NCBI GenBank assembly: GCA_021163265.1
Contig: JAGGXC010000025.1
Span: forward strand, 1 to 43,124
Direction of reading: 5' to 3'
Origin: a bacterium
GTDB taxonomy: Bacteria > Patescibacteriota > Minisyncoccia > Minisyncoccales > JAGGXC01
Length of the DNA stretch: 43,124 nt
Shown one piece after another: positions 1 through 43,124 of the stretch. The position numbers and the translations under genes are program-made. Below the pieces are notes generated by a model, which saw only the letters and a list, made by a program, of their open reading frames with translations, ran no database searches and was not told where the DNA came from. The stretch's first letter is position 1. Each line of letters begins with the position of its first letter.

Positions 1-36
1 CCATATATAATTAATATAGGTTACTTTGCATTATTG

Positions 37-576
37 CTAAATGGGCCAGTTATACTTGAGAATTATTTGTTCCTTTAGTTCCCTGCAACTATTAATTTCT
101 GTTTCTGATGTATCTAAGATATCTTTAATTAATCTGACTGTATACTCTAGTTTTTCCAGAAAATCAAGTTCATCTCTTGCAAATTCGTCCATTTCTTCTG
201 GAGATCTAAACTCAGCGTTTTCGAATCTGTTTTTACATCTCTGATAATAGATACACTTTTTATGTCTTCCTCCGTAATAATTGCAGAATTCACAGGGGGT
301 ATTTAAGATTTCAATTTTTCTCAGAGGATCTTTTTCTTCCAGTATTTCCTCGAATTTTCTTTTAGTTAGTGAGATCACTACATTTGGTGGTATTCGTTCT
401 CTCCAGCGAGAATTTGCTTTTAAGTTTGATTCACTAAAGAAATATTCAAGAAGGGACTTTGGCGGAATGAACTCGTGCACGTTCTGATCTTCCTGTTCTT
501 CTATTTCATAATAAGGTCCTATCTTTTCTATGTCTTTTATAATTTCTATCTCTTCCAGAGATTTCTTATCCCACAT
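37..576 (-). CDS. hypothetical protein with a Cys-rich (CxxC...C...C) putative zinc-binding segment
   Basis: 179 aa ORF; internal CEFCNYYGGRHKKCIYYQRC motif; partial SD (GGTGA) 7 nt upstream of the ATG. Confidence 0.7.
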   Translation of the reverse strand: MWDKKSLEEIEIIKDIEKIGPYYEIEEQEDQNVHEFIPPKSLLEYFFSESNLKANSRWRERIPPNVVISLTKRKFEEILEEKDPLRKIEILNTPCEFCNYYGGRHKKCIYYQRCKNRFENAEFRSPEEMDEFARDELDFLEKLEYTVRLIKDILDTSETEINSCRELKEQIILKYNWPI

Positions 577-633
577 TTTCTGATCACCAAGCTATTGATC
601 AAGAAAATTGATGAACAACTTGCTGATCAGAAA
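577..633 (-). promoter_or_regulatory. inverted repeat abutting the start codon of the 37..576 gene (operator or translational hairpin)
   Basis: TTTCTGATCA (577-586) and TGATCAGAAA (624-633) are perfect reverse complements; inner ATCAA/TTGAT and CAAG/CTTG pairs; three TGATCA palindromes. Confidence 0.6.
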
Positions 634-644
634 TCTCCTTAATT

Positions 645-679
645 GGGAAAAAAGAGGAGGAGAGAATTATTTTCTCTCC
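645..679 (-). terminator. intrinsic terminator (minus strand)
   Basis: minus strand GGAGAGAA-AATAA-TTCTCTCC followed by TCCTCTTTTTT. Confidence 0.7.
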
Positions 680-957
680 AGATAATTATTAGAAGTTGGT
701 TTGAGCTGGAGAAGCTCGCACCAAATGAAAGAACAATAAGAAACTGAGTTTGGCTTCCAGCTGGTCCAATTCCTAAGAAAAAGCGCTTAGCATAGACTGA
801 AAGCCTGGCAATACTAGTAATTATCAGATGTGCACAAGGATATCAAAGTGAAGGATGCCAGATTTAGTAATGCCGCAACGCTCAGTTTCTTTTACTTATA
901 AAAGAGCTTTTAAAAAGTCTGGAAATAGAGAGAAATTTATATTTCTTTCTATTTCCA
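645..957 (-). ncRNA. candidate structured RNA of about 300 nt (orphan riboswitch/attenuator leader or stand-alone sRNA)
   Basis: promoter at 963-992; 5' 18-bp hairpin 919-936/941-958; long-range 11-bp helix 738-748/881-891; inner helices 752-756/801-805, 773-777/786-790, 805-810/856-861; hairpin 696-724; terminal intrinsic terminator. Confidence 0.6.
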
Positions 958-962
958 GTCAT

Positions 963-992
963 ATTATATCATATTCCTTAGGTATTTGTCAA
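963..992 (-). promoter_or_regulatory. sigma70-type promoter
   Basis: minus strand TTGACA (992-987), 18-nt spacer, TATAAT (968-963). Confidence 0.7.
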
Positions 993-997
993 GCAAA

Positions 998-1022
998 ATG
1001 CCCTTTATATAAGAAAGGGCAT
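998..1022 (-). terminator. probable terminator hairpin downstream of the 1040..1567 gene
   Basis: ATGCCCTTT/GAAAGGGCAT inverted repeat followed on the minus strand by TTTTGC. Confidence 0.45.
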
Positions 1023-1039
1023 AGATATTTTCTCTCTTT

Positions 1040-1567
1040 TTATAAATTTAGATGCGTCAAAAAGCTATTAAGTCTTTTTCCTATTTCTATAAGAATCGCA
1101 TCGTAAAGATTTTTCGTGCTTTTATTTACAGATGTTATAATAGATACCAACTCTTTTGTTTTTTCATATGTTTCTCGCAAGGCAATCTGTGAAACTTCCA
1201 GCATTATCAGTATTGCACCTGTGCCAATTAACATTAATAAACTTGCTGTGCCGTCTACAGAAAAGAAGGCTGTCCAAAGGAATAAAAACAGTGAAGTAAG
1301 CAAAGCAAGGACTATCATTAGATACGCTTTTCTTATTTGTTTTACACACGGAGTATATTCTTCTTCTTTACAAGGAATGTTCGGTGCTTCAGAGAAAATC
1401 GAGAGAGGTTTTTCGTTATATCTTAGGTTTGTCAACGAGCAAGAAAAGATTTCTTTGATTTTCTTAGAAGCTTTATTTGCATAAGTCACTGCAATCGCCA
1501 TAGAAATCATTATAATTCCTGCCAGAACAAAAGCGACTTCAGCAAATATATTTTCTACACCCTCCAT
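1040..1567 (-). CDS. hypothetical membrane protein
   Basis: 175 aa ORF with several hydrophobic segments; SD-like AGGTGAAA upstream of the ATG. Confidence 0.7.
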   Translation of the reverse strand: MEGVENIFAEVAFVLAGIIMISMAIAVTYANKASKKIKEIFSCSLTNLRYNEKPLSIFSEAPNIPCKEEEYTPCVKQIRKAYLMIVLALLTSLFLFLWTAFFSVDGTASLLMLIGTGAILIMLEVSQIALRETYEKTKELVSIITSVNKSTKNLYDAILIEIGKRLNSFLTHLNL

Positions 1568-1596
1568 CTTTTCACCTGTTTTCTTATTTTATTTTT

Positions 1597-1624
1597 ATTA
1601 TATATATTATTTGTTTTCTGTCAA
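1597..1624 (-). promoter_or_regulatory. sigma70-type promoter for the 1040..1567 gene
   Basis: minus strand TTGACA (1624-1619), 16-nt spacer, TATAAT (1602-1597). Confidence 0.55.
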
Positions 1625-1637
1625 TATAAAAAAATAA

Positions 1638-1660
1638 GTCTCATAAGTAAATTATGAGAC
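1638..1660 (-). terminator. perfect 9-bp hairpin with U-rich tail on the minus strand
   Basis: GTCTCATAA-GTAAA-TTATGAGAC; minus strand continues TTATTTTTTT. Confidence 0.6.
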
Positions 1661-1682
1661 TATCTATGATGAAAGAACTGGA

Positions 1683-1788
1683 AATGGTAGGGAAAGGTAT
1701 CAAAAAAAGAAAGGAAAGATGGATGGGATGGTGAGATGACGGGATGGGATTGCCTTCTTTTTAAAAAGATACCTTTCCCTACTCCATT
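1683..1788. repeat. long inverted repeat flanking a G-rich core
   Basis: TAGGGAAAGGTATC (1688-1701) and GATACCTTTCCCTA (1768-1781) are perfect 14-bp arms, extended by AATGG/CCATT; core has several GG/GGG runs. Confidence 0.75.
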
Positions 1789-1826
1789 ATCTATATTATT
1801 GATTTTTTAAAATTTTGTCAAGCTCT

Positions 1827-2471
1827 TTAGCTAAAGAAGATAAAAATTACATTCTTAAGTCGATTAGTTTTTTTGATACTGTCATTCTGTGGTTCAATAG
1901 TGTAAATAACTAAATCTTTTCCTTCTTTTGTCACAAATATATTACCACAATGGTATTCACCGCTTTCTTTATCTAAATAACATATTTCTCCGAAGCAAAT
2001 CTCTGACCATCCGGGGATTGTTATTTGGCCATACAATCTTGTAGCAAAATCGTCGCAATCGAATTCATCATCATCGTAAAAAAATCTGTCTGTATAATCC
2101 TTCCTTAAAAACCTTCTTATTTCAGAAACTGAGGTTAACTTGTACTTATAATCCCCTATAAAGAGATTTGTATTCAATCCATACCAAACAGTTCTATTTA
2201 CGATGAAGTTGTATAATTCCTTATTGCTGATTTCTCCTAGTATCTTAGGTGGCGGAATATCTGCAGTCGGTGGCAACATACAGACCATTGCTACAGAAGA
2301 AAATACAATTAAAAAAATACCGATATGCAGGAATATAAGAAATACTGTTTTTTCTTCCCCTTTTTTTATTTTTATTCTTCGTCTTTTCTTTCGTTCTTTT
2401 TGCTGCGTTTCGCTTTCTGATCTTTCGATTAATCTGTCTACCAGTTCTTCTACATTTCTTTTTTCTTTCAT
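1827..2471 (-). CDS. membrane-anchored protein with a possible papain-like (agglutinin-C-type) domain
   Basis: 214 aa ORF with one TM; motif pattern DCDDFATRLYG...W..I.FGE...YHCGNIFV...IEPQNDSI; strong SD (AGAGGAGAGAAGAGGAA). Confidence 0.6.
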   Translation of the reverse strand: MKEKRNVEELVDRLIERSESETQQKERKKRRRIKIKKGEEKTVFLIFLHIGIFLIVFSSVAMVCMLPPTADIPPPKILGEISNKELYNFIVNRTVWYGLNTNLFIGDYKYKLTSVSEIRRFLRKDYTDRFFYDDDEFDCDDFATRLYGQITIPGWSEICFGEICYLDKESGEYHCGNIFVTKEGKDLVIYTIEPQNDSIKKTNRLKNVIFIFFS

Positions 2472-2524
2472 TTCCTCTTCTCTCCTCTCTTCTTATTTAT
2501 AAGTTTCTTTTTGATTTGTCAATA

Positions 2525-3055
2525 CTATATTATTCTTTTGATTATTTTTAGAAAAAAATAAGCTATAAACGATCCTATTAAGGCGGTTGCTAACTGGGGC
2601 CAACTCATCATTACTGTTGCTTTGGCAGCAATTTCTTTTTTGATTATTAAATTGATTACTACCTGACTGCTTGCAAATAGAAAGATGAACTTCAAGAAAC
2701 TTGCACTGATTGCTCCGAGCCAATAGTTCTTATTTTTTAAGTACCCAAAAGCTAAAATTAAAATTGCATTACCTGTCATAATAAAAGGAATCATAGGAGC
2801 AAGTATAGCCGGAAGTAGTCCAATAGATAAAGCAAATAAACTCGGGAGAAGTCCTATCAAAAGAGTAGCCTCTGTTCCTAAAAGTGCTACTCCTACAAAG
2901 AGGCTTGCATTTACAAGCGGTCCTGTAAGAGCCTGTTGTTTTAAAAAAGGAGCGGTGATACTGATTCCAAGAAGAGTAGCAAAGACTGCTAATTTCCAGA
3001 TAAGGGTTTTGTCCAATAAAATGGGTTTTGTTATATATGTTTTTGTTTCTTTCAT
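2525..3055 (-). CDS. small polytopic membrane protein next to the hydrogenase genes
   Basis: 176 aa, about five hydrophobic helices; co-directional and 6 bp downstream of the hydrogenase gene. Confidence 0.65.
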   Translation of the reverse strand: MKETKTYITKPILLDKTLIWKLAVFATLLGISITAPFLKQQALTGPLVNASLFVGVALLGTEATLLIGLLPSLFALSIGLLPAILAPMIPFIMTGNAILILAFGYLKNKNYWLGAISASFLKFIFLFASSQVVINLIIKKEIAAKATVMMSWPQLATALIGSFIAYFFLKIIKRII

Positions 3056-3061
3056 ATTTTT

Positions 3062-4798
3062 TTATTTTAATTTTTTTATTTTTTCTTTTGTTTTTTTAGA
3101 ATAAGAAGTGTGCAATATAGAATGTGCTAGTGATTTTTCTTTTTCTAAAAATTCCTTATAAATTTTTTCAACTATTGGATTTTTGTGAGCTTTTCTTATA
3201 TGTTTTTTCTTATCTATCGTATACAAAGATTGAGCTCTCTTTTTTCTAATCTCTTTATTAGTTGGAATTGGTTGCCCTCCTCCTCCAATACATCCTCCTG
3301 GACAAGCCATCACTTCTATACAGGTGTATTTTTCTTTTGGGTTTGATTTGATTTCTTCAAGTAATTTTTTTGCATTACCAAGTCCATTTACTACGGCGAT
3401 TTTTCTTACCTTACCATTTATTTTGATTTCTGCTTTTTTTATTCCTTTCATTCCTCTCATAGGTTTGAAGTCAATTCTTTTTAATGTCTTTTTTGTAAGA
3501 ATCTCATAAGTGGTCCGGAAAGCGGATTCCATCACTCCCCCGCTGGCTCCATAAATTACACCAGCTCCTGAAGGATTGCCAAAAATATTATCTAATTTTT
3601 CTGGCTTTATTTTTTTGAAATTTATTTTCTTTCTTTTAATCAATCGCGCTAATTCACGAGTGGTTAAAACATAATCTACTGGTTTCATTCCTTTAATTTT
3701 TAACTCTGGTCTGGTAATCTCATATTTTTTAGCAATACAAGGCATAATAGAAACAACAACTATATTTTTGGGATTTATTTTTTGTTTCTCTGCCCAGTAG
3801 GTTTTTATTAACCCTCCCAGAATTACCTGTGGAGAACGAACAGTAGTTAAATTATGAATAAATTCAGGATAATAATATTCAATATATCTTACCCATGCCG
3901 GGCAGCACGAGGTTAAGCTTGGTAGGTTTTTATTTGATTTTATTCTCTCGACTATTTCTTTTGATTCTTCGGTGGTAGTAAAATCTGCACCGACGGATGT
4001 ATCAAAAACTTTATCAAAACCAAGTTTTTTCAAAACAGCAGCAATCTTTCCCGTAACTACTTCTCCATAAGCCATTCCAAATTCTTCTCCAATGCTTGTT
4101 CTAATAGATGGTGCAAATTGCACTACAACTATTTTGTTTTTTTCGTTTAAGGGCTTTTCGATCTCTTCGAACTCCCCTACTCCTTCAAATGCTCCTGCTG
4201 GACAATGAATGAGACATTGGCCGCAGTAAACGCATACTTTATCTTTTCTTGGTACTACCTTAAAGAGATGATGATCCTTTGTTTCTTTTACTTCCAAAAA
4301 ACCAACACCCTGTTTTTCACATATTTCTACACAATTGCGGCAATCAATGCATTTTGAACTATCAAATATTATAGCGGGTCCGAATTGATAAACAGGATAG
4401 TTTGTTTTTCTGTCTTTAAATCTATTAATTGTTACTTTATATTTTTTTGCCAATTCAAGAAGTTGGCAATTGTTTTGCCAGACGCAATCGTAACATTCTT
4501 CTTTATGCTGCGAGAAAAGAAGTTCTAAATTTATTTTTCTTGCTTTCTTAACTCGTCTAGAATTCGTAAGTATTTCCATTCCTTCTTGGACCTCTGTAGA
4601 ACAAGAAGTAACTAATCGGTTTTTTCCTTTGATTTCCACAACACAAATGCGACAGCTTGCTTTTTCTTTTAGATCAGGATGATAACAAAGAGTAGGAATT
4701 TCAATATTATTTTTTCTTGCTACTTCCAGTATTGTTTCTCCCTTTTTTGCTTTGATTTTCTTGCCGTTGATAAAAATATAGAAACTTTTCTTTTTCAT
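3062..4798 (-). CDS. hydA: [FeFe]-hydrogenase catalytic subunit with N-terminal 2Fe-2S, His-Cys 4Fe-4S and two 4Fe-4S domains
   Basis: H-cluster motifs TSCCPAWV, MPCIAKK and MACPGGCIGGGGQP; CxxCxxCxxxC ferredoxin motifs; HKEECYDCVWQNNC. Confidence 0.95.
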   Translation of the reverse strand: MKKKSFYIFINGKKIKAKKGETILEVARKNNIEIPTLCYHPDLKEKASCRICVVEIKGKNRLVTSCSTEVQEGMEILTNSRRVKKARKINLELLFSQHKEECYDCVWQNNCQLLELAKKYKVTINRFKDRKTNYPVYQFGPAIIFDSSKCIDCRNCVEICEKQGVGFLEVKETKDHHLFKVVPRKDKVCVYCGQCLIHCPAGAFEGVGEFEEIEKPLNEKNKIVVVQFAPSIRTSIGEEFGMAYGEVVTGKIAAVLKKLGFDKVFDTSVGADFTTTEESKEIVERIKSNKNLPSLTSCCPAWVRYIEYYYPEFIHNLTTVRSPQVILGGLIKTYWAEKQKINPKNIVVVSIMPCIAKKYEITRPELKIKGMKPVDYVLTTRELARLIKRKKINFKKIKPEKLDNIFGNPSGAGVIYGASGGVMESAFRTTYEILTKKTLKRIDFKPMRGMKGIKKAEIKINGKVRKIAVVNGLGNAKKLLEEIKSNPKEKYTCIEVMACPGGCIGGGGQPIPTNKEIRKKRAQSLYTIDKKKHIRKAHKNPIVEKIYKEFLEKEKSLAHSILHTSYSKKTKEKIKKLK

Positions 4799-5775
4799 AA
4801 CAAATTCTCAATTAGACTTTTGAAAGGATTTACCATTATTTTTCCTAATGGACATAAGCTTGTAGCGTCCAAGACAAAAAATAGGTCTTTCAGTGTTTTA
4901 TTATCCAATTTCTTTTTTTGAAGCATTTCTGCTATTCTGAAAGCTCCTTCTCGGCAAGGAGTACATTTATCACAGTTTTCTCTCAAAAAGAAGTTGTTCC
5001 ATTTCTTCATTAACTGAAATAAATCTATTTTTTTTCTATTAAACACAATTATAGTAGCAATTCCTTTAATTTGTCTGTTTAGTTGATTGGGTAGAAGAAT
5101 TTCACCTGCTGCTCCTCCACCTGCTTGAACAAAAAAATCAAAATTAGGGATATTTTTTGTTTCTTGAAGCACTTTTTTTATTGTCCATTTCTCAGGCAGT
5201 TGAAAAACACCAGGATTTTTAATATCTCCGCTGATTGAGAAAAATTTTTGGTTTTTGTACTCGTTTTTGGCAATTTTTGCCACCCAATAAAAAGTTTCTA
5301 CATTGTTGACCAATGTAGGATATCCCCATAGCCCTTTTTGGGTAGGATAAGGAGGTTTTGGACGAGGAAGAGCAACTTTTCCTTCAATTGCTTCACAAAT
5401 TGCTGTTTCTTCTCCTGATAAATATCCTCCTTGTTTTTTTACGATATTGATTGCGAGATTTCTTGTGAGTTTTTTAAGTTTGTATGCAAATCTTTTGTAA
5501 TAATCTTTTCTCAAATAAATATAGGCAGTGCTGTTATCTAGAAATTCAAGAGCGATTTTTATTCCTTCTATGACTTCATTTGGATGATTTTGGAGAATAA
5601 AACCGTCTTTGAAAGTGCCCGGTTCTCCTTCTGATCCGTTGCAGATAATAAACTTTTTTTCTGCTTTTTCTTTCTTTACCAGCTGCCATTTCAACCAAGT
5701 TGGAAAGCTCGAACCACTTCGTCCTGTAAGTTTTTCTTTTTTTAACTTTGTTATGATGTTTTCTCTTTTCATCAA
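4795..5775 (-). CDS. NuoF/HydB-like flavoprotein subunit (short form)
   Basis: NGSEGEPGTFKDG, YLSGEETAICEAIEGK, PTLVNNVET and CDKCTPCREG motifs; overlaps the hydA start. Confidence 0.85.
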   Translation of the reverse strand: MMKRENIITKLKKEKLTGRSGSSFPTWLKWQLVKKEKAEKKFIICNGSEGEPGTFKDGFILQNHPNEVIEGIKIALEFLDNSTAYIYLRKDYYKRFAYKLKKLTRNLAINIVKKQGGYLSGEETAICEAIEGKVALPRPKPPYPTQKGLWGYPTLVNNVETFYWVAKIAKNEYKNQKFFSISGDIKNPGVFQLPEKWTIKKVLQETKNIPNFDFFVQAGGGAAGEILLPNQLNRQIKGIATIIVFNRKKIDLFQLMKKWNNFFLRENCDKCTPCREGAFRIAEMLQKKKLDNKTLKDLFFVLDATSLCPLGKIMVNPFKSLIENLL

Positions 5776-5887
5776 GATCAGCTTTGTCTGAAGAAAATCT
5801 CTTTTTAAGATATTCGCCGATTATTGCTAGAGATCTTGTTAGAAACCTTTCTGTAGATTTTACTTTTTTCTTTGACTTTGATTAAGC

Positions 5888-7264
5888 TTAATCTTTCTTT
5901 AGTCTAATTATTATTTCTTTGATTGTATCTTGGAAATTGCCAAAGTTTATGTTTTCTACTGTCCCTTGATCGGTATAGATGCATCTTATAAAAAACGGGT
6001 CTGCTTTGAAAATATACTCTTCATACTTTAAATTTCCTTTAAGGAAGGTTCCTACTGAGTTTCCGAAATATGAATTATGGTATACTTCTTTTGAATTAAT
6101 TTCTGAAAATTCTGTTTCTGGAGTGAAATCTAATTTACGTACTTTTGAGACTTTATCTATAAAATCTTTGAGAGATAAAGAGGAGATATTTTGAGGGCAT
6201 TCTATGATTCCAAAGACAGAGATTTCGAGAGCTGGTCCTGCAATATTGTGAGGTAATATTTCTTTAGAATAGACAATTGTCTTGCAACCAAGATAAAAAT
6301 CTTCTTCTAAAGTTTCTTCTTCTGGAGAAGAATAATATTTTTTCGTGCTTTCTTGGATAATCTTTTTTAATTCATCCTTTGTAAAAGTAGTTTTTTCTTT
6401 TATTTTGAATTCGTTTGAATATACAGTGAATTTTTCTTCCTTAACAGCTTTATTTTTTTCATATTCTTTCAAAGTGATATCTGCTTTTATACGGTAAATA
6501 CCAGCTGGTTGTTGTTGCATTGTGCATATATCTTTTTGATTCCAAGAAAGTTCTCTGGTAGAGCTTGCAGGAAGGGGTTCAGGAGGTATCACAACCGGAA
6601 GTTCTGGATTACACTCCTCATGGTGAATACGGATAGGGATAGTTGTACTGTTTTTATTAATCCTCTCGATTTGATATATAAATTCTCCCGATTTATCTGA
6701 ATTGTTTTCTATAATAATTTTTACTACCTCCCCCTGCTCATACTCTGTTTTGTCTGTAGCGAGGATTACTTGTACTTGTTTTTCAATTTTACATCCACAC
6801 TTTTCAGTATTCTCTTCAGTAATCAAATCTGGATTTGAAATCCAAGGGCAGGGTTCAGATTCGTTCTTCGCTACAGCTTTGCAATACTCTTCACAGTTGA
6901 TTTCTCTTTTTGCTATGCATTTATTATCAACGCAAATAGGTGTGAATTTCTCTATATTTAGGCAGTCAAAACAAAGAGGTGGGGCATACTGCGGACAAGT
7001 TGGCGGGCATTTTGCTTTCATCTCTTGTTCTATTTTTTCTTTATTCCATTTATTTACAACCATTGGCGGTTTTCTTTTACATGGATCTGAAGGCGGGCAA
7101 CATCTAATAAAATCCAAAAACACACAATCTGAATCTTTCTGGCAATATTTTTCATCACCAATAACTTTTGTCTCTAGTGTTAGTTTATTCCAAATTAACA
7201 GTCCGCTAATTACAACAACTCCAATAACCAACACTCCGATTAAGATTTTAATTTTTTGGTTCAT
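5888..7264 (-). CDS. exported/membrane-anchored Cys-rich protein, paralogue 1 (TDKTEYEQGE module)
   Basis: 458 aa; N-terminal signal anchor MNQKIKILIGVLVIGVVVISG; shared ILATDKTEYEQGEVVKI module. Confidence 0.75.
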   Translation of the reverse strand: MNQKIKILIGVLVIGVVVISGLLIWNKLTLETKVIGDEKYCQKDSDCVFLDFIRCCPPSDPCKRKPPMVVNKWNKEKIEQEMKAKCPPTCPQYAPPLCFDCLNIEKFTPICVDNKCIAKREINCEEYCKAVAKNESEPCPWISNPDLITEENTEKCGCKIEKQVQVILATDKTEYEQGEVVKIIIENNSDKSGEFIYQIERINKNSTTIPIRIHHEECNPELPVVIPPEPLPASSTRELSWNQKDICTMQQQPAGIYRIKADITLKEYEKNKAVKEEKFTVYSNEFKIKEKTTFTKDELKKIIQESTKKYYSSPEEETLEEDFYLGCKTIVYSKEILPHNIAGPALEISVFGIIECPQNISSLSLKDFIDKVSKVRKLDFTPETEFSEINSKEVYHNSYFGNSVGTFLKGNLKYEEYIFKADPFFIRCIYTDQGTVENINFGNFQDTIKEIIIRLKKD

Positions 7265-7293
7265 GGTTTCTTCATAGAGTGTTTCTGAATTCT

Positions 7294-8844
7294 TTAATCT
7301 GCAAAGTTTAATTCTAGCTTATCCTCAAAGTCACTTTGTTTTACCCAACCTGTTACTTCTCCTGCTTTTAGTTGAAACCATTCACAGAAATAAGTATCGC
7401 AATTTTCAGCAATAAGAATTTCTACTTTTTCTCCTTGTTTAACTTCTTTTATTATTTCTGAATCATAACTTTTCTCCTTGTAAAGATGGACAGTTCCACG
7501 CGCTTTTGTTTTAATTCCAACTTTATAAGTTTTTTTAGGAAGCCACCTTAAGAGGTGGTTTCCTTTATCGAGGACATAAGTATCGATTTTTGTCCAAAAA
7601 CCCATCCAATTACCTACTTCCACCTTTCCATTTCCCAAAATTTTAACCCATCTCGCTAATTTTCCTATTTCTTTTATCTCGCAACCATTATACCAAAAAA
7701 ACAAACTTTCATCGTCGTTACTTGGACCAGGATTATGAAGAACTACTTCCTGATAATTATCGCTTTTATCAATATCAACAATTGAAAAGTCGGTAATTCT
7801 AAAATTTGTTATTTTTTTATTTTGATTATCGATATGTAAAATATAATATCCCTCCTTTTCTGAAGACATTACCTCGTCAACATAGATTTTTTCTTCTTTA
7901 CCATCTCCGTTAATATCCATTTTTACTATAGTTTTTCTTGTGTTAATACCATTACCAATAGCAATTTCTCCTGACGGATAAAGAAAGAAGTTTACTTTTC
8001 CTGCAACAAAAGGGAAATCTACTTTTTTTATTACGAAATCGTTAGAATAGAATACTTGGTCTAATTCAAAATTCTTTTGCTGACATTTGTCAGAAAGCGG
8101 TATTGCCACTCTATAGAAAGCGGTTTCAGAGGGGTTCTGGCTAATACAATAGGTAAGAACTATACTTTCTCCAGGATTGAGAGATTTTCCGACGGTACTA
8201 TTTTCACATTTCCATCCTTTTGTCCATCCTTGAGTAATTTTGTAATTGTTATGATCCTGTTTTTTCTCAAAAGAGAAAGCATAACAGAATCTAGGACAGG
8301 TATGTTTAGGCAAGAAACAAGGACAATCATCACACAATGCAAGACACACAGTTTTCTTTCCTTCATTTCTGATTTCTATTTTTACACATTCTCCTAATTT
8401 ATACTCTGTCTTATCTGTAGTGATGATTATTTCTTTGGTGGGTTTAGTTTGGTTTTCTAAGACTTTTATTGAATCGATGGATTTTATTACCATCTTACCC
8501 CAGCATTGTGTTGCTGGCGGACAAACATGTTTTTCAATAGTGCCCACAAGTTCTACTTTTTTATTTTCGTATTGCTTTATTGCTTCACATTTTCCTGTAA
8601 ATTCTGGAAGAAATATTGTCTCCTCTCTTTCTGAACTTACAATTATTCCCCCATTACATCCCTTGCTCAATGCTTCAAAAGTCCCAATAACTTTTACTTT
8701 CTTTCCATAGCAATCTTCCAAGACACTACTAGTGCAGAATTCTTCTATTGAAGCCTGTTTTTGACTCCTCCAAATCCACCAACCACTAATCAACAAAATT
8801 CCAATAATTAAAACTCCAATTAGAATTTTAATTTTTAGGTTCAT
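7294..8844 (-). CDS. exported/membrane-anchored protein, paralogue 2, with VCBS-like and SH3-like C-terminal segments
   Basis: 516 aa; N-terminal anchor; ITTDKTEYKLGECVKI module; KMDINGDGKEEKIYVDEV; C-terminal TKARGTVHLYKEKSYDSEIIKEVKQGEKVEIL...GWVKQSDF. Confidence 0.75.
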   Translation of the reverse strand: MNLKIKILIGVLIIGILLISGWWIWRSQKQASIEEFCTSSVLEDCYGKKVKVIGTFEALSKGCNGGIIVSSEREETIFLPEFTGKCEAIKQYENKKVELVGTIEKHVCPPATQCWGKMVIKSIDSIKVLENQTKPTKEIIITTDKTEYKLGECVKIEIRNEGKKTVCLALCDDCPCFLPKHTCPRFCYAFSFEKKQDHNNYKITQGWTKGWKCENSTVGKSLNPGESIVLTYCISQNPSETAFYRVAIPLSDKCQQKNFELDQVFYSNDFVIKKVDFPFVAGKVNFFLYPSGEIAIGNGINTRKTIVKMDINGDGKEEKIYVDEVMSSEKEGYYILHIDNQNKKITNFRITDFSIVDIDKSDNYQEVVLHNPGPSNDDESLFFWYNGCEIKEIGKLARWVKILGNGKVEVGNWMGFWTKIDTYVLDKGNHLLRWLPKKTYKVGIKTKARGTVHLYKEKSYDSEIIKEVKQGEKVEILIAENCDTYFCEWFQLKAGEVTGWVKQSDFEDKLELNFAD

Positions 8845-8950
8845 AGTTTTCTCATAAGTTTTTTTAATATAGTTTAGTTATATTCTGTTTATCTTTTGTT
8901 TAAAGATTTGATAGAGAGCAAGGCAGTTCTGAGTATGAGTGAGTTGAATT

Positions 8951-9763
8951 TTATTTAATTATAAATTCATTAGAATAAATTACAGAAGTGTTCTTTAAGC
9001 CAGTGTCTTTTTCGCACTGTTTTCCTGTTACTATACGAAACCTATATTTCCCTGGAATTAAGGGAAAATTTGCTTTTTTATTATAATCGTAATATTCAAG
9101 TTTGTTTCCAGAAATATTAAACTCTTCTCCTTCTTTAATTTCTATACATTTGACAAAGCAAGCAAAATATTTCGGTTTTGGATAATTCATGAATTCTTGG
9201 TTTTTCCAATTACCTGAACTATATCTCTCCAATGTTAAATTGTTTAATTCTCCGCCACCAGTACATTCTGTTGTTGAAAGATATATACTTTCATTGCTTT
9301 CGTTTTTTATAAACATCTCTATATCTTCTCCTTGTTCATACTCTGTTTTATCTGTGGTAATGGTGACTTGATTGAGTTTTTTCTCTAGATTGATTCCTCT
9401 GCAGATGCCATCTCTGCATTCACATTGTTTGATTAACTTTGTTGGGTCTATCGGATACTCAACATATGAACTTTGTTTTCTGATGCACTCTTTTAGTTTT
9501 TTATCTAACTGTTCTATTCTAGTAGTATCTTGGTCTTTATTTAAACAAAGCCCTATTCCTATGGGTACAACCTTACAATCTTGGTCAGTTTGACAGGACT
9601 TGTTTAAATTTCTCAATTCAGAATAAAAGTTTCTATTAATCTTTATACAGGATGCTCCTTTAAAATAGAGTTCAACTAACCATTGGGATGCTGCTGCGAT
9701 TATTAGGATTAAGAATAGAATTATGATTCTTCTATTTTTTACTAAAAAACTTTTGTTTTTCAT
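8951..9763 (-). CDS. exported/membrane-anchored protein, paralogue 3
   Basis: 270 aa; TM anchor; ITTDKTEYEQGEDIEMFI module. Confidence 0.75.
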   Translation of the reverse strand: MKNKSFLVKNRRIIILFLILIIAAASQWLVELYFKGASCIKINRNFYSELRNLNKSCQTDQDCKVVPIGIGLCLNKDQDTTRIEQLDKKLKECIRKQSSYVEYPIDPTKLIKQCECRDGICRGINLEKKLNQVTITTDKTEYEQGEDIEMFIKNESNESIYLSTTECTGGGELNNLTLERYSSGNWKNQEFMNYPKPKYFACFVKCIEIKEGEEFNISGNKLEYYDYNKKANFPLIPGKYRFRIVTGKQCEKDTGLKNTSVIYSNEFIIK

Positions 9764-9860
9764 AATATGAAGTTTATCGCTATAATTTTGACCTTTGTAT
9801 AAAATTGAATCTTTGGAATTCTAGTTTATTTTATTTATTATACAATGAAATATACCAAAC

Positions 9861-9894
9861 ACAAAAACAGCCTGGTTTAGTTAGCTGTTTTTGT
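9861..9894 (-). terminator. hairpin terminator (possibly bidirectional)
   Basis: ACAAAAACAGC/GCTGTTTTTGT perfect 11-bp arms with a 12-nt loop, downstream of the 9916..11220 stop. Confidence 0.75.
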
Positions 9895-9915
9895 TTATCA
9901 TTTTTTGGATATAGT

Positions 9916-11220
9916 CTATTGTTGCGATGAGGATGGAGAACCAAGATTAATAGGTTTGGATGCTTGTTTTTCTTTCTTTTTCTTTTTGTAAAGCAAATAA
10001 AGCAGATAAAGAATAATCAATATTAGTATTAAGATAATAAGCTGACATATAGAGATTTTACCAAGGAAATTCTTGAGAGCATCAAAAATTGAAGCTAAAC
10101 CCGAAGAAATTCTATTTGCAAAACCTTTTTGGGGAGCACTTTCTTCTGATGGTTGTTCTTCTGTGCCTTGAGTGAGTTCTTCACCTTCAGTTGGCTGAGT
10201 GGGAGAAGTTATTCCACTACCTTCTTGTTGTCCTCCTGTTGGTGGAACACCGCCTCCTGTTGCTCCCCCACCAGTTATTAGTCCTCCACCGGTGCTAATA
10301 TGAGGTTCTGTTGGGCTGGATGGCGGTGCAGGCGGACCTGCTATTGGAATAGTAAAACTTAATTCTTTACCCCACACCTCTGGAGAACCATGAGAGATTG
10401 CACGCCAATAGTATGTCACACCTGGAGTTAACCCTGTAAGAGTTACGCTGTGAAAAGTGACCTTGTTAGAGTCTTCGGGGGTTGAGAATGCATATCCGTA
10501 GTTTGGAGGAGTTCCTATAGTGGAGTGAGAGACAGTATCATAAATTACTCTAGATGTTGCTGGATGATTAGTGAACCAAGTAAGGGTAACCTGATTAGAT
10601 TCTACTGTTTTATTTTCTTCGTTGAAGATAATTAAACCAGTATATCCTCCTCCACCACCTCCGCTCATAGTTGTTTGCGTTGTGCCTCCACCACCGGAGG
10701 TTCCGCCGCCACTGGAGTTTCCGCCTCCCCCTTCTCCTTGTCCCAAACCTACTGCAATATCAAAATAAGTGGTTTTCCCTTGCCAGTCATTGCCTTTATC
10801 TGACGGAAACGAAACAGTAAAGTCGTATTGAATGGTTTGACCATTGTTTATATCTGACAAATAGATAGGATTAGGATTGCTGTCTTGATAGAAATCACAA
10901 AGAGTTTTAGGACCAGTTGGGCTGGAACCGCCATATAAATCCGTACCTTCTTTGCTGATAGTAATCATTAAAGCATGACATAGATCATCCGAAGGGATCG
11001 GATCTGTATAATCTGTCGCTTGTGTCAAAACTTGCTGAGTTTGGCCACTATTGTTTGTAACTTTCACCCATCTTGTTACACTGTCGCCGGGAAGGAAATT
11101 TGCTTCGTTGAATAACGGATTATCTTGGAAAACACTTGTTGCCCAAGCACTGTTTCCTATAAATAGAAATCCTGATATTAAAGCGATTAGTATTATAATT
11201 TTTTTGTTTATCTCTATCAT
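9916..11220 (-). CDS. secreted surface protein with a fibronectin-III-like domain, Gly-rich linkers and a C-terminal TM plus basic tail
   Basis: signal peptide; VTLTWFTNHPATSRVIYDT...TYYWRAIS segment; poly-Gly linkers; terminal TM followed by KKKKKEK. Confidence 0.8.
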   Translation of the reverse strand: MIEINKKIIILIALISGFLFIGNSAWATSVFQDNPLFNEANFLPGDSVTRWVKVTNNSGQTQQVLTQATDYTDPIPSDDLCHALMITISKEGTDLYGGSSPTGPKTLCDFYQDSNPNPIYLSDINNGQTIQYDFTVSFPSDKGNDWQGKTTYFDIAVGLGQGEGGGGNSSGGGTSGGGGTTQTTMSGGGGGGYTGLIIFNEENKTVESNQVTLTWFTNHPATSRVIYDTVSHSTIGTPPNYGYAFSTPEDSNKVTFHSVTLTGLTPGVTYYWRAISHGSPEVWGKELSFTIPIAGPPAPPSSPTEPHISTGGGLITGGGATGGGVPPTGGQQEGSGITSPTQPTEGEELTQGTEEQPSEESAPQKGFANRISSGLASIFDALKNFLGKISICQLIILILILIILYLLYLLYKKKKKEKQASKPINLGSPSSSQQ

Positions 11221-11225
11221 ATTAT

Positions 11226-12890
11226 TTATTCTGTGTTTTCGTTAGTGGTATTTTCTGTTTCGGTATTATTTTCTGTTGGAGAGTTGCTATTATCATCTGA
11301 GTTATTGTCCTTTTGTGGTTGAGGAATGATACTGTTTTCTTCTGGTGGCAGGACTGAATCTTCTCCGGTTAAATTTTGTTGATTATTTTCTTCTTGCTGA
11401 CTTTCTGTCTGGTTATTATCTGTTTGGTTGTCAGGTTCCACTGGCTGAAATTCATCTGCTATATCTTGGGTGGTTTGGGCGTTTTCGCTGGGGATATTCT
11501 CGTCGCTAGTGCTGGCAGCATCAACAGGTTGGGTTGAGGTTGGTTCTAATACTTCGTCTTCTTCATTAACTAGGACAGGTTGCTCTTCTGTAGTTGATGC
11601 TGGTTCATCTTCCGTCGCCTGATTGTCTATAGTTGTTGTACCTTCGTCAGTTGATGTTGAATCATCGGGAATATCCTCTTCATATATATCTTGAGTGGAA
11701 GTTGGTTGAGGAGGAACTACAATATCAGGAGGAGTTTGTTCTGCTGGCGGTTGATTATCAGAATTATCTTGAGGAGGCATTTGCATCGCAAGAATTTCCT
11801 GCAGAGAGAGCATTGGCGGACAGAAGTCGGCGTCGCTCATATCCCAATTATTAAGACATGGACAGGTCTTGTGGATAGCCTCTACTTTAATTCTTGCGTG
11901 GTGTGAAGCATACGATGGATCAAATGGAATCTTCCACCAGAAAATTCCATCATTTTCAGTGTGATTAGCAATTTGAGCCATCCAAGTATTGCCGCTATCT
12001 ACAGAGTAATAAATATTTATCCAAAGATCTTGATCAGGACCAATTTTGTTTGTGGCTGTCCATTCAATAGGATATTCGCAGTTTTCATTCATTCCTTGAG
12101 CGACACACCATGCAGAACAAGAAGGAATATTAGGACAATTATCAGGAACCATCCACCATGATTCTCCTCCGTTAGGGCTATCCACAGTTACTTGAGGCAT
12201 CCAATCGCCTGTGGCTATAGTGTTGAGAATTTCCTCGGTGTCAGAAAATCCTATTGATGGATCAGAGAATTCCGGCTGCCATCCGTCAAAAACGAATTTA
12301 AATTGACAGGATTTATTCTGAAGATCGCAAACGTCTTCAGGTAAAGTAATTTGGAAATATAACCAGTGTTCATTTTCAGCATAGAAAGGATTGGAATAAT
12401 AAGGGTGACTGTTATAGATTCTTGAATCTGGATCATCTGGGTTTGTAATAAAGTCTTTAAGCAAGCCATCATATTTCAACTCCATATGTTTTGTCCCTCC
12501 CTCATCGTACCAGTTATACCAAACTTTTAATTGGAGAGTGTTATATAAATCTAAGTCGCAGGAACCATCTACTGGTTCAGAGTGTCCCCTGTATTTAAAA
12601 TCAAGACTTCCTAATTTTGTGATGTAAATATCTCTGGCAGTAGAAGCGCCAGGGATCATATTTTCTGCCGGTGGGATGAAATTCCCCTGTCCTGATCTTA
12701 AAGAAAAATCAAGAGTGGAAACTGATATATCACCGCTGGAATCTTCTGTGTCGTTAAAATAAGCAATTGTTTTGCCAATAGCCAAAATTCCTTGCCAATT
12801 AAGAGTAATCAAAAGCAAGATTACAAGAATTTTTAAACAAGAACGCAATAAAGGATGCTTATTTTGTTTTTTTCTTTTTGATTTCTGCAT
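11226..12890 (-). CDS. TasA/camelysin-like exported protein with a long acidic low-complexity tail
   Basis: IAYFNDTEDSSGDISVSTLDF N-terminus; overlaps the signal peptidase gene; about 190-residue D/E/N/T/P/Q-rich C-terminus. Confidence 0.75.
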   Translation of the reverse strand: MQKSKRKKQNKHPLLRSCLKILVILLLITLNWQGILAIGKTIAYFNDTEDSSGDISVSTLDFSLRSGQGNFIPPAENMIPGASTARDIYITKLGSLDFKYRGHSEPVDGSCDLDLYNTLQLKVWYNWYDEGGTKHMELKYDGLLKDFITNPDDPDSRIYNSHPYYSNPFYAENEHWLYFQITLPEDVCDLQNKSCQFKFVFDGWQPEFSDPSIGFSDTEEILNTIATGDWMPQVTVDSPNGGESWWMVPDNCPNIPSCSAWCVAQGMNENCEYPIEWTATNKIGPDQDLWINIYYSVDSGNTWMAQIANHTENDGIFWWKIPFDPSYASHHARIKVEAIHKTCPCLNNWDMSDADFCPPMLSLQEILAMQMPPQDNSDNQPPAEQTPPDIVVPPQPTSTQDIYEEDIPDDSTSTDEGTTTIDNQATEDEPASTTEEQPVLVNEEDEVLEPTSTQPVDAASTSDENIPSENAQTTQDIADEFQPVEPDNQTDNNQTESQQEENNQQNLTGEDSVLPPEENSIIPQPQKDNNSDDNSNSPTENNTETENTTNENTE

Positions 12891-13377
12891 AAATTTTTTT
12901 AACTTCGTCTGCGATAATAATACCAGCTGGGATAATAATAATCAAGGCAAATCCTAAAGGTTTTTTAGCAAAATCTACTGCATATCCTATATAAGGAATA
13001 CTCAATATTACTTTTCCCAGAACCTCTGATTTTTTTATCTTCTTTAAATCAGGCGCATTGTTAGCATCTCCTTTTGTGGTATACAAAGGTTCTGTTCCTT
13101 GATTATCTATTTCGTATATTCTATGTGTGGTAGGAGCTTTGATTCTAGTATATCTTCCGAAAGTGATTATATCCCCTACTTTATAATCCTTTTCTGGTTT
13201 TATCATTACCACACTTCCCATTTTGATTGTTGGTTCCATTGATCCTGACTGCACCACAAAAAACTTGATATTCCCGGTAATCGGCAGAACAGATACAATT
13301 AACAATATTGCAATCACAGCAATCAATACTAGAAAAGCGTAATAGATAATTTTTCCAATGACTTTCATAATTTTCAC
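12859..13377 (-). CDS. sipW: signal peptidase I, SipW/ER-archaeal type
   Basis: VVQSGSMEPTI, DIITF, THRIYEI and TKGDANNAPD motifs with terminal TMs. Confidence 0.9.
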   Translation of the reverse strand: MKIMKVIGKIIYYAFLVLIAVIAILLIVSVLPITGNIKFFVVQSGSMEPTIKMGSVVMIKPEKDYKVGDIITFGRYTRIKAPTTHRIYEIDNQGTEPLYTTKGDANNAPDLKKIKKSEVLGKVILSIPYIGYAVDFAKKPLGFALIIIIPAGIIIADEVKKIYAEIKKKKTK

Positions 13378-13445
13378 TCCTTTATACTCCGTCCTTTTTG
13401 TAAAATTACAGCAAAGACAGAGAGAAGAAAAAAGTGCAATTTACT

Positions 13446-14150
13446 TTATTGGTGTATCGGAAACGGTATTCGTGGAAGAATTGGACGTTTCCATCCAAGT
13501 AATTCTATCCAATCAATACCTAATTGTCCATAAGTACTATGCTGATTCCAGGTGTCTCCCGTTGCTAGGATTCCTACCTCAATTTCTGCATTGCATTTGC
13601 ATTTTTTCAAGTGAACAGGCCATACACAGCAAGGACAGAGATTTTTGGGAAATAGCTTTATTGTATGAACCTTCCAAACCTCTTCTGTGCTGGGATCAGA
13701 AATATAGGTATAAACATGATGCCATTTTCCACCCTTTCTTCTTACAAATACCATAAAATCATCATTTGCTATTCCGTCTAAAGCTCTTATCTTTAATTCT
13801 TTGGGGAATCCACAGTATTTTTTACCTAATTTGAAAGTTACTGTTGCCATTCTTCCATTGATAACTGGATGATCAGGTTCGTTGCTTGCGTAAGTTACAC
13901 GTAGGGCTTTATCACATTGCTCCGGAGAGGTCAGACCACAACTCGCTTCATTAGAAATATTTCCCCAATTTCCTCCATTTGTTGCTGGCTCAATCGGTCC
14001 CCAGCCCTTAAGATTATGGCTGGCTTCAGAAGCAGGGCTCCCGATATTGACAAAATCTATTCTTTTGAAGGAAATAGGACTTTTTGCTAACACAGAAAAT
14101 CCAGCAAAAATTCCTCCTATTAGAATGAATGCTATTATTGCTTTTTTCAT
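13446..14150 (-). CDS. secreted hypothetical protein
   Basis: 234 aa; N-terminal signal peptide; Cys-rich segment LCPCCVWPVHLKKCKC. Confidence 0.75.
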   Translation of the reverse strand: MKKAIIAFILIGGIFAGFSVLAKSPISFKRIDFVNIGSPASEASHNLKGWGPIEPATNGGNWGNISNEASCGLTSPEQCDKALRVTYASNEPDHPVINGRMATVTFKLGKKYCGFPKELKIRALDGIANDDFMVFVRRKGGKWHHVYTYISDPSTEEVWKVHTIKLFPKNLCPCCVWPVHLKKCKCNAEIEVGILATGDTWNQHSTYGQLGIDWIELLGWKRPILPRIPFPIHQ

Positions 14151-14209
14151 TTTTACTGCTTAATTAATTATTTTTATATTTTTATATTTTTTCGTATTCT
14201 CGACTTTTT

Positions 14210-14272
14210 AATTTAAACCCTTTACAGGTTGCCCGAGCCACAAGAAGCGCTCAGGCAACCAAAAAGGATTCA
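14210..14272 (-). ncRNA. conserved 3' hairpin element, copy 1
   Basis: AAACCCTTT...GGTTGCC-CGAGC / GCTCA-GGCAACC...AAAGGATT immediately downstream of the 14277 stop. Confidence 0.65.
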
Positions 14273-14276
14273 ATTC

Positions 14277-16091
14277 CTAAAAGCAATTCGATCCTCCATA
14301 AACCTGTAATTGCCAATTATTACAGGAACTGCCGCTATAATAACGGACTTCCAAATAGAACCATTGGCTATCATTATTGTTTGTATCTGTCTTGGTATAA
14401 GTTACTGTTTCATCTGCTCCTAAACTATGATTTGTTGAGTGATCCAACATATGACCGCAAGGAGAATATAAATATAAATCATAATCTACATCTGGAGGAA
14501 CAATCAAACGTGCTTTAATTTTTAGGGGTTTATTAGACGCATCATTGCATTCCTTTAAATAAACTTTATACCATCCTTCTCCCTTTGCCGCCTTATAATT
14601 CTCGGCATTAGAACAACCAGATAAGTCTCCGCAGAGATTCTCATCTAAACTAACCGCTTCTCCACAACTACCATAATTATTATCTAAACAAGTTTCGCAA
14701 CCGTCACTAAATGTGTGATTACAATCAGCATAACCTAAATTACAAGAACTTATACGACAATAACCACTACCATCCCCTCTTGTATCACAGACAGCTGAAG
14801 CATTTTCAGCTTCGCATTTTTGGCAGTTTCCAGCGTAGTCGCAATGTCCCTGCCCATCGCAAAATCCTTGACAAAGATAATCTCCTCCTGTGCCATATTG
14901 ATGATCTCCTTCATGAAAAGAACACTTAGGGGTATTATTGCATAGATGGTCGGAACCATAATTTATATGCTCGCAGTGATAATCCTGACATTTGTCCTCG
15001 GTGCAGGCATTGCCATCGTTACAGTCCGAATCATTGGTACATTCCGGCGTATAGCCTAGGCACTGACAACTACCACCTACTAACTGGCACTTATCTTCAA
15101 TTGTTTCAGGATTTCCATCGTTACAAGCAGTGCCTTCGTTACATTGATGAATACATTCTCCTGTTATAGCATCGCAGGAATCTGTAGTACAGAAATTACC
15201 GTCATCGCAAGATTTTGGCGTTCCTACACACTCTCCATTTAAACACTTATCATTTATGGTACAAAGATTTCCGTCATCGCAGGGAAATCCATCCAAACCA
15301 GCAACGCACTCGCATCTTTCATCATATTCACCGTCGCAATCATTATCCTTGTTGTCGCATAATTCAGGCGCTCCGGGATAAATAGTTGAATCATCATCAC
15401 AGCAGTCAGTATTATCCGTTACATATCCCGAAGGCGGTGTTTCATCACAGGTTTCAATACTGTTTGAGGGATCGCCGTAATTATCTCCGTCAGCGTCCCG
15501 ATAATAAGTATAAGGATGAGCGCATCCTTCTCCTTCTTCTCCTACCTGAACTCCATTAAAAACTAAATTGAATGAAATAGAGGAATTAGCAATTTCATTG
15601 CCTACTTCCTCAGGAATATCAAACTTTACAACCCAAGGACCGGCGGATTGATTTTGATTTAATCTTGGCTCCAACTCAATTGTTGAGTTTGTCTTCCATT
15701 CCTGCAAAGAATATCTGCCTGTTGAATGAGAGCCGTCTGCCCAAGTAATCTCCATATAAGTATTGTTCCATAAATCTTGGGAAGAACCGGTCTCTTCAAT
15801 GTAAGGGACAACTTTGAGAGTAATCGGAGAAGCGCTTTGATTCTTTAGCCAGATTTTATAAGAATCTGACCATCCCGGATACAATCCCTCCCATTGCTTT
15901 CCAGTGCAAGAATCTTTCCAAGTATCGCAGTCTTCCAAATCAGTTGATTTTATTTTCAGGTCAGCATTTCCAGCAGCAAAAGTATTGCCTTGACTCTTGA
16001 CCATATCAGAAAAATAGGCAATGGTCCCGCCGATGACAATTACGGCTACAACACTGGTTATGCTTAGACTGATTAAAATTTTCTTACTCAT
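14277..16091 (-). CDS. TasA-like exported protein with MopE-type Cys-rich metal-binding motifs and a PPC-like C-terminal domain
   Basis: [22 protein letters not shown]-type N-terminus; [12 protein letters not shown]...[29 protein letters not shown]-terminal [11 protein letters not shown]...[12 protein letters not shown]. Confidence 0.85.
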
Positions 16092-16176
16092 GTGCGATTA
16101 TGTTTGTTAATTATATTTGTTTTATTTCGTTTATTTCGACATTTGTTTTATTTTGACCTCTGATTTTTTGAAATTA

Positions 16177-16233
16177 TGAATCAGGAATTATGAATCAGGG
16201 GTAATATTTATTCTATTTCAGATTCCTGATTCA
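16177..16233. repeat. 12-bp inverted repeat (TGAATCAGGAAT/ATTCCTGATTCA) with an internal direct repeat AATTATGAATCAGG/AATTATGAATCAGG
   Basis: directly visible at 16177-16188 and 16222-16233. Confidence 0.75.
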
Positions 16234-16239
16234 AATTTT

Positions 16240-16299
16240 AATTTAAACCCTTTACAGGTTGCCCCAACCCACAAGCTTGAGGCAACCGAAAAGGATTCA
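16240..16299 (-). ncRNA. conserved 3' hairpin element, copy 2
   Basis: AAACCCTTTACAGGTTGCC-CCAA / TTGA-GGCAACC...AAAGGATT immediately downstream of the 16303 stop; same layout as copy 1. Confidence 0.65.
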
Positions 16300-16302
16300 A
16301 AA

Positions 16303-17361
16303 CTAGTTATCTGTATCCTCGTACCAGATCAAACCAGTCTCCCAGAGGAAATTAGTTACACATCCAGGCCAATTGCTCCATGTAACTTCAGTTCCGTTCC
16401 AATTCTCTTCTGGAACTGCCCATACTTTTGCGTCTTTCAAATCCTTGTTGAGTTCAACATTTCCACTTATATCAAAATTACCATTTCCATCAGTTGTGAA
16501 GCTGGCAATTTCTGTGTCAGGATCCCAGCTTGAACCGCTTGGTGTTCCTCCAGCTATTAAGTAATATTTATGATTAGCCAAAGGAGCTTTTCCACTGAAA
16601 GTAAAGTCAAATGTTGGACTCTTAACTTTATAAGTTAAAGTACCTTGGATTCCATCACCGAGGATTAGTTTCCATGGCTCAGCACCTTCTTTGTTCTCAA
16701 GTACTCTGGCTTGATGCAGCTGCTCGCCTTTAATCTGAATATCAAAGGTCATTATGTCACCTTGGAACTCATTACCAGCTTCAGGTTTTAAATGATAGCT
16801 TTGCACAACCAACATATAACCTCCTGCTGGAATCATACCAAGATAAACCTCGCCATCATTTCCATAGATATCATCTATACTCTTGTGGTCATCATCGGTG
16901 TAGATTGTCTGCCACCAAATTTTATTTCCATCAGCATCGTACACTTCTACATAGAGATCATACCAAATGACAGATGAGAGATCGTTGTTATCTGTGTTGT
17001 TATTCCACTCACAACTAGTACCATTCCATGTACCATTTTGATCAGTACATTCTGGTTCAGTTACTGTTCCTGTATCTTCACTTTGAACTACTAACTTCTT
17101 GTAAATATCTACTGGGTTAGCTCCGTTTCCGTCATTGTTTATTCTAAATGTTATGTAGTCAGTATAGCAAGGCTTCATATCATCAAGAGTAAAATGTTCC
17201 TCCCATGGATTCTCATCGTTGATGGAAATGTCAATAACTCCAGCAGTGAAGGTGTTGCCTTGAGAAGTCTCTGTGTCAGAGAAGTAGGCAATTGTTCCGC
17301 CAACGGCAATGGCAGCAACAATGCCAATGACCGATAAACTTATTAGGATTTTTTTGTTCAT
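16303..17361 (-). CDS. tasA-like: TasA/camelysin-like SipW-dependent exported protein
   Basis: [48 protein letters not shown]-terminus. Confidence 0.88.
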   Translation of the reverse strand: MNKKILISLSVIGIVAAIAVGGTIAYFSDTETSQGNTFTAGVIDISINDENPWEEHFTLDDMKPCYTDYITFRINNDGNGANPVDIYKKLVVQSEDTGTVTEPECTDQNGTWNGTSCEWNNNTDNNDLSSVIWYDLYVEVYDADGNKIWWQTIYTDDDHKSIDDIYGNDGEVYLGMIPAGGYMLVVQSYHLKPEAGNEFQGDIMTFDIQIKGEQLHQARVLENKEGAEPWKLILGDGIQGTLTYKVKSPTFDFTFSGKAPLANHKYYLIAGGTPSGSSWDPDTEIASFTTDGNGNFDISGNVELNKDLKDAKVWAVPEENWNGTEVTWSNWPGCVTNFLWETGLIWYEDTDN

Positions 17362-17403
17362 AACCTTTTGTTGTTTTTGTTAATTATATAATTGACCTTT
17401 TTT

Positions 17404-17482
17404 GTAGCTCGCCTTAGGTCCTCCTGCCTAGGCGTCCTCCCTTTCGTTCTCCGACTAGGTGGGAGAACTTAGGGTAAGCTAC
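17404..17482. repeat. 79-bp palindromic/hairpin element in the tasA-like 5' leader
   Basis: outer GTAGCT/AGCTAC, next CCTTAGG/CTTAGGG (with wobbles), inner GTTCTCC/GGAGAAC and GCCTAGGC palindrome. Confidence 0.65.
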
Positions 17483-17487
17483 TTTTT

Positions 17488-17511
17488 GCAGATCTATTAA
17501 TACAGATCTGC
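17488..17511. repeat. perfect 8-bp hairpin GCAGATCT-attaatac-AGATCTGC
   Basis: perfect inverted repeat adjacent to the 79-bp palindromic element. Confidence 0.7.
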
Positions 17512-17711
17512 AAGTTCGACCTTTATTTATTTTATTTTTTAGTTTTCAAAAATAAATTTTCAAAAATAAAAATCCGCTTCAAATACGGACACAAAAAGTA
17601 AAAACCATTCTTTTAATTTATTCTCAGTACCATTATTTCTTTTTGTTTTGTCTTCTGTGTATTTCACGCCACTTTGTCTAGCCCTCCCCTAGATCTTAGG
17701 ATGATAGCCTT

Positions 17712-17740
17712 ACCCTATCATAGATAAAAAAGAGTGTCAA
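17712..17740 (-). promoter_or_regulatory. possible promoter for the tasA-like gene
   Basis: minus strand TTGACA (17740-17735), 17-nt spacer, TAGGGT; implies a leader of about 340 nt. Confidence 0.4.
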
Positions 17741-17820
17741 GACCCCCGAGTAAATTTCCACATTGTCCTACTTTATGTCATTCCAGGGAAAAAAGTCAAG
17801 AGATAGTTTTCCACAATCTT

Positions 17821-18159
17821 TTATTTGTTTCTAAAGATGCCTAGTTTTTCAATTTGTTTGATTTCTTTTGATTTTTTTGCGTAAGTATAAAGAGCAATAA
17901 TTGTGAAAATCAACAAGGCAAAAAACCAAATGTATAACTCTATCCAAGAACCATTTCTTATAATCGCGCTGAAAAACAAAAGCGAAGTGATTATAAAAAA
18001 ACCTTTCCACCAATAATTTTTAAAATACTCCCATTCTTCCTGAATCTTCTCCCATTCCTTGCCTACTTCTTTGAGTTTTTTTTCTAGCTCTTTTTCTTCT
18101 TCTGGAGTAAGTTCAAAAAATTTTTTAGGATTAATATTCTTAGGAATAAAAGGAGTCAT
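17821..18159 (-). CDS. small hypothetical membrane protein
   Basis: 112 aa with charged N-terminus and two TM segments. Confidence 0.65.
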   Translation of the reverse strand: MTPFIPKNINPKKFFELTPEEEKELEKKLKEVGKEWEKIQEEWEYFKNYWWKGFFIITSLLFFSAIIRNGSWIELYIWFFALLIFTIIALYTYAKKSKEIKQIEKLGIFRNK

Positions 18160-18231
18160 TTTTTTTATTATTAATTTGTTTTTCTTTTTTATTTTATAGT
18201 TATTTTATAGGTTTTCTAAGAAGAAAACAAG

Positions 18232-18513
18232 TCATTTTCTTTTATTTATCTTGATAGCTTTTCCTTTGATAAGAGCTTCTGCAATTTTTTGATGAGCAGA
18301 GCATAAAATACGAGCTAAGGTGCTTTGAGATATTTTCATTTTTTGAGCAGCTTTTTTTTGGTCATAGTGTTTAAGATCACACAAGCGTATTGTTTCTAAT
18401 TCGTCAAGATCCAACTCAATTTCTTCGAGTTCTGAAAGAGGTACAGCTCTTGGTTTAAAATAGGTAATATTTGGGTCGCATATAATTTTACGAGGTTTTT
18501 TGGGTCTTACCAT
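18232..18513 (-). CDS. DUF134 family HTH protein
   Basis: RPKKPRKI...LDELETIRLCDLKHYDQKKAAQKMKISQSTLARIL. Confidence 0.85.
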   Translation of the reverse strand: MVRPKKPRKIICDPNITYFKPRAVPLSELEEIELDLDELETIRLCDLKHYDQKKAAQKMKISQSTLARILCSAHQKIAEALIKGKAIKINKRK

Positions 18514-19385
18514 ATTATTTTATTTAATTTTTGAAAAATTTTTTCTATTTCTTTCTTTGTAATTAAATTCGTTTCCATAATTGGTTGTAGGTAGGACACA
18601 GATCGAAATATCTCCTTATTATAGGATATTTTCCCTAAAAATGTCCTATTTGACCATTTTTGTATTGTCCTACTTAAATCTCTATTAATGTCCCATTTAT
18701 TAATTACTATTCCATATTTAATTTTGAAATATTGGACTATTTTAAGAACTTTCTTCAGATCAGTAACTCCAGAAGGAGTAGGCTCGGTTACAAGTAGGAC
18801 AAAATTGGCATCTTTAATAGCGGCAATAACAGGACATCCAGTTCCAGGAGCAGAATCTATTATCATTAAATCACTATTAAATTTATCAGCTTCTTCTTTA
18901 ATTTTATCAACAATTTTACCTGAACCGGTTTCTCCAGGAATGAGATGTCCTGACACAAGCCAAAATCCATATCTTGTTTTTTTAATTCTGATTTCTCCGT
19001 TTTGTACTGGTTTTAATTTAATTGCTTTTTTAGGACATATCATTTCACAAAGTCCACAGCCTTCGCAGAGAAAAGGATTTATCACTGGTCTTTTTTTTGC
19101 CATTTTGATCGCTCCGAATTGGCACTTTTGGGCACACAATCCACATCCATCACATTTTTTATAATCAATCGTAGGTTTTGATGAGGTAGATATCGGAATA
19201 ATTTTCTGCCAATTTTCTGGTTCGCCAAGCCATATTGCTAGATTAGGAGCATCAACATCGCAATCTAAAGCTATTACTTTCTTTTTCTTAGCAAAGAGCA
19301 TAGCTAAACCAGAAGTCAGCATTGACTTTCCTACCCCGCCTTTTCCAGAAGATATTACTATCTTGAATTTATTTTCTTGTTTCAT
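18507..19385 (-). CDS. MinD/Mrp-type P-loop ATPase with a 2x[4Fe-4S] ferredoxin insert
   Basis: SSGKGGVGKSM Walker A; CDGCGLCAQKCQFGAI and CEGCGLCEMICPKKAI. Confidence 0.9.
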   Translation of the reverse strand: MKQENKFKIVISSGKGGVGKSMLTSGLAMLFAKKKKVIALDCDVDAPNLAIWLGEPENWQKIIPISTSSKPTIDYKKCDGCGLCAQKCQFGAIKMAKKRPVINPFLCEGCGLCEMICPKKAIKLKPVQNGEIRIKKTRYGFWLVSGHLIPGETGSGKIVDKIKEEADKFNSDLMIIDSAPGTGCPVIAAIKDANFVLLVTEPTPSGVTDLKKVLKIVQYFKIKYGIVINKWDINRDLSRTIQKWSNRTFLGKISYNKEIFRSVSYLQPIMETNLITKKEIEKIFQKLNKIIW

Positions 19386-19395
19386 TCTAAGATAA

Positions 19396-20157
19396 TTATC
19401 TTTTGAAAATTAATGTCAATATAAAGAAAAGTGTAGCTACTGTAATGATTAATGGTCCTGCTGAAAAAGAAGTAAATCTAGATATAATAATTCCCAAAAA
19501 CGCTGAAAGAGACCCTACAATTGTAGAAGCTCTTGTGTATTGTTTGAGATTCCTGCTAATGTTTTGAGCGCTAGCGGCAGGAATTATAAACATTGCTACT
19601 GTCATTAATCCTCCAACAAGTTTTACTTCCAGCGCTACAATAAGAGCAATAGCAATGAGGTAAAGCAAATTATATTTCTTAACATTCACACCTTCGACTT
19701 GCGCTAAATCTTCTGATATTTCTATCAAGATCATTTTTGAATAGATTTTTTTAACCAGCAGAAACAAAGTTGCTGTTATGATTATTGTTAACAATAAGTC
19801 AAAGAAAGTAATTAAGGAAATATCACCCACCAGTGCTGCTTCCGCTTTATCAATAGGGAGAATTAAGAAACTTAAAGCGACACCGGAAGCAAAAACTAAA
19901 CCAACTAATGCCTCCATTGATATTTCTGTTTTTACTTTTAGATACCAGATGAAGATTGCTCCAATCCCGATACTTAAAAGCGCACCAAGAAAGATATTGA
20001 ATTGATAAAATAGAGCCAGCGCTATTCCTGGTAATGCCAAGTGACCAAGCGGTCCGCCAATTAAAGCCATTCTTTTTGTTAGCATTAAAGATCCAAGATA
20101 ACCAGCAATGATGCCTATAGATATTCCACAAATAAGACTTAATAAAAATTGAGACAT
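19396..20157 (-). CDS. znuB: metal (Zn/Mn) ABC transporter permease, ZnuB/TroC family
   Basis: polytopic; KRMALIGGPLGHLALPGIALA motif; next to the ATPase gene. Confidence 0.85.
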   Translation of the reverse strand: MSQFLLSLICGISIGIIAGYLGSLMLTKRMALIGGPLGHLALPGIALALFYQFNIFLGALLSIGIGAIFIWYLKVKTEISMEALVGLVFASGVALSFLILPIDKAEAALVGDISLITFFDLLLTIIITATLFLLVKKIYSKMILIEISEDLAQVEGVNVKKYNLLYLIAIALIVALEVKLVGGLMTVAMFIIPAASAQNISRNLKQYTRASTIVGSLSAFLGIIISRFTSFSAGPLIITVATLFFILTLIFKR

Positions 20158-20160
20158 AAT

Positions 20161-20856
20161 TTAGTGTATATGCTTGTAAAATTTAATTTCTGTTCCGTAA
20201 AGTTTTTCCAATGATTGAGGAGTAAGAATTTGTTGAGGTTTTCCATAGCAACATAGCGATCCCTTATGGAGACATAAAACATTGCTGGAATATTTATAGA
20301 CAATATTTAGATCATGAGTTACAAGAATTACGGTTGCTTGCTTTTCTTTCCAGAAGCGATAAAGAAGAGAATAAATAGTTTGTTCTCCTCCTACATCAAT
20401 TCCTGTCGTGGGTTCGTCAAAGATTAAAACATCAGGGTTGTCAATTAATACCCATGCCACAAGAACTCTTTGGAATTGCCCAGAGGAAAGATGCCCCAGT
20501 CTTTTTTCAAGAATTTGACTTCTGATTTCTACCAGATTAAGAACTCTCTCTATTTCCTTTTCGTTTTTCTGTTTGAGCTGAAAAAAATCTTTGACTGAGA
20601 GAGGCAGGCTTTTAATTTTTACAGGGGTTAATCCTTGAGGAAGATAACCGATTTTTATTTGATCTTTCCATACAATTTTACCCTTCTTAAAAGGTATTAA
20701 TCCGAGCAAGGTTTTAAGTAAGACTGTTTTTCCTGATCCATTTGGGCCTAAAATAGTTAAAATTTCTCCTTTTTTCACCACAAAGGAAAGATCTTCAATA
20801 ATTTTCTCTCCTTCTAATTCCACAAAGAGGTTTTTTACCTTTAGAATTTCTTCCAT
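20161..20856 (-). CDS. znuC: metal ABC transporter ATP-binding protein
   Basis: GPNGSGKT Walker A; LSSGQFQRVLVAWVL signature; DVLIFDEPTTGID Walker B. Confidence 0.92.
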   Translation of the reverse strand: MEEILKVKNLFVELEGEKIIEDLSFVVKKGEILTILGPNGSGKTVLLKTLLGLIPFKKGKIVWKDQIKIGYLPQGLTPVKIKSLPLSVKDFFQLKQKNEKEIERVLNLVEIRSQILEKRLGHLSSGQFQRVLVAWVLIDNPDVLIFDEPTTGIDVGGEQTIYSLLYRFWKEKQATVILVTHDLNIVYKYSSNVLCLHKGSLCCYGKPQQILTPQSLEKLYGTEIKFYKHIH

Positions 20857-20862
20857 AAAATA

Positions 20863-21165
20863 CTATTTTTTGGCAAAAAGTCCACAATGACAAAATCCAT
20901 TTTGAGCTATTTCTTCTTTGTGCCACTTACACGGGCAAATTTTATCTTTGTCTTCTTCAGGATTGCCTACAACTCTCCTACAAGGACAATATCGAAAACC
21001 GTATTTTTTTTCATTTATCAATAGCCCTTTAGCTATTCTTTTTACTACTTCTTCATTTGGGTTGAGTTGAAATCCGTTTTTCTGAGCATATTCCCGGCTT
21101 TCTTTAATCACTGCTTCTATTTCTTCTTTTGTTGGTTCGTATGTATTTTGAGTTTGATTGTCCAT
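20863..21165 (-). CDS. ferredoxin-thioredoxin reductase catalytic-chain-like protein
   Basis: YCPCRR...CPCKWHKEEIAQNGFCHCGLF cysteine pattern. Confidence 0.88.
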   Translation of the reverse strand: MDNQTQNTYEPTKEEIEAVIKESREYAQKNGFQLNPNEEVVKRIAKGLLINEKKYGFRYCPCRRVVGNPEEDKDKICPCKWHKEEIAQNGFCHCGLFAKK

Positions 21166-21178
21166 ATCTTTTAATTAT

Positions 21179-21562
21179 TTAATTATTTGTTTGCTCCGAC
21201 TTTTTTTGTTCTTGTTGTTGCTCTGATTCTTTTTGTTCTATTTCCTTTAAAGTTTTATCAAGCCACTCTTTTATTATGTGTTCAGGTCTTGCTCCAACAA
21301 AACCACTTATTGGTTTTCCTTTCCAGAAAAGCACGACTGTAGGAATTTGAGTAATTCCAAATTTACTTGCTGTTATTGGAACAGCATCCATATTTGCTTT
21401 GCCTAGAATAATTTTGTCTTCGTAGTCTTTTGCTATCTTATCTAAGATAGGTCCCAGAATAGAACAAGGAGCGCACCAAATTGCCCAAAAATCTACCAAA
21501 AATGGCTTTTGGGCATTTTTTATTTCTTGTTCGAAATTTTGATCAGTTAATCTAATTTCCAT
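21179..21562 (-). CDS. trxA: thioredoxin with a Q/E-rich C-terminal tail
   Basis: DFWAIWCAPC active site; IPTVVLFWKG. Confidence 0.92.
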   Translation of the reverse strand: MEIRLTDQNFEQEIKNAQKPFLVDFWAIWCAPCSILGPILDKIAKDYEDKIILGKANMDAVPITASKFGITQIPTVVLFWKGKPISGFVGARPEHIIKEWLDKTLKEIEQKESEQQQEQKKSEQTNN

Positions 21563-21566
21563 AAAT

Positions 21567-22760
21567 TTATTGAGAGATTAGTTTTATATTTGTAATTAAT
21601 GATATTTCTTGAGTTAAAGCCCGTAGGTGATCCTTTTGAAGTTTGTGTATATCATCTTCTCCACAGGCTCCAGTCACCATTTTTATTTCTTCGGTGGCAT
21701 TCTTTATATAGTTTGCTACATCCTGAGCTGCTTGGTCAACATTAAGATTTCTTAATTGTTTTTCTTGGGTAGCAATACCTTTAGGGCATTTTCCTTGCCA
21801 ACAGAGTCGACAATAAATACAGCCCATAGCAATTAATAAAGGAGTTGCACAAAAAACAGCATCAGCTCCTAAAGCAAGGGCTTTGGCAAAATCAGCCCCT
21901 TTATTTAAACCGCCTCCTATCCATAATTCCTGTCTGGCTCCCGTTTCATCAAGGACTCTTCTTGCCATTGAAAGCGTTGCTAATGTCGGAATACCTACAT
22001 CGTTGAGCATAATTTCAGGAGCAGCGCCTGTTCCTCCTTCCATTCCATCAATTGCAATGATATCGGGATCTGCTTGAATTGCTAATTTAATATCTTCTTC
22101 TCTTCCCGGTGCGCCTAATTTCAAGATAATAGGAACTCCATCAGTAATTTTTCTTAGCCAGTTAATTTTTGCTTTTAAATCCTCAATAGTTTTTATATCT
22201 TTATGATAAGCTGGAGAATGAACATCTTGATCCGTTGGAACCTGTCTTACTTTAGCAATTTCCTCAGTTAGCTTGTTGGCTGGGAGCAGTCCTCCTTGAC
22301 CAGGTTTTGCTCCTTGTCCGATTTTTACCTCAATTGCGTCTGCTTTTTTAAGAATTTCTTCAGATATGCCAAATCGACCAGTAGAATATTGAATTGTAAG
22401 ATATTTAGCAAGTTCTCTTTCTTCTGGAAGCATTCCTCCTTCTCCAGTATTGGCAATAGTTCCTGCTAAAGTAGAAGCTTTAGCTAAAGCCATTTTTGCT
22501 TCTTTTGAAAGAGCACCAAAACTCATTGCACCAAACACAATAGGTGTTTCAATTTCTATTGGTTTCTTTGATTGTTTCCCAATTATTGTCTTTGAAGAAA
22601 TTTTTTCTTTAAAATAGTCTACTGGTCTTTTTGCAAGTTGGGCAGGCACAAATACTAGATCGTCAAAGCTAATTTTATCCAGCTTTTCAGATCTTCCACT
22701 TGATATAGGAACTCTTTTTGTCCTTTCTTGGATATCTTGTACCCATTTATTTTTGTTCAT
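21567..22760 (-). CDS. FMN-binding glutamate-synthase-like (GltB central domain) protein
   Basis: GAMSFGALSKEAKMALAKAS, NTGEGG, GGTGAAPE, CIYCRLCWQGKCPKGIAT. Confidence 0.88.
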   Translation of the reverse strand: MNKNKWVQDIQERTKRVPISSGRSEKLDKISFDDLVFVPAQLAKRPVDYFKEKISSKTIIGKQSKKPIEIETPIVFGAMSFGALSKEAKMALAKASTLAGTIANTGEGGMLPEERELAKYLTIQYSTGRFGISEEILKKADAIEVKIGQGAKPGQGGLLPANKLTEEIAKVRQVPTDQDVHSPAYHKDIKTIEDLKAKINWLRKITDGVPIILKLGAPGREEDIKLAIQADPDIIAIDGMEGGTGAAPEIMLNDVGIPTLATLSMARRVLDETGARQELWIGGGLNKGADFAKALALGADAVFCATPLLIAMGCIYCRLCWQGKCPKGIATQEKQLRNLNVDQAAQDVANYIKNATEEIKMVTGACGEDDIHKLQKDHLRALTQEISLITNIKLISQ

Positions 22761-22788
22761 AATTTTAATAATTTTATTTTTGGCCTTT

Positions 22789-24279
22789 TTATATTAATCC
22801 AAAAGTCATTGCTATGCCTAAACTGCACATAATTAATCCAGCAATGAGGTGTAGATATTTTATGTTTTTGTCTTTCCACTGCTGGACATCCTGAATTTTT
22901 CTTAACCCCAGCCAGATAATCAACACTATAGCAATCATTGGTATCACAAAGATAAAATTATACAAGAGAAGCAAACCGATTGTTCTCATGAATTCAAGCG
23001 AAGAAAGAATTCCACCCGCTATGACATAAGGTCCAATAGTGCAAGGAAGTAAAAACAAGGTAACAAACAGTCCTACCAAAAATGCTCCTTGAGGCGAAGT
23101 TACTCCTTCTGTGATTTTCTTTACCGTGGGACGCAGACTGAGAGGCATCTCGGTAAGAAATCCTCCAGGTTTATATTTTATAAAATCTTTAATATTTAAC
23201 GCACCTAATCCTATTGCACAGACCCCCAGCGCTTTATAAAGCCACAGCCTTACTGTAGTTAATGCTTGGACAAATTTAAAGAAATTTACAATTACCAATC
23301 CGTAGACTAAATACATACAAAAAACTGAAATAATAAAAGCAAATCCAGCAAGTAGAATATTTCTTTTTTCGTGAGGATTATAGGTTAGGATAGCAATAAG
23401 CATTAAGGCAAGAACAGCTAAGGCACATGGATTAACAGCATCCACTATTGCCAAAGAAACAAGTTTTGGAATAGTGAATTTGCTTTTCTGGATTGATTCA
23501 GTCGATGCAGATTGAGGAGACGATGTTTGAGAAGACGATGTTTGAGAAGACGATGTTTGAGAAGACGATGTTTGAGAAGATGATGTTTGAGAAGATGCAA
23601 TAATTGGCTCACCATTCCATTGGAAACCCCAGTTATCTGCCTGGATAGCATTTTCAAATTCCACAAAACTTCCCGAAAGAGGCACTAGTTGAGGATCAAC
23701 TTTTTTGAAATTTATTTTTTGAGCAACAGATGAAATATTTTCTGTGGTCACGAAATCCTTTAGAGAATTACTTGCTTTACCGGGTTTTATCTTCATTAAA
23801 ATTTTGTCTTTTGTCCATATCTTTGGTTTTCCAGGTAGAGAATTTATATCTAACTCTTGGAAGTCAACTAAGGATCCGTCTGGTAAAGGACAAGAATTTC
23901 CTTTGTATTTCTGAATCCATTTATCGATCTCCGCTAAAATTTGTCTATCTCCAATAAGATAATTGTCTTTTTGGAAGATAATTAATGGAACTCCTAAGCC
24001 AGAATTATATTCTTTGTTGTAATTTAAGATAAGAGATGAATTCTCTTTCTGTTGATATATTTCATATTCAATTATTATGAGGTCCGGGTTTTCTTTAAGC
24101 AATTTATCCAATATAATCGGATCTGTTTTAGCGCAATGAGGACATCCAACACCAGTAAAATAGACAGCACAGGTATAGCTTGAAACATTTCCCTGCGCGT
24201 TTGCATCACTGAAAAGGAATATAACACTAAACAACGATGTTAAAAGAAATAAAAATAAGCTTACTTTCCTCATAGTCAT
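22789..24279 (-). CDS. thioredoxin-like domain fused to a CcdA/DsbD-type membrane domain
   Basis: signal peptide; FTGVGCPHCAKTDP; polytopic C-terminus with VDAVNPCALAVLALM and FLLPCTIGPYVIAGG. Confidence 0.82.
   Translation of the reverse strand: MTMRKVSLFLFLLTSLFSVIFLFSDANAQGNVSSYTCAVYFTGVGCPHCAKTDPIILDKLLKENPDLIIIEYEIYQQKENSSLILNYNKEYNSGLGVPLIIFQKDNYLIGDRQILAEIDKWIQKYKGNSCPLPDGSLVDFQELDINSLPGKPKIWTKDKILMKIKPGKASNSLKDFVTTENISSVAQKINFKKVDPQLVPLSGSFVEFENAIQADNWGFQWNGEPIIASSQTSSSQTSSSQTSSSQTSSSQTSSPQSASTESIQKSKFTIPKLVSLAIVDAVNPCALAVLALMLIAILTYNPHEKRNILLAGFAFIISVFCMYLVYGLVIVNFFKFVQALTTVRLWLYKALGVCAIGLGALNIKDFIKYKPGGFLTEMPLSLRPTVKKITEGVTSPQGAFLVGLFVTLFLLPCTIGPYVIAGGILSSLEFMRTIGLLLLYNFIFVIPMIAIVLIIWLGLRKIQDVQQWKDKNIKYLHLIAGLIMCSLGIAMTFGLI
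23519..23593. repeat. 15-bp tandem repeat x5 within the CDS, encoding repeated SQTSS
   Basis: GACGATGTTTGAGAA repeated five times, the last copy with one substitution. Confidence 0.95.
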
Positions 24280-24288
24280 TATTTATTT

Positions 24289-25137
24289 TTATAGGCTTAT
24301 TCTAGAGACATCGATGTCTAGTAGTTGACCTTTGGAATAATAATTAAGTATTTCTTTTGAATACGGAATCTCTCTTTCTATTTTAATGTGGTTCTTTTGA
24401 GCGATTTTAGAGATTAAAGATTTATCTCCCAAGTTTGACTGGTTTATAACTATTTTACTTTTTACTTTAAGTTTTTTGAGTAAATCAAGTATTATCTTCA
24501 AATCATGAGCTCCCATAGGTGTAGGTTCAGTAACTATTTCGGCTAAGTCACAATCACTGATTGCGGCAATTACTGGACAATGCGTACCTGCAGCTGAATC
24601 AAAAATTATAACATCTACCTTTTTCTTTTCTGCAAAATTAAGAGTAAATTTCTTTACCTGCGATACGGCTGGGCCTGTTTCTTGCAACCCAGGTTTTGTA
24701 ACGCCAGTAATCAACCAAAAATCTTTCTTTACTTTGTTTAAGTAGATCTTTCCAATTTCTTCTTTCTTTTGCTTTATAGCGCTGTACGGACAGACATTCC
24801 AGCAAACACCGCATCCAGAACATAATTCCTTTATAAATACAGGATATTTACCTGGTACTTGAAAAATAGCGTTATTTTCGCAATGTTTTGCGCACAATCC
24901 GCACTTTCTACATTTTTTCTTATCTAGTTTTGGAAAAATAGCATAAATTTTCTTGTTCGGTTTTTTTAATTTTTTGCTTATTAAAAGATAATCGTTGGGA
25001 CATTCAACATCGCAATCACAAAGAATTACTCTCTTTTTTTCTCTTGAATATTTATTCGCCAACAAAACTGCAAAGGTGCTTTTTCCTGTTCCGCCTTTTC
25101 CCCCGGTTACAACAATTTTTTTTAATTTCTTTTTCAT
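24289..25137 (-). CDS. MinD/Mrp-type P-loop ATPase with a ferredoxin insert, second copy
   Basis: TGGKGGTGKSTFAVLLA; CRKCGLCAKHCENNAI; CSGCGVCWNVCPYSAI. Confidence 0.9.
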   Translation of the reverse strand: MKKKLKKIVVTGGKGGTGKSTFAVLLANKYSREKKRVILCDCDVECPNDYLLISKKLKKPNKKIYAIFPKLDKKKCRKCGLCAKHCENNAIFQVPGKYPVFIKELCSGCGVCWNVCPYSAIKQKKEEIGKIYLNKVKKDFWLITGVTKPGLQETGPAVSQVKKFTLNFAEKKKVDVIIFDSAAGTHCPVIAAISDCDLAEIVTEPTPMGAHDLKIILDLLKKLKVKSKIVINQSNLGDKSLISKIAQKNHIKIEREIPYSKEILNYYSKGQLLDIDVSRISL

Positions 25138-25476
25138 TTAAAATATATCTTTTTGGTCCAAAAACTCTAATTGTTCCTTCTCAAAATAAGTTATATTTTC
25201 ATCGATTTTTTTACTTTTAGCTTTATATATTTTTATTCCTAAATTGTTGAATTTCTCAAAAGCTCGAGCTCCCATAGCCAAAGCAATAACTATGTCTACC
25301 CCTCTTTTTTTAAGGAAATCAGGAGGAAGTTCATCTTTGCCTGTCATTTCTGGATTTTCTAAAAGCTCAAAACTCTGATTTTCTGTATCATAAACCAAAT
25401 AATACTTAGCTCTACCGAAATGTAGATTGATTTCTCCTTTTAAATTTTGATCGTTTGTAGGAAAAGCAATTTTCAT
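25138..25476 (-). CDS. NifX/NifB-type (dinitrogenase iron-molybdenum cofactor) family protein
   Basis: KIAFPTNDQNLKGEINLHFGRAKYYLVYDTE...DIVIALAMGARAFEKFNNLGIKIYKA. Confidence 0.85.
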   Translation of the reverse strand: MKIAFPTNDQNLKGEINLHFGRAKYYLVYDTENQSFELLENPEMTGKDELPPDFLKKRGVDIVIALAMGARAFEKFNNLGIKIYKAKSKKIDENITYFEKEQLEFLDQKDIF

Positions 25477-25480
25477 ACTC

Positions 25481-26725
25481 TTATTCTTTTATTCGTGTGG
25501 GTTGTTCTATTTTTTTAAGTTTATTTTCTAAGAATTTGTTAATTACTTCTTTAATGGTTCCATCTTCGGCTTTATATATTTGAACAAGATTGTCTCTTAA
25601 TGTGTGAAAAGATATAGGACCTATTTCTTTTGTTATCAAGATATCTGGTTTCTTTTCAGCAAGAAATTTACTAACAGATAATCCTGCCCGCACACTTTTT
25701 TCTTTATAAGGATTTTCTATAAATTCTAAAGACGATAATTTGTTTTCTTTAATTTTTACAATAGCAAACAAATAAGCTCTCCCAAATTGTTTACTTACAA
25801 GCGAATTTAACTGATTGTTCTCATTGACAGGAATAATAATCGTTGGTTCTTTTATTTCAGACGGTTCAATATGAATAATAAAAGAATCTAACTGAGGAAT
25901 TGTTTCTTTTGTTTTTTTCTCTATTTCATCTGCTATTTCATGGGCTTTTTGAACTGCCAAAGATTTTTCAATTTTTATATTTACTTCTCCAAAGATAAAT
26001 GGACCCGATCTCCTTAATTTAAGCCCAGAAAAACCTTGAATATTTGGAATAGATAAAAGAAGGTTTTTTACTTTCTTCTCTATTTCTTTGGAAGGGCTGA
26101 TATCCATTAAACTTAATATCGAGTCTTTTATTGACTCTAGTCCGATTTTAAAGACAAGTAGAGAAAGCAAAAGCCCTACTATTCCTTCTATTTTTGGAAT
26201 TCCAAGATAAGTAGATATAATCCCTCCTACAACAAGGGATGATGAAAAAATATGTGAAGTTAGTTCTTTTCCTTGGGCTGTTATGCTTTGGGAATTAATC
26301 TCCTTTCCTATTTTTGTCTCATATCTACCCAAGAAAAACAAAAAAACCGCATCTGATAATGCTATTGCTATTGCTCCGTAAGCTAAATTTAAAGGCTGGA
26401 AAGAAAATATTCTTTGAAAACTTTCTCTGGCAATTTCAAAACCTGCTAAGATAATAAGAAAAGACACAAAAAACGCTACAATATTCTCTGCTTTATAAAA
26501 TCCGTAAGGAAATTTTTCTGTAGGTTTTTTCTGTGAAATTTTAAAACCTAGCCATACAAAGAAACTTTCTATTGTATCTGTTAAGCTATGGACTCCATCC
26601 GATAAAAGAGCAACACTACCTGAAATTAAAGCAATTATCACTTTAGCCAAAGCAAAGAAAAAAACAGCAATAGAAACCTTACTGGCAGTACTTTCTCCTT
26701 TTTTAAGAATCTCTTCTCTTTGCAT
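25481..26725 (-). CDS. cation diffusion facilitator transporter fused to a C-terminal NifX-like domain
   Basis: CDF motifs SVALLSDGVHSLTDTIESF; C-terminal IIIPVNENNQLNSLVSKQFGRAYLFAIV...PDILITKEIGPISFHTLRDNLVQIYKA. Confidence 0.85.
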   Translation of the reverse strand: MQREEILKKGESTASKVSIAVFFFALAKVIIALISGSVALLSDGVHSLTDTIESFFVWLGFKISQKKPTEKFPYGFYKAENIVAFFVSFLIILAGFEIARESFQRIFSFQPLNLAYGAIAIALSDAVFLFFLGRYETKIGKEINSQSITAQGKELTSHIFSSSLVVGGIISTYLGIPKIEGIVGLLLSLLVFKIGLESIKDSILSLMDISPSKEIEKKVKNLLLSIPNIQGFSGLKLRRSGPFIFGEVNIKIEKSLAVQKAHEIADEIEKKTKETIPQLDSFIIHIEPSEIKEPTIIIPVNENNQLNSLVSKQFGRAYLFAIVKIKENKLSSLEFIENPYKEKSVRAGLSVSKFLAEKKPDILITKEIGPISFHTLRDNLVQIYKAEDGTIKEVINKFLENKLKKIEQPTRIKE

Positions 26726-26736
26726 AATTTATTTGT

Positions 26737-27192
26737 TTAAAAATTTCCTCTTCCAAAACCTCCACCTTGTCCCAAACCTCTTCCAAAACCGCCTCCTCGA
26801 CCCAAACCTCTTCCAAAGCCTCTGCCTCTGCCAAAACCCATACCAAAAGGTCCTTGTGCTTGCGAAATTTCTGTTAACTCACCTTTCTTGTATTTATTTA
26901 ATGCCTCTTGAGCTGTTAGTCCTACACCATTATAAATTTCTATTCCTGATGCTTTTAATAATGAAAAGGCATTTGGTCCAACATTGCCAGAAATCACAAT
27001 TTTTGCTCCCTCAGATGCTACCTGCTGACTTGCTGCTATTCCCGCTCCTCGTCCATATTGAGATACTGGATTAGGAACAGATTTGAACTTTTCTGTTTTG
27101 GAATCAATAAACAAAAAATATGGTGCTCTTGCGAATACTGGAGATACTGGTGAATCAAGACCGGCTCCTGTTGTACATATACAAATTTTCAT
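26737..27192 (-). CDS. NifX-type family protein with a Gly/Phe/Arg repeat tail
   Basis: SPVSPVFARAPYFLFID...AKIVISGNVGPNAFSLLKASGIEIYNG; C-terminal GFGRGRGFGRGLGRGGGFGRGLGQGGGFGRG. Confidence 0.88.
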   Translation of the reverse strand: MKICICTTGAGLDSPVSPVFARAPYFLFIDSKTEKFKSVPNPVSQYGRGAGIAASQQVASEGAKIVISGNVGPNAFSLLKASGIEIYNGVGLTAQEALNKYKKGELTEISQAQGPFGMGFGRGRGFGRGLGRGGGFGRGLGQGGGFGRGNF

Positions 27193-27253
27193 AAAACAAT
27201 ATTTTTATTTAATTAATTATCTATTATGAATAATAATCCATAATAATCTTTTG

Positions 27254-28684
27254 TCAAGAACTTTTTTGGATCCAGGTAATATTTTTTCTTAAAATATCTT
27301 CAAATATCTTTGGAAGGTTGTTTTCTTTATTCCATGACTCAAGAATCTCTTTTGCTTCTGTCTCCAAGTTTTTATATCTTGGAAGAATTTTCTTCTCAAA
27401 ATGTTTTAATAAAAATGGTTTATTTAATCTATTCTTGTCTTTTTTCCAACTAAGATAAAAAGCAATAAGGCTTTCCTCTTTTGTTCCTACACATTCAAAA
27501 GGTTTAAATTTTTTCTCACCTATTAATTGTTCCATCAAAGGCAGAAGACTTACTTTTCTAAAAAGATTCTCGCCGAAAATCTTACGCATTTTTATTCTGT
27601 TTAGAAAAGGATAAAGCAAAGCAAATATAAAAAGGCATTTAGGGCAATTGCCGCACCATTTAGAAGATGGTTTTTTTCTTCCTGAATAAGTTTTGAATGC
27701 TTCATTACAACTCAAAAACACCGGAAAATATTTTGGATAATACGAAAACAATTTTGCAATTTGGATTTCATACAAAGGTCTCAAAAAACTGAAATACTCA
27801 GCGACCGGAGTTAAGTATTTTTTGCAGTAATTATCAAACTTTTTCTCAAACTCAAAACTTTTTGAATATTGATGATTAATAATTTTTCCTAGATATTTAA
27901 GATTTCCTTCATTTGCGCTTCTTTCATTGGAGAAAGCAATATATTTATAATCAAAGATTATTGCCAAAAAAACACTCAAAAATGCTAAATATGCTGAAAA
28001 AGGAGTATGACCGTTTAGAAACCCTTTTTGATTTAATGTAAAGAGTTTGGGATCTATTTTTCTTTCAACAATTATAGGTTTTTTACAACCAGCAATCTTA
28101 ATTATTTGTTTGGCGGCAGGGGTGGGATTTAAAGAAAAACAGCCGATTTGTTTTTTTGCTTTCTTTAGAATTTCAACAGTCACAGGAGAATCCTTCCCTC
28201 CTCCTATAGGAATAAGAACTCTGTTTTTTAGTTTTTCTTGATATAAATGTAAACTTTTTTCAGTTTTTTTTGGTTTTTTCTGAGCTTCAATTTTTATAAA
28301 ATCTTTTTTGCGCCAGTCAATTCTGTTTTCATAGAAAAACTGTCCCATTCCATTGATTATTAAATCTTTCCACCATTCTATTTGCTCTTTGCTGAGTGTG
28401 CCTGTTTTAATCTTTATTTGAGGAGAACAGGTTGTTTTCCAATAACTTATCATCTCAATTAATCCAAGATGATAGATTAAATTATCGAGCACTTCTCTTC
28501 TTATTTTATTAAAATGAGATCTTTTGATGTTCTTTATTATCAAATGAGGACTAAATTTAATATTGGGCTCAATAAAGAACTCAAAAGAGATTTCTAAATT
28601 ATCCCCTATTATGTCATAAAGATATTTTTGGTATAAAAACTCAGGATACTGTTTTCTGAGAATTTGAGGATTTAGATTGGGCAT
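27254..28684 (-). CDS. MurL-like UDP-MurNAc-L-Ala-L-Glu epimerase family protein
   Basis: IPIGGGKDSPVTVE, NGHTPFSAYLA, ERSANEGN and CGNCPKCLF; the ATG at 28684 is preferred over the tracked non-ATG start at 28711. Confidence 0.65.
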   Translation of the reverse strand: MPNLNPQILRKQYPEFLYQKYLYDIIGDNLEISFEFFIEPNIKFSPHLIIKNIKRSHFNKIRREVLDNLIYHLGLIEMISYWKTTCSPQIKIKTGTLSKEQIEWWKDLIINGMGQFFYENRIDWRKKDFIKIEAQKKPKKTEKSLHLYQEKLKNRVLIPIGGGKDSPVTVEILKKAKKQIGCFSLNPTPAAKQIIKIAGCKKPIIVERKIDPKLFTLNQKGFLNGHTPFSAYLAFLSVFLAIIFDYKYIAFSNERSANEGNLKYLGKIINHQYSKSFEFEKKFDNYCKKYLTPVAEYFSFLRPLYEIQIAKLFSYYPKYFPVFLSCNEAFKTYSGRKKPSSKWCGNCPKCLFIFALLYPFLNRIKMRKIFGENLFRKVSLLPLMEQLIGEKKFKPFECVGTKEESLIAFYLSWKKDKNRLNKPFLLKHFEKKILPRYKNLETEAKEILESWNKENNLPKIFEDILRKNITWIQKSS

Positions 28685-28727
28685 TAGTAAATAATAACTT
28701 AATTTCAACAATTAATCAAAAATGATA

Positions 28728-28756
28728 TTGACAAAATCTTTTTTGTATTGTATTTT
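28728..28756 (+). promoter_or_regulatory. sigma70-type promoter
   Basis: TTGACA (28728-28733), 17-nt spacer, TATTTT (28751-28756). Confidence 0.6.
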
Positions 28757-28804
28757 AATAATGGAGGCCTTAGGACCTTTAAAAATAAAAAGGAGGTGAA
28801 TAGA

Positions 28805-29293
28805 ATGAAAGAGAAGATAATCTATATAAAACAGAACTGGCGTAATGAGCCTTCTCTTCCCCTCTTTGTTGCAACATTTCTATATACCGTAGCTTTCATC
28901 TTTACTTTAATAATAGATTTTTTAAGCAAAGATTTCCGTACGCCTCAATGGAGTTTCGTTGTTTACGGAAGCCTGCTATCTGCTTATGTGTTTTCTAAAG
29001 AATTCGGTGATCGCTGGATTCTAAAGATTAAATGGATACCACGAAAAGGAGATCTCTTTGTCTATATTTGGATAGGCCTCTCTTTTGTAATGTATCTTGT
29101 AGAATATCTTTCCTGTGGTATCTACCAGACACCTCCGATGGTAGGAAACATTGCTACAACAGTTATCTGTTTATACGTCTTTTCTAGAATCTCAAAATAC
29201 TTTTATAACAGAAGAAATCCCTATAACAGGATTTACGAAGATTTCGTTGATAAAGACTCTTATCTAGGTCCCAGTATACTATTTCCCAAATAA
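28805..29293 (+). CDS. hypothetical membrane protein
   Basis: ATG at 28805 preceded by the strong SD AAGGAGGTGA; the tracked start 28748 is a TTG inside the promoter region. Confidence 0.75.
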   Translation: MKEKIIYIKQNWRNEPSLPLFVATFLYTVAFIFTLIIDFLSKDFRTPQWSFVVYGSLLSAYVFSKEFGDRWILKIKWIPRKGDLFVYIWIGLSFVMYLVEYLSCGIYQTPPMVGNIATTVICLYVFSRISKYFYNRRNPYNRIYEDFVDKDSYLGPSILFPK

Positions 29294-29337
29294 TATTAAT
29301 AATTAATGGAGGGGAAGGGAAAATTTAATAAAAAATT

Positions 29338-29372
29338 TGGCACAAGTTTTCCTTGTGCCACTTTTTTCATTT
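29338..29372 (+). terminator. intrinsic, probably bidirectional terminator between convergent genes
   Basis: TGGCACAAG-ttttc-CTTGTGCCA followed by CTTTTTT; T-rich on the other strand too. Confidence 0.9.
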
Positions 29373-29387
29373 TTTAATTTCGTTTTC

Positions 29388-30458
29388 TTATCCAAGCAAT
29401 CTAATAACTACACCGATGAGAGCAAGCACAACTCCAATAATCCAGAATCTCATAGTTACTTTATAAGAGGGCCATCCTTTTGCTTCAAAATGGTGATGAA
29501 TTGGAGTACATAAGAATATTTTTCTTTTAAAAATCTTTTTAGATAAGAGTTGTATAATTACTGAACCAGATTCGAGAACTAAAAGACCGGCGATAATAGG
29601 AAGCACAGCTACTGAATCAGTAAGAAAAGCAACGACTGTCATTGCTGATGTGAGTCCTAAAATTCCTGTTTCTCCCATATAGAATCGGGCTGGAGGAATA
29701 TTAAACCACAAGAAAGCAAATAAAGTTCCAACAATTACTGCACAGAAACTAGCTAAATCAATTTTTCCTTGAGAGAAAGCTATAATAGCAAAAGCTCCAA
29801 AAATAGAAGCAAAAACACCTCCAGCAAGTCCATCTACTCCATCAATAATTCCCCCTGACCAACTTGCTACCATTACCAAAATAAAAAGAGGGATATACCA
29901 TATGCCAATAAAAAAATCTCCAAATAAAGGAATATGAATTGTATTCCATCCTAATTTGTAAAAGAACCACCATCCTCCTACTAATCCAATTAAGATAATT
30001 ATAAAAAGCCTTTTTTTAAATGTCATTCCTCCTCCAATATATTTTCCTTTTTCAGTAACCTGCAAAATATCATCCAATAATCCGACAATAGAAGCAGCGA
30101 TTAAAGCAAATAATGGAAGCCATGTTTCTTTTCTAGAAAGAATATCAAACCTTCTAAGGAAAGTTTGAGAAAAGATTCTACTCAATATCCAAAACAAAAA
30201 TATAATTCCTGAGCTTGTGATCCAAATAAGCAATCCTCCGAACCGAGGGGTTTTTGTTTCTCTTTCTTTATGGAGGTTATAAAAAACAGTAGCTTCTTCA
30301 CCTGTTATAGTTTTATTGCGAGCTTTCTTTTTCCATAATTTATATTTGTAAAGAAAGTATGTCAAAAATGGCGTCCAAAGAATTGCAACAATCGCAGCAG
30401 AAGCCGACAAACTCATTACTTTTATTGTATTAAAGGTAAGCAATGATAAATGAGTCAT
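29388..30458 (-). CDS. mraY: phospho-N-acetylmuramoyl-pentapeptide-transferase
   Basis: TPRFGGLLIW, GLLDDILQV, GIIDGVDGLAGG, FMGETGILGLTSAM, CTPIHHHFEAKGW. Confidence 0.95.
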   Translation of the reverse strand: MTHLSLLTFNTIKVMSLSASAAIVAILWTPFLTYFLYKYKLWKKKARNKTITGEEATVFYNLHKERETKTPRFGGLLIWITSSGIIFLFWILSRIFSQTFLRRFDILSRKETWLPLFALIAASIVGLLDDILQVTEKGKYIGGGMTFKKRLFIIILIGLVGGWWFFYKLGWNTIHIPLFGDFFIGIWYIPLFILVMVASWSGGIIDGVDGLAGGVFASIFGAFAIIAFSQGKIDLASFCAVIVGTLFAFLWFNIPPARFYMGETGILGLTSAMTVVAFLTDSVAVLPIIAGLLVLESGSVIIQLLSKKIFKRKIFLCTPIHHHFEAKGWPSYKVTMRFWIIGVVLALIGVVIRLLG

Positions 30459-30463
30459 AGAAG

Positions 30464-31444
30464 TTAAATTATCTTATCGCAATATTCTATGAGCTTCTTC
30501 ATTTCAACAAAGCGACTTTCTGGAGAATCTGCTCCTAGAATCACATTGATTAAATAATTATTATCACGTTTTAAAACTAAAATTATACATCCTCCTGCTT
30601 CCTCTGTGTAGCCTGTTTTTCCTCCTATTATTTCAGGAATTTCTGCCAATAATTTGTTAGTATTTTCGGTAATGTAATGATGGGTTTCTCCATTTGGATA
30701 AATAACTCTCCAAGATTGATAACGGGTTATCTCAAAAATCTCAGGATGATTTTTTAGAATATAAGAAGCTAATTTAGCCAGATCGGAGGCAGTAGAATAA
30801 TTCTCTAAGCCATTAAGACCTGTGGGATTATTAAAGAAAGTATTCTTGAGGCCAATCTCTTTTGTTTTTTTGTTCATTAAATCAACAAAATGATCTTTGT
30901 TTGTTGTCGTAGAATCTCTTTTGGTTATTCCTTCTGCTAAAGCAAAAGCTGCATCGTTAGACGATTCTATAAGCATAATGTGCATTAACTGATTTACAGA
31001 AAGAGCTTCACCAGGACTTAACCTACCTGCTTGACTTTCTTGTTCTACAGCTCTTTTGCTTATAAAAAGAATTTGGTCAGGTTGATAAATTTCTTCAGCT
31101 ACAATAGCTGTGACTAATTTTGTAATAGAAGCTATAGCCCTCTTTTTATTGGCATTTTTCTCAAAGATAACTTTTTGTTTACCATCTGAAGTGATTAACA
31201 CCGAAATGAACGATTCAACTGAGAGGTTAATCTCTGGTTTTTCTTCTGAAATAAGGGATTCATTTTTATCTTTGTGATGCAAATTGATATTAATATCTGC
31301 TAGAAGAATATATGGCTCCTCGCTTATTTTTTGCCAATAAAAGATTTCTTCTACTTCTTTTTGAAACAAGTTTAGTCCCCAGAAAGCAAAAAAACTTATT
31401 AAAAAAGCAATAATAAAGAATTGTATATTTTGCTTTGGATTCAT
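30464..31444 (-). CDS. D-alanyl-D-alanine carboxypeptidase (serine type, PBP5/6-like)
   Basis: ASITKLVTA (SxxK), ESSNDAA (SxN), GGKTGYTEEAGGC (KTG). Confidence 0.92.
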   Translation of the reverse strand: MNPKQNIQFFIIAFLISFFAFWGLNLFQKEVEEIFYWQKISEEPYILLADININLHHKDKNESLISEEKPEINLSVESFISVLITSDGKQKVIFEKNANKKRAIASITKLVTAIVAEEIYQPDQILFISKRAVEQESQAGRLSPGEALSVNQLMHIMLIESSNDAAFALAEGITKRDSTTTNKDHFVDLMNKKTKEIGLKNTFFNNPTGLNGLENYSTASDLAKLASYILKNHPEIFEITRYQSWRVIYPNGETHHYITENTNKLLAEIPEIIGGKTGYTEEAGGCIILVLKRDNNYLINVILGADSPESRFVEMKKLIEYCDKII

Positions 31445-32838
31445 TTATTTTTCGATTCTATTCTTATGTGTAATTCTTTTAATTGTTTTTTTGTCACCTC
31501 AGAAGGTATATTCATCATCAAATCTCTTCCATCTCCTGTTTTTGGAAATGCTATTACCTCTCTGATGCTTGGTTCATTGAGAGTAATTGCTAAAAATCTT
31601 TCAATTCCTGCAGCTATTCCTCCATGCGGTGGAACACCAAAAGAGAATGCCTCAAAATAATGAGCGAAATTCTTTTTAATCTCCTCTTTTTTATGTCCTA
31701 ATACTTCAAAAACAGCCAAAAGTACATCCAAGTTAGTAGTTCTAATACTTCCTCCTCCTATTTCATATCCATTTAGCACGAAATCATATTGATGAGCCAA
31801 AATTTTTTCAGGATACTTTTTTATTTTTTCAATATCTTCTGTCTGAGGCTTGGTAAAAGGATGGTGCATTGCTCCCCATCTTTTTTCTTTCTCATGCCAT
31901 TCAAACATAGGAAAATCAGTAATAAACGCAAAAGCAAGTTCTTGATCGTCTTCTTTATTTTCTCTTATATCAGGTTTATCAGTTTTATATTTTGTGATTG
32001 CTTCTTTATAAGTTATCCTTGGAAAAGGAATTTGAAGAATTTTTTTCTCAGGAAAAATCTCTTTTACTAAAGCTATATATAAAGTTTCTATAAGGTTTAG
32101 AATTTCTTCTTGAGAAGTAAAAGCCATTTCTATATCCAATTGAGTATGTTCAACTTGTCTATCTGCCCTTGGATCCTCATCGCGAAGAGCACGAGCAATC
32201 TGAAAATATTTCTCAATTCCTGAGATCATCAGTAATTGTTTATATTGCTGGGGGCTCTGAGGAAGAGCATAAAATTTGCCTGGATGAAGTCGTGAAGGAA
32301 CTAAAAAATCTCTTGCACCTTCAGGAGTAGATTTAGTAAGAATAGGAGTTTCTACTTCTACAAAACCTCTTTCTATTAGAAATTTTCTCATAAAATAAAT
32401 AACCCTTTGACGAATTTCTAAGTTCCTCTTCATTCTTTGACGTCTAAGATCAATATAACGATACCGTAGTCTTTTTTCTTCAGATATTTCGTATCCATCA
32501 GTATCTATTGCAAAAGGCAATGTTTTAGCCTCAGAATAGATTTTTATCTCTTCTGCTCTTAGCTCTATGTTCCCGCTGGCGATTTTTGGATTTTCCATTC
32601 CTTCAGGTCGTTTTGATACTCTCCCTTTAATTTCTACTACCCATTCTGGTTTAACTTTTTTAGCAATCTCATAAGCTTTACTTTCGCTAGGATTAAAAAC
32701 TACTTGAATTAATCCTTCCATATCTCTTAAATCAATAAAAACCAACTTTCCGTGGCTTCTTTTTGAACAGATCCATCCTTCCACTTTAATTGTTTGATCT
32801 AAATATTTTTCTGCCTGAGAAGATAATATTCTTTTCAT
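31441..32838 (-). CDS. aspS: aspartate--tRNA ligase, short form lacking the GAD insertion
   Basis: class II aaRS motifs FVEVETPILTKSTPEGARDFLVPSR, FQIARALRDEDPRADRQ, GGIAAGIERFLAI; only 465 aa. Confidence 0.93.
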   Translation of the reverse strand: MKRILSSQAEKYLDQTIKVEGWICSKRSHGKLVFIDLRDMEGLIQVVFNPSESKAYEIAKKVKPEWVVEIKGRVSKRPEGMENPKIASGNIELRAEEIKIYSEAKTLPFAIDTDGYEISEEKRLRYRYIDLRRQRMKRNLEIRQRVIYFMRKFLIERGFVEVETPILTKSTPEGARDFLVPSRLHPGKFYALPQSPQQYKQLLMISGIEKYFQIARALRDEDPRADRQVEHTQLDIEMAFTSQEEILNLIETLYIALVKEIFPEKKILQIPFPRITYKEAITKYKTDKPDIRENKEDDQELAFAFITDFPMFEWHEKEKRWGAMHHPFTKPQTEDIEKIKKYPEKILAHQYDFVLNGYEIGGGSIRTTNLDVLLAVFEVLGHKKEEIKKNFAHYFEAFSFGVPPHGGIAAGIERFLAITLNEPSIREVIAFPKTGDGRDLMMNIPSEVTKKQLKELHIRIESKNK

Positions 32839-32845
32839 CGTGCAA

Positions 32846-33220
32846 CTATTTTAGATATTTCTGCAATTTCATTAAAATCTCTTTTGGTGTGTGATTCGAT
32901 TTTATCAAATAATCTTTAACTCCCAAACTTTTTGCTTCTTCTTTAGTGTCCGGATCATCAAAATTACTAAAAGCTATTACAGGAATAGAAGAGAATTCAG
33001 CCGTTTTTCTATATTTTTTTAAGAAATCGATACCATTCTCTTTTGGAAGCAAGATATCTAAAAGAATAAGATCTGGTTTTTTTTCTTTGATGACCTTCAA
33101 AGCTTCTATTCCGTCTTCGGCACTAATTACCTTAAATCCTGCCTGTTTAAATCTTTCCTCATACATTTCACGAAGAATCTTTTCGTCTTCTATAATAAGA
33201 ATTTTTTTGGTCTTTTTCAT
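32846..33220 (-). CDS. single-domain response regulator receiver (CheY-like)
   Basis: IEDEKILREMYEERF, DLILLDILLPKENGIDFL, conserved Lys in KDYLIKSN. Confidence 0.92.
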   Translation of the reverse strand: MKKTKKILIIEDEKILREMYEERFKQAGFKVISAEDGIEALKVIKEKKPDLILLDILLPKENGIDFLKKYRKTAEFSSIPVIAFSNFDDPDTKEEAKSLGVKDYLIKSNHTPKEILMKLQKYLK

Positions 33221-33269
33221 AATTTTAATAAAATTGTTATAAAATTATAACATATAAGATTAAAAAATG

Positions 33270-33296
33270 AAAATACCCCTTTATTTGGGGTATTTT
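33270..33296 (-). terminator. intrinsic terminator
   Basis: AAAATACCCC-tttattt-GGGGTATTTT downstream of the 33328 stop. Confidence 0.8.
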
Positions 33297-33327
33297 AACG
33301 AATATATTTCAAGAGTATATTTCGAAT

Positions 33328-33609
33328 TTACTCTTCCTTTATTTCTTCTTTTTTTTCTTCGGATTCTGTTTCTTCAGAAGTACTTTCTTTTGAAACTTCC
33401 TCTGGTGTTTCTGATTGAGTTTCTTGTGTTTCTGATTGAGTTTCTTGAGAAATTTCTTCACTTTCTTTGCTTTCTTTTTCTTCAGATACAGTAGGAGCAG
33501 TTTCTTCTTTTGTCATCAAAACTCCTCCTTTTCCCTTACCCAGAATGAAATAAATTATTGCAAGTATGATACATGTAAGAACTATTGTAAAACTCCAAGA
33601 ATATAACAT
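33328..33609 (-). CDS. hypothetical single-TM protein with a Ser/Glu-rich repetitive tail
   Basis: 93 aa, one N-terminal TM, QETQSETQETQSETPEE repeats. Confidence 0.6.
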   Translation of the reverse strand: MLYSWSFTIVLTCIILAIIYFILGKGKGGVLMTKEETAPTVSEEKESKESEEISQETQSETQETQSETPEEVSKESTSEETESEEKKEEIKEE

Positions 33610-33647
33610 ATTATTTTATTTAAGGTTACTCTATTCAATAAACGACC

Positions 33648-35024
33648 TTATTTTTTTATTGTCTCTTTTTTTTGTTTTTGTGTCAAGTGAAAATACTGAT
33701 TAATGTTATAGATATCACCCGCTCCCACAATCATAAGAACAGATCCGGAAGGTAGATTATTTTTCAGAAAGTCAAATGCTTCCTCAATATTAGGAATATA
33801 AGAAACCTTTGCAACTCTTTTATTTCTTTTTTTCTTAATGGCCTCAACTAATTTTTTAGCAGAGACTTTTTCTTTGAGAAGCTGGTTTTCTCTACCCGCA
33901 ACATCATAGATATCTATAATAATAAGATGGTTGATTTCTGCAAGTGATAACTTCTTGACAAAATCTTTAAAGAAATAAAACGTTCTCTGATACTGATGGG
34001 GTTGGAAAATTACCCAGATGTTTTTTTGAGGAAATTTTTCTCGCGCAGCTTTTAGGGTAACTTGAAGCTCAGTTGGATGGTGAGCATAATCATTTATCAA
34101 TATGATTTTCTTTTTAGTTTCTGGAATTTTTACTTTTTCTATTTCAAAACGTCGCCATGAACCTTTAAAAGAAGATAAAGATTTTAGAACAACTTCTTTT
34201 TTTATATTTAATAGCTTTCCTACCTCTAAAGCTGCTAAAGCATTAGAGACATTATGAATTCCTGGTATTGCCATTATTTGTTTTATCTCCTTTGCTTCTT
34301 TTTGTGTGAGAGAATATTTCTTGATTCTAATATCCTTTTTTATCAATTTTAAAAGTTTTCTAATGTTCTTATCATCTTGGTTCGCTACCAAGACACCTTT
34401 TCTTTCTTTTAAGTGATTAACATAATCAAGATATGTTTTTAGAATATGACGGAGATTTTTATAATAATCCAGATGTTCCCTTTCAATACTAGTTAAAACA
34501 ATAACAGAAGGCCAATAACAAAGAAAAGAAGCTTTATATTCATCAGCTTCAATGACTAAATATTTTGATTTTCCTACTCTGCAGTTGGAATTGTGAAATT
34601 CCTTCAACTTGGTGCCTATGATTACTGTAGGATCTAATTTTGCTTTAGTTAACATCAAGCCAATCATAGCTGAAGTTGTACTTTTTCCATGAGTGCCTGA
34701 TACTGCAATAGTGAAATATTGCTTGGTTAACTCTCCAAGAGCCTCGGGATAACTTTGAATTTTAATTTTTAACTTTTTTGCTTTCTGTAACTCAGGATTA
34801 TCAAAAGAAACAGCGGGACTATATACAACCTTCCAAACATTGCTTGGTAGATTTTTCTGAGAATGTCTTCCGATAAATATTTTAGCTCCATTTCTTTTAA
34901 GCTCATCAGTAATTTCCGAAGAAACTAGATCTGATCCTGATACCTGGTAACCTTTCTTAAGGTAAAATCTTGCCAGAGCTGAAACTCCAATACCTCCTAT
35001 ACCAATAAAATGAATTTTTTGCAT
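33648..35024 (-). CDS. murC: UDP-N-acetylmuramate--L-alanine ligase
   Basis: HFIGIGGIGVSALA, VSGTHGKSTTSAMIG, NDYAHHPTE. Confidence 0.95.
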   Translation of the reverse strand: MQKIHFIGIGGIGVSALARFYLKKGYQVSGSDLVSSEITDELKRNGAKIFIGRHSQKNLPSNVWKVVYSPAVSFDNPELQKAKKLKIKIQSYPEALGELTKQYFTIAVSGTHGKSTTSAMIGLMLTKAKLDPTVIIGTKLKEFHNSNCRVGKSKYLVIEADEYKASFLCYWPSVIVLTSIEREHLDYYKNLRHILKTYLDYVNHLKERKGVLVANQDDKNIRKLLKLIKKDIRIKKYSLTQKEAKEIKQIMAIPGIHNVSNALAALEVGKLLNIKKEVVLKSLSSFKGSWRRFEIEKVKIPETKKKIILINDYAHHPTELQVTLKAAREKFPQKNIWVIFQPHQYQRTFYFFKDFVKKLSLAEINHLIIIDIYDVAGRENQLLKEKVSAKKLVEAIKKKRNKRVAKVSYIPNIEEAFDFLKNNLPSGSVLMIVGAGDIYNINQYFHLTQKQKKETIKK

Positions 35025-35025
35025 A

Positions 35026-35592
35026 TTAAAAGCTTTTCAATTGAAAACTTTTCAATATTGAATATTGAGCTCCTCCTCTTTTTAGCCGACTTTCCATTAT
35101 TTCTATTGATTTAACTTCGAATTTTTCTGATATATATTCACATATTTCAGGTCTTTCATCAGGTTCTATTCTCTGCCAGTCCCATTTTCTTAATCGAGCC
35201 AGTGTAATATGAGGCAAAAAGTCTCTAGTTTCAGGAATAAAATTAATAGACTTATGTAGAGCCTGATCCAAATCTTTCTTCAACGAAATAAGTTCCTGAG
35301 AACGTTTTCCTTCCACCCAGATTAACCTTGGGATATTTTTATATCTCGCTCCGAAATCTATTTTGTCCAATTCAATAAAAAACGGCTGATGTCTTTGACT
35401 TATTTCTTCTACCGATTTTGTAATTGCATTTAAATCCTTCTCAAATATATAACCTAAAAAATTAAGAGTAAGATGGAGATTTTCTTTCTTAACCCATCTT
35501 ACAGGCAATTCAGACCACTTTTTTTGAAAATCTAGCAGTTTTTGCTTGACTTCATCGGGAAGGTTTATAGCAATGAATATTCTTTTCTTCAT
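35026..35592 (-). CDS. thpR: RNA 2',3'-cyclic phosphodiesterase
   Basis: two HxT motifs: NLHLTLNFLG and PHITLARL. Confidence 0.92.
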   Translation of the reverse strand: MKKRIFIAINLPDEVKQKLLDFQKKWSELPVRWVKKENLHLTLNFLGYIFEKDLNAITKSVEEISQRHQPFFIELDKIDFGARYKNIPRLIWVEGKRSQELISLKKDLDQALHKSINFIPETRDFLPHITLARLRKWDWQRIEPDERPEICEYISEKFEVKSIEIMESRLKRGGAQYSILKSFQLKSF

Positions 35593-35644
35593 TTAGAAAT
35601 TAGTTAATATAATTTTTATTATATCATACAAAAAAACCAAATAT

Positions 35645-35673
35645 AAAAAAAGCCTGATGATCTTTCACCAGGC
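35645..35673 (-). terminator. glnA intrinsic terminator
   Basis: minus strand GCCTGGTG-aaagat-CATCAGGC followed by TTTTTTT. Confidence 0.85.
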
Positions 35674-35686
35674 ATATTTATTTTAC

Positions 35687-37015
35687 TTATAGATATTTTT
35701 CAATTTCTAAGGGTGTTACTTCTAATCTGAATTCTTCGCACTCTTGAATTTTAGCTTTGATGAATTCTCTAGATAGATGCGAACCTAAAGCATTCATCAA
35801 GACTTCATCTTTTTCTAGTTCGTTTACAGCTTCTCTAAGAGATGTAGGGAGAGTCTTGATGTTTCTTTGACGATATTCGCTATTGTTCAATAAATAAACA
35901 TTCTCTTCTATCGGTTGAGGACATTCTATCTTATTTTTAATTCCATCCAATCCAGCAGCTAACATTCCAGCAAAAGCAAGATATGGATTTGAAGAAGGAT
36001 CGGGACAACGAAGTTCAATTCGACAAGCATTTGTTCTATGTGGAGCAAATCGCGGTATTCTTATAAACGCAGATCTGTTATTTTGTCCCCAACAAATATA
36101 TACTGGAGCTTCATATCCTTTAACCAATCTTTTATAAGAATTTACTGTAGGGGCCACTATTGCCGAAAGAGATCTCGCATGATAAATTTGACCTGCCATA
36201 AACTGGTACGCGATATCAGAAAGATTATATCGATCCTTTTTGTTGTAAAAAAGATTATTACCTTGTTTGTCAAATATGCTTTGATGAATATGCATTCCTG
36301 AACCGTTCAGTCCAGTCATTGGTTTAGGCATAAAAGTTGCAATACAATCAAATCTAGCAACTACTTCTTGAATTATAGTTTTTAAGCGGATAATTTTATC
36401 AGCTATCTCAATAGCGGGACCATAGCAAATATCTATTTCACTCTGACCATTTGCTACTTCATGATGCTCTGCAGATACTTCAATCCCTGCCTTTTTAGCA
36501 GCTCTTACTATTTCTTTTCTTATTTCTGTTCCTTTATCTCCGGAGAGATCAAAATAACTGGCTTCATCTTGAGGAATAAGGTCTCCTTCTTGAGTTTTTT
36601 TAAATACAAAAAATTCTATTTCTGGTCCTACATTATATACATAACCAAGCTCTTCTGCTTTCCTTATTTGATTCTTCAAAATAAAACGAGGGTCTCCTTC
36701 AAAAGGTATAACGGTATTATTTTTGGTAGGAATCCATACATCGCAAATAAAGCTTGCTTCTTTTTTTTCTTTGTCTATGATGAAGGTACTTTTATCAGCA
36801 ATCAACAGAGCATCACTTTCATAAATCCTTGTGAAACCTTGAATAGACGAACCGTCAAACCAGACACCATTTTCTAATGCCGTTTTTAATCTCTCTGAAG
36901 GAATCCTTACATTCTTTACTTTTCCAAAGATATCTGAAAATTGAAAATTAACAAATTCTATCTGCTTTGCTTTTGCTTCTATCAATATTTTTTCTACACT
37001 TTTCTTCGACAACAT
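35687..37015 (-). CDS. glnA: glutamine synthetase type I
   Basis: WFDGSSIQGF, GPEIEFFVF, GLNGSGMHIHQS, NRSAFIRIPRF, ELRCPDPSSNPYLAF. Confidence 0.96.
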   Translation of the reverse strand: MLSKKSVEKILIEAKAKQIEFVNFQFSDIFGKVKNVRIPSERLKTALENGVWFDGSSIQGFTRIYESDALLIADKSTFIIDKEKKEASFICDVWIPTKNNTVIPFEGDPRFILKNQIRKAEELGYVYNVGPEIEFFVFKKTQEGDLIPQDEASYFDLSGDKGTEIRKEIVRAAKKAGIEVSAEHHEVANGQSEIDICYGPAIEIADKIIRLKTIIQEVVARFDCIATFMPKPMTGLNGSGMHIHQSIFDKQGNNLFYNKKDRYNLSDIAYQFMAGQIYHARSLSAIVAPTVNSYKRLVKGYEAPVYICWGQNNRSAFIRIPRFAPHRTNACRIELRCPDPSSNPYLAFAGMLAAGLDGIKNKIECPQPIEENVYLLNNSEYRQRNIKTLPTSLREAVNELEKDEVLMNALGSHLSREFIKAKIQECEEFRLEVTPLEIEKYL

Positions 37016-37097
37016 ACTCTTATCTCCTTTTGTAAATGTACTAATAAACTTAGTATAATAGCAAAATATCTCTGGTCAAGATTTTTCAAGATTTTTA

Positions 37098-37126
37098 TTG
37101 ACAAATCTACTGAATTTCTTTATTTT
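37098..37126 (+). promoter_or_regulatory. sigma70-type promoter for the 37147 small gene
   Basis: TTGACA (37098-37103), 17-nt spacer, TATTTT (37121-37126); TATAAT also present at 37127-37132. Confidence 0.55.
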
Positions 37127-37146
37127 TATAATTGAGGTGAGGAAAA

Positions 37147-37371
37147 ATAGATTACGCCACCCTAATTGATTTAGCCGAGAAGCTTGAGAACGAATGGATA
37201 GAACTAGAAAACGCTTTCCGCACACTTCAGCAAAGCATGGAAGAATTCCAGAAAGGCCAGAATATCTGTATTAACGGTTTTCTAATTGACTCAGAAAACC
37301 TGATCGAGAAAGCCAAAGAATTTCAGAGAAAACTTTATTCTATTATTGCACCTTCTAGAAGGGGGAAATAA
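37147..37371 (+). CDS. small hypothetical helical protein with an apparent AUA start codon (not in the ORF track)
   Basis: 74-codon open frame IDYATLIDLAEKLENEWIELENAFRTLQQSMEEFQKGQNICINGFLIDSENLIEKAKEFQRKLYSIIAPSRRGK*; GAGGTGAGG SD upstream; own promoter and terminator. Confidence 0.55.
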   Translation: MDYATLIDLAEKLENEWIELENAFRTLQQSMEEFQKGQNICINGFLIDSENLIEKAKEFQRKLYSIIAPSRRGK

Positions 37372-37390
37372 AAACCCCCTTTATTTCTTT
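37359..37390 (+). terminator. intrinsic terminator overlapping the stop codon
   Basis: AAGGGGG-aaataaaaa-CCCCCTT followed by TATTTCTTTT. Confidence 0.8.
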
Positions 37391-37478
37391 TAAATAATAA
37401 TAAATTAAGAAGGAGGTTGAAAAAGTTCTTGAAATTTTTCTTTTATTCTTTCAATAAAGTGGTAAAATAATTTTAAAT

Positions 37479-38495
37479 ATGAAAGAATGTCTTCTTTACA
37501 AAAAATTGGAAAGAGATAAAGTACAATGCAAAACTTGTTCTCATTATTGTATTATTCCAAAAGGACAACGGGGCATTTGCGGAGTAAGAGAAAACAAGGA
37601 TGGAAAACTCTATTGTTTAAATTATGGAAAGATCGTTGCTTTAAATATAGATCCCATTGAAAAAAAACCTCTTTTTCATTTTTTGCCAGGAACACAAACA
37701 CTTTCTATTGCTACAGTAGGATGTAATTTTAGATGCGCAAACTGTCAAAACTTTGACATTTCTCAAATGCCTAAAGAAAATGGCAGAATTGTAGGTAAAG
37801 ATTTTTCTCCCAAGGAAATTGTTAAGCTTGCCCAAAGAAATAAAACTCCAAGTATTTCTTATACTTATACCGAACCGACAATCTTTTTAGAATTCGCTTT
37901 AGATGTAATGAAACTGGCCAAACAAAAAGGCATCAAAAATATCTGGGTTAGTAATGGTTTTATGTCAAAAGAAACACTGGAGAAAATTTCTCCGTATCTA
38001 GATGCAGCAAATATAGATTTAAAAAGTTTTTCAGAAAATTTTTATCAAAAATATTGCGGAGGAAAACTAAAACCTGTATTAGATAATCTTATAAGGTTAA
38101 GGAAAAATAATATCTGGATAGAGGTCACCACGCTAATAATTCCTACTTTATCCGATAGTACAGAGAATTTAAAACAGATAGCTTTGTTTATCAAAGAAAA
38201 ATTGGGAGAATGGACTCCTTGGCATGTAACCCGATTCTCAGGAGCAATTTCCTGGAAACTTCAAGATATCAAGGATACTCCAATTGAGACTCTAAAGAAA
38301 GCCTATGAGATTGGAAAACAATTAAGATTAAAATATGTCTACACCGGAAATATCCCGGGCCTGCCAACAGAAGACACCTTCTGTCCAAAATGCAACGCAT
38401 TAGTAATTGATAGAACAGGATATGTAATTCATCGGCATGACCATAATGGGAAATGCCCTAAATGCGGTCAAGACTTAGATTTAATTCTTAAATAA
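37479..38495 (+). CDS. amrS: AmmeMemoRadiSam system radical SAM enzyme
   Basis: ATVGCNFRCANCQNFDIS; HYCIIPKGQRGICGVREN; C-terminal CPKC...CPKC. Confidence 0.93.
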   Translation: MKECLLYKKLERDKVQCKTCSHYCIIPKGQRGICGVRENKDGKLYCLNYGKIVALNIDPIEKKPLFHFLPGTQTLSIATVGCNFRCANCQNFDISQMPKENGRIVGKDFSPKEIVKLAQRNKTPSISYTYTEPTIFLEFALDVMKLAKQKGIKNIWVSNGFMSKETLEKISPYLDAANIDLKSFSENFYQKYCGGKLKPVLDNLIRLRKNNIWIEVTTLIIPTLSDSTENLKQIALFIKEKLGEWTPWHVTRFSGAISWKLQDIKDTPIETLKKAYEIGKQLRLKYVYTGNIPGLPTEDTFCPKCNALVIDRTGYVIHRHDHNGKCPKCGQDLDLILK

Positions 38496-38505
38496 AATAA
38501 TAATT

Positions 38506-39123
38506 ATGCAAAATATTGTTTTTGCAGCTATTTCTCCACATCCACCTATAATTTTGCCTACTGTAGGATCAAAAGAAGATAGAGAAAAAGTTCAAAAGAC
38601 AATCCAGAATCTTCATAAATTAGGAGAAAAACTAAAAACACTTGAACCACATTCAATTATTATTTCTTCTCCTCATCCTGATTGGGGATTTAATGTTCCT
38701 TTATTTTTCTTAGCTCCTGAGTTTAGTGGAGAAATTAAAAAATATCTTATCGGATCAGAAGATCCGTCTTTCTATTTCCAAAAAGGAAAAGATTTATATA
38801 AAGAATTAGATCAAGATAAAAAATATGCTTTGATTGCTTCAGGAGATATGTCGCATGTGTTAAAAACTGATGGACCCTACGGTTTTCATCCCGACGGACC
38901 AAAATTCGATAAAGATTTTATTGAAGCACTTGAGAAAAAAGATATAAATAAAATATTAGAATTAGATAAATGTTATCCCGAAGCAGCTGAATGTGGATTA
39001 CGGTCTTTTTGTTTTCTGTTAGGTATACTCGAAGCTTATGACAAAAATTGGGAAGCTCAGGTCCTTTCTTACGAATATCCTTTTGGTGTAGGATATTTAG
39101 TAGTTCATTTTTTACTTGAATGA
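38506..39123 (+). CDS. LigB/Memo-like protein (AmmeMemoRadiSam component B type)
   Basis: FAAISPHPPIILPTVG; ISSPHPDWGF; ASGDMSHVLK. Confidence 0.82.
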   Translation: MQNIVFAAISPHPPIILPTVGSKEDREKVQKTIQNLHKLGEKLKTLEPHSIIISSPHPDWGFNVPLFFLAPEFSGEIKKYLIGSEDPSFYFQKGKDLYKELDQDKKYALIASGDMSHVLKTDGPYGFHPDGPKFDKDFIEALEKKDINKILELDKCYPEAAECGLRSFCFLLGILEAYDKNWEAQVLSYEYPFGVGYLVVHFLLE

Positions 39124-39791
39124 TTAGTTATTACTTAATCTTATCTGATTTCCTTATTGGTGCCATTTTTTTCTTATGGATATTATTTGTTATTGGCTTT
39201 TTATCTAAAGAAATATATAAATTAGTACGGGAAAGAGGACGTTCGAACGAATCCTCTTCTTATCTTGCAAGAAAAATAATCCACATCTTCGGAGGAGGAA
39301 TTTTCATTGTTTTTCCAATTGTTTTTCAGGAAATTATCATACCCGTTTTATTTTCTTTTGCTGTAGGAATTCTGCTTTATTTAAAACATTTAAGAAAAGA
39401 AAGGTTTTTTTGGTTTCAGGAAAAAGAAAGGAAAAGCGAAATAATATTTTGTTTTAGTGCAGGAATCACAATAGCTATTGGATGGTTAATAAGCAGATCA
39501 ATGTGGTTGGGAATAATACCTGTGCTTTTTATGGCTATAGGAGATGGAGTTACAGGAATCGTAAGAAATTTAAAGTATGGCAAGCAAGAAAAATACTGGG
39601 AAGGAAGTGTTGCAATGTTTATCGTTTCTGCAATCATCGGAGGAGCAAAATTTGGTGTTGCGGGTATAGTAGCAGCCTTAGCAGCCACTCTAGCAGAAAA
39701 ATCTAACTTAATAGACGATAATATTTCTATTCCTTTTATAAGTTTAGGAATATTATCATTTTTTTATCTTTTCTTTCCTTCTGCATTTTAA
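39120..39791 (+). CDS. dolichol/diacylglycerol-kinase or CdsA-like membrane protein
   Basis: LARKIIHIFGGGIF and MAIGDGVTGIV motifs; polytopic; ATGA overlap with the upstream gene. Confidence 0.7.
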   Translation: MISYYLILSDFLIGAIFFLWILFVIGFLSKEIYKLVRERGRSNESSSYLARKIIHIFGGGIFIVFPIVFQEIIIPVLFSFAVGILLYLKHLRKERFFWFQEKERKSEIIFCFSAGITIAIGWLISRSMWLGIIPVLFMAIGDGVTGIVRNLKYGKQEKYWEGSVAMFIVSAIIGGAKFGVAGIVAALAATLAEKSNLIDDNISIPFISLGILSFFYLFFPSAF

Positions 39792-39839
39792 TCTTTAATT
39801 TGATTTTGAAAAAAAATATTTTTAATATAAAATAAAACA

Positions 39840-40409
39840 ATGCATCCTTTGGTTGAGCTTGCTAAAAATGCCGTAGAAACTTATATCAAAGAAGGCAGAA
39901 TCATATTGCCTCCTCTTGATTTAGATGAAGATTATCTTTCAAAAAAATCTGGAGTTTTTGTTACCATAAAGAAAGATGGTAAATTAAGAGGATGTATTGG
40001 TACTTATTTGCCCACACAAGAAAATATTGCCGAAGAAGTCATTAGAAATGCTATCTCTGCAGCTACTCAGGATTATCGATTTGGTCCAGTAGAAAAAGAA
40101 GAGTTACCTTTTTTATCCTATACTGTATATATTCTCCACGAACCTCAATTAGTTGAAGACAAATCGGAACTCAATCCTCAAAAATACGGAATAATAGTAA
40201 AATCTGCGCCATATGCCTCGCTTAATGGAAAAGATGTAGTCTTTAATGGCAGAAGTCCAGTAAAAACAGGACTCCTTTTGCCTGGTTTGAAAGGAATTGA
40301 TACAGCTGATCAGCAAATTTTTATTGCTTGCCAAAAAGCAGGAATTGACCCTAAAAAAGAAAAGATTATAATCTATCGATTCACCACCGAAAAATATGGT
40401 GAACAATAA
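39840..40409 (+). CDS. amrA: AmmeMemoRadiSam system protein A (AMMECR1 family)
   Basis: SGVFVTIKKDGKLRGCIGTYLPTQENIAEEVIRNAISAATQDYRFGPVEKEEL. Confidence 0.93.
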   Translation: MHPLVELAKNAVETYIKEGRIILPPLDLDEDYLSKKSGVFVTIKKDGKLRGCIGTYLPTQENIAEEVIRNAISAATQDYRFGPVEKEELPFLSYTVYILHEPQLVEDKSELNPQKYGIIVKSAPYASLNGKDVVFNGRSPVKTGLLLPGLKGIDTADQQIFIACQKAGIDPKKEKIIIYRFTTEKYGEQ

Positions 40410-41067
40410 AAAGCTAGCAAGAATTTTTGAAGAAATAGCTGAATTGCTTGAAATTAAAGGAGTCTCTTATAAACCTAAGGCTTACAAGAAAGCAGCCAGA
40501 ATTCTTAGGGTTCTTGATAAAGATGTTTCAGACATATACAAAGAATCAGGGCTTGATGGAATAAAGAAAATTCCAGGGGTAGGTAAAAGCATAGCTCAAA
40601 AAATAGAAGAATATCTTAAAACCAACAAAATCAAATATTATCTAGAGTTGAAAGAAGAAACAAAAATAAGACAAATAGTCACTCATTATTTCAAGACCAA
40701 AGGCTTGTCTCTAGAAGAGCTAAAGAAAAATGCCAGAAAAAGAAAAATAATTTATTCGCGATTTACAAAACCAGCAAAACAATTATTAGAATTAGCAGGT
40801 TCATTAGAAAAAGCGAAAAAAGCCATTGATAAAGTGGCAGAATGGGCACAGTCAAGAAATCTTGATTATGCAATTGAGACTGTTTTTAAAAAGTGGTTGG
40901 AATTAGATAGATTAAAACCTAAAGAGATTGTAAAAAAACCTTTTTATAAAGGGAATCCTATGGTGTGGTCTGAAACTAAAAAGAAATGGTATGTTATTGA
41001 TAAAGAGGGGAATTGGTTGGAATTTGCGGGCAAAACTTCTGATATAGAATGGAGAATTATTAAATAA
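40396..41067 (+). CDS. PolX-N-terminal/HhH domain fused to an uncharacterised C-terminal domain
   Basis: IFEEIAELLEIKGVSYKPKAYKKAARIL...IKKIPGVGKSIAQKIEEYL; C-terminal KPFYKGNPMVWSETKKKWYVID. Confidence 0.75.
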   Translation: MVNNKKLARIFEEIAELLEIKGVSYKPKAYKKAARILRVLDKDVSDIYKESGLDGIKKIPGVGKSIAQKIEEYLKTNKIKYYLELKEETKIRQIVTHYFKTKGLSLEELKKNARKRKIIYSRFTKPAKQLLELAGSLEKAKKAIDKVAEWAQSRNLDYAIETVFKKWLELDRLKPKEIVKKPFYKGNPMVWSETKKKWYVIDKEGNWLEFAGKTSDIEWRIIK

Positions 41068-41075
41068 TAAATTTT

Positions 41076-42071
41076 ATGAGAAAAAAAGCTATTTCTAAGA
41101 AAAAAAATAAAAAAAAGAGGATAAAACCCAAAGATCTTAAAATTATTTTTATAGGCACACCAGAATTCGCAGCAATTATCCTGAGAGAATTAATTTTGAG
41201 CCATCTAAAGCCGATACTTGTAATCACAAGACCAGACAAACCTGTAGGAAGAAAACAGATAGTGGTTCCTCCAATAGTCAAGATTGTGGCAGAAAAATAT
41301 AATATTGATGTAATCCAAACAGAAGAAATAGGTACAAAGGAAAAAGAAATATCTAAACTGAAACCAGATCTAATATTAGTAGCTGCTTTCGGACATATAA
41401 TTCCCAAAAAAATATTAAAGATTCCTAAATATGGATGCTTAAATATTCATCCATCTCTTTTGCCAAAATACAGAGGACCAGCACCAATAAGATTTGCTCT
41501 GTTAAATGGTGAAAAAGAAACAGGCGTAACAATAAATCTTATGACGGAAAAGCTTGATACAGGTCCTATTGTTGCCTCAAGAAAATTCAAAATTAATGAT
41601 AAGAAATTTACAGGACAAGAACTGGAAAGAGAACTCGCTCGTATGGGAGTGAAATTATTTTTAGATATTTTAGAGAAATGGATAAATGGAGATATAAAAC
41701 CTGTTGAACAAGATGAAAGCAAGGCTAGTTATACAAGAATTATCAAGAAAGAAGACGGAAAAATTGACTGGTCGAAATCTGCGGAGGAAATTGAACGAAA
41801 AGTAAGAGCTTTTAATCCCTGGCCCAGCGCTTTTTGTTATGCAGGAAAGAAAATTTTAAAAATCTGGCAAGCCTCTATTCTAAAAGATAATGAGAAATCC
41901 CCAAAAGGGCCAATAGGAAAAACTTTTCTTGCACCAAATAATAAAATTGCGGTAAAATGCAAAAAAGATTTTCTTGTAATCGAAGAGCTTCAGTTAGAAG
42001 GAAAAAGAAAAGTAAAAGTCCAAGATTTTCTAAAAGGTAATGTTGGTTTTGTGGGTACTATTCTAAAATAA
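41076..42071 (+). CDS. fmt: methionyl-tRNA formyltransferase
   Basis: IFIGTPEFAA; NIHPSLLPKYRGPAPI; ETGVTINLMTEKLDTGPIV. Confidence 0.96.
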   Translation: MRKKAISKKKNKKKRIKPKDLKIIFIGTPEFAAIILRELILSHLKPILVITRPDKPVGRKQIVVPPIVKIVAEKYNIDVIQTEEIGTKEKEISKLKPDLILVAAFGHIIPKKILKIPKYGCLNIHPSLLPKYRGPAPIRFALLNGEKETGVTINLMTEKLDTGPIVASRKFKINDKKFTGQELERELARMGVKLFLDILEKWINGDIKPVEQDESKASYTRIIKKEDGKIDWSKSAEEIERKVRAFNPWPSAFCYAGKKILKIWQASILKDNEKSPKGPIGKTFLAPNNKIAVKCKKDFLVIEELQLEGKRKVKVQDFLKGNVGFVGTILK

Positions 42072-42072
42072 A

Positions 42073-42645
42073 ATGGTTGATTATTCAGACCTAAAAAAAG
42101 GCATAAGAATTATTTTTAATGCTCAACCTCATGAAATCATTGAGAGTTTTCCTATTTTCAAAGGAAGAGGACATTCGGTTCTGCAAGTAAAACTTAAAAA
42201 TTTAATAAACGGCAATATAATTTCTCAAACTTTCCATCCTTCTGATAATTTTGAAGAAGCAGATTTAGAAAAAATCAAAGCAAAATTTCTTTACTCTCAT
42301 AGAGGAAAATATTGGTTTTCTTATCAAGATGATCCCTCTAAGAGATTTGAATTAGGAGAAAAAGAAATTGGTGAAAGTGCCAAATTTTTAAAACCAAATC
42401 AAGAAGTTGAGGGACTTATATTTGAAGGAAAAATTATTAATATTTCTTTACCTATTAAAATCCATTTAGAAGTTGTTGAAGCACCGCCAGGAGTGAAGGG
42501 ATCACGCTCACAACCCGGCACTAAAAGTGTCACCTTAGAAACGGGTGCTAAAATTGATGTACCTTTATTTGTTCAAGAAGGAGATATTGTTGAAATCAAC
42601 ACAGAAACTGGCAAATATGTAAGAAGAATTGAAAAGAACAGATAA
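42073..42645 (+). CDS. efp: elongation factor P
   Basis: DLKKGIRIIFN...LQVKLKNL...LEVVEAPPGVKGSRSQPGTKSVTLETGAKIDVPLFVQEGDIVEINTETGKYVRR. Confidence 0.95.
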   Translation: MVDYSDLKKGIRIIFNAQPHEIIESFPIFKGRGHSVLQVKLKNLINGNIISQTFHPSDNFEEADLEKIKAKFLYSHRGKYWFSYQDDPSKRFELGEKEIGESAKFLKPNQEVEGLIFEGKIINISLPIKIHLEVVEAPPGVKGSRSQPGTKSVTLETGAKIDVPLFVQEGDIVEINTETGKYVRRIEKNR

Positions 42646-42646
42646 G

Positions 42647-43072
42647 CTAGTTCTCTACTCTTTTCTTTCTTTGAATTTCTGATCTTTTTACTTCTTCTTC
42701 TGACATTCCAAAATGATGAGCAATTTCATGCCAAACAGTATTTTTGACAATTTCTCTCAAATCTTGTAAAGAAGAAGCCTTTTTCTCTATTGGTTTTTTA
42801 AAGATAGTAATTTTATCAGGTACCACTCCCCCATAATGATATCTTTTTGTTTGAGGCACTCCTTCGTAAAGTCCTAGAATTAAAAACTTATTCTTTTTAT
42901 AAAATCCATTTTTTCTACGAGAACCGAGCAATTTGTCAATTTGATATTGAGAAGGATAATCTTCTATAACAATTTCCACATTTTCAAGCTTGGATAAAAA
43001 TTTTTTTGGAATACTTGCGATTGCTTCTTCTGTGATTTTCTCAAACTCTTCTCTACTAATTTCTACAGGCAT
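42647..43072 (-). CDS. zincin-like metallopeptidase family protein
   Basis: WHEIAHHFGMSEEEV motif near the C-terminus. Confidence 0.85.
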   Translation of the reverse strand: MPVEISREEFEKITEEAIASIPKKFLSKLENVEIVIEDYPSQYQIDKLLGSRRKNGFYKKNKFLILGLYEGVPQTKRYHYGGVVPDKITIFKKPIEKKASSLQDLREIVKNTVWHEIAHHFGMSEEEVKRSEIQRKKRVEN

Positions 43073-43124
43073 AAAATTAAATTAATTTTGATATTTCTAT
43101 TATATAACAAAAGCTATGAAGAAA

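Follow-up and report, generated by a model that had tools for sequence, protein, structure and literature searches.

A predicted minus-strand RNA unit with its own promoter and terminator in a small bacterial genome, possibly the terminated leader of a promoterless reading frame

If an intergenic stretch is framed by a promoter and a terminator and holds no convincing reading frame, does it encode a free-standing RNA or the leader of the next gene? This question arises at positions 645-992 of a 43,124-nucleotide contig (hereafter the window, the whole stretch of DNA analysed) from a bacterium with a 674 kb genome. An original prediction had placed an unassigned structured RNA of about 300 nt on the minus strand there, and had ranked it as the best candidate in the window for an undescribed element. 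Few regulatory RNAs have been described from small, reduced bacterial genomes of this kind.

The predicted promoter was found in place. TTGACA (992-987) and TATAAT (968-963) are separated by an 18-nt spacer on the minus strand. Dinucleotide shuffles of the complete window contain on average 0.1 matches of this quality (12/12), and the real sequence has two. The closing hairpin with its T-run was likewise located on the minus strand, at 659-679, so that an own promoter and an own terminator are both supported (Table 1). The absence of a convincing reading frame also held: frames inside the RNA are short and have poor coding scores on the minus strand. On the plus strand, the promoter scan found no match of at least 9/12 within 1-1000, and we therefore rejected a plus-strand transcript at this locus. 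The core of the RNA has a GC content of 41.6%, versus 28.3% in the other non-coding DNA of the window; raised GC is a property already used for finding structured RNAs in AT-rich genomes (PMC8632094).

Table 1. Positions of the features discussed in the text (window coordinates unless a locus label is given).
Feature	Position	Strand	Remark
Sigma-70 type promoter, TTGACA-N18-TATAAT, TG before the -10 element	963-992	minus	12/12 consensus match
Predicted non-coding RNA or 5' leader, ~280-300 nt	655-957	minus	from about 957 into the T-run past 659
Terminator hairpin GGAGAGAA/TTCTCTCC	659-679 (arms 659-666/672-679)	minus	intrinsic type
Terminator of the upstream gene	998-1022	minus	isolates the RNA unit
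5' terminal hairpin, then ACUUUUU	919-958	minus	z -6.9
Two-branched core (fold model) with a perfect 11-bp closing helix	738-891	minus	P about 0.01 in shuffles
Two-part stem, loop UCUCC	696-724	minus	fold model
Long hairpin immediately 5' of the ATG of ORF 37-576	577-633	minus	z -6.5
ORF of 179 aa, probably transcribed by read-through only	37-576	minus	N-terminus weakly like ribosomal protein L9
Conserved leader RNA	17395-17520, within intergenic 17362-17837	minus	z -6.2
Other copies of the conserved leader	L072:1501-1621, L073:1501-1609, L074:1618-1501, L075:1501-1641		covariance model

As a whole, the element folds beyond chance (z -4.7, none of 200 shuffles being as good), and among 286 stretches of 300 nt from both strands one other locus alone, at 17401, scored as low. 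The plus strand folded even better (z -5.6). Folding therefore gives no evidence on the strand, which is provided by the promoter and the terminator. Between the end hairpins (681-915), z was about -1.8 and 9 of 200 shuffles folded as well; the core at 738-891 reached -2.5. The signal of the entire element, and with it the term structured RNA, therefore depends mainly on the end hairpins; nearly all of the excess folding is found in the 5' hairpin and in the small stems on the 3' side.

Most of the proposed helices were recovered by the minus-strand fold model. The 5' hairpin (919-936/941-958) comprises 17 pairs and one A-C mismatch; the G-U pair noted for one strand belongs to the plus strand. 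The 11-bp helix (738-748/881-891), described in the original prediction as organising the RNA, was predicted with pair probabilities of 0.83-0.99, but its weight had been overstated, since a perfect 11-bp inverted repeat arose in ~1% of shuffles. GGCTT/AAGCC (0.99), CTAAG/CTTAG (0.78) and the two-part stem (696-700/720-724 and 703-707/713-717, 0.7-1.0) were all reproduced. The CTGGCA/TGCCAG stem (805-810/856-861) failed, with a probability of 0.01 on the minus strand, where the model has 809-812 paired with 873-876. Since none of the relatives searched carries a homologue in which covariation could be seen, the fold stays a prediction.

Known families do not account for the RNA. Rfam searches of the locus and the window, by gathering score as well as by E-value, gave chance hairpins and no family, which agrees with the original statement that no tmRNA, RNase P, SRP or 6S hallmarks were recognisable. 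The tmRNA and RNase P RNA models had no match at the locus, their copies being located elsewhere in the genome (contigs C2, 3223-3569, and C20, 1665-2047), and the 6S model RF00013 matched neither the locus nor any part of the family's three genomes. To build an alignment, homologues were to be collected from related genomes, as had been suggested with the original prediction; blastn in 39 relatives, including one genome of the same genus and one of the same family, returned none. The same DNA search found the other leader of the window (17395-17520) in the sister species, with 86% identity, and was therefore able to see a conserved RNA. Among blastn matches of 20-40 shared bases, the two that we opened (L004, L005) fell inside genes and were discarded. 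A covariance model of the core, built from the single sequence, found itself and one 24-bit match (G051) among 247 genomes of the order; the latter lies antisense to a 273-aa ORF and was rejected. At a loose threshold, the model had no match in the two nearest relatives. That is, neither the 39 relatives searched by blastn nor the 246 other genomes of the order searched by covariance model, the sister species included, yielded a homologue that could show compensatory changes. The exact pattern of the long helix, searched in all bacterial genomes, hit a single Desulfatirhabdium MAG, in a repeat array that is unrelated, and phage and plasmid collections contained no match.

We then considered the surroundings of the RNA. 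The promoter scan found no minus-strand match of at least 9/12 between 963 and the start of ORF 37-576 at 576. Because no promoter lies between the terminator and this ORF, we read the RNA as the leader of the ORF; with an ORF lacking its own promoter, the RNA is equally a leader and need not be free-standing. Contig C27, which runs into murD, opens with the same 25 bases as the start of the window (minus strand); the adjacency of the two contigs rests on this overlap and on the synteny seen in the sister species. In the resulting order, the membrane-protein gene (1040-1567) and its terminator come first, then the RNA with its own terminator, ORF 37-576, a further terminator and finally murD. 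The sister species carries a homologue of the membrane-protein gene (28% identity), then a terminator and immediately afterwards murD (69% identity), so that the RNA and ORF 37-576 represent extra material between these genes; the genome of the same family carries a different gene set upstream of murD. Judged by this comparison, the RNA and the ORF behave as one gained-or-lost module of about 1 kb. The terminators flanking the ORF (659-679 and positions 24-44 of C27), ~640 bp apart, differ in one base of 21, possibly a duplication or insertion scar.

ORF 37-576 has a coding score of 0.21 in its own frame versus -0.06 and -0.02 in the others, with known genes ranging from 0.15 to 0.45. It matched no entry in Pfam, NCBIfam or PADLOC and no solved toxin, and searching for it in a collection of genome contigs gave no match. 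Over residues 9-60, it matches the ribosomal protein L9 of many genomes of the order, including the L9 of its own genome (pairwise E 5e-6; profile comparison with hhalign E 6.9e-5, probability 63), and the GYARNFL segment of L9 reads QNVHEFI in the ORF. This kinship is suggestive, not proven. An AlphaFold model from the one sequence was poor (pLDDT 55). In this genome, an L9-like ORF is located at position 17754 of C27.

Our preferred and simplest reading, to which we assign about even chances, is that the RNA would be the terminated 5' leader of ORF 37-576, accumulating as a small RNA and acting mainly in cis. A strong, constitutive-type minus-strand promoter would produce an untranslated RNA of ~280-300 nt. 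Most transcripts would end at 679-655 and build up as a small RNA with a hairpin at each end, while a minority would read through into ORF 37-576, whose start would be further buried in a hairpin (577-633) covering its ribosome-binding site. The leader would thereby attenuate, mainly in cis, and keep ORF 37-576 low. The promoter, the terminator and the lack of an internal promoter can be read directly from the DNA; transcription, the ratio of read-through and any signal or protein that might shift it are what we infer. This reading is favoured by the 12/12 promoter, by the upstream gene ending at 1022-998 and the RNA at 679-659, each with a terminator, by the lack of a promoter before the ORF, by the coding score of the ORF next to the short frames of the RNA, by the initiation hairpin (z -6.5), and by the RNA and the ORF being present or absent together in comparison with the sister species. 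RCd22-abiF of Clostridioides difficile, described below, is a close precedent for the mechanism. Against a leader, the terminator was favoured when the RNA was analysed as an attenuator, and the freed terminator arm paired only weakly upstream, giving no clear antiterminator; the T-run begins five bases past the terminator stem (after UCCUC), and ORF 37-576 could own a weak promoter outside the model of the scan. As a terminated leader, the RNA would count as a lineage-specific representative of an already known kind. If true, a terminated leader before a newly gained gene would mean that genomes as reduced as this one continue to build RNA control for individual genes.

Other explanations have to be weighed against a terminated leader. 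The complete promoter-terminator unit with its protective end hairpins would also suit a free-standing small RNA that pairs with mRNAs in trans, ORF 37-576 being an independent neighbour; the exposed UCUCC loop could pair with GGAGA ribosome-binding sites, and a second promoter-hairpin-terminator unit without an ORF exists at 1788-1637. We consider this unlikely, as the RNA is not conserved and the ORF has no promoter. It is improbable that the locus is a decaying intergenic stretch of tandem terminators and a chance promoter whose core holds no functional RNA. Nothing in it is conserved, the core folds little better than shuffles, and the 5' hairpin followed by ACUUUUU might serve the upstream gene as an additional terminator, but the 12/12 promoter and the raised GC of the core argue otherwise.

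The layout and the shared presence or absence of RNA and ORF would also fit an RNA-protein pair, in which the RNA binds and controls the protein of ORF 37-576 in the style of type III toxin-antitoxin systems or AbiF/RCd22, and the weak L9-like (rRNA-binding) N-terminus points the same way. In RCd22-abiF of Clostridioides difficile, a SigA promoter, an ncRNA and a terminator precede a gene without a promoter, short and long transcripts share one start, expression by read-through has been demonstrated, and RCd22 also acts in trans on the protein (PMC12373285). Our locus has the same order, with read-through here being proposed. However, RCd22 is 132 nt long with two abiF motifs (RF03085) and an AbiF protein; RF03085 had no Rfam match at the RNA, and ORF 37-576 showed no Abi_2/AbiF match. 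ToxIN and CptIN share with our locus the order promoter, RNA, terminator and small ORF, including the terminator between RNA and ORF, but they have tandem repeats and toxins. In 645-957 we found no repeat array of antitoxin size and no matching direct-repeat family, and ORF 37-576 matched no ToxN-, CptN- or TenpN-type protein. Membership in either group is thus not supported, and we regard an RNA-protein pair as improbable. Its narrower form, a species-specific pair in which a protein with a diverged L9 RNA-binding domain binds the ~280-300 nt RNA and is controlled by it, would be very improbable. The predicted untranslated leader of ~280 nt, terminator and initiation-blocking hairpin resemble riboswitch and attenuator leaders; unlike these, the locus lacks a known Rfam aptamer, a clear antiterminator and conservation. 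With 6S RNA it shares the own promoter of a small RNA, but its modelled core is branched rather than one long rod with a central bulge.

A second ORF-less unit runs from 1788 to 1637 on the minus strand (z -7.95), with a 10/12 promoter at 1821-1793, a terminator at 1661-1637 and a long hairpin around a C-rich loop (CAUCCCAUCC). It looks like another small RNA.

The rank of best undescribed candidate in the window passes to the leader at 17395-17520, because it is conserved across genera and the RNA at 645-992 is not. A covariance model recovered it in the sister species and in three further genera of the order (E 1e-10, 1e-5 and 3e-4), so that, with the present one, five genomes and four genera carry it. 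Each copy lies on the sense strand and ends 22-33 nt before the start of a gene for an exported protein; among the five linked genes, four combine a SipW-dependent signal with a match to the camelysin/TasA group, and one has no family match. The consensus is AAGUGGCUUACCCUAAGU...ACCUAAGGCGAGCCACUU, with a nearly invariant outer stem (AAGUGGCU/AGCCACUU) and nearly invariant segments GGCUUACCCUAAGU and CCUAAGGCGAGCC. Two small alignments each contain two pairs in which both sides have changed; as evidence of covariation this is thin. Rfam gave no match on the leader loci searched. From its sequence and position, this appears to be an undescribed leader RNA of SipW-dependent TasA/camelysin-type genes. 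Having no relatives, the RNA at 645-992 limits what sequence alone can tell, and the leader at 17395-17520 is far more testable.

Upstream of this leader, the same intergenic region contains a GC-rich non-coding stretch at 17540-17780 (minus strand, GC 41% around 17651) with a terminator-like hairpin near 17570-17590. Despite the very small size of the genome, 12859-17361 encodes a SipW-type signal peptidase and SipW-dependent exported proteins, probably a surface or matrix cluster of the TasA-like type.
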